The notes beneath the pieces are model-generated. The model was given only the letters and a program-made list of their open reading frames with translations, did not search any database and was not told the origin of the DNA. 64,000 nucleotides of DNA from Armatimonadota bacterium. GTDB lineage: Bacteria; Armatimonadota; Fimbriimonadia; Fimbriimonadales; Fimbriimonadaceae. Positions 1 to 64,000 of this stretch are shown one piece after another; position 1 is the first letter of the stretch; the number at the start of each line of letters is the position of its first letter. The stretch is taken from positions 186,001 to 250,000 of the forward strand of contig JAFDWR010000003.1 in assembly GCA_018268355.1 (NCBI GenBank), written 5' to 3'. The position numbers and the translations under genes are program-made.

Positions 1-1
1 G

Positions 2-76
2 CCGGTGCCGAACGACTCTTCGCCGAGCACCCAGTGGTACACCAAGGGCAATCGCCTGAATCCAGGCTCTAAGTAG
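2..76 (+). CDS. C-terminal fragment of an unidentified protein (5' end outside window)
   Basis: The second forward frame is open from the window edge and ends with TAG at 74-76. The 24 visible residues are rich in Ser, Pro, Asn and Gly and end in PGSK. Composition resembles the tail of an exported or pilin-like protein, but the fragment is too short for a family call. Its stop overlaps the end of the convergent ABC gene by eight bases. Frame 1 also stays open to 72, so the frame choice is itself uncertain. Confidence 0.3.
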   Translation, partial: PVPNDSSPSTQWYTKGNRLNPGSK

Positions 77-830
77 TCTGACCAAAGACTGGCTGACCGT
101 CGGCGTCATAGCCGATTCGCAGGCCTTTTCCGTAGCGCGCTCGCAAAGAGTCCTCGGAAAAGGCCTTAATTTTGTCTCCGAGTGGCTCCACGCGCTGCTC
201 GCCGACCCACCAGAACTCGTCGCCGATGAGGTGCGCCAAGTTGAGGTCGTGGGTGCAAAGGATCACGCCCTTCCCTTCCTTGGATAGGTCCTGGATCAAC
301 TCGACCAGGAGCGACTGGTGCTGCTGATCGAGGTGAGTCGTCGGCTCATCAAGCAGGAAGTAGTCTGGGTTTTGAACCAGGAGCCGGGCGAGGTTGGCCC
401 GCTGGCGCTCGCCGCCGCTGACTTGCGTGATCGCGCTTTCGGCGATGGATTCAATCTGGAGCCGCGCGATCGCTCGGTCGACCGCCTCGTTGGTTGAAGC
501 CGCTTGTTTGTGGCCGATCATCCTTGCCATCTCGCCCATCTCGACAATCTCGCGCACTGAGAAGTCGAACGGGAAGTCCTCGACCTGCGGGGCAAGCGCT
601 ACCTTCTGGGATCGGGCATGCATCGGCAGTGCAGATAAGGGCTTGCCTTCGAGTTCCACAGAGCCCTCTTGAGGTTCGAGCAGACCGGCGAGAGCGAGGA
701 GCAAGGTGGTCTTTCCTGCGCCATTAGGGCCGAGAACGGCCGAAACCTTGGACTTTCTCGCGGCGAAGTTGACATCCGATAGCACAAGACTTCGGCCTCT
801 CTGGATGCTCACTCCCTTTGCCTCAAGCAT
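69..830 (-). CDS. ABC transporter ATP-binding protein (heme/cobalamin/siderophore importer type)
   Basis: This is a single nucleotide-binding domain of 253 residues. It shows Walker A GPNGAGKT near residue 34, a Q-loop region, signature VSGGERQR near 139, Walker B FLLDEPT and the H-loop THD. Length and order match the FecE/HmuV/BtuD group, which power uptake of iron chelates or corrinoids through an inner-membrane permease. No permease or binding protein lies in view, so the substrate is a guess. The gene starts two bases after the stop of the exporter gene upstream and is probably cotranscribed with it and asnS. Its stop overlaps a convergent gene end. Confidence 0.85.
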   Translation of the reverse strand: MLEAKGVSIQRGRSLVLSDVNFAARKSKVSAVLGPNGAGKTTLLLALAGLLEPQEGSVELEGKPLSALPMHARSQKVALAPQVEDFPFDFSVREIVEMGEMARMIGHKQAASTNEAVDRAIARLQIESIAESAITQVSGGERQRANLARLLVQNPDYFLLDEPTTHLDQQHQSLLVELIQDLSKEGKGVILCTHDLNLAHLIGDEFWWVGEQRVEPLGDKIKAFSEDSLRARYGKGLRIGYDADGQPVFGQTT

Positions 831-832
831 GA

Positions 833-2608
833 TCAGAAGACCTCGTTCTCAGAGACAAATCCCTCGTTAAAGATTCGGACCATCTCGGCATACACGCCGT
901 TCTTCTCGAGCAAGTCTCGATGGGATCCTTCCTCGACGACGCTGCCCGCCCGTAGAACGAGGATCCGGTCTGCCCGCGCGGCGGTGGTGAGACGGTGAGC
1001 GATCAGGAGCGTCGTTCTCCCCGCCATGGATTCATAGAGAGCCTCGGTGACGTGTTGCTCGCTCTTGGCATCGAGGGCGCTCGTCGCCTCGTCGAGCACG
1101 AGCAGCTTCGGATCGCGGACCAACGCACGGGCAATCGCGAGCCGTTGCATCTGCCCACCGCTCAGCCGGACGCCCCTCTCGCCGAGTAATGGCACATCTC
1201 GACCGTCAAACTCGTCGACGAATTCGCTCGCGTGGGCCTGCTCAAGCGCGCGACGGACGGTCTCTTCCGAGGCGGCCGGTGCGCCAAGCTTGATGTTCTC
1301 AATCACGTCGCCGCTGAAGAGGAACGTGTGTTGGGGGACGATTGCCATCTGACCGCGAACCCACTCCGGATCGAGCTCAAGGATGTCGACCCCATCGAGG
1401 GTGATCCGTCCCGCGCTGGGGTCATAGAAGCGGAAGACGAGGTCGGCGATCGTCGACTTGCCGGAGCCACTCTTTCCGACCAGCGCGAGCGAGGTGCCGG
1501 GCGGGACCCTGAACGAAACATCGCGCAGCGCAACGGTTCCGTCGGGATAAGTGAAGGAGACATGCTCGAAGACCAGCTCGCCTTTGAAGGCGGGTAAGGT
1601 CCTCGTCCCCGCCGCCAAGGGTGCAGGCTCCTGATACTCCAGGATTTCGTCGTAGATCCTCGTCGTGGCGGCTTGGACCATGGCGAGAGTATTTGAAACA
1701 CTACCGATTGCCTTGAATCCACTATTGATGCCATCCATTCCAAAGGCGAGACCGGCAAATTTTGGAACGTTGAGCTGACCTCGCAAGGCGAGATAACCAG
1801 CCACGATGAACAATCCAGCCAAGGCGACCGCTCCGAGGAGCTCGACTAGCGGTTTGAGGCTACTCACGACCTTGGCCGCGCGCTCCTGGCTCGCGAGCGT
1901 TGCATTCACCTCGGCGTCGTACTTCGAGATCACGTTTCGCTCAGCACCAAACGCCTTGATGACGCGGTGCCCTTGGAGCATCTCCTGCGTGGTCCCGCTG
2001 AGGTCGGCGAGGTCGGACTGAACCTTCGCCTGGGCAGCTTTCATCTTCTTCGCGTTCCGCTGGACGACGATCACGAGCAGGGGAATGATCGCAAAGGCGG
2101 CGAGGGAGAGCTGCGGCTGGATGACGAGGATGATGATGAACGAGCCAAGCGCCTTGATCGGCCCCTCAATGCTGTCGCGAAGCACGTTCACCGCGGTCTG
2201 GTAGATGACAACATCGTTGGTCAGCGCGCTCTGGACCGATCCCGTCCGTCGCTCACTAAAGTAGGACACCGGCATCGAAAGCAGCTTGCTCATGAGCCGA
2301 CTGCGAAGATCGGCCGTGAGCCGGTTGGCGGCGACGTTCAAGTAGAACGAAGCGCCGCGAGTGAACCAATATCGAATCGCGAAGAGGACGACGACGGCGC
2401 CGCTGACCCAATACAGGTTGGTCAGATTGCCCTTGTCGCGCAGCTGATCGGCTTCCTGGATCGCTCGGGTGGCGAGCTCGATGATCTTCGGCAGCACCGC
2501 TGCCATCAATCCGGTCAGCGCGGCGCAAATTAGCCCGAGGCGAATCGTTGCCCAATGCCGCCTTAGGTCGGCAGCGACCCTAGGATCGAACTTGGGCAAG
2601 ATTCGCAT
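833..2608 (-). CDS. ABC exporter, fused transmembrane and ATPase domains (MsbA/LmrA type)
   Basis: This 591-residue half-transporter has about six membrane segments in residues 20-310, including a long hydrophobic stretch near 155-185, followed by an ATPase domain. The ATPase shows Walker A GKSGSGKST near 380, signature LSGGQMQR, Walker B LLVLDEATSALD and a switch His in IAHRL. The family works as dimers and exports lipids, drugs or peptides. The closest architectural matches are MsbA and BmrA-like proteins. The gene lies three bases downstream of asnS and two bases upstream of a second ABC ATPase. No sequence feature identifies the substrate. Confidence 0.9.
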   Translation of the reverse strand: MRILPKFDPRVAADLRRHWATIRLGLICAALTGLMAAVLPKIIELATRAIQEADQLRDKGNLTNLYWVSGAVVVLFAIRYWFTRGASFYLNVAANRLTADLRSRLMSKLLSMPVSYFSERRTGSVQSALTNDVVIYQTAVNVLRDSIEGPIKALGSFIIILVIQPQLSLAAFAIIPLLVIVVQRNAKKMKAAQAKVQSDLADLSGTTQEMLQGHRVIKAFGAERNVISKYDAEVNATLASQERAAKVVSSLKPLVELLGAVALAGLFIVAGYLALRGQLNVPKFAGLAFGMDGINSGFKAIGSVSNTLAMVQAATTRIYDEILEYQEPAPLAAGTRTLPAFKGELVFEHVSFTYPDGTVALRDVSFRVPPGTSLALVGKSGSGKSTIADLVFRFYDPSAGRITLDGVDILELDPEWVRGQMAIVPQHTFLFSGDVIENIKLGAPAASEETVRRALEQAHASEFVDEFDGRDVPLLGERGVRLSGGQMQRLAIARALVRDPKLLVLDEATSALDAKSEQHVTEALYESMAGRTTLLIAHRLTTAARADRILVLRAGSVVEEGSHRDLLEKNGVYAEMVRIFNEGFVSENEVF

Positions 2609-2611
2609 GGC

Positions 2612-4006
2612 CTAAAAGTCGGCCGAGCCCGGCGTGCGATGGAAGGGGATGACGTCGCGGATGTTCTTCATTCCGGTGAGATACATCAAGAGACGCTCAA
2701 AACCGAGTCCAAATCCCGCGTGGGGCACCGAGCCATAGCGGCGCAGGTCCATGTACCACCAGTACGGTTCGGCGGGGAGGCCTGCCTCCTTGATGCGGGC
2801 TTCCAGGACGTCGTAGCGCTCTTCGCGCTGGGATCCGCCGATGATCTCGCCGATCCGGGGCGCGAGAACGTCCATGGCGCGAACGGTCTTGCCGTCCTCG
2901 TTGAGCCGCATGTAGAACGCCTTGATCTCCTTCGGATAGTCGGTGAGGATGACGGGGCGTCCCACCTTCTTCTCGGTGATCCAGCGCTCGTGTTCGCTCT
3001 GGAGGTCGGCACCCCAGAACACGGGAAACTCGAAACTCTCGCCGCTCGATTCGAGCAGCTTGATCGCCTCGGTGTAGGTCATCCTTTCGAAACCGGCGGA
3101 GGAAACATGGTTGAGCGTCTGGAGAAGCTCGGGCTCGATTCGCTGGTTAAAGAAGGCGAGATCGTCGGCACAGTTCTCAAGAACGTCGGCAATGACTTCC
3201 TTAAGGAACTCCTCGGCCAAGTTCATGTCGCCCTCGAGCGAACAAAAGGCCATCTCGGGCTCGATCATCCAGAATTCCGCAAGGTGGCGGCTGGTGGAGC
3301 TGTTTTCCGCTCGGAAGGTGGGGCCAAAGGTGTAAACGTTGGTAAGGCCGAGGGCGAGGGTTTCGGCTTCCAGCTGGCCAGAAACCGTCAGATAGGCCGG
3401 CTTACCAAAGAAGTCGGTCGCGGCATCGCGGTCGGAAAGCTTGTACTGCCCGTCGTGGTCGGCGGTGAGGTTGGTCGAGACCGCGAACATCGCGCCCGCA
3501 CCCTCACAGTCGCTCGCGGTGATGATCGGAGTCTGGATGTAAGCAAATCGTCGATCCTGGAAGAACTTGTGGATCGCATAGGCGGCGCGGTTCCGAACCC
3601 GAAAAACGGCGCCGAACGTGTTGCCTCGAACCCGAAGGTGGGCAATCTCGCGCAGGAACTCCCACGAGGCGCCCTTCTTTTGCATCGGGTAGGTCGCGGG
3701 GTCGGCGGGGCCGATGAGCTCGCCTTCGGTGGCAAGGAGCTCGACCGCTTGTCCGGTGCCCGGCGAAGCCACGAGTTCGCCCTTCATCCGAACTGAAGCG
3801 CCGGTCGTCATCGCCTTGAGGGTGTCGGCGGGGATGACGTTCTCGTTCACGACGACCTGGAGATCGGCAAAACACGAGCCGTCGTTCACTTGAACGAAGG
3901 AGATGCCCTTGCTGTCGCGGCGGGTCTTCACCCAGCCAAACGCCTCGACCGACGTCCCGACGGGCAGGCTCATGAGGTCGCGAATGCTCTGACGACGATA
4001 GTCCAC
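2612..4006 (-). CDS. asnS: asparaginyl-tRNA synthetase
   Basis: The enzyme charges tRNA-Asn with asparagine in the cytosol. The 464 residues align along their full length with E. coli AsnRS as I remember it. There is an N-terminal OB-fold anticodon-binding domain ([14 protein letters not shown] near 25), class II motif 2 ([16 protein letters not shown] near 230) and motif 3 ([15 protein letters not shown] near 435). The C-terminus is the usual [15 protein letters not shown]. The start is GTG at 4006. It is supported by a -10-like TAAACT ending exactly six bases upstream, in the short gap after the preceding gene, so asnS may have its own leaderless promoter. Confidence 0.97.
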
Positions 4007-4012
4007 GCCGTC

Positions 4013-4018
4013 AGTTTA
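4013..4018 (-). promoter_or_regulatory. putative -10 element for leaderless asnS transcript
   Basis: On the minus strand TAAACT is followed by six bases and then the GTG start of asnS. It belongs to a recurrent -10, six bases, start-codon pattern in this window. No good -35 is visible. Confidence 0.45.
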
Positions 4019-4028
4019 CCGGTCTGAC

Positions 4029-4988
4029 CTAGGGCCGCTCGAGATGAACGACGTTACTGCCCTTCTCTTCGCCATCCGAGGTGATGTTGTACACCCGGAA
4101 GAGGGCGACGGAGCCGGGGGTCGCGAGTCCGTAGTCGGTGATAACGGAAAGGACGCCCTTGAGGACCGATCCAACCACTTGCTCCTCGGTCTCCTTGTAC
4201 TTGGGACCGGGATGGTAGCGAACTTCGAATCGCTCGTGATTTTCGGGCGGAGCGGCAGTCCAGCTGAGCACGGCTGCGCCTCGCATCGGATCCCAATCGG
4301 CCGTCATTTGAACGGCGGCGACGTCCACCGCGCCGGTCGGGGCCACCGCAGGAAGTGAATCGAGCAGGGCGTGACCCGTGGGCAGGTAGGCCACGGCGGC
4401 CTGTCGGTACTGGCGAAGCCGGGTCGCCACGTTCTTCATGAGGTCAATGCGCTTCTTTCGAGCTCGGGCCGCTTCTTCGACCGCCGCCGTGTAGGTCACG
4501 TAGGTGGCTTTCAGTGCGGAAAGGTCGGCGTGCGCCTGCTCGAGCGTGTATCCGCCCGCGAGCTTCATCGGCGGGGTGTAGCCCTGAATACCGGTTTCTT
4601 GGTTCAACATCTCCCAGGTCGCGACCATGACGTCGAACGACTGCATCTGCAGCTTCTCGCTCGCGGTGAAGGTCGGGAGAGTGGGCGAGAGCTTTCGGTA
4701 CTTCGAGGTCGGCATCTTGGCCGCGATCATCGCCCTAAACTGCTTCACGCGCTCTCGGAGCTGGACGAGGAGCGCATCCTTGTCCTTGAGCGTTTCCATT
4801 CGCTTCTCGTCGCGAGTCTGAACGTCGGCGATGGCGGTCGCCAACTCTTGCCGCATGGCATCGAGGTCTTGGATTCCGAATCCACCCGCAAGGGTCACTC
4901 GTTCGCCGACCGCGATGTTCATCGTGTTCCAGTGATTGAGGAACTCCTTGATGGCAGGAATATAGGTTCCGACTCCAGAGAGAGGCAT
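4029..4988 (-). CDS. hypothetical protein, helical with C-terminal fibronectin-III-like region
   Basis: I do not recognise this 319-residue protein. It has no signal peptide or membrane segment. Residues 45-190 are rich in charged helices (Glu, Lys, Arg, Ala, with several RMETL/KDKDAL-like heptads) and probably form a coiled or helical bundle. Residues about 220-319 read like a fibronectin-III or similar beta-sandwich: an SWTAAPP strand, FEVRYHPG, then FRVYNITSDGEEKGS. It is the first gene of the minus-strand run leading to asnS, 22 bases upstream of it. A structural or scaffold role is possible, but nothing in the sequence gives a function. Confidence 0.65.
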   Translation of the reverse strand: MPLSGVGTYIPAIKEFLNHWNTMNIAVGERVTLAGGFGIQDLDAMRQELATAIADVQTRDEKRMETLKDKDALLVQLRERVKQFRAMIAAKMPTSKYRKLSPTLPTFTASEKLQMQSFDVMVATWEMLNQETGIQGYTPPMKLAGGYTLEQAHADLSALKATYVTYTAAVEEAARARKKRIDLMKNVATRLRQYRQAAVAYLPTGHALLDSLPAVAPTGAVDVAAVQMTADWDPMRGAAVLSWTAAPPENHERFEVRYHPGPKYKETEEQVVGSVLKGVLSVITDYGLATPGSVALFRVYNITSDGEEKGSNVVHLERP

Positions 4989-5256
4989 TGTTTTTCGTTC
5001 GCTCCTTTTCGCTCAGACGGTCAAGATTCTCGGAAGAATTCTCCGCGTCTGAAGAGTGATGCAGATTGAAACAATATCATCTTCACTCGGCCAAGAACAA
5101 GTCATCTCGGGCGAAATGTGAACGCTTTTGGATCACGATCCTGGACTTTAGCGGCTTGGACCTGTCCTGGCCCCCTTGAAAACCCGAAAACGGGGTGGGC
5201 TGTAACGTTTCCTGCGCCAGAGATCGTCTACACTGAAAATCGTTGATTGGTTCGCC

Positions 5257-5571
5257 ATGAAAAACACCACTGATATCATCGTTTTGGTCGTCGCGTTTGT
5301 GATCGCGCTGATCGTTAGTCTCGTCGGCTTCTTCACCAAGCCAGAACCGGCCGCAGTGGCTGCACCCGCGCCGATTGACACCAAGCTTCCTGCATTGCCG
5401 GCAAGCGATGTCGTGATGGCTGACGCCCTTCCCGGTGGCTCGAACAACGCTCCGGGTGCCGGTGGACAGCCGGGTGGCGGTTCGACTCAGCCGGGCGCCG
5501 GAGCTTCCGCCGTCGGAACCAGCAACGGCCCGACCAGCGTCGGTGTTCGCCAAGTTGGAATGGGTCGCTAA
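5257..5571 (+). CDS. small membrane-anchored protein with Pro/Gly-rich tail
   Basis: The 104-residue product has a short polar N-terminus and one strong hydrophobic segment at residues 6-27. A Pro/Ala stretch and a Gly/Pro/Ser-rich low-complexity tail follow. The topology suggests an inner-membrane anchor with a disordered extracytoplasmic tail. It lies 60 bases upstream of remA and mreBCD on the same strand, so it may belong to the cell-shape region. A TACACT sequence at 5229-5234 could be its -10 box. I recognise no family; coding status rests on the ATG, the clean TM plus tail pattern and its position. Confidence 0.55.
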   Translation: MKNTTDIIVLVVAFVIALIVSLVGFFTKPEPAAVAAPAPIDTKLPALPASDVVMADALPGGSNNAPGAGGQPGGGSTQPGAGASAVGTSNGPTSVGVRQVGMGR

Positions 5572-5595
5572 GACTCCCCTCAATTCGAGTAGACT

Positions 5596-5625
5596 GTCGG
5601 TTCGCCCTTCTTTAGGAGAACCGAC
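5596..5625 (+). other. inverted repeat in the remA leader (terminator, attenuator or translational control hairpin)
   Basis: GTCGGTTC at 5596-5603 pairs perfectly with GAACCGAC at 5618-5625 around a 14-base loop. It is followed by TTTCTT, and the remA ATG is at 5632. The loop and first stem base hold AGGAG (5614-5618), the only ribosome-binding-like sequence before remA. The element could terminate the upstream gene's transcript or mask the remA binding site. Confidence 0.5.
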
Positions 5626-5631
5626 TTTCTT

Positions 5632-5898
5632 ATGCCTGCACCACCTGTCCTCAACGTGGGCTTTTACAACTATGTCCTGACCGACAAAGTGGTTGCCCTC
5701 GTGAGCAGTGAGTCCGCTCCGATGCGCAGGCTGATCCAGAACTTACGCAAGACCGCCGACCTGATCGATGCGACCCAAGGGCGCAAGACCAAGTCGGTCA
5801 TCTTTACGACGTCGAGCACGATCATCCTCTCCGCGATCTCCCAAGAAACTCTGGCCAAGCGATTGATGTCGGGCGAGGTAAGCGTCGATGAGCTCTAA
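5632..5898 (+). CDS. remA: RemA-like (DUF370) DNA-binding regulator
   Basis: The 88 residues match the DUF370 family, known from Bacillus subtilis RemA, an oligomeric DNA-binding activator of matrix and osmoprotection genes. Diagnostic stretches are LNVGFYNYV at the start, [13 protein letters not shown], then [14 protein letters not shown] and [14 protein letters not shown]. The length is typical of the family, with a short extra tail ([10 protein letters not shown]). The gene overlaps mreB by 11 bases, so the two are translationally coupled. Its leader holds a hairpin. A link between RemA and MreB expression is inference from this overlap. Confidence 0.88.
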
Positions 5899-6949
5899 TC
5901 CGAATTCCTTCGTCAGCCGATTCATGCACCGCTTTACGCGGGACATTGGGATCGATCTAGGCACCGCCAACACTCTTGTCCACGTCGGTGGACGCGGCGT
6001 CGTCCTTCGCGAACCCAGCGTCGTCGCGATCAACAAGGAGGACGGCAAGCCGATCGCGGTCGGCGAAGAGGCCAAGCGAATGCTCGGCCGAACTCCCGCT
6101 TACATCGTCGCAACCCGGCCGCTGAAGGACGGCGTCATTGCCGACTACGAGCAGACCGAAAAGATGCTCGAGCACTTCATCAGCAAGGTGAGCTCGAAGT
6201 ACACCTTCCGCCGCTCGGTCGTGGTCGGAATTCCCTCCGGCGTCACCGAAGTCGAGCGACTTGCGGTCACCCAGGCGAGCAAGAAGGCGGGCGCGACCCA
6301 TGCTTATGTCATCGAGGAACCGATGGCGGCTGCCTTTGGCGCCGGTCTTCCCGTCGACGAGCCAAGTGGCTCGATGATTGTCGATATCGGCGGCGGGACG
6401 ACTGAGGTCGCGGTGATCTCGCTCGGCGGCATCGTCCATTCGCGGTCCATCCGCGTCGCGGGCGACGAGTTGGACGAAGCGATTTCGGCCTATGTCCGCC
6501 GCGCCTACAACCTGTACATCGGTGATCGAACCGCAGAGCAGGCCAAGATCGAGATCGGCAGCGCCTACCGCCTTGAGCAAGAGCTTGAGATGACGGTCAA
6601 GGGTCGCGACCTTGTCACCGGACTTCCGCGTAGCGCGGTCATCTCGTCGGAAGAGATCCGAAACGCGATCCAAGAACCGCTCAACGCGATCGTCGAAGCG
6701 GTGAAGCTGACGCTCGAAGCCACTCCGCCCGAACTCGCTGCCGACGCGATGGACCACGGCATTGTTCTCGCCGGTGGTGGTGCGCTTCTTCGCGGACTCG
6801 ACCGCCTGATCTCGAAAGAGACCCAGATGCCGGTGCACATTGCCCCCGATCCACTCACCTGCGTGGTGAAGGGCACCGGAATCGTCGTGGAGGCGATGCA
6901 CGAGAACCCGTTGATCCGGAAGATGCTTGAAAAGGCGACGAATGTGTGA
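5888..6949 (+). CDS. mreB: rod shape-determining protein MreB
   Basis: This is a 353-residue actin-like ATPase that forms membrane-associated filaments directing lateral wall synthesis. Phosphate-1 motif [13 protein letters not shown] lies near residue 17, phosphate-2 [18 protein letters not shown] near 165, and the adenosine motif [13 protein letters not shown] near 295. The length is slightly above the usual 335-350 because of a short N-terminal extension ending in an amphipathic SRFMHRF stretch. A start at ATG 5924 would remove part of it. The start used overlaps the end of remA. mreC follows with a stop-start overlap. Confidence 0.95.
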
Positions 6950-7746
6950 TGTCTGGTCGGCGCGACACCCTGTTCCTGGTTCTCTTCCTTGCCGCAGGGT
7001 TCGGCCTCGGTCGGCTTCAGACCAACGCTCGTAACGCGGGCAAAATCGACCCTTTCAGCAACGTCGTCGGACGCCTGATCTATCCGGCAAGCCACCTGAT
7101 TCAATCGGCCCTCGATTCCGCGGGTTCAACCGTGGCGAGCATCATCGAGGGTCCTCGACTTCGCCGGGAGCTCGCCGAACTTCGCTCGCTGAAGGCAGCT
7201 TGGGCGACTTACTCCGAGCGGGTCGACGACCTGCAAACCCAGATTGAGAACCTCCGCGCGCTGAACGGCCTTGGTCGGCGGCCCGGCATGGGCCGAGTCC
7301 CCGCTGACGTCATCGGCTACATCGCCCGGGAAGGGCGAATCACGCTGAGCGTGGGCAAAGACAAGGGCGTTGAGCCGGGCCAAGCGGTTATCTCCGCAAG
7401 CGGCATTGTCGCCGTGATCAGCGTGGTCGGACCAACCACAAGCCAGGCGACGCTCATCACTCAGCCGAAGATGCAGATCGGAGCGAAGCTCCGGAAGTTT
7501 CCCACCAGCGCGGGCCTCGTCGAAGGGGCGGGCAACGTCCTTCGATTCCAAGTCAACGACACCAAGCTCGAAATCCCCCCCGGCGAAATCCTCGTCACTT
7601 CCGGGCTCAGCGAGAAGATCCCCGAAGGCCTAATCATCGGCAGAACCTTCAACCCCGAGCGGATTGAGGAATACGGGATCACGCGCATGAGCATCTTCCC
7701 CGCGGGCAACCTCGGCAACTTGAAAGAGGTCCTCGTTCTGAAGTGA
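6949..7746 (+). CDS. mreC: rod shape-determining protein MreC
   Basis: MreC is a bitopic inner-membrane protein that bridges MreB with periplasmic wall enzymes. The 265 residues contain a TM segment at about 6-22, a coiled coil near 65-105 (LRRELAELRSLKAAW onwards) and the beta-barrel domains, including VSVGKDKGVEPGQAV and the conserved GEILVTSGL. The start ATG at 6949 overlaps the mreB stop (TGATG); an adjacent GTG at 6946 is less likely. The end overlaps mreD by four bases. Length is near the family norm. Confidence 0.92.
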   Translation: MSGRRDTLFLVLFLAAGFGLGRLQTNARNAGKIDPFSNVVGRLIYPASHLIQSALDSAGSTVASIIEGPRLRRELAELRSLKAAWATYSERVDDLQTQIENLRALNGLGRRPGMGRVPADVIGYIAREGRITLSVGKDKGVEPGQAVISASGIVAVISVVGPTTSQATLITQPKMQIGAKLRKFPTSAGLVEGAGNVLRFQVNDTKLEIPPGEILVTSGLSEKIPEGLIIGRTFNPERIEEYGITRMSIFPAGNLGNLKEVLVLK

Positions 7747-8228
7747 GGGGCTTCCGCGTCTTCCTGATCGCGTTCATCGGCGCCTGGCTGGGGCTCATTC
7801 TCAACGCGTCCCTTGCCCCGCGCATCGCCGTCGTCGGCATCCAGCCCGACTTCTGCCTGGTCCTCACCGGCCTGCTCAGCGTCACCGCCACCCGAATCCT
7901 CACGACCTCGACCAGCTTTGCCTGTGCGGTGGGAATGGGAGTGCTCGCGGGCGTGAACATGTTCCAGCTCGTCATCACGAGGGTCCTCGCCGCATTCCTG
8001 GGTTCGTCGGTCTCCGCTTCCCTTTCCGCTGAACCTTCACCCTTTAGCGTTGCCGTCTTTACGGCAGGTCAAACGATCTTTTGCCAAACGGTTTACTTCT
8101 TCATCGCTCCCTCCGGCGGTTTTGGAAGGTTCTTAGGGGATACAATTGGAGGCGCAGCGTTCAACGGCTTGCTCGTCCTGCCGCTTTTTGCGTTGCTAAG
8201 AAAAATCTTGGTCCCCGCTCGGTTCTGA
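7743..8228 (+). CDS. mreD: rod shape-determining protein MreD
   Basis: This 161-residue protein is almost entirely hydrophobic, with about five membrane segments, as expected for MreD in the elongasome. Family signs are the small size, position directly after mreC, the N-terminal hydrophobic stretch followed by PDFCLVLTGLL, and a glycine-rich loop before the last helix. The start is GTG at 7743, overlapping the mreC stop. PBP2 (mrdA) and RodA genes, often next in such operons, are not here; a glutamate dehydrogenase follows after 21 bases. Confidence 0.85.
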   Translation: MRGFRVFLIAFIGAWLGLILNASLAPRIAVVGIQPDFCLVLTGLLSVTATRILTTSTSFACAVGMGVLAGVNMFQLVITRVLAAFLGSSVSASLSAEPSPFSVAVFTAGQTIFCQTVYFFIAPSGGFGRFLGDTIGGAAFNGLLVLPLFALLRKILVPARF

Positions 8229-8249
8229 GTCGAGGACAAGGGTTCACCG

Positions 8250-9503
8250 ATGAGCCAACACGTAGACGTCTTCCAAATGGCACGCGAACAGCTCGCGACC
8301 GCCGCCCACTATCTCGACCTTGATCCCGGGCTGCATAAGGTCCTTGCCAGCCCGATGCGACAGTTGGTCGTCAACTTCCCCGTTGTTCTCGACAGCGGCG
8401 AAGTGACGGTCTTTGAAGGCTATCGAGTCCAGCACAACTCGAGCCGCGGTCCGACGAAGGGTGGCATTCGCTATCACCCGGACGTCGACCTCCAGGAAAC
8501 CACCGCTCTCGCGATGTGGATGACCTGGAAGTGTGCGGTTGTGAACATTCCCTATGGTGGAGCGAAGGGTTCGGTCAAGGTCGACACGAAGCAGCTCAGC
8601 CAGCGCGAACTTGAAAAGCTGACCCGACGATTCATCTCCGATATCTCGATGGTCGTTGGCGAGCGAAGCGACATCCCCGCTCCGGACATCGGCACTAACC
8701 CCCAGGTCATGGCCTGGATCATGGACACGGTTTCGATGCAGAAGGGCTACACCGTCCCGGGATGCGTCACCGGTAAGCCGATTGACCTCGGTGGTTCGCA
8801 AGGTCGCGTCGAGGCCACGGGCCGAGGCGTGGTCACCGCGATGGAAGAGGCCGCCAAGACGATCAACATGAACCTGAACGGCGCAAAGATCGTCGTCCAG
8901 GGCTTTGGAAACGTCGGTTCGGTCGCCGCATGGCTGGCCGAGCAGGGTGGTGCGACCATCGTTGGCGTCAGCGACGCCGTCGGTGGCATCTACAACCCGA
9001 AGGGCCTCCCGATTGACGAGCTCTATCACCGCTACAGCGGACGAGACGGCGGCATTCGCGAATTCAAGGATGCGGAGCAGATTTCCAACTCCGATCTCCT
9101 TGAGCTCGACTGCGACGTCCTCATCCCGGCCGCCATCGCCGCCCAGATCACGAAGGACAACGCCGACAAGATCAAGGCGAAGCTCGTCGTGGAAGGCGCG
9201 AACGGCCCCTGCACCCCCGAAGCCGACCAGATCATGCACGACAAGGGCATCCTTGGCGTCCCGGACATCCTCGCCAACGCGGGCGGTGTCGTGGTCAGCT
9301 ACTTCGAATGGGTCCAAGACCTGCAGAACTTCTTCTGGGAAGAGAACGAGGTCAACAACAAGCTCATCCGCATCATGCGACACGCCTATGGCTCGGTCGA
9401 AGCAGCGATGAAGCAGCACAAGACTGACATGCGAACGGCCGCTTACATCATTGGTGTCAAGCGCGTTGCCGACGCGACGATCCGACGCGGCATCTACCCA
9501 TAA
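8250..9503 (+). CDS. gdhA: glutamate dehydrogenase (Glu/Leu/Phe/Val dehydrogenase family)
   Basis: The enzyme interconverts glutamate and 2-oxoglutarate plus ammonia. The 417 residues match the hexameric class. The substrate domain has PTKGGIRYHPDV near 71, the catalytic lysine in MWMTWKCAVVNIPYGGAKG, and PAPDIGTNPQVMAW. The NAD(P) domain has VQGFGNVGSVAA near 215 and the late EGANGPCTPEAD motif. It resembles Bacillus RocG/GudB more than the E. coli NADP enzyme; cofactor preference is not proven by sequence alone. It follows mreD by 21 bases and ends at a strong terminator shared with dnaA. Confidence 0.93.
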   Translation: MSQHVDVFQMAREQLATAAHYLDLDPGLHKVLASPMRQLVVNFPVVLDSGEVTVFEGYRVQHNSSRGPTKGGIRYHPDVDLQETTALAMWMTWKCAVVNIPYGGAKGSVKVDTKQLSQRELEKLTRRFISDISMVVGERSDIPAPDIGTNPQVMAWIMDTVSMQKGYTVPGCVTGKPIDLGGSQGRVEATGRGVVTAMEEAAKTINMNLNGAKIVVQGFGNVGSVAAWLAEQGGATIVGVSDAVGGIYNPKGLPIDELYHRYSGRDGGIREFKDAEQISNSDLLELDCDVLIPAAIAAQITKDNADKIKAKLVVEGANGPCTPEADQIMHDKGILGVPDILANAGGVVVSYFEWVQDLQNFFWEENEVNNKLIRIMRHAYGSVEAAMKQHKTDMRTAAYIIGVKRVADATIRRGIYP

Positions 9504-9522
9504 GCAGATCCCAAACAAAACA

Positions 9523-9558
9523 AAAGAGGCCCTGACCGAATCCGGTCAGGGCCTCTTT
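9523..9558. terminator. bidirectional hairpin terminator between gdhA and dnaA
   Basis: A perfect 16-bp stem (9523-9538 with 9543-9558) closes on a four-base loop. It carries an A-run on the left and a T-run on the right, so it can terminate the two convergent genes from both sides. Confidence 0.92.
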
Positions 9559-9570
9559 GTTTGTGCTGGT

Positions 9571-10971
9571 CTATTCCATGGGATAGAGATTGCGGATCAG
9601 CATCTTGACCGTTGCGCGAAGGTCCTTGTCATCGTTGATCATCGACTGAATTCGATCGTAGCCATGGATCATCGACGAGTGGTCTCGATCGCCAAAGAAC
9701 GAGCCGAGATGATTCCACGAATCACCCGTGATCTCGCGGGCGACGAAGACCGCTATGTGCCTTGCGTGGACAATCGGGGCCTTTCGGCTGCTGCCGATCA
9801 GGTCTTCCTTGCTCAGCCGGAAGTGCTTCGCCACTTCAACGACGATCTCTTCGTGACCCGGCTTGATCACCGCGTGGGCTTTGTAATAGTCCTCAACGAC
9901 CTGCCTCGCGAGGTCGAGGTCAATCTGGCGACCCTCCACGCTGGCTTGAGCGGCGACCTTGGTCAGCGCGCCTTCCAGGATTCGGATGTTGCCGGGGACC
10001 GACTCGGCCATGTACATCGCCACGTTCAGGCTGAGGTCGACCTTTTCCTGCTCGGCCTTCGACCGAAGGATCGCGCATCGCGTCTCGGTGTCCGGCATCT
10101 GGATATCGGCAACAAGGCCACATTCGAACCGCGACCGGAGTCGCTCGTCCATCACGCGCAGGTCACGCGGCGGTCGGTCCGAGCAAAGCACGATCTGCTT
10201 GCCGAACTGCTGGAGGTGGTTGAACGTGTGGAAGATCTCTTCCTGCGTCTTGTCCTTGTTCGCGATGAACTGGATGTCGTCCACCAGCCAAACGTCGATG
10301 TTCCGTTGGGCGCGACGAAAAGCGTCCAGTCGGTTGTTCTGGAGCGCGTTGATGAATTCTTCTGCGAATTGTTGGGCCGTGCAATAGACGATGGGCGTGC
10401 GCGGGTTCCGGGAGAGGATTTCGCGCGCGATAGCGTGGAGGAGGTGGGTCTTGCCGAGTCCAGGGCGGCTGTAGATAAACAGCGGATTGAACTTGGTCCC
10501 AGGTTCGGCGGCGACGGCCTTTGCCCCCGCGAATGCGAGGCGGTTGCTCTGACCGACGATGAACTTCTCGAACTGGTACTTCTCGACGAGGCGGAAAGAA
10601 GGCGTGGCGACCGGCGTGCTGGGTGCAGCAACGGCGGCTTGGCCGGTTGGCTTCGACTGACCTTCAACGAGGATGTTCACCGTCACCGGGCGCCCGATCT
10701 CGTCGCTCAGCATCCGCTGGATCGTCTCGACGTATCGCTCGTTGATCCAAGCGTAGGTGAAGCGGCTGGGGCAGGCAAAGGTGGCCTCGTCGCCAACCAT
10801 CGACCGGGGGGAGAGCGGAACCAAAAATCGCTCAAACCATGCCGACGGCATGTCGACCTTCAGACGCCTAAGGCAGACCTCCCACGCAGCTCGAAGGCGA
10901 ATTAGATCATCGCTTTCTTCCAAGGTCAATTGGCGGTCGTTTGACTTCCGATCGACGGGCTTACTGCTCAT
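9571..10971 (-). CDS. dnaA: chromosomal replication initiator DnaA
   Basis: DnaA binds DnaA boxes and opens the origin. The 466 residues run from an N-terminal helicase-loading domain (LRAAWEVCLRRLK region) through a Pro/Ala linker to an AAA+ domain. That domain has Walker A GLGKTHLLHAIA, Walker B VWLVDDIQFI and the arginine finger region ERLRSRFECGL. Domain IV carries GDRDHSSMIHGYDRI. I chose the ATG at 10971 (MSSKPVDRK); a longer frame upstream lacks family similarity. dnaN, gyrB and recF, common partners, are absent. A TATACT sits only ten bases before the start and there is no ribosome-binding sequence. Confidence 0.95.
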   Translation of the reverse strand: MSSKPVDRKSNDRQLTLEESDDLIRLRAAWEVCLRRLKVDMPSAWFERFLVPLSPRSMVGDEATFACPSRFTYAWINERYVETIQRMLSDEIGRPVTVNILVEGQSKPTGQAAVAAPSTPVATPSFRLVEKYQFEKFIVGQSNRLAFAGAKAVAAEPGTKFNPLFIYSRPGLGKTHLLHAIAREILSRNPRTPIVYCTAQQFAEEFINALQNNRLDAFRRAQRNIDVWLVDDIQFIANKDKTQEEIFHTFNHLQQFGKQIVLCSDRPPRDLRVMDERLRSRFECGLVADIQMPDTETRCAILRSKAEQEKVDLSLNVAMYMAESVPGNIRILEGALTKVAAQASVEGRQIDLDLARQVVEDYYKAHAVIKPGHEEIVVEVAKHFRLSKEDLIGSSRKAPIVHARHIAVFVAREITGDSWNHLGSFFGDRDHSSMIHGYDRIQSMINDDKDLRATVKMLIRNLYPME

Positions 10972-10981
10972 GGGGAGGCAC

Positions 10982-10987
10982 AGTATA
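10982..10987 (-). promoter_or_regulatory. putative -10 element of dnaA
   Basis: TATACT on the minus strand ends ten bases before the dnaA ATG, which would leave a leader of only a few bases. The intergenic region up to 11056 has no TTATCCACA-like DnaA box that I can see. Confidence 0.4.
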
Positions 10988-11056
10988 CAACTGGGAAGGG
11001 GCCTCGAAGCAGGTGATTTTGCAGAAGTTTTCGCAAGGGGTAGAACAGGGACACAG

Positions 11057-11713
11057 ATGCCAAATCGGGTCCTTATTGTCCTCGCGGGAGAAGACGCTCC
11101 GCTCGCCCTCATTCGCGAGTGGGCCGACCGTCACGACACCATCGTGGCCGCCGACTCTGGGGCCGACCGGTGCCTCGAAGCGGGGGTTGTTCCGACCGTC
11201 GTGGTCGGCGATTTCGACTCCATACAGCGGGCAAAAGAGCTCCCGGAGGCGATCCTCCATCGCTCGGACGACCAGGACACCACTGACTTCGAGAAAGCGC
11301 TCCACTGGGTCAGCACCAACGCCCCAGACGCCAAAGTCACCGTCATCGGCTTCGAGGGCGACCGCATCGATCACGTCCTCTATTCCCTTCACGTCGCCGC
11401 GCTCCACCCGCTCCGGCCCATCCTCGCGCAAAGGAACGGCATATTGGTTTCCGTCCACGGTGGAGAAACCCACGAATTCGCGGTCGCCGCAGGGACGGTG
11501 CTCTCGCTCGTTGCGGTGTTGCCCTCGACCGGGGTCCACCTTTCGGGCGTAAAGTGGCCACTTCGTGATGCCGACCTGAGCCCAGGCGGCCTTGAGAGCA
11601 TCTCTAACCTCGCTTCGGAGTCGTCCGTTAAGGTCGCGATGATGACCGGTGCGGCATGGCTGTTTTTTGAACAGTCCACAGGAGTTGTCGAGACGTTGTA
11701 TAGTATCGATTGA
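11057..11713 (+). CDS. thiN: thiamine pyrophosphokinase
   Basis: The enzyme transfers pyrophosphate from ATP to thiamine to make the cofactor TPP. The 218 residues carry the family motifs in order: the Rossmann-like start (RVLIVLAGE), AADSGADRCLEAG near 35, VVGDFDS near 52, DQDTTDFEKAL near 73, and GFEGDRIDHVLYSLH near 100. The length fits bacterial TPK (about 210-220). The ATG at 11057 is chosen because similarity begins there, although the frame is open further upstream. The gene ends in a TGATG overlap with an FHA-domain gene, suggesting cotranscription. Confidence 0.87.
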   Translation: MPNRVLIVLAGEDAPLALIREWADRHDTIVAADSGADRCLEAGVVPTVVVGDFDSIQRAKELPEAILHRSDDQDTTDFEKALHWVSTNAPDAKVTVIGFEGDRIDHVLYSLHVAALHPLRPILAQRNGILVSVHGGETHEFAVAAGTVLSLVAVLPSTGVHLSGVKWPLRDADLSPGGLESISNLASESSVKVAMMTGAAWLFFEQSTGVVETLYSID

Positions 11714-12147
11714 TGTCCACCGACGATCTTCAGACTCACGACGATGCTCAAATGGCTGACGCCCCGGTTACGGAAGAACCCGTAGTCGCCGACGAGCCTC
11801 AGTCAGAAGAAGCGACCGCTTGCGCCCTCGCCAAGCTCACGGTGAAGCGCGGTGGCGCGGAAACCGACGTTGAGTTTCACATTTCGAACTCCGCGGTGAT
11901 TGGTCGCTTTGATCCTTCGGTCGGACCCATCGACGTTGACCTGGGGCCGCTGCCTGAGGGTGCCTATGTCAGCCGTCGCCACGCCAAAATCTCGCACGAG
12001 AACGGCGTTTGGACGATCGCGGACCTTGGCTCGTCGAACGGGACGTTCGTGCTCCGCGACGAGTTCGAGCGCATCGAGACGAGCGAGCTTGCCGACGGTC
12101 AAGAGATCGCTCTTGGCAACGCTCGGATGGTCTTCCGAACCGGCTAG
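11713..12147 (+). CDS. FHA-domain protein
   Basis: The 144 residues have an acidic, disordered N-terminus (about 40 residues rich in Asp, Glu, Ala, Pro) followed by one forkhead-associated domain. The key positions are present: VIGR, then SRRHAKI, and DLGSSNGTFV. FHA domains bind phosphothreonine peptides, so the product is likely a reader of Ser/Thr kinase signalling. No kinase or phosphatase lies in the window. Translation starts in the stop of the TPK gene. The gene ends in a CTAG that is also the stop of convergent purM. Confidence 0.88.
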   Translation: MSTDDLQTHDDAQMADAPVTEEPVVADEPQSEEATACALAKLTVKRGGAETDVEFHISNSAVIGRFDPSVGPIDVDLGPLPEGAYVSRRHAKISHENGVWTIADLGSSNGTFVLRDEFERIETSELADGQEIALGNARMVFRTG

Positions 12148-13184
12148 ACCAACTGGACGTCGTTTCCGCCGTTCTGCACTTCGCCAATCACGGCGGCGTT
12201 TTCGCCTGCCTGAATGAGCTGCTGGACGATGCCCGGGGCGATCATCCGGTCGACCACCATCACCATGCCGATGCCCATGTTGAACGTTCGGTGCATCTCG
12301 TGGTCCGAGATGCCACCCGCTTGCTGAATCAGGTGGAAGATGGGCGGCGCGGTCCACGCTCGCTTTTCAATCACGACCCGCAGGTCGCTGGGCAGCACAC
12401 GCGGGATGTTATCGAAGAAGCCACCGCCGGTGAGATGAGCGAGGGCGCGAATCCCCTCGTTCTCGGCGAGGAGCGGATAAACCGAGTTGAAATAGCACCG
12501 GTGAGGCCGCAAGAGGTCCTCGCCGATCGTGAGGCCCGTGCCCGGCACTTCGTCGCGCACGCCGTAGCCGCCGACTTCAAATAGGGCACGACGGGCGAGT
12601 GAATACCCGTTCGTATGGAGGCCGTTGGAGGCGAGGCCGATGATCACGTCAACGGCCGAAATCTCGCGGCGAGGAAGCTTTTTCTCGAAGTCGACGATGC
12701 CCACGATGCTGCCGACGATGTCGATCTCATCATCGTGATAAACCTGCGGCATTTCGGCGGTCTCGCCGCCGATGAGCGCGCAGTCCACCGCCGCGCACGC
12801 GCTCGCCATCGAACCTACGACCTCTTCGAACACGAGGCCCTGGAGGTGTCCACAGCCAAAGTAATCGAGGAAGAAGAGCGGACGCGCGCCCTGGCAAAGG
12901 ATGTCGTTGACGCAGTGGTTGACGATGTCTGCGCCGAGCTGGGAGTGATCGCCGACCATCGCGGCGACCTTGGTCTTGGTCCCCACTCCGTCAATCGAAC
13001 TCACCAGAACCGGCTGCTCCATCCCCGGGAATTGGGCCCGGAAGAGCGCACCAAACCCGCCAATCCCGCCGATCACCGACGGACCATGGGTGGCTTGGAT
13101 CGAGCTCGAAACCGACCTCAGAGCTCGCTGGGCTCCATCAATATCGACTCCCGCCGACTGGTACGTGACGCGTTCCTCAGACAT
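12144..13184 (-). CDS. purM: phosphoribosylformylglycinamidine cyclo-ligase
   Basis: PurM (AIR synthetase) closes the imidazole ring in step five of purine synthesis using ATP. The 346 residues match the family: TYQSAGVDIDGAQRA at the start, GIGGFGALF, SSIDGVGTKTKVA, then HCVNDILCQGARPLFFLDYF and ALIGGETAEMP. The late glycine-rich HLTGGGFFDNIPRVLP is also present. GAGGAG lies directly before the ATG at 13184, an unusually close ribosome-binding site. The gene stands alone, convergent with the FHA gene through a four-base CTAG double stop and divergent from tRNA-Lys. Confidence 0.95.
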   Translation of the reverse strand: MSEERVTYQSAGVDIDGAQRALRSVSSSIQATHGPSVIGGIGGFGALFRAQFPGMEQPVLVSSIDGVGTKTKVAAMVGDHSQLGADIVNHCVNDILCQGARPLFFLDYFGCGHLQGLVFEEVVGSMASACAAVDCALIGGETAEMPQVYHDDEIDIVGSIVGIVDFEKKLPRREISAVDVIIGLASNGLHTNGYSLARRALFEVGGYGVRDEVPGTGLTIGEDLLRPHRCYFNSVYPLLAENEGIRALAHLTGGGFFDNIPRVLPSDLRVVIEKRAWTAPPIFHLIQQAGGISDHEMHRTFNMGIGMVMVVDRMIAPGIVQQLIQAGENAAVIGEVQNGGNDVQLV

Positions 13185-13205
13185 CTCCTCAAGCCTACCA
13201 GAGGG

Positions 13206-13211
13206 TAATAT
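13206..13211 (+). promoter_or_regulatory. putative -10 element of tRNA-Lys
   Basis: TAATAT ends six bases before the first nucleotide of the tRNA. If transcription starts seven bases after the hexamer, the mature 5' end would be the transcript start. Confidence 0.4.
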
Positions 13212-13217
13212 TTCCTT

Positions 13218-13292
13218 GAGCTCGTAGCTCAGCGGTAGAGCATCGGCCTTTTAAGCCGTGGGCCGTGGGTTCGAATCCCACCGGGCTCACCA
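13218..13292 (+). tRNA. tRNA-Lys (anticodon TTT)
   Basis: The sequence folds as a full cloverleaf. The seven-base acceptor stem (13218-13224 with 13282-13288) has one G-T pair, the D arm is GCTC...GAGC, and the anticodon loop is CTTTTAA. The T arm is GTGGG TTCGAAT CCCAC. ACCA is encoded at 13289-13292. The first anticodon-stem pair appears to be a T-T mismatch. Confidence 0.95.
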
Positions 13293-13320
13293 CCAAACTC
13301 CTTCGGTGGTGACGTTTTTT
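13287..13320 (+). terminator. terminator overlapping the tRNA-Lys 3' end
   Basis: TCACCACC at 13287-13294 pairs with GGTGGTGA at 13305-13312, and six T follow at 13315-13320. The left arm includes the tRNA acceptor end and CCA, so terminator and tRNA folds compete. Confidence 0.7.
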
Positions 13321-13394
13321 GACCTTTTTTCGCCGCCTTATCGTTAAGGTTCAACCGGCGCGTTGCCGAGAATTCCAACTAGGACATCTCGGAT

Positions 13395-15740
13395 ATGGTC
13401 AAGATTTTTCAGCCCGCGGCTCGGTTCATGAGTCGATTGCGTTACTCGATGAAGTTCGCCGTTATTGCCGCGGCATTCATCGCGCCCCTCACCCTTGTCA
13501 CGTATTACTTCTACCGCGAGATCAACACGGCGATCCAATTCTCGTCGAACGAGCTTGCGGGAGCGCAGTACCTCGCGCCCTCGCGCGAGCTGCTGAACAA
13601 CGCGATTGATCTCCGCCAGGCACGCATTGCCAGCGCACTTGGTCGCAAGGACGTCGCCGGCGACGAAGCGGCCTTCACTTCCGAAGTCGAGAAGTCGATC
13701 GCCAAGCTGGAAGACCTCCAAAAGGCCGACCAGGGCGCGATGAAGGCGAGCGAGCAGTGGAAGGCGGTCACCTCAGCTTGGACCGATTTCAAGGCCGCCG
13801 AAGCGAAGAACGCAGTCGCGATCAAGGAAGCCGGTTCGAAGCTGACCCAGGCGATTTTTGACTTTGCCCAGCAGGTGGGAACGAGCTCGCAGCTGGTGCT
13901 TGACCCCGATGTCGACAGCTATTACGCGATGGACATCGCCCTCGTGCAAGCGCCGAAGGCGATGATGCTTGCCGCCGATGCCCGCGACCTCGGCCTCATT
14001 CTCGAGTCCAAGAAGTCGATCACCCGCGAAGACTTCGGCAACATGCAGGTCAGCGCGAACCTCTTCACCATCCCAGCCGGAACGATGAAGGGCGACTTCG
14101 ACATGGTGAAGGGCGCGAACGCCGCTGCCGCTGATTCGATCAAGCCGGCCTTCGACAAGTCCACCGCCGGAATCACTGCGATCACCGAATTTGTTGACAA
14201 GTCGCTGTTCACCAAGATCCAGGTTCAGAACTCCGGAAAATTCGCCGGACTCATCAACGACAATATTCGATCCACCGCTGCGCTCCAAGAGAGCGCGACG
14301 AAGTCGATGTCCTCGATTATCACTGCGCGAAAGGATGGCCTGACCAGCCGCCGCACGATGGTGTCGACCCTGCTCCTTACGGGACTCCTGATCGCCTCGT
14401 TCCTTTTCGTTGGGTTCTATCGAGCGGTCGTCGGCAGCGTCACCCAGCTCATCAACTCGGCGAAGACGATTGCAAGCGGCAACTTCAACGCCAAGGTTGA
14501 GATCGACTCTAAGGACGAGATTGGCGACCTTTCTACCGACATCGAGGCAATGACCTCTGCCCTGCGCGAGATTGCAAGTGCGGCGGAGCGGATTTCCAAT
14601 GGCGACCTCAATGTCCAGGTCGCCGTGCGCGACGAGAACGACCAGCTCGGTCGCGCGCTTAACCTGATGGCGACCAAGCTGAATGTCCTGTTTGGCTCGG
14701 TCCAAGAAGAGGCGCGCGCGGTGGATACGTCGAGCAACATCCTCACTGAGTCGGCTGCCGTGACCCAGGGTGTCGTGCATGAGATCTCCGAGACGATCTC
14801 GGAAGTCACCGTCATCACCGGCCAAGCCGCCCAGGCATGCGCTTCGCTGGCCCAGGGATGCGAGTCGCAGGCTCACGCGACCCACGAAGCCGCCGATGCG
14901 ATGACGAAGCTCGATGCAGCCATTCAAGAGATGCAAGCTGCGGTTGATCGCCAGACTGAGTACGCCTCGGTCGCGAAGGCAAACGCGGAAGAAGGCGACC
15001 AGGCGGTTCGAAGCGCGCTCGAGTGCATGGACCGAATCCGAACCCAGGTCGAGTCGTCGGCCAACCTCGTTGGAGCGCTGGGCGCGAAGAGCGACGAGAT
15101 CGGACACATCGTCGACACGATCAACCAGATCGCCGAGCAAACCAACCTCCTCGCCCTCAACGCGGCGATTGAGGCGGCTCGGGCGGGTGCCCATGGCAAG
15201 GGCTTTGCCGTCGTCGCCGATGAGGTCCGCAAGCTCGCCGAACGCAGCGCACAAGCCACCGACGAGATTGCAAAGCTCATCAACGAGGTTCGAACCGGGG
15301 TTGATGGCACGCTCGATAGCATGCGCAAGAGCCAGAAGGAGGTTCTCCTTGGTTCGGAAATGAGCGGTTCGGCGGTCGAAGCACTTCGAAAGATGCTCGA
15401 CTCGAACCAAGCCGTTGCCACCGAAGTGGTTGCCTTGAAGCAGACCTCGGAGATCATGAGCAGCGAGGGCCAGTCGGTTTCGATGGCGATCGCCACCGTG
15501 GCCCAGGTCAGCGAGACGACTGCGGCAAGCGCGCAGGAGCTCAATGCAACTTCGGACGAGGTTTCGCGTTCAGCCCAGAGCGTGAACCTTGCGGTGCAGA
15601 ATCAGGCGAGCGCCTTGGCCAAGGTTGCCGCGAACGCCGAAGAGCTTCATGGCACCGCCAAGCGCCTCAACCAGGTGCTCGAGGACTTCGTCGGCACCGA
15701 GAAGGAAGCACCGACGACCAGCCACCTCCGAGCGGCCTAA
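13395..15740 (+). CDS. methyl-accepting chemotaxis protein
   Basis: This 781-residue chemoreceptor has a first TM near 20-39, a helical periplasmic sensor of about 280 residues and a second TM near 320-343. Two HAMP-like segments follow in tandem (from about 345 and 395). The cytoplasmic signalling coiled coil carries the conserved hairpin tip near 577 ([21 protein letters not shown], then [18 protein letters not shown]). The sensor region has no family I can name and resembles a four-helix-bundle type. The tip binds CheA and CheW. No other chemotaxis genes are visible, so the receptor is an orphan here. A strong terminator follows. Confidence 0.93.
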
Positions 15741-15748
15741 CCAGCAAC

Positions 15749-15783
15749 AAAACAGCCCCCGCTGTTGCAGCGGGGGCTGTTTT
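15749..15783. terminator. bidirectional terminator between the chemoreceptor gene and pyrG
   Basis: A 16-bp perfect stem (15749-15764 with 15768-15783) closes on a three-base loop. It has A and T runs at its base and serves both convergent genes. Confidence 0.92.
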
Positions 15784-15794
15784 AATTTTGGAAC

Positions 15795-17420
15795 CTAGAG
15801 CGTGGTCGCTGCCGCGGCCGCACGTCGCTTGACCGCCGCTTCGACGAGGCCCTTGAAAAGCGGGTGAGGTCGATTGGGCCGCGACTTGAACTCAGGGTGA
15901 GCCTGGGTGGCGATGAAGAACGGGTGGCTCGGAATCTCGATCATCTCCACAAGGCGATAGTCCGGGGAGACGCCCGAGATGACCATGCCGTGCTGTTGGA
16001 GCACCTCGCGGAAGTCGTTGTTGACTTCAAATCGGTGGCGATGGCGCTCAGTGATGCGGACGTCGCCATAGAGCTTCGCGGCGAGGCTGTCGTGGACAAG
16101 GTTACAAGGATAGGAGCCGAGGCGCATTGTCGCCCCCTTATCGCTCACGCCCTTTTGCTCGGGCAGGAGGTGGATCACCGGATAGGTCGGGTTGTCGACC
16201 ATCTCTTCCGAATTCGCGCCCTTGAGGTTGCAGGCGTTGCGGGCAAATTCGATGACCGCCATCTGGAGTCCCAAGCAAATGCCGAGCAGCGGCAGCCGGT
16301 TCTCACGTGCGTATTGAATCGCCTCGATCTTGCCCTCAATGCCGCGAAGGCCAAAGCCAGGGCCGATGACGATGCCATCAAGGCCTTCCACCGCCTTGGC
16401 GACGGCGTCGGACGACTCCAGCGAGTCGCTCTCAATCCAGCGAATGTTCACCTTGGCGCGGCGAGGAATGCCCGCATGGATGAGCGATTCGGCAATCGAC
16501 TTATACGCATCGCCATTCGACGTGTACTTTCCAACCACGCCGATCGTGACCTCTTGGGTCGGGTTCAACAGGTTCTCGACGAGGCCTTCCCACTCCTTCA
16601 GGTCCACCGCACGATCGCCAAAGCCTAGTCGCTTCGCGACGAGCTCGCCGAGGCCGAGTTGTTCGTAGCGCAGAGGCACCTCGTAGATCGAGTTCGCGTT
16701 CGTAGACTCAATGACCGCTTCGGGCGGGACGCCGCAGAAGAGCGAAATCTTCTCCCGTACGTCGGCCCCGAGTTCAACCTCCGACCGGCAGATTAGGATG
16801 TCGGGCGAGATGCCGATCTCGCGGAGCTTGTAAACCGAGTGCTGGGTCGGCTTGGTCTTCACTTCGCCCCAGGGTCCGACCTGGGGTACCAGGGTGACGT
16901 GGACGTAAAGCGTGTTCTCGGCGCCGAGCTCCGTTCGCATCTGGCGAATCGCCTCGAGGAATGGCAGCGATTCGATGTCGCCCACCGTGCCGCCCACTTC
17001 AGCGATGACGACGTCGGCCTCCTGCTCCTTCGCGAGGTTGAGGATCGTGCGCTTGATCTCGTTGGTGACGTGGGGAATGACCTGGACGGTGGCTCCGAGG
17101 TAGTCACCGCGCCGCTCGGCCTCGATGACCGACGAATACACCTTTCCGGTCGTCACCGACGAGCCGCGCGAACAGTTCACGTCCATGAACCGCTCGTAGT
17201 GCCCGAGGTCGAGGTCGGTTTCCGCACCATCCTCGGTGACGAAGACTTCACCGTGTTGGAAGGGGTTCATTGTGCCCGCGTCGACGTTGATATACGGGTC
17301 GAGCTTGACGGGAGCGACGGTGAGGCCGCGAAGGCGAAGAAGGCGGCCGAGGCTGGCGGTGGCAATGCCTTTGCCGATCGAACTTACAACGCCGCCGGTA
17401 ACAAAAATGATCTTCGCCAT
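15795..17420 (-). CDS. pyrG: CTP synthase
   Basis: The enzyme aminates UTP to CTP with glutamine and ATP. The 541 residues contain the synthetase domain ([14 protein letters not shown] at the N-terminus, [21 protein letters not shown]) and a class I glutamine amidotransferase domain. The latter has the nucleophile in LGICLGLQ near 382 and a later [10 protein letters not shown]. The ATG at 17420 ([10 protein letters not shown]) is preferred over an in-frame ATG eight codons upstream. A perfect TATAAT lies upstream, with a palindrome over the likely transcript start, so regulation at initiation is plausible. Confidence 0.97.
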
Positions 17421-17435
17421 AGTGGGTGCCCAGAA

Positions 17436-17461
17436 TTGGGCCACTGGCCCAAACGATTATA
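17436..17461 (-). promoter_or_regulatory. pyrG promoter -10 with overlapping palindrome
   Basis: The minus strand has TATAAT at 17456-17461. TTGGGCCA and TGGCCCAA flank a single C at 17436-17452, an 8-1-8 palindrome sitting where transcription should begin. This is an operator-like arrangement; no -35 match is obvious. Confidence 0.5.
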
Positions 17462-17487
17462 CACTTCGACGGCCCCAATTCCCTGGC

Positions 17488-17493
17488 CATAAT
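17488..17493 (+). promoter_or_regulatory. putative -10 for leaderless creatininase-family gene
   Basis: CATAAT is followed by exactly six bases and the ATG at 17500. TTCGAC at 17465-17470 is a weak -35 candidate at 17-bp spacing. Confidence 0.45.
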
Positions 17494-17499
17494 GAACCG

Positions 17500-18252
17500 A
17501 TGAAGCTTGCCGAAATGACGACGGTCGAGGTGGATCAGCTTTCGCGTGACGTGGTTGTCGTGATCCCTACCGGTTCACTGGAACAACACGGGCCCCATTT
17601 GCCCCTGTTCACCGATTCCATCCTTGCGACGGCGGTCAGCGAAGCGGTTGAGCGCGCGATCCCGGACAAGGTTCTACTCCTCCCCACGGTCTGGATGGGG
17701 GCTTCCGCGCACCACCAGGCCTTTGCGGGCACGGTTTCTGCCTCGATGGCGGGCTATATTGCTGCCGTCCAAGACGCGGTCCGAGCGATGACCCGGCACC
17801 ACTTCACCAAGTTCTTCCTCATCAATGGCCACGGCGGCAATGTCGACCCCAACGGCGTCGCTCTGCGCGAGATCAAGGCGGAGAATCCCGATCTCACCGT
17901 CGGAGCCTCGAACTACTACACCTTCTGTGAATCAGAGGGCGAAAAGCTCCTGCGCGGGCCCCTCAAGCGGATTCGGCATGCCTGTGAGGCAGAAACCAGC
18001 CTCATGCTCCATGTCGCCCCCCACCTCGTCCGGCTCGACAAGGCCCAAGATGGCGGCCTCGTCACCTCACCCGAGACGAGCGGACTGATCCTCCACTTTG
18101 ATGAGCAGACCGACGTCGGATCGTACGGCTATCCCAGTTACGGCACGGCCCAGGTCGGTGAAGCTTTGTTTAATGCTGCCGTAACCGGCCTCGTTCGTAA
18201 TCTTTCTGCGATTTACGAGGGCTTTGTCCTCGTCTCTAGGGACGAGGGGTAA
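17500..18252 (+). CDS. creatininase-family amidohydrolase
   Basis: The 250 residues match the creatininase fold, a metal-dependent amidase family that includes creatininase, the FAPy deformylase ArfB and MftE. Metal-site motifs are visible: GSLEQHGPHLPLFTDS near 25, FFLINGHGGNV near 110, and a conserved Glu in the HACEAETSLMLH segment. Length is normal for the family. The actual substrate cannot be told from sequence and no creatine-pathway gene is near. The ATG at 17500 is supported by a -10-like CATAAT six bases before it. It is divergent from pyrG. Confidence 0.85.
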   Translation: MKLAEMTTVEVDQLSRDVVVVIPTGSLEQHGPHLPLFTDSILATAVSEAVERAIPDKVLLLPTVWMGASAHHQAFAGTVSASMAGYIAAVQDAVRAMTRHHFTKFFLINGHGGNVDPNGVALREIKAENPDLTVGASNYYTFCESEGEKLLRGPLKRIRHACEAETSLMLHVAPHLVRLDKAQDGGLVTSPETSGLILHFDEQTDVGSYGYPSYGTAQVGEALFNAAVTGLVRNLSAIYEGFVLVSRDEG

Positions 18253-18281
18253 CGTTTTCCCTGTAAAATTCCGAGGCATCC

Positions 18282-18851
18282 ATGATGAAACCAATTCTTG
18301 CTCTTGCCCTGCCTATGGTCCTTGCCGCCGGTGCCTTTGCTCAGACGAGCGAGGGTGAACCGAAGAAGGACGACCGAAACTTGTACCTCGGTGCGGTGGG
18401 AACCACGTTCTTCCCCACTCAAGCCCGGTTCAAGGCCGCTTTTGGAAAGCAGCTGAACGCGCTCGGTGCGACGTTCACCGCGAACAACATGGACTACAAC
18501 TGGAAGGTCCGACCTGACTTTGGGTTCGTGAACTTCACCGGTGGCGCGTCCAACCGACTCATCCTCGTGCCCGTTCGCGCTTCGATCAGCAAGATCTTCG
18601 CTCAGCCGGGTGACTCATTCCAGCCTTACGCTCGATTCCTTGCTGGCGCGGCTTATACCGACTACCGAATCACCGAGGGCCTCAACACGACGACCGGACG
18701 ACAGATCCTTCCGTCGGTTGGCGGCGAACTCGGCGTGATCCTTGCACAACGCATCCGCATCTATGCGTCGTATGACTGGTACGCGAAGACGAAGGGCTTC
18801 GACTTCAGTGGTGCCTCGCTTGGCATCGTTGTTTCGGTCATTCGGTTCTAA
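18282..18851 (+). CDS. exported beta-barrel-like hypothetical protein
   Basis: The 189-residue product begins with a clear Sec signal peptide (hydrophobic core in residues 4-17, cleavage near AGAFAQ). The rest alternates polar and aromatic residues in barrel fashion (NLYLGAVGTTFF, YARFLAGAAYTDY, IRIYASYDWYAK) and ends in a C-terminal Phe, the usual mark of outer-membrane barrels. Size suits an eight-strand OmpA/OmpW-like barrel. Family and function are unknown. The gene lies 30 bases after the creatininase gene and 23 before hflX. Confidence 0.7.
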   Translation: MMKPILALALPMVLAAGAFAQTSEGEPKKDDRNLYLGAVGTTFFPTQARFKAAFGKQLNALGATFTANNMDYNWKVRPDFGFVNFTGGASNRLILVPVRASISKIFAQPGDSFQPYARFLAGAAYTDYRITEGLNTTTGRQILPSVGGELGVILAQRIRIYASYDWYAKTKGFDFSGASLGIVVSVIRF

Positions 18852-18874
18852 GCTCGAACCCCAACCCAATCTTT

Positions 18875-20146
18875 ATGGCTCGCTCAACTGAATCGCTTTT
18901 GCCGCCCGTTGAGCGAGCCGTCCTTGTCTTTGTCAACGAACACGAGGAAGAAGACTCGATCGTCGAGGGCGAACTCGTCGGCCTATGCGAGGCTGCCCAC
19001 GTCGAACCTGTTGCCCAGATCCGGCAGCGGGTCGACCACCCGACCAAAGCCACCTATGTTGGCAAGGGAAAGGTGACCGAGATCGCGGCCCTGAGGGCCG
19101 AATCGGGGGCGGACTTTGTTCTCATCGACGGCGAGGTCACCGGCATTCAGCAGCGCAACCTCGAAGAGGCGTTGGGCTGCAAGGTCATCGACCGCACCCA
19201 GCTGATCCTCGACATCTTCGCCCGCCGCGCCCGGACCAAGGAAGGCATGCTCCAGGTTGAGCTCGCCCAGCTGACCACAATGCTTCCGAAGCTGATGTCG
19301 GTCTATACGAAGTTCGAGCGGCAACGGGGCGGTATCGGTATGCGCGGCCCGGGTGAAACAAAGCTTGAATCCGACCGACGCCTTGTCCGCGATCGCATCG
19401 CCCGCCTTAAGGAAGACATCGAAGAGGTGAAGCGGCACCGCGACCAGCAGCGCACCGGCCGCCGCAAGCAGATCTTCCCCTTTGTCTCCATCGTCGGCTA
19501 CACCTCGGCAGGCAAGAGCACGCTCATGAACCTCCTCGCGGGCTCCGAGTTCCTCGCCGACGCGATGCCTTTTGCCACCCTCGACCCGACCACCCGCAAG
19601 GTTGAATTTGGCGACGGCTACGGCATGTTCCTTACCGACACCGTCGGGTTCATTCGCAACCTCCCCACCCAGCTTGTTGCCGCCTTCCGCTCCACCCTGG
19701 AAGAGGCGGTCTATTCCGACCTCATCCTCCACGTCGTCGATCTCAGCGTCCCGACCTGGGAGGACCAGATGGACGCCGTCACCGAGACCCTCGAACTCCT
19801 CGGCGCGGGGCAGCATCCGACGATCCTCGTCTTCAACAAGGTCGACGCGTGTCCCGATGCCGCGCTCGTGAACCAGGCGGTAGCCGATTTCCCCGATTCT
19901 GTGGCGATCAGCGCGCTGACCGGCCGTGGGATTGACGATCTTCTCGCGCTCATCAGCAAGAAGTTCAAGAGCGTTCTCGGCGAAGTCGATCTGCACATCC
20001 CGTACGGGGATTCGCAGGCCCTCCAACTCTGTTACGACTTCGGAAAGGTCAAAGAGATCCGCTATGAAGAGGACTATATCGCGGTCAAAGCGGAGCTTGT
20101 GGATGAGATTCGAAGTCGTCTCGCGACCTACACCGTTGCCTCGTGA
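18875..20146 (+). CDS. hflX: ribosome-associated GTPase HflX
   Basis: HflX splits or rescues stalled ribosomes. The 423 residues have the N-terminal HflX domain (ATYVGKGKVTEIAAL near 56, then VIDRTQLILDIFARRA). A linker helix with GIGMRGPGETKLESDRR follows, then a TRAFAC GTPase domain. That domain has G1 GYTSAGKST near 207, G3 DTVGFIRNLP and G4 NKVD. Length matches the family. It overlaps prmC by four bases (GTGA), heading a run of translation-related genes (prmC, def, fmt). Confidence 0.95.
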   Translation: MARSTESLLPPVERAVLVFVNEHEEEDSIVEGELVGLCEAAHVEPVAQIRQRVDHPTKATYVGKGKVTEIAALRAESGADFVLIDGEVTGIQQRNLEEALGCKVIDRTQLILDIFARRARTKEGMLQVELAQLTTMLPKLMSVYTKFERQRGGIGMRGPGETKLESDRRLVRDRIARLKEDIEEVKRHRDQQRTGRRKQIFPFVSIVGYTSAGKSTLMNLLAGSEFLADAMPFATLDPTTRKVEFGDGYGMFLTDTVGFIRNLPTQLVAAFRSTLEEAVYSDLILHVVDLSVPTWEDQMDAVTETLELLGAGQHPTILVFNKVDACPDAALVNQAVADFPDSVAISALTGRGIDDLLALISKKFKSVLGEVDLHIPYGDSQALQLCYDFGKVKEIRYEEDYIAVKAELVDEIRSRLATYTVAS

Positions 20147-20958
20147 CTATTTCTGAGTGGCTCGGCCTTGCAACTGATCGTCTCGCTGCAAACGGGGTGG
20201 ACTCGCCGAGACTTGAGGCCAGAGTGCTCTTACAACGGGCTTTAGGCCTCAGTCACCCCGAAATCATCACCAAGTCGGACTCGGAAATCGATCCGGCGCT
20301 TGCCGATTCACTGCTCGCGCGGCGGCTTCGACACGAGCCGATCGCCTACATCATCGGGGAGCGAGAGTTCTACGGCCGCCCCTTTCGGGTCACGCCCGCC
20401 GTGCTCATCCCGCGCCAAGACACCGAGATCCTCGTCGAGCGGGTCCTTACCGAAGTGCAGCAGGGCACTGTGCTTGACATCGGGACGGGTAGCGGCGCGA
20501 TCGCGGTCAGTCTCGCCCTCGAAAACCCCGCCTTGCGGGTGACCGGTTCTGACCTTTCGCCCGAAGCCTTGGAGGTCGCCCAATTGAATGCTCAGGCATT
20601 AGGGGCCGACGTGGAGTGGGTGCTATCAGACCTCTTCGAAGCCTTCGCAGGGCGGAAATTCGAGCTCATTGCCTCAAATCCGCCCTACATCGACCGAAGC
20701 GAGCCACTCAAGGACGAGGTAAGGCATTTTGAGCCCGAGATGGCTTTGTTTGCCGACAAGCAGGGCCTTTTCTTCTACGAGAAACTGGCTATCGAAGCCA
20801 AGACTTATCTAAACAAGGGTGGTTTGATCGTTCTCGAGGTCGGCTATACCCAGGCCGAGCAGGTGAAAAGCCTCCTCAGCGCCCATGGCTGGGCGGTTCA
20901 ACCAAGCTCCTTTGACCTTGCGGGAATTGAGCGGGTTGTCGTGGCTCGGTATCCTTAA
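20143..20958 (+). CDS. prmC: release factor glutamine methyltransferase PrmC
   Basis: PrmC methylates the glutamine of the GGQ motif in peptide release factors. The 271 residues show the N-terminal helical domain, the bridge (IIGEREFYGRPFRVTPAVLIPRQDTE as two adjacent motifs) and a SAM-binding Rossmann domain. Key motifs are VLDIGTGSGAIAVSLA near 110 and the catalytic NPPYIDRSE near 184. The GTG start overlaps the hflX stop. No release factor gene is adjacent; def and fmt, which act at the other end of translation, follow. Confidence 0.94.
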   Translation: MTISEWLGLATDRLAANGVDSPRLEARVLLQRALGLSHPEIITKSDSEIDPALADSLLARRLRHEPIAYIIGEREFYGRPFRVTPAVLIPRQDTEILVERVLTEVQQGTVLDIGTGSGAIAVSLALENPALRVTGSDLSPEALEVAQLNAQALGADVEWVLSDLFEAFAGRKFELIASNPPYIDRSEPLKDEVRHFEPEMALFADKQGLFFYEKLAIEAKTYLNKGGLIVLEVGYTQAEQVKSLLSAHGWAVQPSSFDLAGIERVVVARYP

Positions 20959-20965
20959 GGGCAAG

Positions 20966-21496
20966 ATGGAGATCGTCGTCCCCGAGGAGTTCCGGCACCT
21001 TTATGCCCACGGCCCCGAGATGCCGGTGGTAAAGATTCCCGACCCCGTGCTGCGTCGCAAGGCGGCAGAAGTCGTCAAGTACGGCAAGAAACAGCGCCTG
21101 CTCATCGAGGACATGATCCGCATCATGAAGAAGTCGGAAGGGATCGGCCTCGCCGCACCCCAGGTCGGCCTCAGCACCCGCATCGTCGTGGTTGCGCCGC
21201 ACGGCGTCAAGGCGGTCGGCTTCATCAACCCCGTGATCGTGAAATCCGAGGGTGAAGTGCTCGGCGAAGAAGGCTGCCTGAGCATCCCCGCGCTGTATGG
21301 CCAGGTGAAGCGAGCCGAGTACATCGAAGTCGACGCGATTGACCAGCGCGGCCGCGAGGTCACCCTTGAGCTCGAAGGCATCCACGCGCGAGTCATGCAG
21401 CACGAAATCGACCACCTCGACGGCGTTCTCTTCACCGATCGGGCCGAGCTGGGGTCGCTTTATTGGCGTGATCCCCATGCCTACGACGAAGAATGA
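20966..21496 (+). CDS. def: peptide deformylase
   Basis: The enzyme removes the formyl group from nascent proteins using Fe2+ or Zn2+. All three motifs are present: GIGLAAPQVG, EGCLS (metal Cys) and HEIDHLDG (two metal His and catalytic Glu). With ATG 20966 the product has 176 residues, including about 18 before the usual start. An internal ATG at 21020 (MPVVKIPDPVLR) would give the standard N-terminus, and I cannot exclude it. AAGGG lies just before 20966. The gene overlaps fmt by four bases, a very common pairing. Confidence 0.94.
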   Translation: MEIVVPEEFRHLYAHGPEMPVVKIPDPVLRRKAAEVVKYGKKQRLLIEDMIRIMKKSEGIGLAAPQVGLSTRIVVVAPHGVKAVGFINPVIVKSEGEVLGEEGCLSIPALYGQVKRAEYIEVDAIDQRGREVTLELEGIHARVMQHEIDHLDGVLFTDRAELGSLYWRDPHAYDEE

Positions 21497-22410
21497 GATT
21501 CGTCTACTTCGGCACCGGATCGTTTGCCCTTCCTGCCCTTCGCCGGATCGCCAAGCACGTCTGCGCCGTCGTCACTCAGCCCGATAAGCCGACGGGCCGA
21601 AAGCAGGTTCTCACCCCGACGCCGGCCAAGGTCCTCGCCACCGAACTCGGAATCCCGGTCTTCACCCCTCAGAAGGCGCGCGACCTCCAGTTCATCGAGT
21701 CGATCCGCGCGCTGGATGCCGACGCGTTGATCGTGGCGAGCTATGGCCAGATCCTGAAGCCTGCCCTCCTCGAATCGGCCAAGCGAGGGGGAATCAACCT
21801 CCACGGATCGATCCTTCCCGCCTACCGAGGGGCGGCTCCCATCCAAAGGTCGCTTCTCATGGGCGAGAAGGTCACCGGCGTCACCTTGATGCAGATGGAT
21901 GCGGGCATGGACACTGGAGACATCATCGAGATCGCCGAGACGCCAGTCAATGAGCTTGAAACCTATGGCGAGTTGCAAGATCGTTTGGCCGAGATAGCCG
22001 CAGACTTGATCGAGAAACGTCTGGAAGACCTCTATCTGGGCAACTATAAGCGCCTGCCCCAGGACGAATCGAAGGCAACTCTCGCCCCGAAAGTCGAGCG
22101 ATACGAGACCATTCTCGACTTCGAGGAGCCTGCCCACCAGACCGTCTGCCGCTGGCAGGCCTTCACGCCGAACCCTGGTGTCTGGGCGGCGACTTCCCTC
22201 GGCCGGCTCAAGATTCACCGCCTGACCCATTCCGATGGTGCCGACGAACCGGGAACCATCATCGCCCTCGATGAAGGCATCACCGTTGCCCACCACAATG
22301 GCGCGGTGACCTGGCTCCAGGTCCAACCAGAGGGTAAAACGGCGATGTCGGCGCGGGATTACGCGCGCGGGGCACGCCTTACGGTCGGCCAATCGTTGAG
22401 GAATACATGA
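21493..22410 (+). CDS. fmt: methionyl-tRNA formyltransferase
   Basis: The enzyme formylates initiator Met-tRNA with 10-formyl-THF. The 305 residues begin MRFVYFGTGSFALPAL. The hydrolase-type domain carries the active-site series NLHGSILPAYRGAAPIQ and the MDAGMDTGDI aspartate motif. The C-terminal OB-like tRNA-binding domain covers about residues 205-300. Length is normal. The ATG overlaps the def stop and the gene's own stop overlaps the next gene by four bases, so the group is translationally coupled. Confidence 0.95.
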   Translation: MRFVYFGTGSFALPALRRIAKHVCAVVTQPDKPTGRKQVLTPTPAKVLATELGIPVFTPQKARDLQFIESIRALDADALIVASYGQILKPALLESAKRGGINLHGSILPAYRGAAPIQRSLLMGEKVTGVTLMQMDAGMDTGDIIEIAETPVNELETYGELQDRLAEIAADLIEKRLEDLYLGNYKRLPQDESKATLAPKVERYETILDFEEPAHQTVCRWQAFTPNPGVWAATSLGRLKIHRLTHSDGADEPGTIIALDEGITVAHHNGAVTWLQVQPEGKTAMSARDYARGARLTVGQSLRNT

Positions 22411-23690
22411 GCGAAAAGCAACAGCCAAAGATCCTTCAAAAGCGCGTGATGCGGACGGCGATCGCCGTCATCCTGCTTGCCGGTCTCTACAGCGCTTGGC
22501 GATACCTTCCCGAGTACCTCAACAACGACAACGCCGTTGCCGACACGAAGGGCAAGATCATCGCTCTCCGCACCGACGACAAGGGCACCCGAGCGGTCCT
22601 CATCGACGCCAAGTCGGGCGAAGTGAAGGAGTCGCCCGATTGGGTTGACGGTGCCGACGACCGCGACGTCGTCTGGCGTCCCGATGGTCAGCGCGCCTAT
22701 GTCGTTCGAATCCTCCCCGAAAAGCCAGGCGAGAAGATAACCCCGAACTACCAAATCTATCGCTGGAACACCCAGTCGGGCGAGTTCCAAGTCCGAACCA
22801 CCGGCACGCGAACGCTCAGCACCCCGCGATTCTTCGCCTGGGACAAAGACGACCGACTTGCGACCGCCTTGGTCATCGCGGGCGGCAAGGTCCTCAAATT
22901 CGATCCAAACCAGAGCGAGAGCACGACTCAGGTTGTCCTCCCGCCTCGATCTAAGGACGATGCGACGCTTACCGACCCCGAGGGGAACGGTCGCTCAAGC
23001 GAGATCGATGAGCAATACGGCAGTTTTGGTCAAAGCTTCAAAGATGCGCGCTATCTCTTCGGCCGTGAAGCCGTCGTCGCTGTTCTAAAGGCCGAAGCGG
23101 GCGAGGCCCTGATCTTCCAAAAGCTGGTGGGAACGCCCGACGAGAGGCGGCCCAAGCTCATCGCCTTCGGCGAGCACATCGACCTCGACGTCTCTCCGGT
23201 GGCTCCGGTCGTGGTCTATTCGGTCACCAATTTCCGCTGGCGCGACCCCAAGGATGCCCCGCCAGAGTTCATCAAGAACGGCAAGCTCACCCGGCCCTAT
23301 GCCCACTGCCTTGGCCTCCTCGACGTCGCCTCTGGCAAGTCGGGCCTCCTCGACAAGAGCGATGGCAACGAACGCTGCTTCTCCGCCCCACGGATTGACC
23401 CCACCGGCCAAGCGCTGGTCTGCCTCACCGGCAAGTACAACGGCCTGGGTGATGTTGAGCTCAACGAGATGGAGGTCATGGGCCTCGCGGGCGGCAACCA
23501 GAAGCTGATGCAGGGCACCTTCCGCGACGTGAGCTGGCACCCGGGTGGCAAGAAACTCATCTATGCCAAAAAGACAGAAGAGGGCAAGTTTGCCCTCTTC
23601 CAACTCGCTCAAGATTCAACCGGCGAGACTCGTTTGACGAAGGACAGCGCGGACTATTCTCAGCCCGCGTTCAGCCCTCAAGGTGACTAG
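22407..23690 (+). CDS. membrane-anchored TolB-like beta-propeller protein
   Basis: The 427-residue protein has one N-terminal TM segment (about 15-32) and a long extracytoplasmic part. That part carries repeats of the PD40/TolB kind: VVWRPDGQRAYVV, VSWHPGGKKLIYAKK and QPAFSPQGD at the end. The blades suggest a six- or seven-bladed propeller used for binding. It overlaps fmt by four bases, though no functional tie to formylation is evident. Its stop is a CTAG shared with the convergent STN gene. No specific family is recognised. Confidence 0.7.
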   Translation: MSEKQQPKILQKRVMRTAIAVILLAGLYSAWRYLPEYLNNDNAVADTKGKIIALRTDDKGTRAVLIDAKSGEVKESPDWVDGADDRDVVWRPDGQRAYVVRILPEKPGEKITPNYQIYRWNTQSGEFQVRTTGTRTLSTPRFFAWDKDDRLATALVIAGGKVLKFDPNQSESTTQVVLPPRSKDDATLTDPEGNGRSSEIDEQYGSFGQSFKDARYLFGREAVVAVLKAEAGEALIFQKLVGTPDERRPKLIAFGEHIDLDVSPVAPVVVYSVTNFRWRDPKDAPPEFIKNGKLTRPYAHCLGLLDVASGKSGLLDKSDGNERCFSAPRIDPTGQALVCLTGKYNGLGDVELNEMEVMGLAGGNQKLMQGTFRDVSWHPGGKKLIYAKKTEEGKFALFQLAQDSTGETRLTKDSADYSQPAFSPQGD

Positions 23691-24379
23691 TCGAGCGAAG
23701 GATCGAGCGCCTTCTTGAGTCGAATCTCGATCGTGCCCTTCTCGGTCGCAACGAACTCGAGGTTCGCGGCGGTCGTGATCTGGGTCAGCGCCTTCTCTAG
23801 CGTGAGCTGGCTCAGCCGTGCGTCAAGCTTGTAGAGAGGCACCGTCGGGAGAACTTCGATCTCAACGCCAGCCTGACGTCCGAGGACCTTCATCAGCGTG
23901 TGGATGTCGACCTTGGCAAATCGGACGCTCACCTTCTTCGTCAGCGCTTCCTTGGCGGTCTTGATCGACGGCGGGTTGGTCGACTGGGTCGGAACCGGAG
24001 TCACCTTCGTCTCAACCGTGCTCGGAAGGAGCTTCGGCGTCGAATCGTTGGTCGGCGGCGCAGGCGCGATCAAAGGCTTTTGGATGCTGATGTAGTAGAT
24101 CCCGTTCTGGACTTCAAACTTCAGCTTGGCGGTCGTGCAGATGATCTGGAGTGCCTCGTCGAACTCCACGTCGCTGAGCGAAAGGTGGAGCGCCATGTAG
24201 GTACCCGGCGCGATGACGTAGTTCTTCTTCGCCTGGGTGAAGAGGTCGCCCAGGATGGTCTTGACGTCGGTTCCCTTGGCGGAGATCGTCACCGTCTTGG
24301 GCGGGCCCGCCGGCGACTGCGTCTGTGCGTGACCGAGCGTGGCCAAGACGACTAGAGCTGCGATGAGTGTTCGTTTCAT
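23687..24379 (-). CDS. exported protein with two STN (secretin/TonB N-terminal) domains
   Basis: The 230 residues start with a signal peptide (cleavage near LGHAQ). Two similar segments, about 35-105 and 145-225, show the STN pattern: strand, helix ILGDLFTQAKKNYVI, strand, then a helix EALQIICTTAKLKFEV and a paired strand. The second copy has VDIHTLMKVLGRQAGVEIEV and LEKALTQITTAANLEFVA. A Pro/Thr linker joins them. STN domains sit before secretin pores or in TonB transducers, but neither a pore nor a plug follows. The gene lies 26 bases after an anti-sigma-like gene. Confidence 0.7.
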   Translation of the reverse strand: MKRTLIAALVVLATLGHAQTQSPAGPPKTVTISAKGTDVKTILGDLFTQAKKNYVIAPGTYMALHLSLSDVEFDEALQIICTTAKLKFEVQNGIYYISIQKPLIAPAPPTNDSTPKLLPSTVETKVTPVPTQSTNPPSIKTAKEALTKKVSVRFAKVDIHTLMKVLGRQAGVEIEVLPTVPLYKLDARLSQLTLEKALTQITTAANLEFVATEKGTIEIRLKKALDPSLD

Positions 24380-24405
24380 GGTGGTTTGCTGCCCTCCGGC
24401 GAGTG

Positions 24406-25290
24406 TTACTGGATCGGTCGACCCTCGCTGTCATAGACTCGAACCGAGTTCTTCGGTGCGCGAGTCTTGGCGCGCTTGGTCGGGGTCCTTCGAGTGGTCC
24501 TTGCGGTGGCCTTGGTTCGAGCCTTGCGAATCGAGGTTCGATTGCGCTTGATCGTTCGCTTGGCCGTGGTTTCGGTGCGGACGGGTTCGGTGGGAACCGT
24601 CTCGCGAACCGGAGTCAGAGTGGGGGCTTCTGTCTGCGGAAATTCGGTGTTCTGAATCGATTCAGGGATGCCGACCTCACCCATCAGGGCGATCGCGGTC
24701 GGATCGATCTTGATCTCAGGCTTCTTGGCGACGACCGGTGCCGGGGTCGGGCTTGCAACCGGCGACGGCTTAGCCGTCGGGGCAGGTGCCGGCGTGCTTT
24801 CTGCGGCCGGGGTGGTCTGGTTGGCCTTCGGTCCGAGCCACGTCGAGGCGTTCTTGCCCGCGTAGCTCATGGCAAGAAGAACGGCGGCGAGAGCGGCAGA
24901 CCAGCCGAGCGGCTTCAGTCCAAGCTTAAGGTTCGGCTGAACGCGAGCGGCGGTGGCCCTGCGGGTCACCGGAGCCTCTTCGACCACCGGCTCATCCTCT
25001 TCCGTCTCCTCGATGCTGACAACGGCTCGCTGGGCATTGATCGCCTTTCCGAGCTTGCTCGCGGGAGGAGTGGCCTTCGGCTTGGCGGCCTTCTTTGCCG
25101 GAGCCTCCTTACCAACGCCCGCCTTCTCGAGCAAGGCCTCGCGCTTCTCGGCGAGCACCTGCTGGCAGTCGGGGCAGTCTCCAAGGTGGGCCTCCAGGTC
25201 GCGGATCGTCTCTGCGGAGAGCGACTCACCCGCCACGTATCGGTTCAGCTGGAGTTGGGCAATCTGACATTCAAAGCTTTCGGCAGCCAT
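24406..25290 (-). CDS. zinc-finger (HC2-type) anti-sigma-like membrane protein with basic tail
   Basis: The 294 residues begin with a zf-HC2-like region (FECQIAQLQLNRYVAGE, then HLGDCPDCQQVL, the H-x3-C-x2-C zinc motif). A charged linker and one TM segment near 135-152 follow. The outer part has a Pro/Thr/Ala-rich stretch and then about 50 residues of Lys/Arg/Thr repeats ending SEGRPIQ. Anti-sigma factors of this class bind an ECF sigma factor, yet none is adjacent. Upstream is a HAD phosphatase and downstream the STN protein. The basic tail would lie outside the membrane and may bind wall polymers. Confidence 0.65.
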   Translation of the reverse strand: MAAESFECQIAQLQLNRYVAGESLSAETIRDLEAHLGDCPDCQQVLAEKREALLEKAGVGKEAPAKKAAKPKATPPASKLGKAINAQRAVVSIEETEEDEPVVEEAPVTRRATAARVQPNLKLGLKPLGWSAALAAVLLAMSYAGKNASTWLGPKANQTTPAAESTPAPAPTAKPSPVASPTPAPVVAKKPEIKIDPTAIALMGEVGIPESIQNTEFPQTEAPTLTPVRETVPTEPVRTETTAKRTIKRNRTSIRKARTKATARTTRRTPTKRAKTRAPKNSVRVYDSEGRPIQ

Positions 25291-25362
25291 CGTTTTCGTC
25301 CTTCGGCAAATCTATGGGGCTACTGGGCCCACTGAGATCTTTGGGACGACGAGGCGAAAACT

Positions 25363-26013
25363 TTAGAGTAGGTTCAGAGCTTTTCTTAGCTCCATAGCTG
25401 AAGCAGATTCGAAGACGCTATCGGCAAGGGTGAGGTCGAGCCGCGCAGTGAGGGGGTTCGGAATCGCGAAAACCCGCAGCCCCGCCCGCTTGGCGGCTGT
25501 GATTCCGTTCACCGAATCTTCGAGCGCAATCGCCTTCGAGGGCTCGATTCCCAGGTGCGAGCACGCGAGCAGATACAGGTCTGGCCATGGCTTGGCCTGC
25601 CGAACGTCGTCCGCGCAACACACGACCGGGAAGAACTGTCGCAGACCGAGGAGGTCGAGGTAGCCATCCACCCAATCGTGCTTTGAACTCGAAGCAATCG
25701 CAATCGGGCGTCGGTCGTGGTGCAACGACCGGATCAATGACTCAATGCCAGGCATCGCGCCCGCTTGGTTGATCCGGCGGACAATGTTCGTCCTCGCCTT
25801 CGCATGAATCTCGTCGGCGGGCTTTCCGGTCAGGCGCGTCCAGCGGGCGGCCGGTTGCTCGATCCCGCCCAGCGGTCCCGAACCCAGCAACTGGAACCAC
25901 CAATCGTCGTCCATCGCATGGCCCGAGGCCTCAAAGATGGCCTTCCACTCATCGTACTCAGGGGTTTCCGTATCGAGAATCAGGCCGTCGAAATCAAAGA
26001 TGACTGCAGACAC
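25363..26013 (-). CDS. HAD-superfamily phosphatase (beta-phosphoglucomutase-like)
   Basis: The 216-residue protein has the HAD motifs: I DFDGLILDTE near residue 8, II with SSSKH, III the lysine in AKPWPDLY, and IV ALEDSVNG. The alpha-helical C1 cap places it with small sugar or nucleotide phosphatases (Gph, YcjU-type). The substrate is unknown. The GTG at 26013 is chosen because homology begins there and because TATGCT lies exactly six bases upstream. The gene is divergent from the TPR gene and precedes the anti-sigma-like gene by 72 bases. Confidence 0.85.
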   Translation of the reverse strand: MSAVIFDFDGLILDTETPEYDEWKAIFEASGHAMDDDWWFQLLGSGPLGGIEQPAARWTRLTGKPADEIHAKARTNIVRRINQAGAMPGIESLIRSLHHDRRPIAIASSSKHDWVDGYLDLLGLRQFFPVVCCADDVRQAKPWPDLYLLACSHLGIEPSKAIALEDSVNGITAAKRAGLRVFAIPNPLTARLDLTLADSVFESASAMELRKALNLL

Positions 26014-26019
26014 AAGAAC

Positions 26020-26025
26020 AGCATA
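26020..26025 (-). promoter_or_regulatory. putative -10 for leaderless HAD gene
   Basis: TATGCT on the minus strand, six bases, then GTG at 26013. Confidence 0.4.
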
Positions 26026-26149
26026 GCGGAGAGGCGCATCGATCGGGGATGGAGCTGCGTCTGTACTCTTTGCCAAAGGATTGGCGGGCGCTTGGCCAGG
26101 ATGGCCATTTTTCTTTCTCCGGCCCCTTTGGACCCTCAAATCGGATTCC

Positions 26150-26155
26150 GACAAT
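26150..26155 (+). promoter_or_regulatory. putative -10 for leaderless TPR gene
   Basis: GACAAT, six bases, then ATG at 26162. TTGGAC at 26128-26133 is a fair -35 candidate with a 16-bp spacer. Confidence 0.45.
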
Positions 26156-26161
26156 CTCACT

Positions 26162-27064
26162 ATGTCGCTGGTGGGAAAGTGGTTTGGCTTTGGTGAAGAC
26201 GAGGTCTTCGATGAAGCGGTCAGGTTGATGGATCGTCGGGATTTCAGTGAGGCGATCGCCGCCTTTGAGGCCGTTCGCCAAGCGGATACCGGGACCGATT
26301 CGTTCAAAGCCAAGCTGAAAGCGCACCTCGCGAAGGCCTATCACATGCTTGGCATGGAGTCGCTGGCCAAGGGCTGGGTGGAAACCGCCCTTGTCAATCT
26401 CCTCAAATCCGTTGAGCTTGAACCCCATTACGCCGACTTCCGGGTCGCTCTGGCCCGCGGCTATCGCGCCTCGGGGAACCGGATGGAAGAGTTTGCCCAG
26501 ATTCGCCGCGCGCTGGAGATCAATCCCGAATACACCCTCGCGATGGTCTACCGCGCCGTGCTCGATCTTGCCGAGAGCCGATTTGATGACGCTCGCTATT
26601 GGGCCCACCGCGCTTCGGTCCGCGAGAACAACGCCTTTCGCGATGCCCTCGACCAGATGACGGCGGGCGAATATGGCCGCGCTTGCGAGCGACTTTGGAA
26701 TCACGTCGAGACCTGGCTCCACCCCTCGCAGACGCTTCGACTCGAGGCGCAGGAGTGGATTGAGCATCAGAATTGGGATGAGGCGAGCCGCTGCCTGCTC
26801 ATGGCGATCGAAATCGCTCCCACCTTCCCCGACCTCCGGCGAGAGCTCGGCGAGGTCTATTTCGCGGCGGACCGCGTGAAGGATGCTCTGGACCAATTCC
26901 GACGGGCGGTCGAGCTCAACCCGCGATTTGCGGATGCGTGGGCGCTCTGCGGAGTCTGCATGAAGCGGCAGGGCAACGAGCACGAAGCGCGACTTTGCTT
27001 CCTGAACGCGGTCAACCTTCAGCCCGGGCACCCCATCGCTGCCCTCGAGCTGAGCGCGGCCTAG
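26162..27064 (+). CDS. tetratricopeptide-repeat protein
   Basis: The 300-residue cytosolic protein is built of helical pairs with TPR spacing. Clear repeats are FSEAIAAFEAVRQ near 20, LVNLLKSVELEPHYADFRVALARGYRASG near 75-105 (two helices), and ALDQFRRAVELNPRFADAWALCGVC near 245. TPR arrays bind partner proteins; the partner is unknown. No signal peptide or extra domain is visible. The start at 26162 is supported by a leaderless-type -10 element. The gene converges on the nucleotidyltransferase gene through a shared CTAG stop. Confidence 0.82.
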   Translation: MSLVGKWFGFGEDEVFDEAVRLMDRRDFSEAIAAFEAVRQADTGTDSFKAKLKAHLAKAYHMLGMESLAKGWVETALVNLLKSVELEPHYADFRVALARGYRASGNRMEEFAQIRRALEINPEYTLAMVYRAVLDLAESRFDDARYWAHRASVRENNAFRDALDQMTAGEYGRACERLWNHVETWLHPSQTLRLEAQEWIEHQNWDEASRCLLMAIEIAPTFPDLRRELGEVYFAADRVKDALDQFRRAVELNPRFADAWALCGVCMKRQGNEHEARLCFLNAVNLQPGHPIAALELSAA

Positions 27065-29583
27065 TTCGAGGCGGCTTCGACCGCGCGCACGAGCTCGCTC
27101 CGGATCTGTTCCATCAGGTCGGCGCACCGGTCGTCTTCTTTCGCTTCCACGTAGACGTGGAGGGTCGGCTCGAAGACGTCAGGGATGACCTGAATCCACG
27201 AGTCCTGATCCGAGAACCGGATGCCTTCCTCAAGGCTGACCTGCCAGTTCGACGGTGCCCAGTCATGCAGGCTGCGCATCACCGTTCCCTTCTTCGGACT
27301 TGGGCAGTGAACCTGCTCATAGGCCTGGGCACTAAACGGCAGCTGGTCGACAATCTCGCTCAGGGCCACCTCCTGCGATTGGAGCAGGGAGAGGAGCTTA
27401 GCGAAGGCAAATGCGGCATCAAAACCAGGATGGAGACCGGGGAAAATGAAGCCCCCACGCTCGTCGGAAGCAAAGAGCACGTCGGTGCGAGCCGCATCTT
27501 CCATGATCGAACGCACATCGGACTTACTTCCGACCACCTCGACACCATTTTGATGCCCCTCAGCATTGAGATAGCTCAAGATGAGCGAGCTTGCCACGAC
27601 AATGCCCTGCTTCTGGCTCGCTCGGACCAGGTGGAGCATCGCGGCGGCGAGATGGTGTCCTTCGACCACCCTTCCCCGCTCGTCAACCACGACTAGCCGC
27701 TCGCCTTCGTCAAAGAAAACGACGCCGATGCTATTTGGCAGGGTCTGGATGATGCCGCGTAGCTCGGCGATGTGCCTCGATTGATCGTCGGGCGACCGCG
27801 GCGCTCGCTTCGCATCGTTGAAGGCGTTGAGGCTCACCGCGTCCACGTTCAGCCTCGCCAGCATCGACGGATACACGCCCGCGAGAGCCGAGAAGCCGAA
27901 GTCGCACACCACGCGCATCCGGTGACGAACCTGGCTGTGGTCTAAGAGTCGGTGGAAGTCGGCCTGATAACCCTCAACCGCCCGCCCCGCGAAGTCGATG
28001 ACGCCCAGTTCATCCGAGTCGGCCCGGCGGAAATCCTCCCGATTGAAGGCGTTCTCGATGTCGCGCTCCATCCGCCGGTTGATGTAGGCGCCGGTTTGGT
28101 CAAAGGTCTCGATCAGCGTGACTCGCGAGTTCCCTGGCAGCTTCCGCACGTGGATCGCGCCACCGGCTCCGCACCGCGAGATATAGTGCCGCGCGACCGG
28201 AACTGCCATCGACCGAAGGTCGATGACGTCGAGGCCCACGCTCAACAGCGACGAAATGATCGCCCGCTTGACCATTCGCGAGCTGCGCGTGCTGTCGCGC
28301 GAGGTGACGATGCTCGTCTTTCGCGGGAAACGCGAGCCGATTGCAGCACCCAGGCGCACGGCAAAGTCGGGGGTGATTTCGACGTTGCTGATCCCCGCCA
28401 CGCCGAGATCGCGGAAGAGCTGCGCTCGATAACGCGTGCCCCAAACCAGCGAATGGGTAACCACCGCGCCCCGTTCGACCGTCTTGTCGGGCCAGAGCTT
28501 CACCCGCGGGCGAATCTTCGCGCCTGCCTCAATCGTGCAGCGGTCGCCAATCACCGACTCCTCTTGGATCGCGGCGATGCGCTTGATCGTGACGCGGCTG
28601 GCGACGATCGTGGACTCCAAGTTCGCGTTTGCGCCGATGTAGGTGCTATCCCAAACGATCGACCGTTGAACCTGGGCCCCTTCTTCGATCAGGACGTTGT
28701 CGCCGATCACGGTGTCGGGGCCGACAACCGCGCCCGCCTTTACGCGGCAATTCCGGCCTATGATCACGGGCGGGATCAGCTTCGCCGCTTCGTCGATGAC
28801 GGAAAAAGCCCCCACGCGGAGGCCGTCCTCGGTCGAAGGCTCGTCGGTGGCAAAGATGCCCGAAAGGACATCGTGATTGGCCGCGCTGTATTGGGCAAAG
28901 GACCCCACATCGCTCCAGTAGTCCTGGATGACGTGGCCATAGATCTCGCGATTGCCTTCAATCCACTGCGGGAAAACGTCGCCCGACCAGTCGAGAATTC
29001 GTTCGGCCTCCAGTTCGCTGAGGACTTCCGGCTCCACGAAGTACATGCCCGTGTTCACGGTGTCGCTGACGACCTCGGCCCAGGTGGGCTTTTCGACGAG
29101 CCCGACGATCCGCTGGTCGGCATCCATCACCACCACGCCGAACTCCAGCGGCGACTCCACGCGGCTAAGCAGGAGCGTGATCTTGGCTTGGTTGGCCCGG
29201 TGGGCGAGGTAGGCAGCCTCGAAGTCCGCGTTGGTCAAGGCGTCGCCCGAGAGCACCAGCGCAGTCGATTCACCGATCATCTCGCGCATGGCGCGGATCG
29301 CACCGGCCGTCCCCATGGGCACCGACTCGATGAAATAGTCAATCTCGACACCGAAATTGGCCCCATCGCCAAAGTAGGATTCAATCTCGGCAGCAAGATA
29401 ATGGGCCGCAAGCGTAATCCGCTTGATCCCGTGCTTTTTCAGGTGGGTGATCAGGTGTTCTAGGATCGGAACGTTCCCCACCGGCAGCATCGGCTTGGGG
29501 CGATCCACCGTGAGCGGCCTGAGGCGCGAGCCTTCGCCGCCTGCCAGGATTACCGCGTGGAGATCGTCTGCCTTGAAGCCCAT
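27061..29583 (-). CDS. sugar nucleotidyltransferase fused to degenerate phosphomannomutase domain
   Basis: The 840-residue protein has three parts. Residues 8-240 are an NTP-transferase (VILAGGEGSRLRPLT, then PKPMLPV). Residues about 255-375 are hexapeptide left-handed helix repeats. The rest is a phosphohexomutase-like fold. In the last part the catalytic serine loop (normally TASHNP) reads AIHVRKLPGNS around residue 478, and the metal loop (DGDxDR) reads FFDEGERL around 625, so mutase activity is doubtful. The sugar-binding loop survives only as DERGGFIF. Fused proteins of this type are annotated as mannose-1-phosphate guanylyltransferases in cyanobacteria. GDP-mannose or a related sugar nucleotide is the likely product. 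Confidence 0.88.
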   Translation of the reverse strand: MGFKADDLHAVILAGGEGSRLRPLTVDRPKPMLPVGNVPILEHLITHLKKHGIKRITLAAHYLAAEIESYFGDGANFGVEIDYFIESVPMGTAGAIRAMREMIGESTALVLSGDALTNADFEAAYLAHRANQAKITLLLSRVESPLEFGVVVMDADQRIVGLVEKPTWAEVVSDTVNTGMYFVEPEVLSELEAERILDWSGDVFPQWIEGNREIYGHVIQDYWSDVGSFAQYSAANHDVLSGIFATDEPSTEDGLRVGAFSVIDEAAKLIPPVIIGRNCRVKAGAVVGPDTVIGDNVLIEEGAQVQRSIVWDSTYIGANANLESTIVASRVTIKRIAAIQEESVIGDRCTIEAGAKIRPRVKLWPDKTVERGAVVTHSLVWGTRYRAQLFRDLGVAGISNVEITPDFAVRLGAAIGSRFPRKTSIVTSRDSTRSSRMVKRAIISSLLSVGLDVIDLRSMAVPVARHYISRCGAGGAIHVRKLPGNSRVTLIETFDQTGAYINRRMERDIENAFNREDFRRADSDELGVIDFAGRAVEGYQADFHRLLDHSQVRHRMRVVCDFGFSALAGVYPSMLARLNVDAVSLNAFNDAKRAPRSPDDQSRHIAELRGIIQTLPNSIGVVFFDEGERLVVVDERGRVVEGHHLAAAMLHLVRASQKQGIVVASSLILSYLNAEGHQNGVEVVGSKSDVRSIMEDAARTDVLFASDERGGFIFPGLHPGFDAAFAFAKLLSLLQSQEVALSEIVDQLPFSAQAYEQVHCPSPKKGTVMRSLHDWAPSNWQVSLEEGIRFSDQDSWIQVIPDVFEPTLHVYVEAKEDDRCADLMEQIRSELVRAVEAASN

Positions 29584-29591
29584 ACCAACCT

Positions 29592-31751
29592 CTACCGGGA
29601 ACTGGCCGCCGTTGATCCGCTTTGGACCGGGAAGATTCGAATTTGACTGATCTTGACAGGTCGAGCGGGGTCAAGGTTAACGAATCGAAGGGTTCTCGCC
29701 CGAATCGGCGATGGATAAAGCACGTGCTCACGGTCGGCGCGCTCGGGACCGCCGAACCCGCGGATCCACGGCTCCACCTTCGCCGGGTTCTGTCCGGTGC
29801 CGTAGGCAATCACGCTCCATTGGGCCGGCAGTTTGGCGGCGTCGGTGCGAATGGAAACGCCGCCCAGGTAGCGGTCACGGCCCAGGTCCACTTCAATCCA
29901 GCCTCCGTTCGCCCGAACCGTCAGCGAGCCGGCCCCGCGCTCGTCCACGATGCTTGAGAGCTGGGCCGGGAATGAACTAGCCTCATCGCGGACCGTCTTC
30001 CGGGCGGCGAGGTTGGTCTGGAGATCGACGGGATCGAGCGGGACGTTGAAACGAGCTTCCACCGATGGCACGATGACCTTCCCCCGGTGCATCGCTTCGA
30101 AGATTGCCCAAGCCGGAAGCCAGGCGACGTCCGTGATTCCACCTCGGCTGACCTTCAGGCTCAGACCCCATCGGTCTAGGCTGGCGGCCGGCTTCCCGAA
30201 GGGATTCGGCTTCTGAACTCCTGGTCGCGAAGGCAGAATCGCCGCTCCCGAGTCGCTCAGCATGATTTTCCGCCCTTCAGTTGTGGCCGCCATGTCATCG
30301 AACAGGACCAGCTCCTGAGTGGGCAAAGCCTTACCGTCGATGGTTAGTGCCTTGATGAGGATGACTTGTGGCATCTCAGCCTCAAACGAAGTCATCTCGG
30401 AGAAGTTGAATGCGTCTCGATTGAGAATATCTGCATGCAGACCCGAGAGCAGGCCGGTAGTGCTTGCCTTGAGGTCCGAATCTGGTCCGTTGCCATAGTT
30501 GTCCAGGCTCACCGGCGCGAAGGCGGGCACCAGGCCATCGAACCGTGGATCGCCGCCGAGCAGGCCGCTCCCCGATCCGAGCGCAGGCAGCCGAAGCGAC
30601 GAAAGTGCCACAGAATAGAACTCCTTCATCGAGGTCGGCAATGCCTCGCCGCCGCGGACGACGGTGATGCGCGGTCGAATGCCTTCGGGTGCGACCGAGA
30701 ATCGACTCCGCGCGAGGGCGCGGTCATTGAACGACTCCGCCCAGCGGTAAACCTCTGCGCTCGGCTCCTTGACTGGCACGAGAATTCCGCCGAAGTAGCC
30801 CGAGGCCTCGTTGTTTTGCAGCTCGCTTTCGCCCTGCGATTCCACTTCCACCCGAATCGGAATCGGCTCCTGAGTCGAGACCCGCGTGGTCGGCGGCAGC
30901 GAGAACTCAAACTTTTTCGATTCGCCCGGCTTGAGTCCCTCGCGAAGGATGATCGGCGACGACCATTCGTCGTCGAGCCCCCATCGGAGCGAGAGGGACG
31001 TGGACGGCGCGGACCCGATGTTCTTCACCGTGGACTGCGCCCGCAGGGAGGCATCCGAAATGCTCAGTTCGGTCACGGTGAGGTCGGGCTGGGCAACATC
31101 GAGATAGGCCATGGGTTCGAGGGTGATCTCAAGTCGCGGCCTCAGCGCCAGCGCGCCCTCCGAACTCGTGAAGAGGGTCATCGAGTTCAAATCGATCGCA
31201 AGTCCATCGTTGCGCCACGGCCTTTCCAGCCACCGGTTCACCGTCGGGGCGAGGCCACTGATCGTCCAGGTGTCGCCCTTCTGCTGATACGTGAGCCCCG
31301 ACAGGACTTGCCCGTCCTTCGCGCCGAGGTTGCCGGGCGCATTCCAGCTCAGCTTGCGCACGCCGCTGCGGCGCATCCGAAAGGTGGCACCGAGTCCGGG
31401 ATCTAGGGAAATTCGACCCGGGACGAGAAATGGTCCTTCTTGCCAAGCCTGGTTCAGCTCGACGACCCGGGCCGCGCTAATGGGTCCGCTCGATTCGGCA
31501 TTCAGCACAAGGCTTGCCGACTTCACGCGAAACCGCTTGGGGACGAGTCGAGCCACTTCGCCGAAGCGAACGAGGATCGTCGTGGACTTTGAACCGCGGA
31601 GAACGATATCGCCGCCAAAGTTGCGCTCTGGAGCGGCCCGATCCAGCGTGGTGTCCTCGACGTCGGCAATCACGTCCTGATCGCCGGGCCCGCCACGGAC
31701 CAACGATAGCGATTGGTCGGGGCCCTGGAGGAGGAAACTGCCGAGGAACAT
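29592..31751 (-). CDS. large multidomain protein: DNRLRE-like, CARDB-like and discoidin-like regions
   Basis: The 719 residues look extracellular in domain type, though no clear signal peptide is seen from this start. Residues about 25-220 resemble a DNRLRE surface domain (VEDTTLDRAAPERNFGGD opening). Residues about 235-340 resemble CARDB (PDLTVTELSISDASL, NIGSAPS, LKPGESKKFEF). The final 130 residues resemble an F5/8 type C carbohydrate-binding fold ending in FVNLDPARPVKISQIRIF. The start ATG is supported by TAAACT six bases upstream. A longer exported form is not excluded. It precedes the nucleotidyltransferase gene by eight bases, so a polysaccharide-related role is conceivable. Confidence 0.65.
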   Translation of the reverse strand: MFLGSFLLQGPDQSLSLVRGGPGDQDVIADVEDTTLDRAAPERNFGGDIVLRGSKSTTILVRFGEVARLVPKRFRVKSASLVLNAESSGPISAARVVELNQAWQEGPFLVPGRISLDPGLGATFRMRRSGVRKLSWNAPGNLGAKDGQVLSGLTYQQKGDTWTISGLAPTVNRWLERPWRNDGLAIDLNSMTLFTSSEGALALRPRLEITLEPMAYLDVAQPDLTVTELSISDASLRAQSTVKNIGSAPSTSLSLRWGLDDEWSSPIILREGLKPGESKKFEFSLPPTTRVSTQEPIPIRVEVESQGESELQNNEASGYFGGILVPVKEPSAEVYRWAESFNDRALARSRFSVAPEGIRPRITVVRGGEALPTSMKEFYSVALSSLRLPALGSGSGLLGGDPRFDGLVPAFAPVSLDNYGNGPDSDLKASTTGLLSGLHADILNRDAFNFSEMTSFEAEMPQVILIKALTIDGKALPTQELVLFDDMAATTEGRKIMLSDSGAAILPSRPGVQKPNPFGKPAASLDRWGLSLKVSRGGITDVAWLPAWAIFEAMHRGKVIVPSVEARFNVPLDPVDLQTNLAARKTVRDEASSFPAQLSSIVDERGAGSLTVRANGGWIEVDLGRDRYLGGVSIRTDAAKLPAQWSVIAYGTGQNPAKVEPWIRGFGGPERADREHVLYPSPIRARTLRFVNLDPARPVKISQIRIFPVQSGSTAASSR

Positions 31752-31757
31752 GGCACA

Positions 31758-31763
31758 AGTTTA
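31758..31763 (-). promoter_or_regulatory. putative -10 for leaderless transcript of the 719-residue protein gene
   Basis: TAAACT on the minus strand, six bases, then the ATG at 31751. The pattern is identical in sequence and spacing to that before asnS. Confidence 0.45.
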
Positions 31764-31791
31764 CGCGCTTCGGGACCAATCTGGCGAAAGC

Positions 31792-31825
31792 AAAAGGCCC
31801 CGTGGTCGAACTCGAACACGGGGCC
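31792..31825 (-). terminator. terminator after the small basic protein gene
   Basis: On the minus strand GGCCCCGTG pairs with CACGGGGCC (nine pairs, 12-base loop), followed by TTTTGCTTT. It lies just downstream of the stop at 31849. Confidence 0.75.
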
Positions 31826-31848
31826 GAAAGCTGAAAAGCGTTTCCGGA

Positions 31849-32058
31849 TTACTCGGCGGCGGGAGCCTTCTTCTTGGCGGGAGCCTTCTTGGCTGCCGGC
31901 TTGTCGGCTGCGGCGGCCTTGGTTGCCTTCGGAGCTGCGGCCGGCTTGGGAGCCTTCTGACCGCTACCGTAGGTTGCCTGAATCTCGCGATTGTGCTCCT
32001 TGATCTTTTGCACCTTGCGGTGGCGTCGTTGTCGGATTTCCTTGTTTCGAACTCGCAT
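31849..32058 (-). CDS. small basic protein with Ala/Lys/Pro-rich tail
   Basis: The 69-residue product has a strongly basic helical N-terminus (MRVRNKEIRQRRHRKVQKIKE) and a tail of Ala, Lys and Pro repeats (PKPAAAPK, KPAAKKAPAKKKAP). The tail recalls the PAKK repeats of bacterial histone-H1-like and HU-extended proteins, so nucleic-acid binding is a fair guess. I know no named family for the N-terminus. It has its own terminator and lies 34 bases after the MBL hydrolase gene. Confidence 0.65.
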   Translation of the reverse strand: MRVRNKEIRQRRHRKVQKIKEHNREIQATYGSGQKAPKPAAAPKATKAAAADKPAAKKAPAKKKAPAAE

Positions 32059-32092
32059 AGCTATTGGCCCAAAAATGAACTGGTCAGATAAT

Positions 32093-32902
32093 TTACCCCA
32101 AGGTTAGTCGCATCCCGTCAAATCCAGGATGAATCGCGTGCGGTTCAAGCAATCGCTCGAGTTCCGCATGGGTCGCTTCGCCAAGGTGGGAGTGGTGCGT
32201 GGTGACAATCGTTGAACTTGAATGGAGGGCATTCATGTTCCTCAGCCGGTCGACCACGGAGACCGCCGTCTCGATGCTGAGATGCCCGTGATAGGCCTGC
32301 GGGACCTTTCCGTCCGTACATTCCAGGATCAAAAGGTCAAACGACCAGCCCTGGAGAAACTCCCACGTCGGTTCGCGCCAAATGCCGGTGTCGGTGGCAT
32401 AGAGGATCGTCTTGCCGTCTTGCTCGAAGATGAGGTTCTGGCTGTCCTCGTCCTCTTTGTGGTGAGCAGCGATCGGCGTAAGCTTCACCTTTCCCAGCTG
32501 ATAGCTCTCGAACGAATGGGTCTGGACGATCTCAATCGGCCATTCGGGATACCGCGCCTCGATCTTCCGCTCGATCTCGGCATTCGCATAGATCACGTAG
32601 GGCAGCGATTCCCGGTCGGTGAACGGGAAAAGGGCGTACTGCAGCTCGCTGACGCAGAAGTGGTCCTCGTGCGAATGGGTGAAAACAAGCGCGCTCCAAT
32701 CCTGGGGGTCGAGCCCTTCGCGGCGGTACTGGCAGAACAGATCGGGCGGAAAGTCGATCTGGATGTCGCCATTCAGGAGGGCGCATGAGCGCGTGCGAAC
32801 ATCCTTGCCACCGTGCTCGCGCGCATGGCGGCTCACCCGGCTATCGTTGAAGAAAGCCGGAATGCCGTCCGATGCGCCCGTACCAAGTAGCAGCAGTTCC
32901 AT
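32093..32902 (-). CDS. MBL-fold metallohydrolase (PhnP-like)
   Basis: The 269 residues carry the metallo-beta-lactamase fold. They open LLLLGTGASDGIPAFF, bear the metal motif THSHEDH near 75-81, and have later metal ligands in ATDTG and YHGHLS. The arrangement resembles PhnP (cyclic ribose phosphodiesterase) and related phosphodiesterases rather than lactamases. No phn gene is near. It starts nine bases after the DUF1015 gene and is probably cotranscribed with it. Confidence 0.82.
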   Translation of the reverse strand: MELLLLGTGASDGIPAFFNDSRVSRHAREHGGKDVRTRSCALLNGDIQIDFPPDLFCQYRREGLDPQDWSALVFTHSHEDHFCVSELQYALFPFTDRESLPYVIYANAEIERKIEARYPEWPIEIVQTHSFESYQLGKVKLTPIAAHHKEDEDSQNLIFEQDGKTILYATDTGIWREPTWEFLQGWSFDLLILECTDGKVPQAYHGHLSIETAVSVVDRLRNMNALHSSSTIVTTHHSHLGEATHAELERLLEPHAIHPGFDGMRLTLG

Positions 32903-32911
32903 CGTGATTGA

Positions 32912-34192
32912 TCAATCGAAGTCCGCGAGGCTCCAAACCACGAGCCCAGAGAGGATCTTCGGGAAGTAGTAAGTGCTCTTTTGGGGCATCTTTTCGCCCT
33001 TAAGCGCAACCACGCGCATCTCTTCCACGCTCGGCGGGTTCATGAGGAACGAGCCGCCTGCACCATTTTCGACGGCCGAGATCGCCTCGTCGGGGTCGCG
33101 CGTGTAGTCAAAGAAGTCGATGCCGGTGAGGCCGAGCATCTTCTCGAAGATCACCGAGTGGAGGATGGAAACGTCAAGCCGGCGAAGGTCGACCGAACCT
33201 TCTCCACCCACCTCGTTGGCGAGGGCATCGAGGTCGCGAACCTTGAGGATCAGGCCGTTTCCGCCCGGGAGGGCGACGCCAAACGCCTTTCCGCCTGCCG
33301 CCGCGATGGCTTCGATGTCGTCGAGCAAGGTGGCATTGGGAGCTTCGCTCACGTCGAAGTGGGCGGTGAACCGCTGGTGGAGTTCGTCGGCGCTAAGGTC
33401 GAGCTTCTTGACAATGCGGTGGGTCGGAAGGAGGGCAAGGCCAGGGTCGCTCATCGAGCTGAGCGCCATCATCATGAAGTCTTCGGCCACGATTCCCGGC
33501 TGCTCGCCGAGTTTCTCGCGGAAAGAAACGGCCGTCTCGTAGCGGTGGTGGCCGTCAGCGATCCAAATTCGCTTATCCTCGAACTGCTGCAAGATCGCCG
33601 CGACGGTGGCGGGATCTGAAATGGGTTCGAGAACCTGGTGCACGCCGTCGTCGGACAGGCACTCGTGACGACTTTCGGCATTGGCGGCCTTGAGGCTGTC
33701 CAGAACCCCGCCGGAAGGGTCCTCATAGAGCCCGAAGATGCACTCGAGGTGGGCTCGCGTCGCCTCAAGAACCCTCATGCGGTCCTCCTTGTGCTTGGGG
33801 AAGGTCTGTTCGTGAGGAAGGACGACGCCCTTGCTGTAAGGCTCAGTCTTAATCAGCGCGATCATCGAGGTTCGCGTGAACTTCTCTGGCATTCGCGGCA
33901 CCGAGAACGTTTGGGTGTAGCGGTAGACGGCGGGCGCGGCTTCGGGTTGCAGAACGCCCTCGCGTCGCCAAGCAGCGAGGTCGGCCGCACTCCGTGCGTA
34001 CTTCACGAACTTGCTGCGGTCGTCGGGCTGAGACTCTGGAAGCGTCAGGTGGACGATGTTCTTTGCCGAGCGAGCGGCATACATCTCGCGATCGCTCGCC
34101 GAGATGACATCGTACGGCGGTGCCGTGAGAGATCCAAGGTCTCCAACCGGAGACGAATAACGCAAACCACGAAACGGGCGCAAGGTCGCCAT
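32912..34192 (-). CDS. DUF1015 family protein
   Basis: The 426-residue cytosolic protein matches the DUF1015 family from end to end. It opens FRGLRYS...LTAPPYDVIS, has a VLPHEQTFPKHKEDRMR block near 125, IADGHHRYETAVSFRE near 210, and a final PQKSTYYFPKILSGLV. The family is widespread and has no firmly established activity that I can state. TATAGT lies eight bases before the ATG, giving at most a very short leader. It is divergent from the prenyl synthase gene. Confidence 0.85.
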   Translation of the reverse strand: MATLRPFRGLRYSSPVGDLGSLTAPPYDVISASDREMYAARSAKNIVHLTLPESQPDDRSKFVKYARSAADLAAWRREGVLQPEAAPAVYRYTQTFSVPRMPEKFTRTSMIALIKTEPYSKGVVLPHEQTFPKHKEDRMRVLEATRAHLECIFGLYEDPSGGVLDSLKAANAESRHECLSDDGVHQVLEPISDPATVAAILQQFEDKRIWIADGHHRYETAVSFREKLGEQPGIVAEDFMMMALSSMSDPGLALLPTHRIVKKLDLSADELHQRFTAHFDVSEAPNATLLDDIEAIAAAGGKAFGVALPGGNGLILKVRDLDALANEVGGEGSVDLRRLDVSILHSVIFEKMLGLTGIDFFDYTRDPDEAISAVENGAGGSFLMNPPSVEEMRVVALKGEKMPQKSTYYFPKILSGLVVWSLADFD

Positions 34193-34231
34193 ATCCCTTC
34201 ACTATACCGATGGTTAGACGCGTTGCTCGTG

Positions 34232-34237
34232 TAGACT
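34232..34237 (+). promoter_or_regulatory. putative -10 for the prenyl synthase gene
   Basis: TAGACT, seven bases, then GTG at 34245. This is close to the six-base leaderless pattern seen elsewhere. Confidence 0.4.
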
Positions 34238-34244
34238 CAAGCGC

Positions 34245-35120
34245 GTGGGGTTTGAATCGGAACTAAAGGCCTACGCCGAACGGGTGGAAAGCAAGCTCCG
34301 TGAACTCCTCCCCCCGGTCGAAGACGACGCAACGCTGCTGCATGCCGCGATGCGATACGCCACGCTCGGCAATGGAAAGCGCCTGCGTCCTGGGCTCGCG
34401 ATGGCGTGCGCAGAGGCGGTCGGCGGTTCATCGGAAGATGCGCTCGTCGCGGGGTGCGCGATTGAACTCGTGCACTGCTTCAGCCTCATCCACGACGATC
34501 TCCCGGCGATTGACAACGATGACCTGCGCCGCGGCCAGCCCACCGTCCACCGCAAGTTCGATGAAGCGACTGCGATTCTCGCCGGCGATGCCCTCTTTGC
34601 CCTGAGCTTTGAGCTGATGGGCCGCTGCCATCCTGATCCCGTGCGAAGCCTGCAATGCGTCCAGATTCTTGCGCGGGCGAGCGGCGTGACCGGACTGGTT
34701 GGTGGCGAGATGCTTGATATCTGGGCCGAGGGCAAGCAAGTTGACGCCGATACTCTCGTCGTCATCCACCAGCGAAAGACCTCTGCCCTCTTCCAGGCCG
34801 CCTGCGAAGTCGGCGCGACCACAGGCGGAGGAACGCCCGCTCAGATTCAATCGCTAGGTTCCTTCGGTTCCTTGCTTGGCCTTGCCTTCCAGATCGCCGA
34901 CGACGTCCTCAACGAGACCGGAGCCCCCGATCAACTCGGAAAGGCGGCCGGAAGTGACCGATTAAGGGAGAAAACGACCTATCCCGCTCTATTCGGCCTC
35001 GAGGGAGCCATGAACGAAGGCCGAAAGGTGGCGGAGAAGGCTCAAGAGCATCTCAAAGGGTTCGAGAATGCTTATTTCTTGGCCGAGACACTTCAATTTT
35101 CACTTTTTCGTGATCGATAG
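34245..35120 (+). CDS. ispA: polyprenyl (farnesyl/geranylgeranyl) diphosphate synthase
   Basis: The enzyme condenses isopentenyl diphosphate with allylic diphosphates. The 291 residues show GNGKRLRPGL near 45, the first aspartate-rich motif HDDLPAIDND near 85 with RRGQPTVH, and the second motif QIADDVLNETG near 215. The four-residue spacing in the first motif (DDLPAID) is that of bacterial IspA-type short-chain enzymes. The product is probably C15 or C20, used for quinones and undecaprenyl carriers. The start is GTG. It lies upstream of ftsZ. Confidence 0.9.
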   Translation: MGFESELKAYAERVESKLRELLPPVEDDATLLHAAMRYATLGNGKRLRPGLAMACAEAVGGSSEDALVAGCAIELVHCFSLIHDDLPAIDNDDLRRGQPTVHRKFDEATAILAGDALFALSFELMGRCHPDPVRSLQCVQILARASGVTGLVGGEMLDIWAEGKQVDADTLVVIHQRKTSALFQAACEVGATTGGGTPAQIQSLGSFGSLLGLAFQIADDVLNETGAPDQLGKAAGSDRLREKTTYPALFGLEGAMNEGRKVAEKAQEHLKGFENAYFLAETLQFSLFRDR

Positions 35121-35140
35121 TCACTTCGTTGCGCCCTTTT

Positions 35141-35157
35141 CGACGAACGATTCGTCG
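35141..35157. promoter_or_regulatory. inverted repeat upstream of ftsZ
   Basis: CGACGAA and TTCGTCG flank CGA, a perfect 7-3-7 palindrome 46 bases before the ftsZ ATG, in the gap after the prenyl synthase gene. It could be an operator. Confidence 0.4.
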
Positions 35158-35203
35158 TTACGTTGACCTCAAGCCACCAATGGCTTTGGGGCAAGGCAGC
35201 GCA

Positions 35204-36349
35204 ATGGCGGACTCGATTCGAACCAAGGACCTCTTAAACTATCAGGCCAACATCAAGGTCATCGGTATTGGTGGCGCGGGCAGTAACGCGGTGAATCGAA
35301 TGATCACGGAGGGCGTGCAAGGCGTTTCCTTCGTGGTGATGAACACCGACATGCAGGCGCTGTCGATGAGCAAGGCGGAAACTACCCTGCAGCTGGGCGC
35401 CAAGCTCACGCGCGGCCTCGGCGCCGGTGGCGACCCCGAAGTCGGTAAGGCTGCCGCCGAAGAGGACATCGAAGTCATCTCCGAACTCCTGGATGGCGTC
35501 GACATGATCTTCCTCACCGCCGGTATGGGCGGTGGAACCGGGACCGGCGCTGCTCCGGTCATTGCCGATCTCGCGCGTCAACGCGGCATTCTCACCGTCG
35601 GCGTGATCACCAAGCCGTTCCTCTTTGAGGGCCCGCGACGGAAGCGACTCGCTGAAGAAGGCGCGAACCGGCTTATCTCGCACGTGGATACGCTCATCAC
35701 GGTGCCGAACGATCGTCTGATCTCCTTTGTTGACCGCAAGACGACGATGCAACAAGCGTTCTCGGCGGCGGATGATGTCCTTCGTCAAGGCGTTCAAGGC
35801 ATCTCGGACATTATTCTCCTGCCCGGACTCATCAACGTCGACTTTGCCGACGTTCGCGCGGTCATGAGCAATGCCGGCGTCGCTCTGATGGGCCTTGGAC
35901 GAGGTCGCGGTGACAACCGAGCTCGACTTGCCGCCCAACAGGCCGCTCATTCGCCCCTGCTCGAGACGAACATCGAGGGCGCGAAGAAGCTCCTCGTCAA
36001 CATCTCGGCGGGCCGCGACTTCTCGATCGGAGAGGCCTATGAAGCGATGGAATACATCCTTCAGTTCACCCACTCCGACGACACCGACATCATCATGGGC
36101 CACGTCCTGCGCGAATCGGACGATAGCAGCGTCCAGGTCACGCTGCTCGCGGCCGGAATGGACACCTCGCAACGCCGCCGAGACGCTGCGGTCTTCGTTC
36201 AGCAACAGCCGGTGACGATTGCTGCCGAGCCGATCACCCTCGACGAGACGGGCGCGGCGATTGAGATGGAGACCAAGCTGCAGCCGATCAGCCTCGACGA
36301 GATTGACCTCGACATCCCGACCTTCCTGCGACGACAGAAGACCCAATAA
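35204..36349 (+). CDS. ftsZ: cell division GTPase FtsZ
   Basis: FtsZ polymerises into the division ring. The 381 residues have [17 protein letters not shown] near 15, the tubulin signature [10 protein letters not shown] near 107, the synergy loop region with [10 protein letters not shown] near 208, and a C-terminal tail [11 protein letters not shown]-like ([13 protein letters not shown]) that binds FtsA or ZipA-type anchors. The variable linker before it is short. ATG 35204 is preferred; ATG 35180 is also in frame. ftsA and ftsQ are not adjacent, unlike the classical dcw cluster. Confidence 0.97.
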
Positions 36350-36407
36350 ACCGCTATTCAACCACCCAACCCGGCACCCGATCGGGAAAGTTACTGGTCC
36401 AACGCTC

Positions 36408-36438
36408 GCCCCGCCCAAAAATGGCGGGGCATTTTTTT
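36408..36438 (+). terminator. ftsZ terminator
   Basis: GCCCCGCC pairs with GGCGGGGC (eight G-C pairs, seven-base loop), followed by A and seven T. It lies 59 bases after the ftsZ stop and next to the convergent caspase gene stop. Confidence 0.9.
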
Positions 36439-36440
36439 GA

Positions 36441-39400
36441 CTAGCCCTTTGCGATCACGAGGGGGAAGGGTCGGCCCTGAAAGAAGGCAACCGGATCCTG
36501 GGATTGGCTTCCGTACTTCTCGACCAGCGCGGGCACCGTCCGCAGGACGTAGCTGAGGAGGTCGGCGACGGTGACCTTCTGGCCCTTCGATGGGGGCGGC
36601 AAAGCAGCTCCGCTCAGGCCCTTCAACATCGCATAGGTGAACAAACCGTGCTTGAGTTCTTTGATCTCGCTCGCGGTTTGATAGCCACTGGTGCCCGCAA
36701 AGATGGCCACGCCACTGCCTAAGTTCGAACTGATGACGTTCAGGGCCTTCTCGTCGAAGAGACGATTGCCTCCGTCAAGGAACGAGCCCGCATGGCAGGC
36801 ATCGAACACAACCATGACCTTTTGCGCCTTGATTCGGGTTGCCAAGGTCGAGAAGGTCCGTCCGGACAGCGCGACGTCGGCGAGGTTCGAGCCGTCATCC
36901 ATCTTCTTGACTCCCGGCGTGACCATGTAGAACTCGACCTTGCCGGGATCCTTGGTCACGACGCCATGGCCGGAATAGTAGAAGATGAAGGTGTCGCCGG
37001 GGCCCGCCGAAGCGGCGACCTGGTCGAACGCCTTTCGGATTCCATCCAGGTTCGCCTTCGCGTCATAAACCGGGACGACCTCGATCGAGGAAAAGAGCGA
37101 CTTCGACTGCTCGGAGATCGCGGCGGTGAAGGCCTTCGCGTCATTCACTGAGTAGGTGAGCTTGTACGCGGGGTTCTCGTATTCATCAATCGCCACCGCA
37201 ATGATCCAAAGCTTGCCGACCGTCGTCTTCGCGGCATAGGTGACCTTCAGCGGGTTGGCGGTCTCCGATTTGGTACGATCGACGTTGAACGCGGTCGCGG
37301 TGAAGGTGTTCAGACCCGGGGCGAGCGGAACGCGGAACTTCTTCGAATAGGTCTTCGCATCCGGATCGGGGATCTCGGTGAGATCCTTGACCGTCGAGCC
37401 CACTCGCTTTCCGTTCTGATAGAGCGAAACCTGGTCGATGCCGCCTCCTTGGTTGGCCGCTTCGACCGTGATCTCGATCTCCGGCTTGTCGGTGTTGAGG
37501 TCGGCCGTCGGGCTAACAAAGCGCACGGTCGTCGGCGGTCGAATTGCCTCGATCTGAACCGGCGCTTCTGGAGCAGCGTCAACTTTGGGGGTCTCTGGCT
37601 CGGGGGGCGGGCTGGTGTGCTGGACATTCGGCGGCGTGTAGGTCGCGCGTCGACCGAAGAGACCCGGAATATTGAACCGCTCGCTAAGCGCGCTCAGAGG
37701 GATGATCTCGCCCTTCTGAACATAGTGGAGGTATTCGAGCGCCTTCGGTGTGCCGTCGTACCGGCCCTTGGGATCAATCGCGACCCACTCGTTCGGCCCT
37801 GCGACATAGCGTCGCGCTGCAAACTGACCGTTATCGGCTCGGAACAGCCGCGAGGCACCATCTCTTGCGCCCGAGACAATTGTTTTTCTATTCGAGGAAA
37901 ATGCTAGCGCTCGCGCGTTGTCTGAACCGACGCCGAGAGTAGTTTCCTTATTACCATTGGAAAGTGAAACGACAACCGCCTGTTGACCAGCAATCCCGAG
38001 ACCGACGCCTTTTCGATCCGCACTGGTCGCCGCGCAAAGGATCGGCAGCTTGTAATCGGTCGTAGAGCGTGGCTTTGTGTTGCCGATGTCCCAGGTTCGC
38101 ACGGTGCCGTCAAAGCTCGCGGTCAGCATCCTCTTCGAGTCCGCCGACCAGGCGATTCCGGTGACGCCCCCCACATGGCCCTGCCACTCACCCGTCATCT
38201 TGTCGCCGCTGATGCTGTAGAGGAAGAGCTTTCCGACCGAGTCCCCGGCAAGGAGCCATTCGCCGTTCGGGCTCACCGCGAGCGTTCGGCTCGAGGCCTG
38301 CATCTTGAACTTCTCGGTCGCCGACTTCGCCTGGAGGTCGACGAGCTGGACCGAACCGTCGCTCATCACGAGCCACGCGCGGCCATCGGGGGCCACGTCG
38401 CCGCCACGAATCGCATCTCCGACTCGCAGGCTCGGCCCGGGTTCAAGGGTGGGGAGCGCACTGGTGGAGATCCGGCCATCGGCGCCAAACGTGACCAGGT
38501 CGCTGCCGCGAACTTTGGCGCCCGTGATTTGGCCGTCGTGGCGCTGCTTTTGGGCAATCGGGGTGAGGATCTTCGCATCCCAGGTCGTGATGACGCCATC
38601 TTCTCCGGCGGTGAACCCAACCCGGTCGTCGTTCGAGAATCCAACCGCGGTGATGCCGCCGCCGATGCCCTTGGCCTCGGAAATCACCTGCTCGTCGTCG
38701 AGGGAGGCCACCTTGATCACATCATCAACGAAGGTGAGAATCGCCCGATTTCGACCTCGGTTCAACCGGAAATCGAGGGGGCCGAGCTTGGCAAACTTGG
38801 TGGTTTGCTTCTCGCCGTTCGCGGCGGAGACCTTGACCACCTCGTTCCCCACGAGATACATCAGCTGGGAATCACTCGAAAATCCGATCGTGCCGATCGT
38901 CGGTCCAAAGCTGGCGGCGGGAAGCTCGGCCTCTTTCGCGAGGCTGGGCACGGAGGCCACCACCACCGTCCGGTCCTGCTGGGTGACCGCGAGCTTGCGT
39001 CCGCTCGGGCTAAAGGCGACGGGCGCGATCACGGTCAATCCGGAGAGGGTCCCGACCACATTGCCATTCGACGCGTTGACTAGCCGCAGGACACCATCCT
39101 CGCTCGTGACCGCGAGGAGGCTCCCATCGGGCGAAAAGCGAACTCGACGGGGCGCGGCCGGGAGTCGAAGAAGCTCCTTGCGCATCTTCCCCGAGCGAAT
39201 ATCCCAAAGCGAAAGGAAGCCGCGGGTCTCGCCGAAGGCGACGGTGTCGCCATTGGGGCTGATGTCGAGGCACGCCGCACCACCGCGAACCCCTTTGAAT
39301 TGGGTGAGAACCTTGCCCGATGGCGCCTCAACGGCGCGGCAACCCAGGGAACCCGCCGAAACAACAACATTGCTCTTCGGAACAAAGCCGATCTCCCAAC

Positions 39401-39620
39401 AATCACTGTCGAGATCTGTTATTTTTAGCAAGAGACCGGTCGAAGCGTTCCAAAATCGCAATCCACCGTTGCGATCTGCACTCACGAGCAACTTGCCGTC
39501 TTCCGAAACATCAACGAGACCGTTCGTTCTCGGATGCGTTGACTGCAACACGAGCTCGGGTTGAGCCCATGTGGCGGCCGACAAGGCGGCAAAAACGGCG
39601 AGAACAAGCGGTCGAATCAT
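36441..39620 (-). CDS. exported WD40-repeat protein with C-terminal caspase-like peptidase (C14)
   Basis: The 1059 residues start with a signal peptide (cleavage near TWAQ). WD40-type repeats fill about 20-640 (AWSADSKRMLTASFDGTVRTWDI is the clearest, as adjacent motifs). An Ig-like segment lies near 715-810. A caspase-fold domain runs from about 820 to the end, with catalytic His885 in YYSGHG and Cys942 in DACHAGS. Both catalytic residues are intact. Prokaryotic caspase homologues are usually cytosolic; export is unusual. An acidic-versus-basic P1 preference cannot be read here. The gene follows dapF on the same strand by 43 bases, with a TATACT 15 bases before its ATG. Confidence 0.88.
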   Translation of the reverse strand: MIRPLVLAVFAALSAATWAQPELVLQSTHPRTNGLVDVSEDGKLLVSADRNGGLRFWNASTGLLLKITDLDSDCWEIGFVPKSNVVVSAGSLGCRAVEAPSGKVLTQFKGVRGGAACLDISPNGDTVAFGETRGFLSLWDIRSGKMRKELLRLPAAPRRVRFSPDGSLLAVTSEDGVLRLVNASNGNVVGTLSGLTVIAPVAFSPSGRKLAVTQQDRTVVVASVPSLAKEAELPAASFGPTIGTIGFSSDSQLMYLVGNEVVKVSAANGEKQTTKFAKLGPLDFRLNRGRNRAILTFVDDVIKVASLDDEQVISEAKGIGGGITAVGFSNDDRVGFTAGEDGVITTWDAKILTPIAQKQRHDGQITGAKVRGSDLVTFGADGRISTSALPTLEPGPSLRVGDAIRGGDVAPDGRAWLVMSDGSVQLVDLQAKSATEKFKMQASSRTLAVSPNGEWLLAGDSVGKLFLYSISGDKMTGEWQGHVGGVTGIAWSADSKRMLTASFDGTVRTWDIGNTKPRSTTDYKLPILCAATSADRKGVGLGIAGQQAVVVSLSNGNKETTLGVGSDNARALAFSSNRKTIVSGARDGASRLFRADNGQFAARRYVAGPNEWVAIDPKGRYDGTPKALEYLHYVQKGEIIPLSALSERFNIPGLFGRRATYTPPNVQHTSPPPEPETPKVDAAPEAPVQIEAIRPPTTVRFVSPTADLNTDKPEIEITVEAANQGGGIDQVSLYQNGKRVGSTVKDLTEIPDPDAKTYSKKFRVPLAPGLNTFTATAFNVDRTKSETANPLKVTYAAKTTVGKLWIIAVAIDEYENPAYKLTYSVNDAKAFTAAISEQSKSLFSSIEVVPVYDAKANLDGIRKAFDQVAASAGPGDTFIFYYSGHGVVTKDPGKVEFYMVTPGVKKMDDGSNLADVALSGRTFSTLATRIKAQKVMVVFDACHAGSFLDGGNRLFDEKALNVISSNLGSGVAIFAGTSGYQTASEIKELKHGLFTYAMLKGLSGAALPPPSKGQKVTVADLLSYVLRTVPALVEKYGSQSQDPVAFFQGRPFPLVIAKG

Positions 39621-39663
39621 AGGCTCCCGATGCCCAGTATAAGACCACGGAGGGCGAATCCGA

Positions 39664-40548
39664 CTAACGACTTTGCATGGTCGTCCGGGACGGCATCACA
39701 AAGTGGCGCAGGTTGCCCGAAAACCGCACATGCGCGCGCCCAATCAGGGTCGGACGTGCGTCCCACTGCTCCGCTTGGATCGTGAGGTGGCCACCTTTGC
39801 TTTCCACCCGCACCGCGCCGCCGAATCCGCGTCGCCGCATGACGTCAAGCGCGGTCGCGGTGGCACCTGTGCCACACCCGAGCGTTTCGCCCACCCCTCG
39901 CTCCCAGATTCGAATTCGAACGTGGTCCGAAGATTCCATCTTCGCCCACATGACGCTCACCCGCTCGGGGAAGATCGCCAAGTTCTCAAGCTGGGGGCTG
40001 ACCTCGAAGAAAACGTCATCCTCGGGCAGTTCGTCAACCTGCAACACGAGGTGTGCACTGCCGGTCGAAAGCACGGAACCCCGAAGGTCCGCCCCGCCGC
40101 TCCAAGGAATGATCGTGTCGAAGAGTTCGCCCGCCGTGGTGGGGATGATCTGCGGGTCGTAGGTCGCCGGACCGAGCTCGGTGGTGATGAGGCCGTCCTC
40201 GAGCACGTGGATCGGGATCTCTTGCCCGCCGTGCACGATGATGAACGGGTCCTTGATCCATTCCTGCACGCGAGCGAAGTGGGCCGCACAGCGGATGCCA
40301 TTGCCGCAGAAGTCCTCCGATCCATCGCTGTTGAACATCCGAAGGACGACCTTTTCGCCTTCGCGTCGAACCACGAGGATGCCGTCGGAGCCGATGCCAA
40401 ACTTTCGGTCACAAAGGAAGGGAATGTCGGGCAGAAACTCGTTAAAGTCGGCTTCGAGCATGAGGACAAAGTCGTTTCCAATGGATTCGACTTTCCAAAA
40501 GGGCAAGCTGAGGGTCTGGGGGTCCGTTCCTCGTTCCAATCGGATCAA
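39664..40548 (-). CDS. dapF: diaminopimelate epimerase
   Basis: The enzyme converts LL- to meso-diaminopimelate for lysine and peptidoglycan. Both catalytic cysteines are present, in DGSEDFCGNGIRC and GETLGCGTGATA. The substrate motif SIGNDFVLM and the repeated fold are clear. The start is uncertain. No ATG lies at the expected point, and I choose TTG at 40548, which overlaps the stop of the preceding gene (TTGA) and gives 294 residues, slightly long for the family. The frame stays open to 40629. Confidence 0.93.
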   Translation of the reverse strand: MIRLERGTDPQTLSLPFWKVESIGNDFVLMLEADFNEFLPDIPFLCDRKFGIGSDGILVVRREGEKVVLRMFNSDGSEDFCGNGIRCAAHFARVQEWIKDPFIIVHGGQEIPIHVLEDGLITTELGPATYDPQIIPTTAGELFDTIIPWSGGADLRGSVLSTGSAHLVLQVDELPEDDVFFEVSPQLENLAIFPERVSVMWAKMESSDHVRIRIWERGVGETLGCGTGATATALDVMRRRGFGGAVRVESKGGHLTIQAEQWDARPTLIGRAHVRFSGNLRHFVMPSRTTMQSR

Positions 40549-42497
40549 CCGAGTTCCTCCAACCAGCCCGTCGATGTTTCCACCGTTGTACGGAACCACT
40601 CCCCTTCCGGCGAAACAAGGGGGAACCACCAGGCACTTGGGCGACGATTTGCCGCCTCGAGACCCACACCAGCGATCACAGCATTTCTGACGAGTTTCAC
40701 GCGCTTGAGTTCCGATTCAAGTTCAAGAGCGCGCTGCTTGATCCTGAGATCGCGAACTTCGGGCACACCAACGAGCGCGCGGCGGGTTCTCTCGATCTCC
40801 TTTAGTTGGCGGCGGATCTGACGGCATTGGGTCGCCCAATGGTCGACCTGGGCGAGTAGTTCGGCCCGCTTGCGGCTTCGCTGCTCGTCGAGCTCACCTT
40901 GCCGGAAGTGTGCGCCGGATTCATGTTCGGCCGCTTGCCGGCACGATTTCGCCTCCCGCAGCTCAGCATAAAGGCGATGCTTGGTCTCCTTCAGTTCGCG
41001 GAGCTGGCTGAGGAGGGCGCCAAGCTCACCCTTGATCTCGTCGTACTCCCGGGCTACGGTCGCCCACCGACCGCCGATCGACTGATCGAGCCAGGTCATC
41101 CAGGCATGCATTCCCTTCAGCGATGGCAACTTTGCGAGGAACTCCTTCTGCTCGGTGACCACTTCCTTCCATCGCATCGCGAAGCTGGGGCTGCAAAGCT
41201 CCTCGCTGCCGAATGCCCTTTGCAAAGGCGCGGGAAGACGCATCCATGAACACGTCGCGCCGAGATGATCGAACGGAGAGAATTGGATACGCAGGATCGG
41301 ATTGAGCGGCTGTTCCCAGCCCAGCTGCTTGCGAAGCTGCTTGTGGAGGAAGATACTCCGACTGACGTAGCCACTCGCGCCCTCGTGAAAGGCGAACGAG
41401 AACTCGGCCGAAAGCATGCCGATGAGGGTGACCGCCTTGCCGAAAAGCACGCAATCGGGACCAAACTTGGCCTCGACGAGCTCAGCAAACTCCTCGACCG
41501 ACCGAAGCGGCCGCTTCAAGGTGAGGAACTGCGGCTTTGGCGTGGCGATGACGATGCCGCGCTTGCCGATGCGAACGGTTCCGCGTCCGAGGCCGGGGAT
41601 GAGCAGGTCGAACGGCACTGCGCCAGAGCCAAACTTGGCCAGCCTGTACAGTCCGGAACCCGCGATGGCCTCGTCATAGATCTGACAAGCCTTAGCGCGG
41701 GTCTCTTGCGCAAAGAAGACGTTGGCAAGACTGAATCGAGGCTGGGTCGAGGTCCGGAGGTTGATCCGCAGCAGGTCGCTCGTTTGGGTGGTCTCGATGC
41801 TGCCGAGTCCGGGCGAGACGAAGTTGTAGATGAGGGGCAGGATGCGGCGGTAGTAGCTTGCCAGCGACTCCGAACTCATCTCCCGGGCAATCGCGGCTAA
41901 TTCGCGCCGAAGTTGCGCCGCCCGCTCCTCCGCCTGTTGACGCGCGGTATCGGAGAGGCAGTTCAGGGTCTCCTTGAACGACCAATCGATCGCGGCAAAG
42001 AGCTCCTTCTCGACGTCGGCGAGCTTCACCTGCAAGGTGGTCGGTGCAGGATCGTCAAGCGAAGCGATTCCCCGCCATCCCCAGGCTTCGGTCGCCTCGT
42101 CGATGGCACCGGGTCGCGCCTGCTCGAGCCGCTCAAGCCGGACGCCCGCCTTGCGCAGGGTGTCTTGCGTGATGACGGTTTCCGATCCAAACAGGCTGCT
42201 GAACTCGCCCGCCGCGCTCCAAAGGCCGCGCGTGGTGGTGTCATTGTGGGGCAGGCGGCGAAAACGCCCAACCTGGGCGCGGTCGCGCTTGAGCTTGGCA
42301 AAGTAGTCGGTGTCGTGGACGCCGGCAACAAAGCGGCGGGAGCTTCCGATCTGGCGAAGGGCGCGGACAACGCCTGCCTTCATCGGCTCGTCCCAAAAAA
42401 CGGTCTGACCCAAAGCCAGGAGGGGCACGCCGGGGTGGCGCTTATCCAACTCTCTGAGCACATCGCCCAGGCTCAACGCCCGACACGCCGACTCCAT
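40545..42497 (-). CDS. unrecognised 650-residue protein with C-terminal coiled coil
   Basis: I do not recognise this family. There is no signal peptide or TM segment. The N-terminal third opens with a possible Rossmann-like strand (PLLALGQTVFWDEPMKAG, then AGVHDTDYFAKLKRD). A middle domain is rich in beta (FDLLIPGLGRGTVRIGKRG). Residues about 470-600 form a long coiled coil, and the tail returns to aromatic motifs (SAWWFPLVSPEGEWF). Good codon use and a nine-base gap from the thioesterase gene argue that it is real. BshC-like or NFACT-like folds were considered on layout but motifs do not match. Its stop overlaps the dapF start. Confidence 0.75.
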   Translation of the reverse strand: MESACRALSLGDVLRELDKRHPGVPLLALGQTVFWDEPMKAGVVRALRQIGSSRRFVAGVHDTDYFAKLKRDRAQVGRFRRLPHNDTTTRGLWSAAGEFSSLFGSETVITQDTLRKAGVRLERLEQARPGAIDEATEAWGWRGIASLDDPAPTTLQVKLADVEKELFAAIDWSFKETLNCLSDTARQQAEERAAQLRRELAAIAREMSSESLASYYRRILPLIYNFVSPGLGSIETTQTSDLLRINLRTSTQPRFSLANVFFAQETRAKACQIYDEAIAGSGLYRLAKFGSGAVPFDLLIPGLGRGTVRIGKRGIVIATPKPQFLTLKRPLRSVEEFAELVEAKFGPDCVLFGKAVTLIGMLSAEFSFAFHEGASGYVSRSIFLHKQLRKQLGWEQPLNPILRIQFSPFDHLGATCSWMRLPAPLQRAFGSEELCSPSFAMRWKEVVTEQKEFLAKLPSLKGMHAWMTWLDQSIGGRWATVAREYDEIKGELGALLSQLRELKETKHRLYAELREAKSCRQAAEHESGAHFRQGELDEQRSRKRAELLAQVDHWATQCRQIRRQLKEIERTRRALVGVPEVRDLRIKQRALELESELKRVKLVRNAVIAGVGLEAANRRPSAWWFPLVSPEGEWFRTTVETSTGWLEELG

Positions 42498-42506
42498 CTC
42501 AATGTT

Positions 42507-42944
42507 CTACGCCATGTTTTCCGAATTCGGGTAGGGACTTCGCGTCATCCACTCGCGAATTTCGGAAGGCAGCGTGATCGCCTTTCTCGTTTCTGGGGAC
42601 ATGAAGACGTGCCACGAGTAGCCTTCGGTGACCACTCCCTCACGTCCTTGAACTCGAATTTCATAGTCGAACTTGATGGCAGCGCGCTTGATTTCGCCTG
42701 CCCAAACCTTCACCTCGATGGCGTCGTCATAGTGGACTTCGCCGCGATACCTCGCGTGAACTTCCACCACCGGCATCAGAATTCCCAGCTTCTCGATGTC
42801 GGAGTAGTTGAAGCCTCGTGCCCGGCACCAGGCTCCTCGCGCCTGTTCGAACCAGTAGAGGTAGTTTGCATAGTAGGCGTGCCCCATCTGGTCGGTTTCG
42901 CCATAGCGAACTCGAATCAACTCGACGGTGGCCTCAGCTGACAC
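42507..42944 (-). CDS. acyl-CoA thioesterase, YbgC/4-hydroxybenzoyl-CoA thioesterase type
   Basis: The 145-residue hotdog-fold protein carries the family signature YGETDQMGHAYYANYLYWFEQAR, with the catalytic Asp and the Gly-His pair near 16-20. It also has HARYRGEVHYDDAIEV, a conserved strand-turn. Such enzymes hydrolyse acyl-CoA thioesters; YbgC acts with the Tol-Pal system in proteobacteria, but no tol genes are here. It overlaps the end of lgt by 11 bases and precedes the unknown 650-residue gene by nine. Confidence 0.88.
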   Translation of the reverse strand: MSAEATVELIRVRYGETDQMGHAYYANYLYWFEQARGAWCRARGFNYSDIEKLGILMPVVEVHARYRGEVHYDDAIEVKVWAGEIKRAAIKFDYEIRVQGREGVVTEGYSWHVFMSPETRKAITLPSEIREWMTRSPYPNSENMA

Positions 42945-43746
42945 CCGGCTCCTCCTTTCGAGTGGGGATGGTCCGGTCCGTCGTGTTCTTTCGGCAGACG
43001 AAGTAGGCGATGGCGCCCGTGATCATCAGCGCGAGCGCGACGAGGTGGGCTTCGGTGAGCGGAAGGCTGCCAATCCGGGTGGAGCTCGCCACGCCCGTCT
43101 TCACTTCCTCGATCGTGCCTGCGCGCCAGAACTCGTAGATGAACCGCGCCAAACCGGCAAAGAAGACGCTGACCGCAGCAAGAACACCCTTCGGCAACGG
43201 CCGCTTCTCAAGGAGGATGGCGAGGCTGAAGAGTCCAACCAGGATCAAGCTCTCATAAAGCTGAGCCGGATGGTGGGCGTGCTCCATGTGGTTGAAGTGC
43301 ATCCCCCAGGGCAGGTCTTGCGGGCATTCGCGTCCGAAGCAACAGCCATTCAGCACGCATCCCACGCGGCCGATCGCCTGTCCGACGAGGAAGGGCGGAA
43401 AAAGCAGGTCGAGCATGCTCGAGAGCGAATAGCCGCGCCTTTTGCAAACGACGACGACCGCTATGAACCCGCCGATGAGGCCGCCGAAGCTCGTGAGGCC
43501 CTCAAATCGGAAGGAGAGGACCTCCTTCCACGACATGTGGTGGAACTCTTGAAGGATGAAGAGCAGCCTTGCACCGACCACACCGGCGAGAAGGGGATAG
43601 AAGGCGAGGTCAACGACCGCGGACTTCGAGATCCCGTACCTCGGCGCCCGGCGGAGGGCAATCCAGACGCTCACGGTAAAGGCGACCAGGACGGCCAGAC
43701 CGTAAGTCGGCAACGCCAAGGGGCCAATCTGGAGCTTTGGATACAT
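42934..43746 (-). CDS. lgt: prolipoprotein diacylglyceryl transferase
   Basis: Lgt attaches diacylglycerol to the lipobox cysteine of prelipoproteins in the inner membrane. The 270 residues have about seven TM segments, a GLTSFGGLIGGF motif near 83 and the Lgt signature GQAIGRVGCVLNGCCFG near 122, with HPAQLYES near 160. The Cys-rich variant of the signature (NGCCFG) is common outside proteobacteria. Lipoproteins in the window (the cyclophilin with an LAGC lipobox) fit its presence. TAAACT lies nine bases before the ATG. Confidence 0.94.
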   Translation of the reverse strand: MYPKLQIGPLALPTYGLAVLVAFTVSVWIALRRAPRYGISKSAVVDLAFYPLLAGVVGARLLFILQEFHHMSWKEVLSFRFEGLTSFGGLIGGFIAVVVVCKRRGYSLSSMLDLLFPPFLVGQAIGRVGCVLNGCCFGRECPQDLPWGMHFNHMEHAHHPAQLYESLILVGLFSLAILLEKRPLPKGVLAAVSVFFAGLARFIYEFWRAGTIEEVKTGVASSTRIGSLPLTEAHLVALALMITGAIAYFVCRKNTTDRTIPTRKEEPGVS

Positions 43747-43770
43747 GAAGTGGCTAGTTTACCGACCGCC

Positions 43771-44490
43771 TCAGCGACCGCTAGGTAGATCAATGATCTC
43801 GTGGGCGTGGAAGTTCCCTTGATCGGTGAGCGTCAGGATTCCTGCGAACCGGCCATGCGACCCCGCTTGGACAATGGGAACGCCGACTTGGTTTGAATCC
43901 CAAAGGAGCTTGTCGTGACTGTGTCCGCCGATAATGGCAGAAAGACCTTGTACTTTCTCGGCCAAGAGCTGATCCTTTCTTGTTCCGATATGAGTGAGCG
44001 CGATCCACACATCAGCGTCTCTTTTGTGGTTCTGAAACACCTCTTGAATGGATTGGATTGGCTCAGTCCAAAGATATTGACTTAGAGGTCTTGTCTTCAT
44101 CTTCTCGGTGACCATCGGGACCATCGCGGCGACCAACCCGACTTTGACCTCGCCAGCCGACACGACGAGGTGCGATTTGAAGACCAGTTTCCCTTGCGTG
44201 TCCCACCAATTGGCGCAGAGGATGGGGTGGCTCGCCCCGTCGAGCTTCTTCGCCACGATCGAGCTAAGGACGTGGGATTCGCGGTTCCCGGGCACCGACG
44301 CAGTGAGATTGAGGTCGGCAAAGTGACCCCAAACCGGGTCCCGGCCGAGAGGGATCGCCAAATTCCCAGCGCGGATTGCGTCGCCGGTGTCGACATAGAG
44401 GTCGCAGGTCGCCCGCAGTTCCTGAAGTCGAGCCTTGCGCTCGGCCGTCAGCTTGCCATGAAAATCGTTCGTATGCAGGATTCGAATCAT
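43771..44490 (-). CDS. calcineurin-like metallophosphoesterase (5'-nucleotidase N-terminal type)
   Basis: The 239 residues match the UshA/YfkN-type metallophosphatase domain without the C-terminal substrate domain. Metal motifs are HTNDFHG at the start, DTGDAIRAG near 35, GNRES near 68 (GNHE in most relatives, so His is replaced by Arg), TH near 165 and GGHSHDK near 187. The GNHE to GNRE change removes the usual phosphate-contacting His and may alter activity. There is no signal peptide, so it is cytosolic. It starts the run leading to lgt, 24 bases upstream of it. Confidence 0.85.
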   Translation of the reverse strand: MIRILHTNDFHGKLTAERKARLQELRATCDLYVDTGDAIRAGNLAIPLGRDPVWGHFADLNLTASVPGNRESHVLSSIVAKKLDGASHPILCANWWDTQGKLVFKSHLVVSAGEVKVGLVAAMVPMVTEKMKTRPLSQYLWTEPIQSIQEVFQNHKRDADVWIALTHIGTRKDQLLAEKVQGLSAIIGGHSHDKLLWDSNQVGVPIVQAGSHGRFAGILTLTDQGNFHAHEIIDLPSGR

Positions 44491-44570
44491 GGGAACTCTG
44501 CGCGGTCGCTCGGGTTAAACTAGGGGATGGGGCAGAAGGATTTTCCGAATCCTGACCCTCGGAGCACATT

Positions 44571-44843
44571 ATGAAGAAAACCTTCACCGTCATCGTCGCC
44601 TGTCTTGCCGCGGCATCCGTTTTTGCTGGTCCTGCCAAGCCTGCCAAGGCTCCCAAAGAACTCAAGTGCGCCGTCATGACCGAGCACATGGTCAACATCA
44701 AGAAGGCGACCGCTTCGAAGATGTACGCCGACTACAAGGGCAACCGATACTTCTTCTGCTGCGGCGGCTGCGTGACCTCGTTCAAGGCCAACCCGGCCAA
44801 GTTCGCCAAGGCTCCGCACATCCCCACCCCTAAGGGCAAGTAA
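44571..44843 (+). CDS. small exported YHS/TRASH-like metal-binding protein
   Basis: The 90-residue product has a signal peptide (cleavage near SVFAG). A compact domain with LKCAVM, then YKGNRYFFCCGGCVTSFKANPAKF follows, the pattern of YHS or TRASH domains that bind Cu or other soft metals through the cysteines. A Pro/Lys tail ends it. TAAACT at 44516-44521 may be its -10. A strong terminator follows. A role in periplasmic metal handling is inferred; no metal transporter gene is adjacent. Confidence 0.78.
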   Translation: MKKTFTVIVACLAAASVFAGPAKPAKAPKELKCAVMTEHMVNIKKATASKMYADYKGNRYFFCCGGCVTSFKANPAKFAKAPHIPTPKGK

Positions 44844-44863
44844 GGCCTTTTCGACTTTCAGAC

Positions 44864-44904
44864 AAAAAGAAGCGGGAGCGACCAGGTCGCTCCCGCTTCT
44901 TTTT
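44864..44904. terminator. bidirectional terminator between the YHS gene and secG
   Basis: A 19-bp stem (44864-44882 with 44886-44904), three-base loop, with A and T runs at the base. Confidence 0.93.
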
Positions 44905-44917
44905 TGAATCTGGATCC

Positions 44918-45154
44918 TTACTTCGGGGGCATTCGGTTGGCGATCGCGTCGAGGATGACGACCGAGATAATGAGCGCGCTGCCGAGAATCAGGGTCACGC
45001 GGCTCATGAGGTCGTCGAAGCTCTGCTTGCCCTTGAACGTGGTTCGCACGCCCGATCCACCGCTCATGGCGTCACCCTTACCGGTGACAATGACCAGCAG
45101 AGTAAACATGGCGGCCAAGATGATGGCGATCACGAGAACGACGTTGTAGACCAT
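44918..45154 (-). CDS. secG: preprotein translocase subunit SecG
   Basis: The 78 residues match SecG: two TM segments (about 4-24 and 53-72) joined by a loop with GKGDAMSGGSG and a DDLMSRVTLILG stretch. SecG associates with SecYE and aids SecA cycling. Length is typical of short bacterial SecG. It lies 19 bases after the CBS-DUF1385 gene on the same strand and ends at the terminator shared with the YHS gene. Confidence 0.9.
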   Translation of the reverse strand: MVYNVVLVIAIILAAMFTLLVIVTGKGDAMSGGSGVRTTFKGKQSFDDLMSRVTLILGSALIISVVILDAIANRMPPK

Positions 45155-45173
45155 ATCGAGGCACCTATCTTAC

Positions 45174-46301
45174 CTAATAAAGGGGGATCGGATACCCCAG
45201 AAGGTTTGAAATCCAAGCGAGAAGCAGCGCAGTAAGGGTGCTGCCGGCCATCACGTGGAGCAGCCCACTGTTAAAAATGCGTACAGGAATCGAGGTGCGA
45301 CCTGGCCCTTGGGTCCGGACCAGATGAACCAGCTCTTCGCCCGCGAGGATGCCGCTCTTCAACTGCTTTGAGCTTGGGGGCCGGGTCGTGAACCAATACT
45401 GGACGAAGCTGCCGAGCGGTCGGTAGAGAAAGACAGTGCTGAAGACCGCGAGCATGGTGCGGTACTCCTGGTTGGGAATGAGGGTCCAGTTCTGGATCCC
45501 GAGGAATACCATGAGGGCGATTCCAACGTTCGTGCCGCAACGTGGGTGAACCCTGGGCATTCGTCGCACAATGTTGGCCGAGAGAGGCTCTTGTTGTTCG
45601 ATGGCATGCACAACCATGTGCTCGGCGGCATGATAACCAGCGAGAGGGATTAAGCGCATTCCGAGAAGGAATAAACCGACAACGAGACTGTTTGAAAGTG
45701 TGTCTTGCCAAGTCGGCGATAGACCCTTAAAAGCCCATCCGCTCAGCCATTCCACCAGGAGCGAGGTGGTGAAGATGATCATCATCAGCACCGCGCCGGT
45801 GGCCATCAGCCCGTACCACTTGGCTCCCGCGCGGTGGCTTCCGGTGGTCAGATAGACCCCAAATGGCGTTGCCATGCCGCCGACCGGCGGCAGTGAAAGG
45901 ATCGGCTGAGGTCCAAGCGCGAGGCTCGAATTCCAGATGCCGATGACTTCCCTTCGCGGCGAAACCACGACAAAGCACTCGATCGACTCCTCCGCACTCC
46001 GGCGAAGCCCTTCGACAACCGGCATGAGTGGGTCAATCGAAAGGAGCCGAGGGTCGAGGGCGGCTGAGCAGGGCGTTTCCTCGTTGGGCGTGTTCAGAAG
46101 GGCGGCGGCGAGGCTCTGCGGCGTGATCGCCCCCACGTAGAAACCCTCTTCGTCGACCACCGCCAAGATCCGCTGGTCATCCAATCGACGCGAAGCCACG
46201 AGCAAGCTGTTATCGATCGTCACCTTGGTGGCGACATCGGTGTACTCGCTAATGCTGGCGTTAAGTCGATCGTGAATCAACGTGGTGTCTCGTGGTTCCA
46301 T
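45174..46301 (-). CDS. CBS-domain protein fused to DUF1385
   Basis: The 375 residues divide in two. The first 130 read as a CBS pair (RILAVVDEEGFYVGAITP, then CFVVVSPRREVIGIWNSS). The rest is DUF1385, with the VGGMATPFGVYL opening, several TM segments and the conserved AGYHAAEHMVVHAIEQ and RVHPRCGTN blocks whose His and Cys residues could bind metal. Standalone DUF1385 proteins (B. subtilis YqhQ) lack the CBS part as far as I know. CBS pairs bind adenosine nucleotides and usually regulate the attached domain. It is divergent from pfkA by 30 bases. Confidence 0.82.
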   Translation of the reverse strand: MEPRDTTLIHDRLNASISEYTDVATKVTIDNSLLVASRRLDDQRILAVVDEEGFYVGAITPQSLAAALLNTPNEETPCSAALDPRLLSIDPLMPVVEGLRRSAEESIECFVVVSPRREVIGIWNSSLALGPQPILSLPPVGGMATPFGVYLTTGSHRAGAKWYGLMATGAVLMMIIFTTSLLVEWLSGWAFKGLSPTWQDTLSNSLVVGLFLLGMRLIPLAGYHAAEHMVVHAIEQQEPLSANIVRRMPRVHPRCGTNVGIALMVFLGIQNWTLIPNQEYRTMLAVFSTVFLYRPLGSFVQYWFTTRPPSSKQLKSGILAGEELVHLVRTQGPGRTSIPVRIFNSGLLHVMAGSTLTALLLAWISNLLGYPIPLY

Positions 46302-46331
46302 TCTGACTCAGTTCATAATGAGTCTGTCGAG

Positions 46332-47294
46332 ATGCAAAAGATAGGTGTGATCACAAGCGGCGGTGACGCCCCCGGAATGAACGCCGCCGTGCGCGCCGTC
46401 GTTCGTGCAGCCCTCGGTCGAGGCTGCGAAGTGGTCGGCTTTATCCACGGCTACCAGGGAATCATCGACAACGAGTTTCTGCCGCTCGACTCACGTGCCG
46501 TCGGTGGCATCATCACGACCGGCGGAACGATGCTTCGCACCGCCCGCAGCAAGCCGTTTATGACCGCCGAAGGGCGCTCGAAGGCGATTGAAAACCTAAA
46601 GAAGCTCGGCGTTGATGGCCTTGTGGTGATCGGAGGCGATGGTTCGTTGACCGGTGCGCTGAGGCTCCACGAGGAATTTGACTTCCCCGTCATGGGCGTG
46701 CCGGGCTCGATCGACAACGACATCTCAGGCACTGACTTCTCGATCGGCTTCGACACCGCGGTGAACACTGCCGTGGAGGCCATCGACCGGGTCCGCGACA
46801 CCGCGTATTCTCACGAGCGCGTCTTTGTCATCGAAGTCATGGGGCGCCGAAACGGCTTTATCGCAGTCGAGGCGGGCCTTGCAACGGGCGCTGAGGCTGT
46901 TTTGATCCCCGAGATACCCTATTCGCTGCTCGAGATCTGTGATTCGCTCCGCGTGGCCGCCGAACGTGGCAAGAGGAGCAGCATTATCGTCGTGGCAGAG
47001 GGCGCAGCACGGGCGAGCGATATTCAGGAATTCATCACGAAGAACACGCCTTACGAGGCCCGCTACCTGGTTTTGGGTCACATGCAGCGGGGCGGCTCTC
47101 CGACTGCCTTTGACCGCGTCCTTGCCCTGCGACTGGGTGCCCATGCTGCCAATCGACTCCTCAGCGGCTTCCGAGGCGAGATGGTCGGCGTAGATGGCAA
47201 TCACCTGGTTAGCCATCCCCTGAGCTACGTCCTCAGTTCGGAGCGCGTGATCGACCCTGAGAAGCTGCTGCTCTGCGAAGTGATGGCCCGCTAG
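46332..47294 (+). CDS. pfkA: 6-phosphofructokinase
   Basis: PfkA phosphorylates fructose 6-phosphate in glycolysis. The 320 residues match the ATP-dependent bacterial type in length: ITSGGDAPGMNAAVR near 6, GGIITTGGTMLRTAR near 59, VIGGDGSLTG near 97, PGSIDNDISGTDFSIGFDTA near 120 and VMGRRNGFIA near 163. Glycine in GGDGS, where PPi enzymes have aspartate (GGDDS), supports ATP use. The ATG at 46332 is preferred; the frame extends upstream without similarity. CATAAT lies 12 bases before it. Confidence 0.95.
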   Translation: MQKIGVITSGGDAPGMNAAVRAVVRAALGRGCEVVGFIHGYQGIIDNEFLPLDSRAVGGIITTGGTMLRTARSKPFMTAEGRSKAIENLKKLGVDGLVVIGGDGSLTGALRLHEEFDFPVMGVPGSIDNDISGTDFSIGFDTAVNTAVEAIDRVRDTAYSHERVFVIEVMGRRNGFIAVEAGLATGAEAVLIPEIPYSLLEICDSLRVAAERGKRSSIIVVAEGAARASDIQEFITKNTPYEARYLVLGHMQRGGSPTAFDRVLALRLGAHAANRLLSGFRGEMVGVDGNHLVSHPLSYVLSSERVIDPEKLLLCEVMAR

Positions 47295-47346
47295 GTTCAA
47301 GCGGGTACCATATTGGGAAATTGCCTTTTGGCATTTGGAGAAGAAA

Positions 47347-47919
47347 TTGGCCGTCGATACCAGCGATTTTAAGAACGGAATGCACTTCTACCTCGATGGT
47401 GAAGTGTTCACGATCATCGAATTCCAACACGTCAAACCGGGCAAGGGTGGCGCGTTTGTCCGCACCCGACTGCGAAAGCTCAAGACCGGGCAGACCCTCG
47501 AAAAGACCTTCCGTTCGGGCGAAAAGGTCGAACCGGCCTTCGTCGAGAAGCTTGCCTACCAGTTCATCGGTCGCCAGCGCGACAAGATCACGGTCATGGA
47601 CCTTGACACCTACGAGCAGTTCGATGTGGACGCCGCTCAGCTCGGTGACCAGGCCAAGTACCTCAAGGACGACGCCGAACTCACCGCTCTCGTGGCGAAC
47701 GGCGAAACCCTCGGCTGGGAGCTTCCGAACTTTGTTGAATTAGAAATCACCGAAACCGAGCCTGGTTTCAAGGGTGACACCGTGAGCGGTGGCGCAACCA
47801 AGTCGGCAACCGTGGAGTCGGGCGCAACCATCCAGGTTCCGTTCCACATCAAGGTCGGCGATATCGTCAAGATCGACACCCGAAGCGATTCCTATCTCGA
47901 ACGCGTCAACCGAAAGTAA
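47347..47919 (+). CDS. efp: translation elongation factor P
   Basis: EF-P relieves ribosome stalling at polyproline. With TTG at 47347 the product is 190 residues, MAVDTSDFKNGM, the normal family start, and GGAG lies six bases upstream. An in-frame TTG at 47335 adds four residues. Domain I has the modification loop HVKPGKGGAFVRTRL with Lys33 at the site beta-lysylated or otherwise modified in other bacteria. The C-terminal OB domain ends RSDSYLERV. No epmA or epmB gene is near, so the modification state is unknown. Confidence 0.94.
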   Translation: MAVDTSDFKNGMHFYLDGEVFTIIEFQHVKPGKGGAFVRTRLRKLKTGQTLEKTFRSGEKVEPAFVEKLAYQFIGRQRDKITVMDLDTYEQFDVDAAQLGDQAKYLKDDAELTALVANGETLGWELPNFVELEITETEPGFKGDTVSGGATKSATVESGATIQVPFHIKVGDIVKIDTRSDSYLERVNRK

Positions 47920-47974
47920 TTTGCACCTCCCCGGACCGTGCGAATTTCGCTAAGCTAAGGACTGAATCAGCGAC

Positions 47975-49054
47975 ATGAGTATTGGCGGAGGAAACAATCG
48001 ATCCGACTCGGCAAGTGAGATCCTCGCGGATCTCCTTGCCAAGTTGGCCCAGGGCCTGATGATCATCGGAGGGATCACCCTCCTCATCGGCCTTGGATTC
48101 TCGTTCTACAGCGTGTTTGCCGGTGCAGACGTCACCGACGCTGCTCTCAAACAGGGCCTGAAGAACGTTGGCCTGTTCACCAACCTTTCCCTGGTTGGCG
48201 GCATTGTCTTTTGCCTTGCCGCGAGCTACCTGTATTGGGATGAAGGCTGGCTTGGGCCGACCCTTCTCGTTTCGGGAATCGTCTTTGCCACTTCGCCGGT
48301 TTGGATGCCGGCGGCAGGAATCGGCAAGGCGGACAAGGAACTCCCCGCCGCTGCGATGCGCACGCTTGCGACGGCCGGCATGATCCTGCTCGTCTTCGGC
48401 GTCCTGCTTGTGGTCATCGACGGCATCATCCGCATGCGGCAACGCATGGAGCAAGGCGCGAAGGCCGACCAGCTCAAGTACGGCAAGGGCATCAAGGACG
48501 TCGACGAGAAGCAGAACGTCTTCCTTGGCAAGTGCTGGCAGCTTCCCTTCTGCCGAAAGTTCGTCCGCGAAAAGTGCCCGATTTACCACTCCCGCACCAC
48601 CTGCTGGAAGGAGCTCGTCGGCTGCATGTGCGAAGAGAAGGTCATCCAGATGGCGATGGATGGCAAGCCCATCCCCAAGGACGCCATTCTCGCCGCGAAC
48701 TACATCCCGCGCAACAACAAGCTCACGATCGAGCAAAAGAAGGACCGATGCCGCTCGTGCGTGATCTACAACGAGCACCAGAAGCACAAGTACCGCGTCG
48801 CCGTCCCGGTCACCGTCATCGCCTTCATCCTGGTCTACCTCCTGCTCCATGGCCCGATCATCTCGGTGGTCGGCAGCATGGTGGGCGCACTCGATAAGTT
48901 CGTCAATGTCGCCACCCTCGGCAAGGTGGATAGCGCGGCAGCGAAGTCGGGCGGTGCCGCATTCACCGAAATCCTTGGTGCAAGCCTGGGCGTGATTGGG
49001 CTCACCTACACGCTTAAGGCGATCGAGTACGCGATCTTCAGATTGAAGCTCTAA
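47975..49054 (+). CDS. multi-pass membrane protein with cysteine-rich two-CW-like domain
   Basis: The 359 residues have about four TM segments in residues 20-150, a cytoplasmic-looking cysteine-rich region and two or three more TM segments after 270. The cysteine region (about 185-270) reads GKCWQLPFCRKF, EKCPIYH, TTCWKELVGCMC and later DRCRSC. This is the C-W...C...CP...C-W pattern of the two-CW domain plus a final CxxC, suited to zinc or an Fe-S cluster. The gene abuts the RtcA-like gene with no gap and RNase J follows, so an RNA-linked role is possible. No family name for the whole protein is known to me. Confidence 0.7.
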   Translation: MSIGGGNNRSDSASEILADLLAKLAQGLMIIGGITLLIGLGFSFYSVFAGADVTDAALKQGLKNVGLFTNLSLVGGIVFCLAASYLYWDEGWLGPTLLVSGIVFATSPVWMPAAGIGKADKELPAAAMRTLATAGMILLVFGVLLVVIDGIIRMRQRMEQGAKADQLKYGKGIKDVDEKQNVFLGKCWQLPFCRKFVREKCPIYHSRTTCWKELVGCMCEEKVIQMAMDGKPIPKDAILAANYIPRNNKLTIEQKKDRCRSCVIYNEHQKHKYRVAVPVTVIAFILVYLLLHGPIISVVGSMVGALDKFVNVATLGKVDSAAAKSGGAAFTEILGASLGVIGLTYTLKAIEYAIFRLKL

Positions 49055-50104
49055 ATGACAAGCGCCCTCATTCAGTTCGACGGTTCGTACGGTGAGGGCG
49101 GCGGAGCTTTGATTCGCACCGCGCTCGTGATGGCGAGCCTCACCCAACAAAGCTGTCGAATTGAAGGCGTCCGGGCGGGGACCTCCCACCCCGGCGTCGA
49201 CCTCGAAGACGTTGCGCTGGTCCAGCTCCTCAACAAAGCCTGCCAGGCGGAAGCGGTTGGACTTGAGCACGGCTCGCCGTCGCTCATGTTCGTTCCCGGC
49301 AAGAAGCATTCGGCCGTGCGCGGCGACTTCAAGGTGGAGAGCTTCATGGGTCGCCAGCCGAACGCGATGGTGATCCTAAACGCCCTTGTCCCGCTCCTCG
49401 CGCGCACCGGAGCCTATTCCAGCCTGAAGTTCCAAGGAGAGACGTTTGGCCGGCGCGCGCTGGGCTTCGACTATTTCCGCGATGTCACCTGCCGCGTGTT
49501 CGCCAAGATGGGCCTCGGCGTCTTCCCCGAGCTCATCCGCGCGGGCTATGGACGCGAAATGCCGGGGATGGTGGGCCTTGAGGTGGAGCCGAGCGCGATC
49601 CAGGGCATCAATTGGACCCAGCGCGGCGGCTTGATCGGCCTCCATGGCGTCATCACGACCTCCAACTTGCCAAGTACGGTTGGTGACCGCGGACGCGCCC
49701 ACCTTCGAACCCTCGCCCAGAAGCTTGGCCTCAAGATCGACGTCGAGCTCCAAGATGTGCCCGGCGAGCACCCTGGGGCCCACGCCACGGTTTACGCGGT
49801 TTATGAAAACGGCCTCGGCGGAGGCACCCAGATGGGGTCGCGCGGCGTTCGCATCGAGACGATCGTCCAGCAAGCCTTTGAAGAATGCGCTCGCTGGATG
49901 GCGACCGACGCCACCATCGACCCCTTCCTCGCTGACCAGATCATCATTCCCGCCGTCCTCGCCGACGGCTCGTCCAGCTTCAAGGTGAGCGAGCTCACCC
50001 CGCGCCTGTTGACCGCGATCTGGGTCATCAAGCAATTCCTCCCCATCCACATCACCGTGGTGGGAGCCGAAGGTCATCCAGGAACAATCCAAGTTCGAAG
50101 GTAG
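49055..50104 (+). CDS. RtcA-like RNA 3'-phosphate cyclase homologue lacking the catalytic histidine
   Basis: The 349 residues clearly belong to the RtcA/Rcl1 fold family: DGSYGEGGGALIRTALVMAS near 9, VRAGTSHPGVDLED near 43 and LADQIIIPAVLADGSSSF near 293. In active cyclases the next segment holds the adenylated His (as in the E. coli SCHLLTNI segment). Here it reads SELTPRLLTAIW with Arg317 at that place. The PxGGG signature is also altered (REMPGMVGLE) and the RQH contact is replaced. Adenylyl transfer is therefore doubtful. Rcl1, a catalytically dead relative, acts in rRNA processing. Cotranscription with rnj fits such a role, but this is inference. Confidence 0.85.
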   Translation: MTSALIQFDGSYGEGGGALIRTALVMASLTQQSCRIEGVRAGTSHPGVDLEDVALVQLLNKACQAEAVGLEHGSPSLMFVPGKKHSAVRGDFKVESFMGRQPNAMVILNALVPLLARTGAYSSLKFQGETFGRRALGFDYFRDVTCRVFAKMGLGVFPELIRAGYGREMPGMVGLEVEPSAIQGINWTQRGGLIGLHGVITTSNLPSTVGDRGRAHLRTLAQKLGLKIDVELQDVPGEHPGAHATVYAVYENGLGGGTQMGSRGVRIETIVQQAFEECARWMATDATIDPFLADQIIIPAVLADGSSSFKVSELTPRLLTAIWVIKQFLPIHITVVGAEGHPGTIQVRR

Positions 50105-50127
50105 CCCGACGGGTACCCTCTAGGGGA

Positions 50128-51774
50128 ATGGCTACCGTTGAAGTTGTCGCATTGGGCGGCGTGGGCGAGATTGGAAAAAACTGCACCGTCGTTGAGCAGG
50201 GCGATGACTGGATCCTCATTGATGCGGGACTCAGCTTCCCGAACGAGGAGATGCCGGGAATCGACATCATCATCCCCGACTTTGCTTACCTCGTCGAGAA
50301 TGCCGAGAAGCTGAAGGCGGTCTTCCTCACCCATGCCCACGAGGACCACGTCGGCGCGCTTCCCTACCTCGTGAGCGAGCTCAACGTGCCGATTTATGCC
50401 ACCGAGTTCACTCACCTTCTCATCAAGGACAAGATGGAGGAGAAAACGGGCCGGAAGGACCTCGATCTGCGCGTCATGAAGTTCGGTGAGAAGGTCGAGG
50501 TCGGTGGTCTCACGGTCGAGCCTATCCGAATCACGCACAGCATCCCCGAAACCGCGGCCATTGCCATCCAAACCGTCCACGGTAACCTCCTTTTCACCGC
50601 CGATTTCAAGTTCGATTTCACGCCCGTTGATGGAAAACTCAGCGACCTCGCCCGCCTCTGCGAGCTTGGAAAGGAAGGCGTCCTCAGCCTCTTCAGTGAC
50701 AGCACCAACGTCGAGCGTCCAGGATGGGGCCCGAGCGAGAAGGACGTCATGCCGGGACTGCGCAAGGTCTTCTCCGAGGCGCAAGGCCGCGTCCTCCTCA
50801 CCACCTTCGCGAGCAACATCCACCGGATGCAGCAGTTCCTGAACGTCGCCGCCGAGTTTGGCCGCAAGGTCGCGGTGGTCGGTCGACGAATGGAGTCGAA
50901 CCTCGACATCTGCAGCCGGTTTGGCTACCTCAAGGCACCCCGCGGCATCATGATCACCCTCGATGACGCTAAGGACCTGCCCGCCCACGAAGTTGCGATC
51001 CTCACCACGGGCTCGCAGGGTGAGCCGTTCAGCGCGCTCGTCCAGATGTCAAAGGGCGAGTATGGCCGCATGCAGATCAAGCAGGGCGACACCCTGATCT
51101 ATTCGGCCCGCCCCATCCCCGGCAACGAGGGCGCGATCTGGCGCACGATCAACCGACTCTTCCGGCAAGGCTGCACCGTGGTCTACGAAGGCCCCACCCC
51201 GGTCCACGTCTCCGGCCACGCTTACCAGCAAGAGCTGCAGATGATGATCAACCTCACCAAGCCGTTCTATCTCACTCCGGTCCACGGTGAGCCGCGCCAC
51301 CAGCACAAGTACCTCGAGCTTGGCCGCGAGATGGGCTATCCCGAGCACCGCATGTTCACCCTCGAAGTCGGCCAGAAGCTGGTCTTCGACGAGACGAAGG
51401 CGTTCTTTGGCGACCGAGTGCCGTGCGGGCGGGTCCTCATCGACTCCACCGGCCAGCCCGGAGTCCCGGATGAGGTCCTGCGCCACCGAAATGCCCTCGC
51501 GAAGGACGGTTTGGTCACGATTGCGGTCTCGGTCGACGTCGAAGTCGGCGAGATCATCGGCGAACCGATTCTCCAGTCGACGGGCCTCTTCATCAGCGAA
51601 GAAAAGCTCAAGCACATCCGCGAAATCGTCGCCGATAGCCTGAACAGCTTGAACCGAAACGAGTGCAAGGACACCGGCAAAGTGCGTCACCTGCTGCAAG
51701 AAGTGGCCAAGAAGGCGCTCCTCCGCCAAGCCGGTGCTCGGCCGGTCATTCTCGTGACCGTGTTTGAGGTTTAA
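50128..51774 (+). CDS. rnj: ribonuclease J
   Basis: RNase J is a 5'-exo and endoribonuclease of the MBL/beta-CASP family. The 548 residues start with VVALGGVGEIGKN, followed by the metal motif THAHEDHVGALPY near 69, the FTADFKFD segment and the beta-CASP block FSDSTNVERPG near 190. TTFASNIHRMQQ follows near 230, and the C-terminal domain is at 450-548. All metal ligands appear intact. It follows the RtcA-like gene by 23 bases. Its TAA stop overlaps the convergent PilZ gene within TTAA. A TACCCT eight bases before the ATG is a weak -10. Confidence 0.95.
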   Translation: MATVEVVALGGVGEIGKNCTVVEQGDDWILIDAGLSFPNEEMPGIDIIIPDFAYLVENAEKLKAVFLTHAHEDHVGALPYLVSELNVPIYATEFTHLLIKDKMEEKTGRKDLDLRVMKFGEKVEVGGLTVEPIRITHSIPETAAIAIQTVHGNLLFTADFKFDFTPVDGKLSDLARLCELGKEGVLSLFSDSTNVERPGWGPSEKDVMPGLRKVFSEAQGRVLLTTFASNIHRMQQFLNVAAEFGRKVAVVGRRMESNLDICSRFGYLKAPRGIMITLDDAKDLPAHEVAILTTGSQGEPFSALVQMSKGEYGRMQIKQGDTLIYSARPIPGNEGAIWRTINRLFRQGCTVVYEGPTPVHVSGHAYQQELQMMINLTKPFYLTPVHGEPRHQHKYLELGREMGYPEHRMFTLEVGQKLVFDETKAFFGDRVPCGRVLIDSTGQPGVPDEVLRHRNALAKDGLVTIAVSVDVEVGEIIGEPILQSTGLFISEEKLKHIREIVADSLNSLNRNECKDTGKVRHLLQEVAKKALLRQAGARPVILVTVFEV

Positions 51775-52430
51775 GCCGCCATCGACCGTGCGACGACCTC
51801 GTCGTACAGTCGGTTGTACTTGCCCAGGTTGACCCGGTCGGTCTCACCCAATTGGAGCCCGAGGCGGTAGGCCTCGGCGGCGGTGCGCATCTTCACGCAG
51901 TGGCGGACAACGCACGGAATCTTGATCGTCCCGCACTCAAAGGGGATCTCGACGATGACTTGCTCGCCCTTCGGGACTCGGCTCGGCGAGACCAGGCCCA
52001 TGCCCGATCGGCTGATGTTGTGAATCGTGACGCTATCGTACGATTCCACATCGACCCACGTAAGGCGACAGAAGAATCCATCGGGGAAGAATCGCGGCTC
52101 TTCGGCTGCGTGGCGGCACTTCGTTTCGCCCGTGAGGTTGAACCGATAGACCGCGACCGCGCCTTCCATCCCTCCGCCAAAGAATCCGGTTCGAACCGGG
52201 CTGCCGGTGGAGAAGGTGGCGCTAAAGCTCACGATGGTGCCTTCGCTCGCGATTTCGAGGGTGAACGCGTCACCCGGTTCGACTTGCCAAGGCTCAAACG
52301 CGCTGACATCGATCATCTGGTGGTCGATGTAGGTGACCCATCCACGGAAGAACTTCGCGTCGCGCATGCGTTGCAGCGTGACCCGCGTGTTATTCAGTGG
52401 CAGTCGCCAGGCGTCCCTTTGAAGTTCCAA
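51771..52430 (-). CDS. PilZ-domain protein
   Basis: The 219 residues have an N-terminal YcgR-N-like beta domain (ending near 105) and a C-terminal PilZ domain. The latter carries CRHAAEEPRFFP (degenerate RxxxR, with one Arg displaced) and the second motif HNISRSGMGLVSP, a good D/NxSxxG. PilZ proteins bind cyclic di-GMP and adjust motility or secretion. No GGDEF or EAL gene is in the window. The start is TTG at 52430, chosen as the longest reasonable reading; internal ATGs would truncate the first domain. Its stop overlaps rnj. Confidence 0.78.
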   Translation of the reverse strand: MELQRDAWRLPLNNTRVTLQRMRDAKFFRGWVTYIDHQMIDVSAFEPWQVEPGDAFTLEIASEGTIVSFSATFSTGSPVRTGFFGGGMEGAVAVYRFNLTGETKCRHAAEEPRFFPDGFFCRLTWVDVESYDSVTIHNISRSGMGLVSPSRVPKGEQVIVEIPFECGTIKIPCVVRHCVKMRTAAEAYRLGLQLGETDRVNLGKYNRLYDEVVARSMAA

Positions 52431-52475
52431 GTCGTTCCCCTACCCAGGAAGTATTGGCACTCTGGCAGGCTGACT

Positions 52476-52883
52476 TCAGGTTCCGCGCTGGGCATTTACA
52501 AATTCGCGCATCGCCTGCAGGGTCTCGGGTGAAACGTGGTGCTCAATCCCTTCCGCATCGTGGTCGGCGACGTCTTGCTTGACCCCCAGCAGCAGGAGGA
52601 ACTCAAGGACGACTTGATGCCGATCTTTTGCGACATGCGCGAGCTTTCGGCCCGCCTCGGTGAGGGCGATTTCACGGGAAGGACCCTCTTCCAGAAGGCC
52701 TTCACGTCGGAGCCGTCCCAGCTTTCTGGAGACCGCGACATGGCTCACACCGAGGCGCTCGGCAAGTTCAACGACCTTCACTTTGCCCCGCTCATCCAAG
52801 ATCCCCGCGATCATCTCGACGTAATCTTCCGACGTCTCTCTTCGATGATCGTCCCTTGTGCGTTGAAATCGCTCTGAGCTCAT
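52476..52883 (-). CDS. mntR: manganese-dependent regulator MntR (DtxR family)
   Basis: The 135 residues are a short DtxR protein without the SH3 domain, as in MntR. A winged helix (VVELAERLGVSHVAVSRKLGRL) is followed by a dimerisation helix. All ligand positions of B. subtilis MntR are found at a constant offset of 12: Asp20, Glu23, His89, Glu111, Glu114 and His115. It probably represses Mn uptake genes when Mn2+ is abundant. No transporter is adjacent. It starts 49 bases from divergent yebC. Confidence 0.92.
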   Translation of the reverse strand: MSSERFQRTRDDHRRETSEDYVEMIAGILDERGKVKVVELAERLGVSHVAVSRKLGRLRREGLLEEGPSREIALTEAGRKLAHVAKDRHQVVLEFLLLLGVKQDVADHDAEGIEHHVSPETLQAMREFVNAQRGT

Positions 52884-52920
52884 GGGGCAGGTTCATTTTG
52901 CCGCATTTGGGCGTCCGTGC

Positions 52921-52926
52921 CACAAT
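52921..52926 (+). promoter_or_regulatory. putative -10 for leaderless yebC
   Basis: CACAAT, six bases, then ATG at 52933. Confidence 0.45.
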
Positions 52927-52932
52927 GGACGC

Positions 52933-53676
52933 ATGGCGGGCCATTCCAAATGGAAAAACATCCGAATTCGCAAGGGTAAACAAGACGCAATTCGGGGGAA
53001 GCTCTTCACGAAGTTGAGCCGCGAGATCATCGTCGCGGCCAAGATGGGCGGTGGCGACGTGGCGATGAACCCACGCTTGCGCGTGGCGGTCGAAAAGGCC
53101 AAAGAAGCCTCGATGCCGTCCGACAACATCAAGCGAGCCATTGACCGTGGTAGCGGCGCGATTGAGGGAGCCGATTACGAAGAGATCGTCTACGAAGGCT
53201 ATGGTCCTTCGGGCGCGGCGATCATCCTCGAGTGCTATTCCGAGAACCGCAACCGAACGGTGAGCGAGGTTCGCCACGCCTTCTCGAAGCACGGCGGCAA
53301 CCTGGCAGAAAATGGCAGCGTCAGCTGGCAGTTCAAGCATGCGGGAACGATCACGATTGACCGAGCTGGCGTCGATGAAGACGAGCTCACGCTCGCCGCT
53401 CTCGACCTCGGCGCCGAGGACATCCAGGGCGACGACGAGTCCTTCACCGTCATCACCGCGATGGAAGACCTCCACAAGGTGAACGATGGACTGCTCTCGG
53501 CGGGCTATTCGACGAAGGATGCCGCCCTCAGCTACATCGCCACGAACAAGACCGAACTCAATGAAGAGGACACCCTGAAGCTCCTCAAGCTGCTCGATGC
53601 CCTCGACGACCTCGACGACGTGCAAGAAACCTACGTGAACGTCGACATCTCAGAATCGGTCCTACAAGACGCGTGA
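52933..53676 (+). CDS. yebC: YebC/TACO1 family protein
   Basis: YebC proteins act as transcription regulators (PmpR) or, as recent work on TACO1 and YebC indicates, in easing ribosome stalling. The 247 residues begin with the signature MAGHSKWKNIRIRKGKQDA and contain MPSDNIKRAIDRGSG, EEIVYEGYGPSGAAIILEC and NRTVSEVRHAFSKHGGNL. Length is normal. The start at 52933 matches the family and sits six bases after a -10-like CACAAT. The stop overlaps the next gene's GTG. The Pro-stalling factor efp lies 5 kb away. Confidence 0.95.
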   Translation: MAGHSKWKNIRIRKGKQDAIRGKLFTKLSREIIVAAKMGGGDVAMNPRLRVAVEKAKEASMPSDNIKRAIDRGSGAIEGADYEEIVYEGYGPSGAAIILECYSENRNRTVSEVRHAFSKHGGNLAENGSVSWQFKHAGTITIDRAGVDEDELTLAALDLGAEDIQGDDESFTVITAMEDLHKVNDGLLSAGYSTKDAALSYIATNKTELNEEDTLKLLKLLDALDDLDDVQETYVNVDISESVLQDA

Positions 53677-54758
53677 AGTCTCGACAAGTTCCGGTAGCTA
53701 CGATTCTGCTCATCGCCGCGAATATGGCGATGGCTTTTTACGTGCTCATCCACCCGGAATTTGTCGAAACCTACGGCCTAAAGCCCGGCCACGCCACCTT
53801 TGCCCAGGCGATCATCTCGCCGTTCCTGCATCAGAACGTCTTTCACCTGCTGGGCAACATGATCTTCCTTGCCGCCGTCGGTGCGGCGGTCGAGCTAACC
53901 GGCTCGGCGGGTCGGCTGCTCCTCACCTACGCCATTGGTGCGGCTGCGGGCGAACTCACCCACGTCCTTCTCGCCTCGCGCTCGGTCGATCCGCCGATCC
54001 TGGTTGGTGCAAGCGGCGCCATCGCGGGGTGCATTGGTGCTTACACGATGCGCTACCTTCGACTGAAGGTGCCGGTGGCGCCCAAGTTCGGCGCGTCCGT
54101 CCTCGCGGTGACGCTCGTCTGGGTTGGCCTCCAGGTCATCGGCGCGGTTGTGACGATCGGCGAACAGGTCGCGGTCAGCTATTGGGCCCACCTCGGCGGG
54201 TTCTTTGCCGGTTTGATCCTTAGCCTTTTGGTTCGGCCGCCCCAAATGGCCGAGCTTGACCTGAAGCATCAGGTGCTCGCCAAGATGAACGAGCGTTCTC
54301 CCGCCGCCGCGCTCGCCGCGGCCAAGAAGCATGTTCAGGAGCATCCCGACGACCCCAACGGACTCCGCGCCCTTGCTGAGGCGGAGACGCGAATGGGCCA
54401 TGCCGATGAGGCAAAGAAAGCATGGCTGAAGCTCGCCACCCTTCCGGGGATCACCCCTCGCCCCGAGGACATCGCTGAACTGCTTCGCACGGGTGGAGTA
54501 TCGAGCCTTCCCGAGGTCCGTAGGTTGCAATGGGCTGAATCCTTCTCTGAGGACCATCAAGACTTGTCCGAGGAACTTTTAAATTCCATCGTGGCGGATA
54601 CTTCCTCGCCGAGGCGACCCGATGCGCTGCTTGAGCTAGTCAAGCTGTACCACGAGAAGCAGCCCGACAAGTTCGAGGCCAACTGTGCGCTTCTCGTAAA
54701 AGACTATCCGATGCATGCTGCCACCGAATGGCTCCGTTCGAAAGGATGGACCCAATGA
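53673..54758 (+). CDS. rhomboid-family intramembrane protease with helical C-terminal extension
   Basis: The 361 residues have a six-TM rhomboid core (to about 195). It carries the HNVFHLLGNMIFL-type motif (here FLHQNVFHLLGNM), the serine in GASGAIAG and the histidine in WAHLGGFFAG. A cytosolic extension of about 160 residues has TPR-like helices (PDDPNGLRALAEAETRMGHADEAKKAW, as adjacent helices). Active-site residues are complete. The extension probably recruits a partner. The GTG start overlaps the yebC stop, and the next gene starts in its own stop (ATGA). Confidence 0.88.
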   Translation: MKSRQVPVATILLIAANMAMAFYVLIHPEFVETYGLKPGHATFAQAIISPFLHQNVFHLLGNMIFLAAVGAAVELTGSAGRLLLTYAIGAAAGELTHVLLASRSVDPPILVGASGAIAGCIGAYTMRYLRLKVPVAPKFGASVLAVTLVWVGLQVIGAVVTIGEQVAVSYWAHLGGFFAGLILSLLVRPPQMAELDLKHQVLAKMNERSPAAALAAAKKHVQEHPDDPNGLRALAEAETRMGHADEAKKAWLKLATLPGITPRPEDIAELLRTGGVSSLPEVRRLQWAESFSEDHQDLSEELLNSIVADTSSPRRPDALLELVKLYHEKQPDKFEANCALLVKDYPMHAATEWLRSKGWTQ

Positions 54759-55414
54759 GAAAATGGTGGCGGCGCGTCCGGCCAAAGGTGCTCCAAAAGG
54801 TCCTTCATGCCGTGGTGCGAACGCTCGGCAAAACCTGGCGCGTCACCGTCGAAGGCCTCGACGAAACCCTCCAAAAGCAAGGCGGCAAGATCCTCCTTGG
54901 CTGGCATGGACGAACCGTCGTCGCGACCAAGGCCTTCTACAAGCGAGGCTATTGGGCGATCATCTCGCTCTCGAACGACGGCGACATGCAGAACACGATC
55001 TATCAGCGGCTCGGTTTTCGCACTATTCGGGGGAGCACCGGTCGCGGCGGCGAGCGCGCGCTCGTCGAGTCGATCCGGATCTTGCGCCAAGGCGACGTGA
55101 TGGTGCTCACGCCGGACGGTCCGCGCGGGCCCTCGGGCATCGTTCAGCTCGGCAGCCTGATGATGGCCCGCAAGTCGGGCGCGTGGCTGGTTCCCTGCGG
55201 GGTCAGCGCCAAGCCCGCCTTCTTCTTCAAGTCGTGGGACAAGCACATGGTGCCGATGCCCTTCGCCAAGTGCCTGATGATCTTTGGGCCGCCCTATCAG
55301 ATTCCCGCCGACGCCGACGAGGCCAAGATTGAGGAAGTTCGGCTCGCGCTGGAGCGCGACATGCACGCCCTCCAGACCGAAGCCGACCGCCGAGTGGGTC
55401 AACGGCCGCGATGA
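54755..55414 (+). CDS. DUF374 lysophospholipid acyltransferase-family protein
   Basis: The 219 residues match DUF374, related to LPLAT acyltransferases and to KDO-lipid acylation proteins. Motifs include LGWHGR near 47 (in place of NHxxxxD), IRGSTGRGGERALVE near 92, LTPDGPRGPSGIVQ near 118 and SGAWLVPCGV near 142. It probably acylates a membrane lipid precursor at the inner membrane. The N-terminus is very basic with no clear TM. It sits in an overlapping chain between a rhomboid gene and tatD. Confidence 0.82.
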   Translation: MRKWWRRVRPKVLQKVLHAVVRTLGKTWRVTVEGLDETLQKQGGKILLGWHGRTVVATKAFYKRGYWAIISLSNDGDMQNTIYQRLGFRTIRGSTGRGGERALVESIRILRQGDVMVLTPDGPRGPSGIVQLGSLMMARKSGAWLVPCGVSAKPAFFFKSWDKHMVPMPFAKCLMIFGPPYQIPADADEAKIEEVRLALERDMHALQTEADRRVGQRPR

Positions 55415-56175
55415 GCCTGATCGACACCCATTGCCACCTCAACTTGCCTGAGATGCTTGGTGATGTTGAGAGACACATCAATCTTGCCCGTGAGGCAGCT
55501 CTCTCTCATCTCATTGTCATCGGTATTGACCTTGAGACAAGTCAGATCGCTATCGAGCTGAGCGAGAAATGGCCCGAGATTTATGCTGTTGTCGGCATTC
55601 ACCCTCAATCGGGGGCCCGAACACCAGACCAAGACCTCGCGGTCATTGCCGACCTCGCCCGCCACGAAAAGGTCGTCGCGATCGGCGAAATCGGCCTCGA
55701 TTACTATTGGGACACGACCTCGCCCGAGCGTCAAAGAGAGATCCTTTATCCCCAGCTTCAGATCGCGCGAGACCTGAACCTGCCCGTCGTTTTCCATTGC
55801 CGCGAGGCCTACCCCGACCTCATCGACATCCTCCTCCAAGAGAATGTCCGCCAGCCGCTGCTCCATTGCTTCGCGGGGACCGCCGAGGATGCCACCCGGC
55901 TCGCAAGTCTGGATGCCTACTATGGCGTCGACGGGCCGATCACCTACAAGAAGGCGGATGAGCTTCGAGCCGTGGTCAAAAGCCTTCCCCGCGACCGGGT
56001 GCTCATCGAGACCGACTCGCCTTATCTCACGCCGGTGCCCTTCCGTGGCAAACCCAACACCCCGGCTTATGTGCAATACGTGAATGCTGCGCTCGCGAGC
56101 CTTTGGGAGATCGAGCGCGAGGAAGCGGCCGCGATCACGACCGCGAACGCGAAGGCGTTCTTCCGGCTCCCTTAG
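55411..56175 (+). CDS. tatD: TatD-family metal-dependent deoxyribonuclease
   Basis: The 254 residues have the TatD metal motifs: DTHCHLN at the start, AVVGIHPQSG near 60, AIGEIGLDYYWD near 90, VFHCREAYPD near 125, LLHCFAG and the late ETDSPYLTPVPFRGKPNTP. The fold is a TIM barrel; activity is 3'-5' exonuclease on DNA or RNA in characterised members. The ATG overlaps the DUF374 gene stop. The gene ends at a TTAG shared with the convergent hypothetical gene. Confidence 0.93.
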   Translation: MSLIDTHCHLNLPEMLGDVERHINLAREAALSHLIVIGIDLETSQIAIELSEKWPEIYAVVGIHPQSGARTPDQDLAVIADLARHEKVVAIGEIGLDYYWDTTSPERQREILYPQLQIARDLNLPVVFHCREAYPDLIDILLQENVRQPLLHCFAGTAEDATRLASLDAYYGVDGPITYKKADELRAVVKSLPRDRVLIETDSPYLTPVPFRGKPNTPAYVQYVNAALASLWEIEREEAAAITTANAKAFFRLP

Positions 56176-56567
56176 TTGCCGTCCATCTTGCCCGTACCGC
56201 CGTCCGGATCGAGGTTGTCGGGGTCAGGTTGGGGCGCAGGGCGCTTCTGCTCAGGTTCAGCCGACGGTGCTGGCGTGGGCTTGCGCTTCTTTCGCTTCGG
56301 CTTCGGCACTTCAACGGCATCCGGGGCGACGCCCACGCTGGCCTTCGCCGGGGTCGCGATGACCTTCACATCCGGTTCGGGGAAGGTTGGCTCCGTGTTC
56401 TCGACCTGGTTCGGGTCCGCTTCGGTCGGTGACTTCACTGCGACCGTCGGCTTCTTTCGAGGGTCAGGCACGTAGCCAAGCCTGGGGCCGAGGAAGAAGA
56501 ATCCCACCGCCGCCACGGCAAAGGGAATCAGAACCCACTTGACGAAGCGCAGGAGGGCGGTCTTCAT
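56172..56567 (-). CDS. single-TM protein with Pro/Lys-rich tail
   Basis: The 131 residues begin with one TM segment (about 8-28) followed by a disordered region. That region is rich in Pro, Lys and Glu (VEVPKPKRKKRKPTPAP, then QPDPDNLDPDGGTG). No family is recognised. The layout suits a membrane-anchored, mainly extracytoplasmic linker such as those binding the cell wall. TAGAAT lies exactly six bases before the ATG, which supports the start. It is convergent with tatD and divergent from the next gene. Confidence 0.6.
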   Translation of the reverse strand: MKTALLRFVKWVLIPFAVAAVGFFFLGPRLGYVPDPRKKPTVAVKSPTEADPNQVENTEPTFPEPDVKVIATPAKASVGVAPDAVEVPKPKRKKRKPTPAPSAEPEQKRPAPQPDPDNLDPDGGTGKMDGN

Positions 56568-56573
56568 AGGCTC

Positions 56574-56579
56574 ATTCTA
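56574..56579 (-). promoter_or_regulatory. putative -10 for leaderless transcript of the single-TM protein gene
   Basis: TAGAAT on the minus strand, six bases, then ATG at 56567. Confidence 0.45.
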
Positions 56580-56602
56580 GCGCAGGTACCCTGACATTGT
56601 TC

Positions 56603-57958
56603 ATGAGTGCCACCGTTTCCTATGACTCCGCGCGCCAGGTCCGGCTCCAGAATGACCGTCTGACGCTTCTTGTCGACTTGGAAACCGGGCGCATCACCGA
56701 CTGGCGCGACTCGGCTCGGCCCGAGGTGGCCCATTGCGAGTTGGGCGCGATGGGCTTCCTCCACGCGCCGATGGTTCGCTTGCTGAATGCCGAAGCCGAG
56801 GATGGTCCCGCAGGAATCCTCCTTTTCGGCCTCATCGCGCCCGATGTCAGCGTTCACCAGTGGATCTGGGTTCAAGCCTCGGGTGCCGAGGTCGAGATTG
56901 AAACGCGATGGGTGAACGAGGGCTATGTCTCGGCGACGCTTGAGCGGCCGTTGCCCGTGTTTGGCGAAGGGTTAGAGCCGGTCGCGGAAGCGCAATGGCG
57001 GCGCGATTCGCTCTGCATTTTGGGGGCGGTTTCTCCCGAGTTTTCGCTCCATTTGGCACCGTTCCAGACTGCGCAACGGATCAATCGCGTCCGTGTTGCG
57101 CCGCTCGGCGCGCGTGGCTTTGGCTCAAGCGAGAATGGTTGGGTCTCCATCGACGCTGAAGGGTTCTCCATTGAAGTTGTTTCGCCACGTCTCGATTCCA
57201 CAGTGATCCTTCTCGACCAAGAAGAGAAGTCTCTCGAAGCCAAGATGACTCTTTTGCCATCCAAGCCGACGCGAGTCGCCTTTGTGGGCGTCCAAGCGGT
57301 CGCGGTGCGCGCAGCAGGAGGAGAACTCTTGATGTCCACTCGGGAGTCGAACGCGCCTCCCGCTCCGCTGCCAACGCTCGTCCCACCCGCCACAGTTTCT
57401 ATCACGCCTTCGGCGAGCCTTGCCGAGCTCGCCCAAGCGAGTGAGCGGATCGAGATTCGCGGCGCTGCCGCGATCCTGCGCGCCGCCGCCTATCTCCGCG
57501 AAGACGAGCTTGACGTGGCCGAGTCGTTCTTCATGATGGCCCAGGCCTCGATCGGCGACTGCCCCCTGGTCCACGCCTTCGGATGCCGCCTCGGCACGCT
57601 CCGCAACGACGAGGACATGGAGTCGCTCCACCAGATGGAACTCAGCGACCTCGCACCGCTCCACCCGCTCGTCAAGGCCCTGGCCTTCCTTAGGTTGGAG
57701 CAATCGATGTCGAAGGAGCCGAACGCGGGGCTCCATGCACTCGCCCAGCAGCCGATCTGGCTGTTGCGAGTCGCCCGATTCCTCGTTGAGACCGGGCTGC
57801 ACACCGACGCGAGCCGATGGATCGACGAGGCCCTGCGCCACGGATCGTGGGCCGAGCTCCACGAACTCTACGCTCAGCTGCTCCGGAAGTCGTCACCGAT
57901 GTCCGCCGAGGCCGCCATCCACGAAGGGAAGGCGACCACGGCACCCCGTCTTAGTTAG
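56603..57958 (+). CDS. hypothetical protein, beta-sandwich N-terminus and helical-repeat C-terminus
   Basis: The 451 residues have no signal peptide or TM. The first 240 are beta-rich with VRLQNDRLTLLVDLETGRITDW, which (as adjacent strands) recalls galactose-mutarotase or beta-galactosidase domain-5 folds but lacks catalytic motifs I can verify. After a Pro/Ala linker near 260-275 the last 170 residues are helical in TPR-like pairs (AAYLREDELDVAESFFMMAQ). A family name is not available to me. The ATG at 56603 is favoured over a TTG six bases upstream. Confidence 0.65.
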   Translation: MSATVSYDSARQVRLQNDRLTLLVDLETGRITDWRDSARPEVAHCELGAMGFLHAPMVRLLNAEAEDGPAGILLFGLIAPDVSVHQWIWVQASGAEVEIETRWVNEGYVSATLERPLPVFGEGLEPVAEAQWRRDSLCILGAVSPEFSLHLAPFQTAQRINRVRVAPLGARGFGSSENGWVSIDAEGFSIEVVSPRLDSTVILLDQEEKSLEAKMTLLPSKPTRVAFVGVQAVAVRAAGGELLMSTRESNAPPAPLPTLVPPATVSITPSASLAELAQASERIEIRGAAAILRAAAYLREDELDVAESFFMMAQASIGDCPLVHAFGCRLGTLRNDEDMESLHQMELSDLAPLHPLVKALAFLRLEQSMSKEPNAGLHALAQQPIWLLRVARFLVETGLHTDASRWIDEALRHGSWAELHELYAQLLRKSSPMSAEAAIHEGKATTAPRLS

Positions 57959-58296
57959 GCGGGTTCGGGGCCGGTCTCCGCGATGATCACGCTGCTGATC
58001 CCGCCTCGGACGGCGAAATCGGCGACCACGCGCATCCACTTTGGCGAGCAAGCGGCGGAAAGCTCGTCCAGCAAACGGTTCGTCACGGCCTCGTAATAGA
58101 TGCCCTCGTTCCTGAATGACTGGTAGTAGAGCTTGAGAGACTTTAACTCGATGCACGTTTGATCAGGAATGTATTCCAGTGTGATCGTCGCGAAGTCGGG
58201 ATGACCCGTCTTTGGGCAAACAGAGGTGAATTCCGGGCACTCGTGCGTAATGCGATAGTCGCGGCCCGGCTTGGGGTTCGGAAAGGTTTCGATCAC
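57955..58296 (-). CDS. queF: NADPH-dependent 7-cyano-7-deazaguanine reductase (unimodular QueF)
   Basis: QueF reduces preQ0 to preQ1 in queuosine synthesis. The 113-residue unimodular form has the T-fold, the catalytic Cys27 in TSVCPKTGHPDF with Asp34, and the NADPH motif ELKSLKLYY near 51. Length is at the short end of the YkvM type. It lies four bases after the tryptophanase gene, an odd pairing. No queC, queD or queE is in view, so preQ0 is made elsewhere or salvaged. There is no preQ1 riboswitch space before it. Confidence 0.93.
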   Translation of the reverse strand: MIETFPNPKPGRDYRITHECPEFTSVCPKTGHPDFATITLEYIPDQTCIELKSLKLYYQSFRNEGIYYEAVTNRLLDELSAACSPKWMRVVADFAVRGGISSVIIAETGPEPA

Positions 58297-58300
58297 AGCC

Positions 58301-59674
58301 TTATTTTGAACGAACCGGCTCCAAGTGCGCGGTGAAGTGGCGGAGGAAGGGCGCCTGGCGGGTGATCTTCAGTCCAACCGCCTCGTGCCGATGCTCCCAC
58401 ATCTCCGCAATGACCTCGGCAACGTAGTTCACGTGGGCCTGAGTGTAGACCCGTCGTGGCATCGCCAGTCGGACCAGCTCACGATCAGCGGGGATCTCCT
58501 TGCCGTCGATGCTGCGCCCAAACATCACCGACCCGATCTCCACGCCGCGCACGCCACCAAAGCGGTAGAGCTCGCAGACAAAGACCTGGGCGGGAAACTC
58601 GTTGGCGGGCAGGTGCTCATAGAACCGGCGCGCGTCGATGTAGACCGCGTGGCCGCCGGGCGGCTGGACGATCTTCACGCCAATCGCCATGAGCTTCTCG
58701 GCGAGATACCGCACGGTTTGAACGCGATAGCGCAGGTAGTGGGGGTCGAGGGTCTCCTCCAGGCCCACCGCGAGCGCCTCAAGGTCGCGGCCGGCGAGGC
58801 CGCCGTAAGTCGGGAAGCCCTCGGTGAGAATCAGGATGTTTCGCGCCTTCTCCGCGAGGTCGTCATCATTGAGGGCGAGGAACCCGCCGATGTTGCCAAA
58901 GCCGTCCTTCTTGAGGCTCATCGAGGCGCCGTCGGCACCCTTGAAGGTCTCTTGAGCGACTTCCTTCGGACTTTTATTGGCACAGGATGGATTCCTCTCG
59001 ATGTTGAACCAAGCATTCTCGGCAAAGCGACAGGAGTCAATGATGAATGGCTTCTTGTGCTCGTGCAACAGATTGCGCACCGCGTGGATGTTTTCAATCG
59101 CCGCAGGCTGACCTCCGCCCGTATTGTTCGTGATTGTGATCATTCCAATCGGAACGTCACTTCCCCGCGTCTGAAGGAGCTCGCCGAGCCGGTCGAGGTC
59201 CATGTTGCCCTTGAACGGATGGAGCGAATCGGGCTCCCTTCCCTCCGGAATGACGAGGTCGAGGGCCTCCGCACCGGTGAACTCTACGTTCGCTCGAGTG
59301 GTGTCGAAGTGGTTGTTATTGGGGATGACCTTGCCGGGACCACCGACAATCGACATCAGAATCTTTTCCGAGGCTCGTCCCTGGTGGGTGGGAATCACGT
59401 GCTTGAACCCAAAAATCTCCTGGACCTTCGCCTCAAATCGCCGGAAGCTACGCGAACCCGCATAACTTTCGTCGCCCACCATCATCGCGCCCCACTGGGC
59501 GGCCGACATCGCGCTCGTTCCGCTGTCGGTGAGGAGGTCGATCAATACGTCATCGGCATCGATCAGGAAGGGATTCCAATGGGCCGCCTTGAGGAGATCC
59601 TCCCGTTGCTCGCGCGTCGTGAACCGAATCGGCTCTACGCTGCGAATTCGGAACGGTTCAATGATCTCGGACAT
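58301..59674 (-). CDS. tnaA: tryptophanase
   Basis: This PLP enzyme splits tryptophan to indole, pyruvate and ammonia. The 457 residues match the tryptophanase/tyrosine phenol-lyase family: YAGSRSFRRFE near 70, PTHQGRASE near 94, DSCRFAENAWF near 216 and the PLP lysine in SLKKDGFGNIGG. Two specificity positions indicate tryptophanase. Asp124 in FDTT is where tyrosine phenol-lyase has Thr, and His446 in LRHFTA is where phenol-lyase has Phe. No tnaC leader or tnaB permease is adjacent. A TATCAT lies six bases before the ATG. Confidence 0.9.
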   Translation of the reverse strand: MSEIIEPFRIRSVEPIRFTTREQREDLLKAAHWNPFLIDADDVLIDLLTDSGTSAMSAAQWGAMMVGDESYAGSRSFRRFEAKVQEIFGFKHVIPTHQGRASEKILMSIVGGPGKVIPNNNHFDTTRANVEFTGAEALDLVIPEGREPDSLHPFKGNMDLDRLGELLQTRGSDVPIGMITITNNTGGGQPAAIENIHAVRNLLHEHKKPFIIDSCRFAENAWFNIERNPSCANKSPKEVAQETFKGADGASMSLKKDGFGNIGGFLALNDDDLAEKARNILILTEGFPTYGGLAGRDLEALAVGLEETLDPHYLRYRVQTVRYLAEKLMAIGVKIVQPPGGHAVYIDARRFYEHLPANEFPAQVFVCELYRFGGVRGVEIGSVMFGRSIDGKEIPADRELVRLAMPRRVYTQAHVNYVAEVIAEMWEHRHEAVGLKITRQAPFLRHFTAHLEPVRSK

Positions 59675-59680
59675 CCCACT

Positions 59681-59686
59681 ATGATA
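59681..59686 (-). promoter_or_regulatory. putative -10 for leaderless tnaA
   Basis: TATCAT on the minus strand, six bases, then ATG at 59674. This leaves no room for a TnaC-type leader. Confidence 0.45.
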
Positions 59687-59721
59687 CGACTTGGGGCAAC
59701 GACGGGGCCTTCGCCCGGTGC

Positions 59722-59727
59722 CATAAT
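59722..59727 (+). promoter_or_regulatory. putative -10 for leaderless cyclophilin gene
   Basis: CATAAT, six bases, then ATG at 59734. Identical in sequence and spacing to the creatininase-family promoter. Confidence 0.45.
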
Positions 59728-59733
59728 CGGACC

Positions 59734-60441
59734 ATGAAGTGGAGCATCTATGCCGCCCTCTCTGCCCTAATCCTGGCAGGCTGCGGCGACTCGAAGGTCG
59801 CCAGCGTCAGCAACGGAACTACCGATTCAACCCCTGCTGCGACCTCAAGCGAATCGCCCTCACCGACCGCCACCCCGTCGGCATCGCCGACCCCCACCCC
59901 CGAGCCCCCGACGCAGTTCGAGACCATAAAGCGAACGCCGAAGGACGGCGAAGAAGTCGCGGTTCTCGACACCGGTAAGGGCAAGATCATCCTCGGATTC
60001 CTCCCCGACAAGGCACCCAACCACGTCAAGAACTTCAAGAAGCTCGCCAACTCGAAGTTCTATGACGGAACGAAGTTCCACCGAGTCATCCCGACCTTCA
60101 TGATCCAAGGCGGCGACCCCAACACGAAGTCGAAGGACCGAAGCAGCTGGGGCACGGGCGGACCGGCCTGGAATGTAAAGGCTGAGTTCAACAACGTCCA
60201 CCACGCACGCGGCATCCTGAGCATGGCCCGATCGCAAGACCCGGACAGCGCAGGTAGCCAGTTCTTCATCTGCCAAGGTGATGCCGCCGGCAACCTCGAC
60301 GGTCAGTACACCGCGTTTGGTTACACGATCAAGGGTCTCGACGTCGTCGACAAGATCGTCAACGTGGAGACCGAAGGTGAACTCGCGAAGGACCCCGTGG
60401 TCCTCAAGACGGTGAAGATCGTCAAGTGGCCGGTGAAGTAA
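59734..60441 (+). CDS. cyclophilin-type peptidyl-prolyl isomerase, lipoprotein
   Basis: The 235 residues start with a lipoprotein signal (lipobox LAGC, Cys17) and a Ser/Thr/Pro linker to about 70. A cyclophilin domain follows with the catalytic stretch FHRVIPTFMIQGGDP, SAGSQFFICQGDA and a final substrate-site region. It should fold exported proteins while tethered by lipid (Lgt is encoded elsewhere in the window). A second cyclophilin gene follows two bases later and shares most motifs, so the pair probably arose by duplication. The start is backed by CATAAT six bases upstream. Confidence 0.92.
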   Translation: MKWSIYAALSALILAGCGDSKVASVSNGTTDSTPAATSSESPSPTATPSASPTPTPEPPTQFETIKRTPKDGEEVAVLDTGKGKIILGFLPDKAPNHVKNFKKLANSKFYDGTKFHRVIPTFMIQGGDPNTKSKDRSSWGTGGPAWNVKAEFNNVHHARGILSMARSQDPDSAGSQFFICQGDAAGNLDGQYTAFGYTIKGLDVVDKIVNVETEGELAKDPVVLKTVKIVKWPVK

Positions 60442-60443
60442 CC

Positions 60444-60992
60444 ATGGCACTTTCTGAAACCGCCGCCCCCGGAGCCACCGAACCGAATCCTGGCGACGAA
60501 ATCGTCGTCATCGAGTCGAATCACGGCCGCATCGTCGTCAAGTTCTTCCCCGAGGCTGCCCCGAAGCACGTCGAAGCGTTCAAGAAGCTCTCGCGAGAGG
60601 GCTTTTACGATGGCGTTCGATTCCACCGCGTCATCCCTGGTTTCATGATCCAGGGAGGCGACCCGAACTCCAAGTCGAGCGACCGCTCGATGCACGGAAC
60701 GGGCGGACCGGGCTACAAGCTGCCGGCTGAGTTCAACGACATCCCCCACACGCCGGGCATCCTCAGCGCGGCGCGCACGAGCGACCCGAACTCGGCTGGA
60801 AGCCAGTTCTTCCTCATGCACGGACGCGCTCCGCACCTCGATCAACAATATTCGGTGTTCGGACAAGTCATCGAGGGCATGGATGTGGTCAACAAGATCG
60901 CGAACCTCCCCAAAGACAGTCGAGACAATCCGCTCGAGGCTAATCCGGCGATCATGCAAAAGGTCACCGTCGAGACCTGGCCCCTCGCCTAG
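60444..60992 (+). CDS. cyclophilin-type peptidyl-prolyl isomerase, cytosolic
   Basis: The 182 residues lack any signal sequence. The domain begins VVIESNHGRIVVKFFPEAAP and has FHRVIPGFMIQGGDPNSKS, GTGGPGYKLPAEFND and SAGSQFFLMHGRAPHLD, all typical. It is close to the preceding lipoprotein paralogue but has lost the export and linker parts, giving one isomerase inside and one outside. The ATG at 60444 is two bases after the upstream stop, so translation may be coupled. Confidence 0.93.
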   Translation: MALSETAAPGATEPNPGDEIVVIESNHGRIVVKFFPEAAPKHVEAFKKLSREGFYDGVRFHRVIPGFMIQGGDPNSKSSDRSMHGTGGPGYKLPAEFNDIPHTPGILSAARTSDPNSAGSQFFLMHGRAPHLDQQYSVFGQVIEGMDVVNKIANLPKDSRDNPLEANPAIMQKVTVETWPLA

Positions 60993-61050
60993 TCTCCGCC
61001 TGCCCGTGGGCCGTTCGAAAGAGCGTCCCACGGGCTAAACTTCAACGCTG

Positions 61051-62097
61051 ATGGGGTTCTACGAGTCCATTCTCCGGCCACTCGCCTTCCGGCTCGACCC
61101 CGAAACCGTCCATCATCTCGCCTTCGGCCTCCTCGAGCGCGGCCTCATCCGCTCGCAAGCCTTCACGGACCTCCGCCTTGAGCAAACCGTGCTTGGCATC
61201 CGCTTTCCAAACCCGTTTGGACTGGCGGCGGGATTCGACAAGGACGCGAGGGCGATCAATCACTGGCACAAGCTCGGCTTTGGCTTCTTTGAGGTCGGCA
61301 CAATTACCCAGCACGCCCAGCCCGGCAACCCGAAGCCCCGCCTCTTCCGCCTCCCCGCCGACCGTGCGCTGATCAACCGATTTGGGTTCAACAATGAGGG
61401 CGCAGAAGCCGCCGCCAAGCGACTCGCGGGTTCGAATTCGCCCTTGCCCTTCGGCGTGAACCTCGGCAAGAGTAAGGTCACCCCACTGGAGAAAGCGAAC
61501 GACGACTACCTTGCCTCGCTCGCCCTGCTCAAAGACTTCGGGAGCTACGTGGCGATCAACGTCAGCTCGCCAAACACGCCCGGCCTCCGTGGTCTGCAGG
61601 ACAAAGCCCCCCTCCTCGATCTGCTCCATGCTGTGCGCGGCGCGTTGGGTTCAAAGCCCTTGCTGGTCAAAATCGCCCCCGACCTCGAACCGTCTGCCCT
61701 GACCGACATCGTCGATGTCGTCATCCAAACCGGTGTCGATGGCGTGATCGCCACCAACACCACGCTCAGCCGAGCCGGTCTGAAGTCGCCCGAAAGCCTG
61801 AGCCAGGAGCAGGGCGGCCTTTCGGGTGCCCCGGTGAGGGAAAAGGCGAATGACGTCATCCGCCAGCTTCGCACCGAACTTCCGACCGAGAAGGTCATCA
61901 TCGGCGTCGGCGGGGTCTTCAACGGAGATGACGTTTACGAGAAGATCGCCCTCGGCTGCCACCTGGTCCAGGTCTATACCGGTTGGATTTATGGCGGGCC
62001 CTCGATGGTGCCAACGGCCCTCCGCCAACTCGTGGCGCGGATGAACCGCGAAGGCATTTATTCACTCGGGGAACTCCGCGGGTCCGCACTCAGTTGA
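61051..62097 (+). CDS. pyrD: dihydroorotate dehydrogenase (quinone), class 2
   Basis: This FMN enzyme oxidises dihydroorotate to orotate and passes electrons to quinone. The 348 residues have the class 2 N-terminal membrane helix region (FYESILRPLAFRL), GLAAGFDKDARAI near 55, RLPADRALINRFGFNNEG near 101, the catalytic serine in NVSSPNTPGLRGLQ near 170 and the late GVGGVFNGDDVYEKI. Length and tail match E. coli PyrD. A TAAACT lies nine bases before the ATG. It stands between the cyclophilin pair and a rhomboid gene. Confidence 0.95.
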   Translation: MGFYESILRPLAFRLDPETVHHLAFGLLERGLIRSQAFTDLRLEQTVLGIRFPNPFGLAAGFDKDARAINHWHKLGFGFFEVGTITQHAQPGNPKPRLFRLPADRALINRFGFNNEGAEAAAKRLAGSNSPLPFGVNLGKSKVTPLEKANDDYLASLALLKDFGSYVAINVSSPNTPGLRGLQDKAPLLDLLHAVRGALGSKPLLVKIAPDLEPSALTDIVDVVIQTGVDGVIATNTTLSRAGLKSPESLSQEQGGLSGAPVREKANDVIRQLRTELPTEKVIIGVGGVFNGDDVYEKIALGCHLVQVYTGWIYGGPSMVPTALRQLVARMNREGIYSLGELRGSALS

Positions 62098-62155
62098 TTT
62101 CACGGAAGGTTGCGGCGACCTTCGCGAGCGTCCTTAGTACACTAGTCAGAAGCCC

Positions 62156-62839
62156 ATGTTGCCGATTCGCGACGATCGCGCCCACCGAACAATCCCGTAT
62201 GTGACGTGGGCACTCTTGGGTCTCAACCTCCTACTTTTCCTTTGGGACCGTCAAGGAAGGGTCTTCGGGCCAAACCTCATCTTCAGCGATCTCGCGATGC
62301 GGCCGAGCGAGGTCGTCGGCGCGATCAAGGGTCCCGACCGCTTCGCGATCGTCACGATCTTCACGAGCATGTTCCTCCACGGAAGCCTGCTCCACCTCTT
62401 CGGAAACGGCGTCTTCCTGATGGTCTTCGGGCCTTCGGTCGAGGCGGCGATGGGCTCCTGGCGGTTCGCCTTGTACTACCTGGGCTGGGGCATCTTCGCC
62501 GCAATGACCCACACCTTTGTCGATCCCCACTCGATTGTCCCCACCATTGGGGCGAGCGGCGCGATTGGCGGTGTCCTTGGTGCCTACTTCCTTCTCTTTC
62601 CCAGCAGCAAGATCGAGATCGTCATTCCCATCCTCGCCTTCCTTTCTTTTGAGGTCGCGGCGTACATTGTTCTCGGCCTCTGGTTCGCCTATCAGATCTT
62701 CATCCCCCAGGAGGGCGTTGCGAATTGGGCCCATGCGGGCGGATTCCTCGCCGGGATGATCACCGTTCTGCTCATGGGTGGGCGAGCGGTCATACTTTTA
62801 GGCCGAGAGCAGGAGTTCGAAGATGACGATGATGCGTAA
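62156..62839 (+). CDS. rhomboid-family intramembrane serine protease
   Basis: The 227 residues have six TM segments with the rhomboid motifs FLHGSLLHLFGNGVFL near 66, the nucleophile in GASGAIGGVLGAY near 138 and the His in WAHAGGFLAGM near 192. Both catalytic residues are intact. The acidic tail EFEDDDDA is unusual and overlaps the next gene's start by 17 bases. TACACT 12 bases before the ATG may be its -10. It is the second rhomboid in the window, with no helical extension. Confidence 0.9.
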   Translation: MLPIRDDRAHRTIPYVTWALLGLNLLLFLWDRQGRVFGPNLIFSDLAMRPSEVVGAIKGPDRFAIVTIFTSMFLHGSLLHLFGNGVFLMVFGPSVEAAMGSWRFALYYLGWGIFAAMTHTFVDPHSIVPTIGASGAIGGVLGAYFLLFPSSKIEIVIPILAFLSFEVAAYIVLGLWFAYQIFIPQEGVANWAHAGGFLAGMITVLLMGGRAVILLGREQEFEDDDDA

Positions 62840-64000
62840 GGTTTTTGATGGCGGCTGGCCGCGATGGTTCATCGTGAGCGCCGCGCTCACGCTCCTGCTT
62901 TGTGCCTTTTCCATCCAAAAGCGGGTTCGAGTCGAGCGCAACAACCGAGCCACTGCCCTTGCGGTGGACATGGATGTCATCGAAACCCTTGCCGCCTCGG
63001 ACGGCCGAACGCTTCCCGAAGCGCTGAAGGACCTCCGGGCCCAAGGCGTTTACGCCGCGGTCATCAGCGAAGAAACACTTGGCGAGGTCATCCAGCGAAA
63101 TGACGCCCACGTCGAAGGCGATATGCTCGCGATCCCGGCCTCGGGTCGCCTCACCGAGCGAATCAAGAAGGGCGTCCTCGCCCGATTCCCGAAGGCGGAT
63201 TTCAAGACCCTCGAAGACGGCGGCCTCGTGATCGTGGGCGTTCCGATGAGCGACCTCCGCACGACGAGCCTTGGCATCGACCCCGACCTCAGCCGGACCG
63301 CTCGCGCCGCCGGAATGACCGTCATCGGACGGCTCGGCAACCCCCTCGGCGCGACCCCTGAATACATCGACAAGACGATCGGTTGGATGCGCCAGATGGG
63401 CGCGAAGGTGTTTCTGCCCCTAGGCGAGCAAGTTCTCGGTCGGCGCGAAGCCCTGAAATCCACCGTCGAGGCGCTCCGCAAGTACGGCGTTCTCTACGCC
63501 ACCCCCGAATTCACCAAGATTGGTGGCGACGCCAACATCGTCGACAACGCGCCCGAACTGGTCGTTCGGCTCCACTCGGCCCAAGCCGCCGAGCTCGACA
63601 AATTGCCCTATGAAGAAGCGGTCGACAGGTATGCAAAGGCGAGCCGAGAGCGGAACATGCGCATCTTGCTCATCCGGCCGGTGAGCAACTCGGGCACAAG
63701 CGGTATCGCCTCTCTCGCCAAGTTTGCGAAGGACATCCACGATTCGATCGTCCACGATGGCGGCGCGGTCGGCTTCATGAAGCCTTATCCCGACTCGGAG
63801 GTTTCGAGCTGGCTCAAGCTCCTCATCGTCCTGAGCCTCATCCCCGCCCTCGTTCTAGCTGCAAAGCTCGTGACCCAGTCTGATGCGATCACGCTCGTCG
63901 CCGCCGTCCTCGGGCTGCTTCTGGCGGTGGCGGGTCTGAAGATCGGCTTTGGGCTTGCCGCCCTGCTCGCAACGCTCGTCTATCCGATCCTCGCGGTCTG
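62823..64000 (+). CDS. DUF5693-family membrane protein (3' end outside window)
   Basis: The frame is open from ATG 62823 to the window edge, 392 residues so far. AGGAG at 62811-62815 lies seven bases upstream of the ATG, inside the rhomboid gene. There is one TM near 15-33, an extracytoplasmic region of about 280 residues, and from about 325 the first of several further TM segments. Conserved-looking segments are LAASDGRTLPEALKDLRAQGV and MRILLIRPVSNSG. I assign DUF5693 with moderate confidence; members occur in Firmicutes and Armatimonadota and have no known activity that I can state. Confidence 0.7.
   Translation, partial: MTMMRKVFDGGWPRWFIVSAALTLLLCAFSIQKRVRVERNNRATALAVDMDVIETLAASDGRTLPEALKDLRAQGVYAAVISEETLGEVIQRNDAHVEGDMLAIPASGRLTERIKKGVLARFPKADFKTLEDGGLVIVGVPMSDLRTTSLGIDPDLSRTARAAGMTVIGRLGNPLGATPEYIDKTIGWMRQMGAKVFLPLGEQVLGRREALKSTVEALRKYGVLYATPEFTKIGGDANIVDNAPELVVRLHSAQAAELDKLPYEEAVDRYAKASRERNMRILLIRPVSNSGTSGIASLAKFAKDIHDSIVHDGGAVGFMKPYPDSEVSSWLKLLIVLSLIPALVLAAKLVTQSDAITLVAAVLGLLLAVAGLKIGFGLAALLATLVYPILAV

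Follow-up and report, generated by a model that had tools for sequence, protein, structure and literature searches.

A histidine-less branch of the RNA 3'-phosphate cyclase family, carried throughout a family of Armatimonadota and probably put to a non-cyclase job

Rcl1 is a cyclase-like protein of the eukaryotic SSU processome that acts in pre-rRNA processing, and to our knowledge it is the only known protein of the RNA 3'-phosphate cyclase (RTC) family without the histidine nucleophile, the residue that is adenylated in RtcA (His309 in Escherichia coli). In an alignment with human RCL1, read by eye, RtcA Arg21 and Arg40 both correspond to Arg, Arg43 to Asp, Gln51 to Phe, and His52 to Glu. 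Maize RCL1 is reported (PMC9048941) to lack the equivalents of Glu14, Arg43, Gln51, His52, and His309. Another study (PMC4914098) states that a nuclease activity once reported for Rcl1 was not shown to be specific on retest, and that the RDK motif of Rcl1 is required for binding to Bms1; it is possible, then, that Rcl1 serves as a scaffold without catalysis of its own.

Here we describe an RTC gene without the nucleophile in a bacterium. The window (the whole 64,000-nucleotide stretch analysed: positions 186,001 to 250,000 of contig JAFDWR010000003.1, assembly GCA_018268355.1) comes from a member of the class Fimbriimonadia of the Armatimonadota, and it contains an open reading frame for a protein of 349 amino acids (Table 1). 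A sequence-only reading had taken this protein for an RtcA homologue, and that assignment holds: the Pfam domains RTC (PF01137, E 3.4e-47) and RTC_insert (PF05189) both match above the gathering score, and a phmmer comparison with E. coli RtcA (1qmh_A) yielded an E value of 1.5e-35. The protein nevertheless falls below the cut-offs of both equivalog models, with 207.8 bits against 250.05 for RtcA (TIGR03399) and 37.8 bits against 227.95 for Rcl1 (TIGR03400). It is encoded by the single RTC gene of the genome; the single RtcB gene lies on a different contig, and the absence of an adjacent rtcB sets the gene apart from rtcA.

An AlphaFold2 model built from 41 aligned sequences (mean pLDDT 95.4, pTM 0.92) predicts the whole RTC fold, including the insert domain. 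In a search with Foldseek and VIA-align 2, the top match was the RtcA structure 4o89 (Z 45.1, rmsd 1.6, 338 residues aligned), and a second RtcA structure, 3tut, gave Z 40.3. The Rcl1 structure 4clq ranked below RtcA (Z 34.9, rmsd 3.0, 333 residues aligned), followed by enolpyruvyl transferases at Z of about 14.

Table 1. Positions of the RTC gene, its pocket codons, and its neighbours in the window, with two divergent copies from other genomes (given in the coordinates of their own loci)
Feature	Position	Strand	Evidence
efp (elongation factor P), precedes the membrane protein gene	47335..47919	+	Pfam EF-P domains
Gene for a membrane protein with 8 invariant Cys, immediately before the RTC gene	47975..49054	+	upstream in 74/84 loci of the window's family
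His-less RTC-family (RtcA-like) protein, 349 aa	49055..50104	+	ORF, PF01137 + PF05189, pLDDT 95.4, fold 4o89
Glu14 codon, catalytic-pocket residue kept	49094..49096	+	71/71
Arg21 codon, pocket residue kept	49115..49117	+	70/72
Arg40 codon, pocket residue kept	49172..49174	+	76/76
Glu51-Asp52 codons, in place of Gln51-His52	49205..49210	+	76/76 and 75/76 Arg-type
Glu129 codon, in place of RtcA Gly124 (SGGT loop)	49439..49441	+	75/76 Arg-type
Arg317 codon, place of adenylated His309	50003..50005	+	Arg in 76/76 full-length Arg-type
C-terminal KQFLPIHITVVGAEGHPGTIQVRR segment	50030..50101	+	retained in two pocket-less divergent copies
RNase J gene, immediately after the RTC gene	50128-51774		
Divergent RTC copies	L062 6047-7024; L194 4050-5027	-	two 1.5-Mb genomes of the window's family

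The same reading had placed Arg317 opposite the catalytic histidine by eye, and the phmmer alignments with the E. coli and Pyrococcus horikoshii enzymes agree: ...SELTPRLLTAIW... of the window protein lies on ...VAHPSCHLLTNI... of E. coli RtcA, with Arg317 on the adenylated His309, and P. horikoshii RtcA has SEITNHLKTNIW at this place. Its further observations, that the PxGGG signature and the RQH contact are altered while GEGGG and LADQ remain, were likewise confirmed. The F-Y-P-A-G-G-G (FYPxGGG) stretch of RtcA is gone, and the E. coli 'RQH' (residues 50-52) is Leu-Glu-Asp, so that Arg43, Gln51, and His52 of the RtcA adenylyl-transfer site are replaced by Thr43, Glu51, and Asp52; Gly124 is replaced as well, by Glu129. 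Besides GEGGG and LADQ, the window protein shares Glu14, Arg21, Arg40, and the Asp287-Gln288 pair with RtcA.

The replacements are strongly conserved. We compared 76 full-length sequences with Arg at the histidine position (Arg-type; copies of 320 residues or fewer were left out, and this length limit excluded two rows with a truncated site). Arg317 and Glu51 are invariant among them, Asp52 and Glu129 are present in 75, and all four rank among the best conserved of the 349 positions; the kept residues Glu14, Arg21, and Arg40 are nearly or fully invariant in Arg-type sequences (counts in Table 1). Neither the Glu51-Asp52 pair nor Glu129 occurs in any of 76 sequences with the histidine (His-type), and every His-type copy retains Gly124. 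Sequences with Thr at the histidine position (Thr-type) have Asp52 in common with the Arg-type, together with Val, Ile, or Met at position 51, Thr317, and, in 0/8, Glu129. As judged from these alignments, the rebuilt pocket is not merely decaying.

We also looked for a histidine elsewhere that could take over at the active site, which would have spoken against the loss. The best conserved of the nine histidines of the window protein is His in 41 of 76 relatives, and the best histidine column of the Arg-type alignment reaches 44/71, at a position where the window protein has Tyr12. Other candidate nucleophiles fared no better: Cys63 is conserved in 43/76, and Lys326 in 66/76, with Arg as the alternative. 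Because none of the His, Lys, or Cys positions is conserved enough to supply a new nucleophile, His-AMP chemistry is very unlikely, and the window protein is very probably not a cyclase.

To place the gene among its relatives we read these residues in 112 copies from the class and in E. coli RtcA. Across the 113 genomes of the class, a His-less copy was present in all 85 of the window's family (in one, G101, the gene is represented by fragments alone) and in all eight of a second family. Among 82 scorable copies of the window's family, 80 have Arg at the His309 place, and the other two, highly divergent copies from 1.5-Mb genomes, have Ser; two further copies are cut off ahead of this place but carry the same Met43-Glu51-Asp52 set. 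The second family has Thr in 8/8. A third family has His-type copies only, in 14 of 18 genomes with no match in the other four, and two families of one genome each gave no RTC match. A His-type paralogue accompanies the His-less copy in 4/85 genomes of the window's family and 2/8 of the second, and all 20 His-type copies of the class have Arg43, Gln51, His52, and His309. Beyond the class, the histidine was present in 55/55 RTCs from many phyla, archaea included; these 55 are the best matches to the His-less clade, and further His-less groups may exist. The other Armatimonadota classes have it in 40/40 sampled copies (the better-scoring among 66 matching genomes from beyond the class), one of which has Ala at Gln51. 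Within a scan that covered the best 80 of 508 relatives, those with a name belong to the Fimbriimonadaceae and to other groups of Armatimonadota. In the open-licence literature, as represented by titles and the openings of abstracts, we found no bacterial RTC protein without the histidine, which is weak evidence of absence.

Some individual copies deserve mention. The His-type copies L046, L060, and L061, from the second family and one genome of the window's family, branch apart from the class's own His-type copies, as if horizontally acquired; the first of these, in genome G050, adjoins rtcB, the sole such case among the class copies within the DNA fetched. In genome G034 the RTC gene (L053, 5961-6802, + strand) is split over two overlapping frames, by either a sequencing error or a real break. 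RtcB also differs between families: in the window's family it mostly scores 140 to 240 bits against the Pfam model (as at L031, 1501-2595), compared with 510 to 604 in most genomes of the third family, which suggests a divergent RtcB type.

The Arg-type copies group with the Thr-type in a single clade, with support of 100 in a quick tree of 118 rows and 100/100 in a careful tree of 65 rows, both built without the seven changed active-site columns. The trees include 34 and 17 Arg-type rows, respectively; neither contains the two Ser-type copies, and both lack the short Arg-type copies and any that came from loci beyond the first batch. The L053 fragment was dropped from two alignments, and L062 from the one with the RTCs from outside the class. 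The quick tree joins the His-less clade to 17 Fimbriimonadia His-type copies (support 98), whereas the careful tree does not. Among close Arg-type pairs with dS below 1, dN/dS was 0.059, 0.043, 0.031, 0.037, 0.098, and 0.014; two pairs at dS 1.06 and 1.14 yielded 0.139 and 0.024, and a ninth pair has identical proteins. Pairs with dN above 0.25 were set aside as saturated, including one same-genus pair at 0.306. Values of 0.014 to 0.139 in eight pairs indicate that the gene is under purifying selection. The change in this RTC protein is real, ancient, and family-wide.

In the window's family the RTC gene stands third in a recurrent order, after efp and a gene for a Cys-rich membrane protein. 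The gap between the latter and the RTC gene is mostly -1 to 10 bases, and of the 74 loci in which the membrane protein gene precedes the RTC gene, 67 have efp upstream of both. The ten exceptions comprise two contig ends, two divergent copies, and six genomes with the RTC gene elsewhere; efp and the membrane protein gene still adjoin in 5/5 loci fetched from these six. The membrane protein itself has no Pfam or NCBIfam match. Its invariant cysteines (187, 193, 201, 210, 217, 219, 259, and 262) fall in a loop flanked by hydrophobic segments and form a pattern that recalls a metal or Fe-S site, and its model has a mean pLDDT of 76.5, with the Cys-rich loop uncertain. We rejected this protein as a specific, dedicated partner of the RTC protein because 108 of the 113 class genomes carry its gene, including families without the His-less gene. 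A fusion of the two proteins, hinted at by a long open frame in genome G036, was found in none of the 74 loci. RNase J was likewise rejected as a conserved partner, as it adjoins the RTC gene in 1/84 His-less loci of the family, the window's own; such a neighbour might have suggested a role in rRNA processing.

In the second family we read six of the eight loci, with Pfam names in two, and some loci lack the full gene set. In the clearest one the RTC gene follows genes for a 7TM-HD protein, ybeY, dgkA, and a CorC/CNNM protein. YbeY is an rRNA-processing endonuclease, and its gene is near the RTC gene only in this family. In both families the surroundings include one gene connected with translation or rRNA and one for a membrane protein, and the link to translation that these neighbours offer is suggestive at most. 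The neighbourhood is weak evidence because the membrane protein gene is class-wide and the RTC gene lies elsewhere in six genomes. With modification of EF-P in mind, we searched the window's genome for EpmA and found none above the cut-off (best 222.3 against 286.9 bits); a search for EarP gave no match, and is uninformative because the controls were equally silent. As to the arrangement of rRNA genes, the window's assembly is uninformative: contig C2 (1-2000) ends inside a 23S rRNA gene, and the 16S gene was not found.

Two genomes of the window's family, G028 and G093, both of 1.5 Mb, have an RTC-like ORF in which the pocket residues are lost. These copies are 38% identical to each other, and both keep the C-terminal KQFIP...LTI.GKPG..GQ.IIR segment. 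A segment that outlasts the pocket favours a partner surface and fits binding as the retained function.

How, then, does the bacterial clade relate to the two described proteins? It resembles RtcA in its whole fold with the insert, in GEGGG and LADQ, and in Glu14, Arg21, and Arg40; it differs in His309, Gln51, His52, Arg43, Gly124, and FYPxGGG, all of which are replaced. With Rcl1 it shares an RTC fold without the nucleophile, the retention of Arg21 and Arg40, and the loss of His309, Arg43, Gln51, and His52, whereas Glu14 is kept in the clade and absent from the maize protein. In sequence the bacterial protein is far closer to RtcA. The suggestion that it might be a bacterial counterpart of Rcl1 stands in part: this is an ancient, conserved bacterial RTC protein without the nucleophile, changed at four of the five residues lost from maize RCL1. 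Descent from Rcl1 is the part without support, as far as the scores (37.8 against 207.8 bits) and the fold go, both of which favour RtcA; the trees were made without Rcl1. It seems, then, that the same sites changed independently in the two groups. On sequence grounds the gene is a branch of the RTC family parallel to Rcl1, distinguished from RtcA by the defining residues and from Rcl1 orthologues by score.

We believe that these observations are best explained by a non-catalytic protein that has been retained for a different job, to which we assign a probability of about 0.6. An RtcA copy in the ancestor of the two Fimbriimonadia families would have lost its His-AMP chemistry once, and its descendants would since have been kept as a core protein; a new job is probable. 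Glu14, Arg21, Arg40, Asp294, and Gln295 may still let the protein take hold of a phosphate or the end of an RNA with no reaction following, and binding of RNA ends or phosphate is our best reading of the kept residues. The protein would then act without catalysis, by binding RNA or as a scaffold. Its likeliest setting would be translation or ribosome maturation, where most gene neighbours act, a placement that we offer tentatively and at rather less than even odds. The invariance of Glu51, Asp52, Glu129, and Arg317 in the window's family speaks against this explanation, because a mere scaffold would not need them. Since the site is conserved and not decaying, new chemistry must be kept as a serious rival, if a doubtful one: a re-tooled enzyme would catalyse another reaction, possibly one that depends on a metal, with RNA, a nucleotide, or a protein (EF-P, for example) as its substrate, using a putative acid cluster of Glu14, Glu51, Asp52, Glu129, and Asp294 beside Arg21, Arg40, and Arg317. 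The conservation of the new residues, the 67 loci with efp upstream, and a fold shared with enolpyruvyl transferases, and hence able to host other chemistry, all agree with such an enzyme. The sister family, however, has Val, Ile, or Met51 and Thr317 and no Glu129, the whole site is lost in the two reduced genomes, and the acid cluster may simply pair with Arg317. A reading that combines all of these elements we consider unlikely. In it, a bacterial lineage would have made RtcA into a core factor of translation or ribosome maturation that is no longer a cyclase and has a rebuilt site of Glu51, Asp52, Glu129, and Arg317; the change would have occurred separately from that in eukaryotes, as a bacterial case of convergence with Rcl1, and new chemistry might be involved.

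The other alternatives are much less probable than a retained non-cyclase protein. Had the protein kept RNA 3'-phosphate cyclase or adenylyltransferase activity through another nucleophile, the intact fold and the retention of Glu14, Arg21, Arg40, and LADQ would be expected, but no conserved residue is there to accept AMP and the RtcA cut-off is not reached; we regard this as very improbable. Still harder to credit is a true Rcl1 orthologue, whether gained from eukaryotes or ancestral to theirs. The clade is likewise changed at four of the five residues missing from maize RCL1 (PMC9048941), and 4clq is a structural match, yet both RtcA structures fit better, the Rcl1 model scores far below its cut-off, and the His-less clade is seen in just two families. 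Gene decay or a fault in the assembly might account for the broken gene of G034 and for the very divergent copies in the two reduced genomes; elsewhere the gene is universal and under strong purifying selection, and this conservation refutes such a reading.

For annotation, the label 'RNA 3'-terminal phosphate cyclase' on genes of this kind is probably wrong. The molecular role of Rcl1 is disputed, as with the retested nuclease activity (PMC4914098). A second His-less branch, which seems to have evolved independently and belongs to free-living bacteria, reveals what residues disappear as a set and what others persist, and it would offer a simpler system in which to study a role of the RTC fold without adenylyl transfer.
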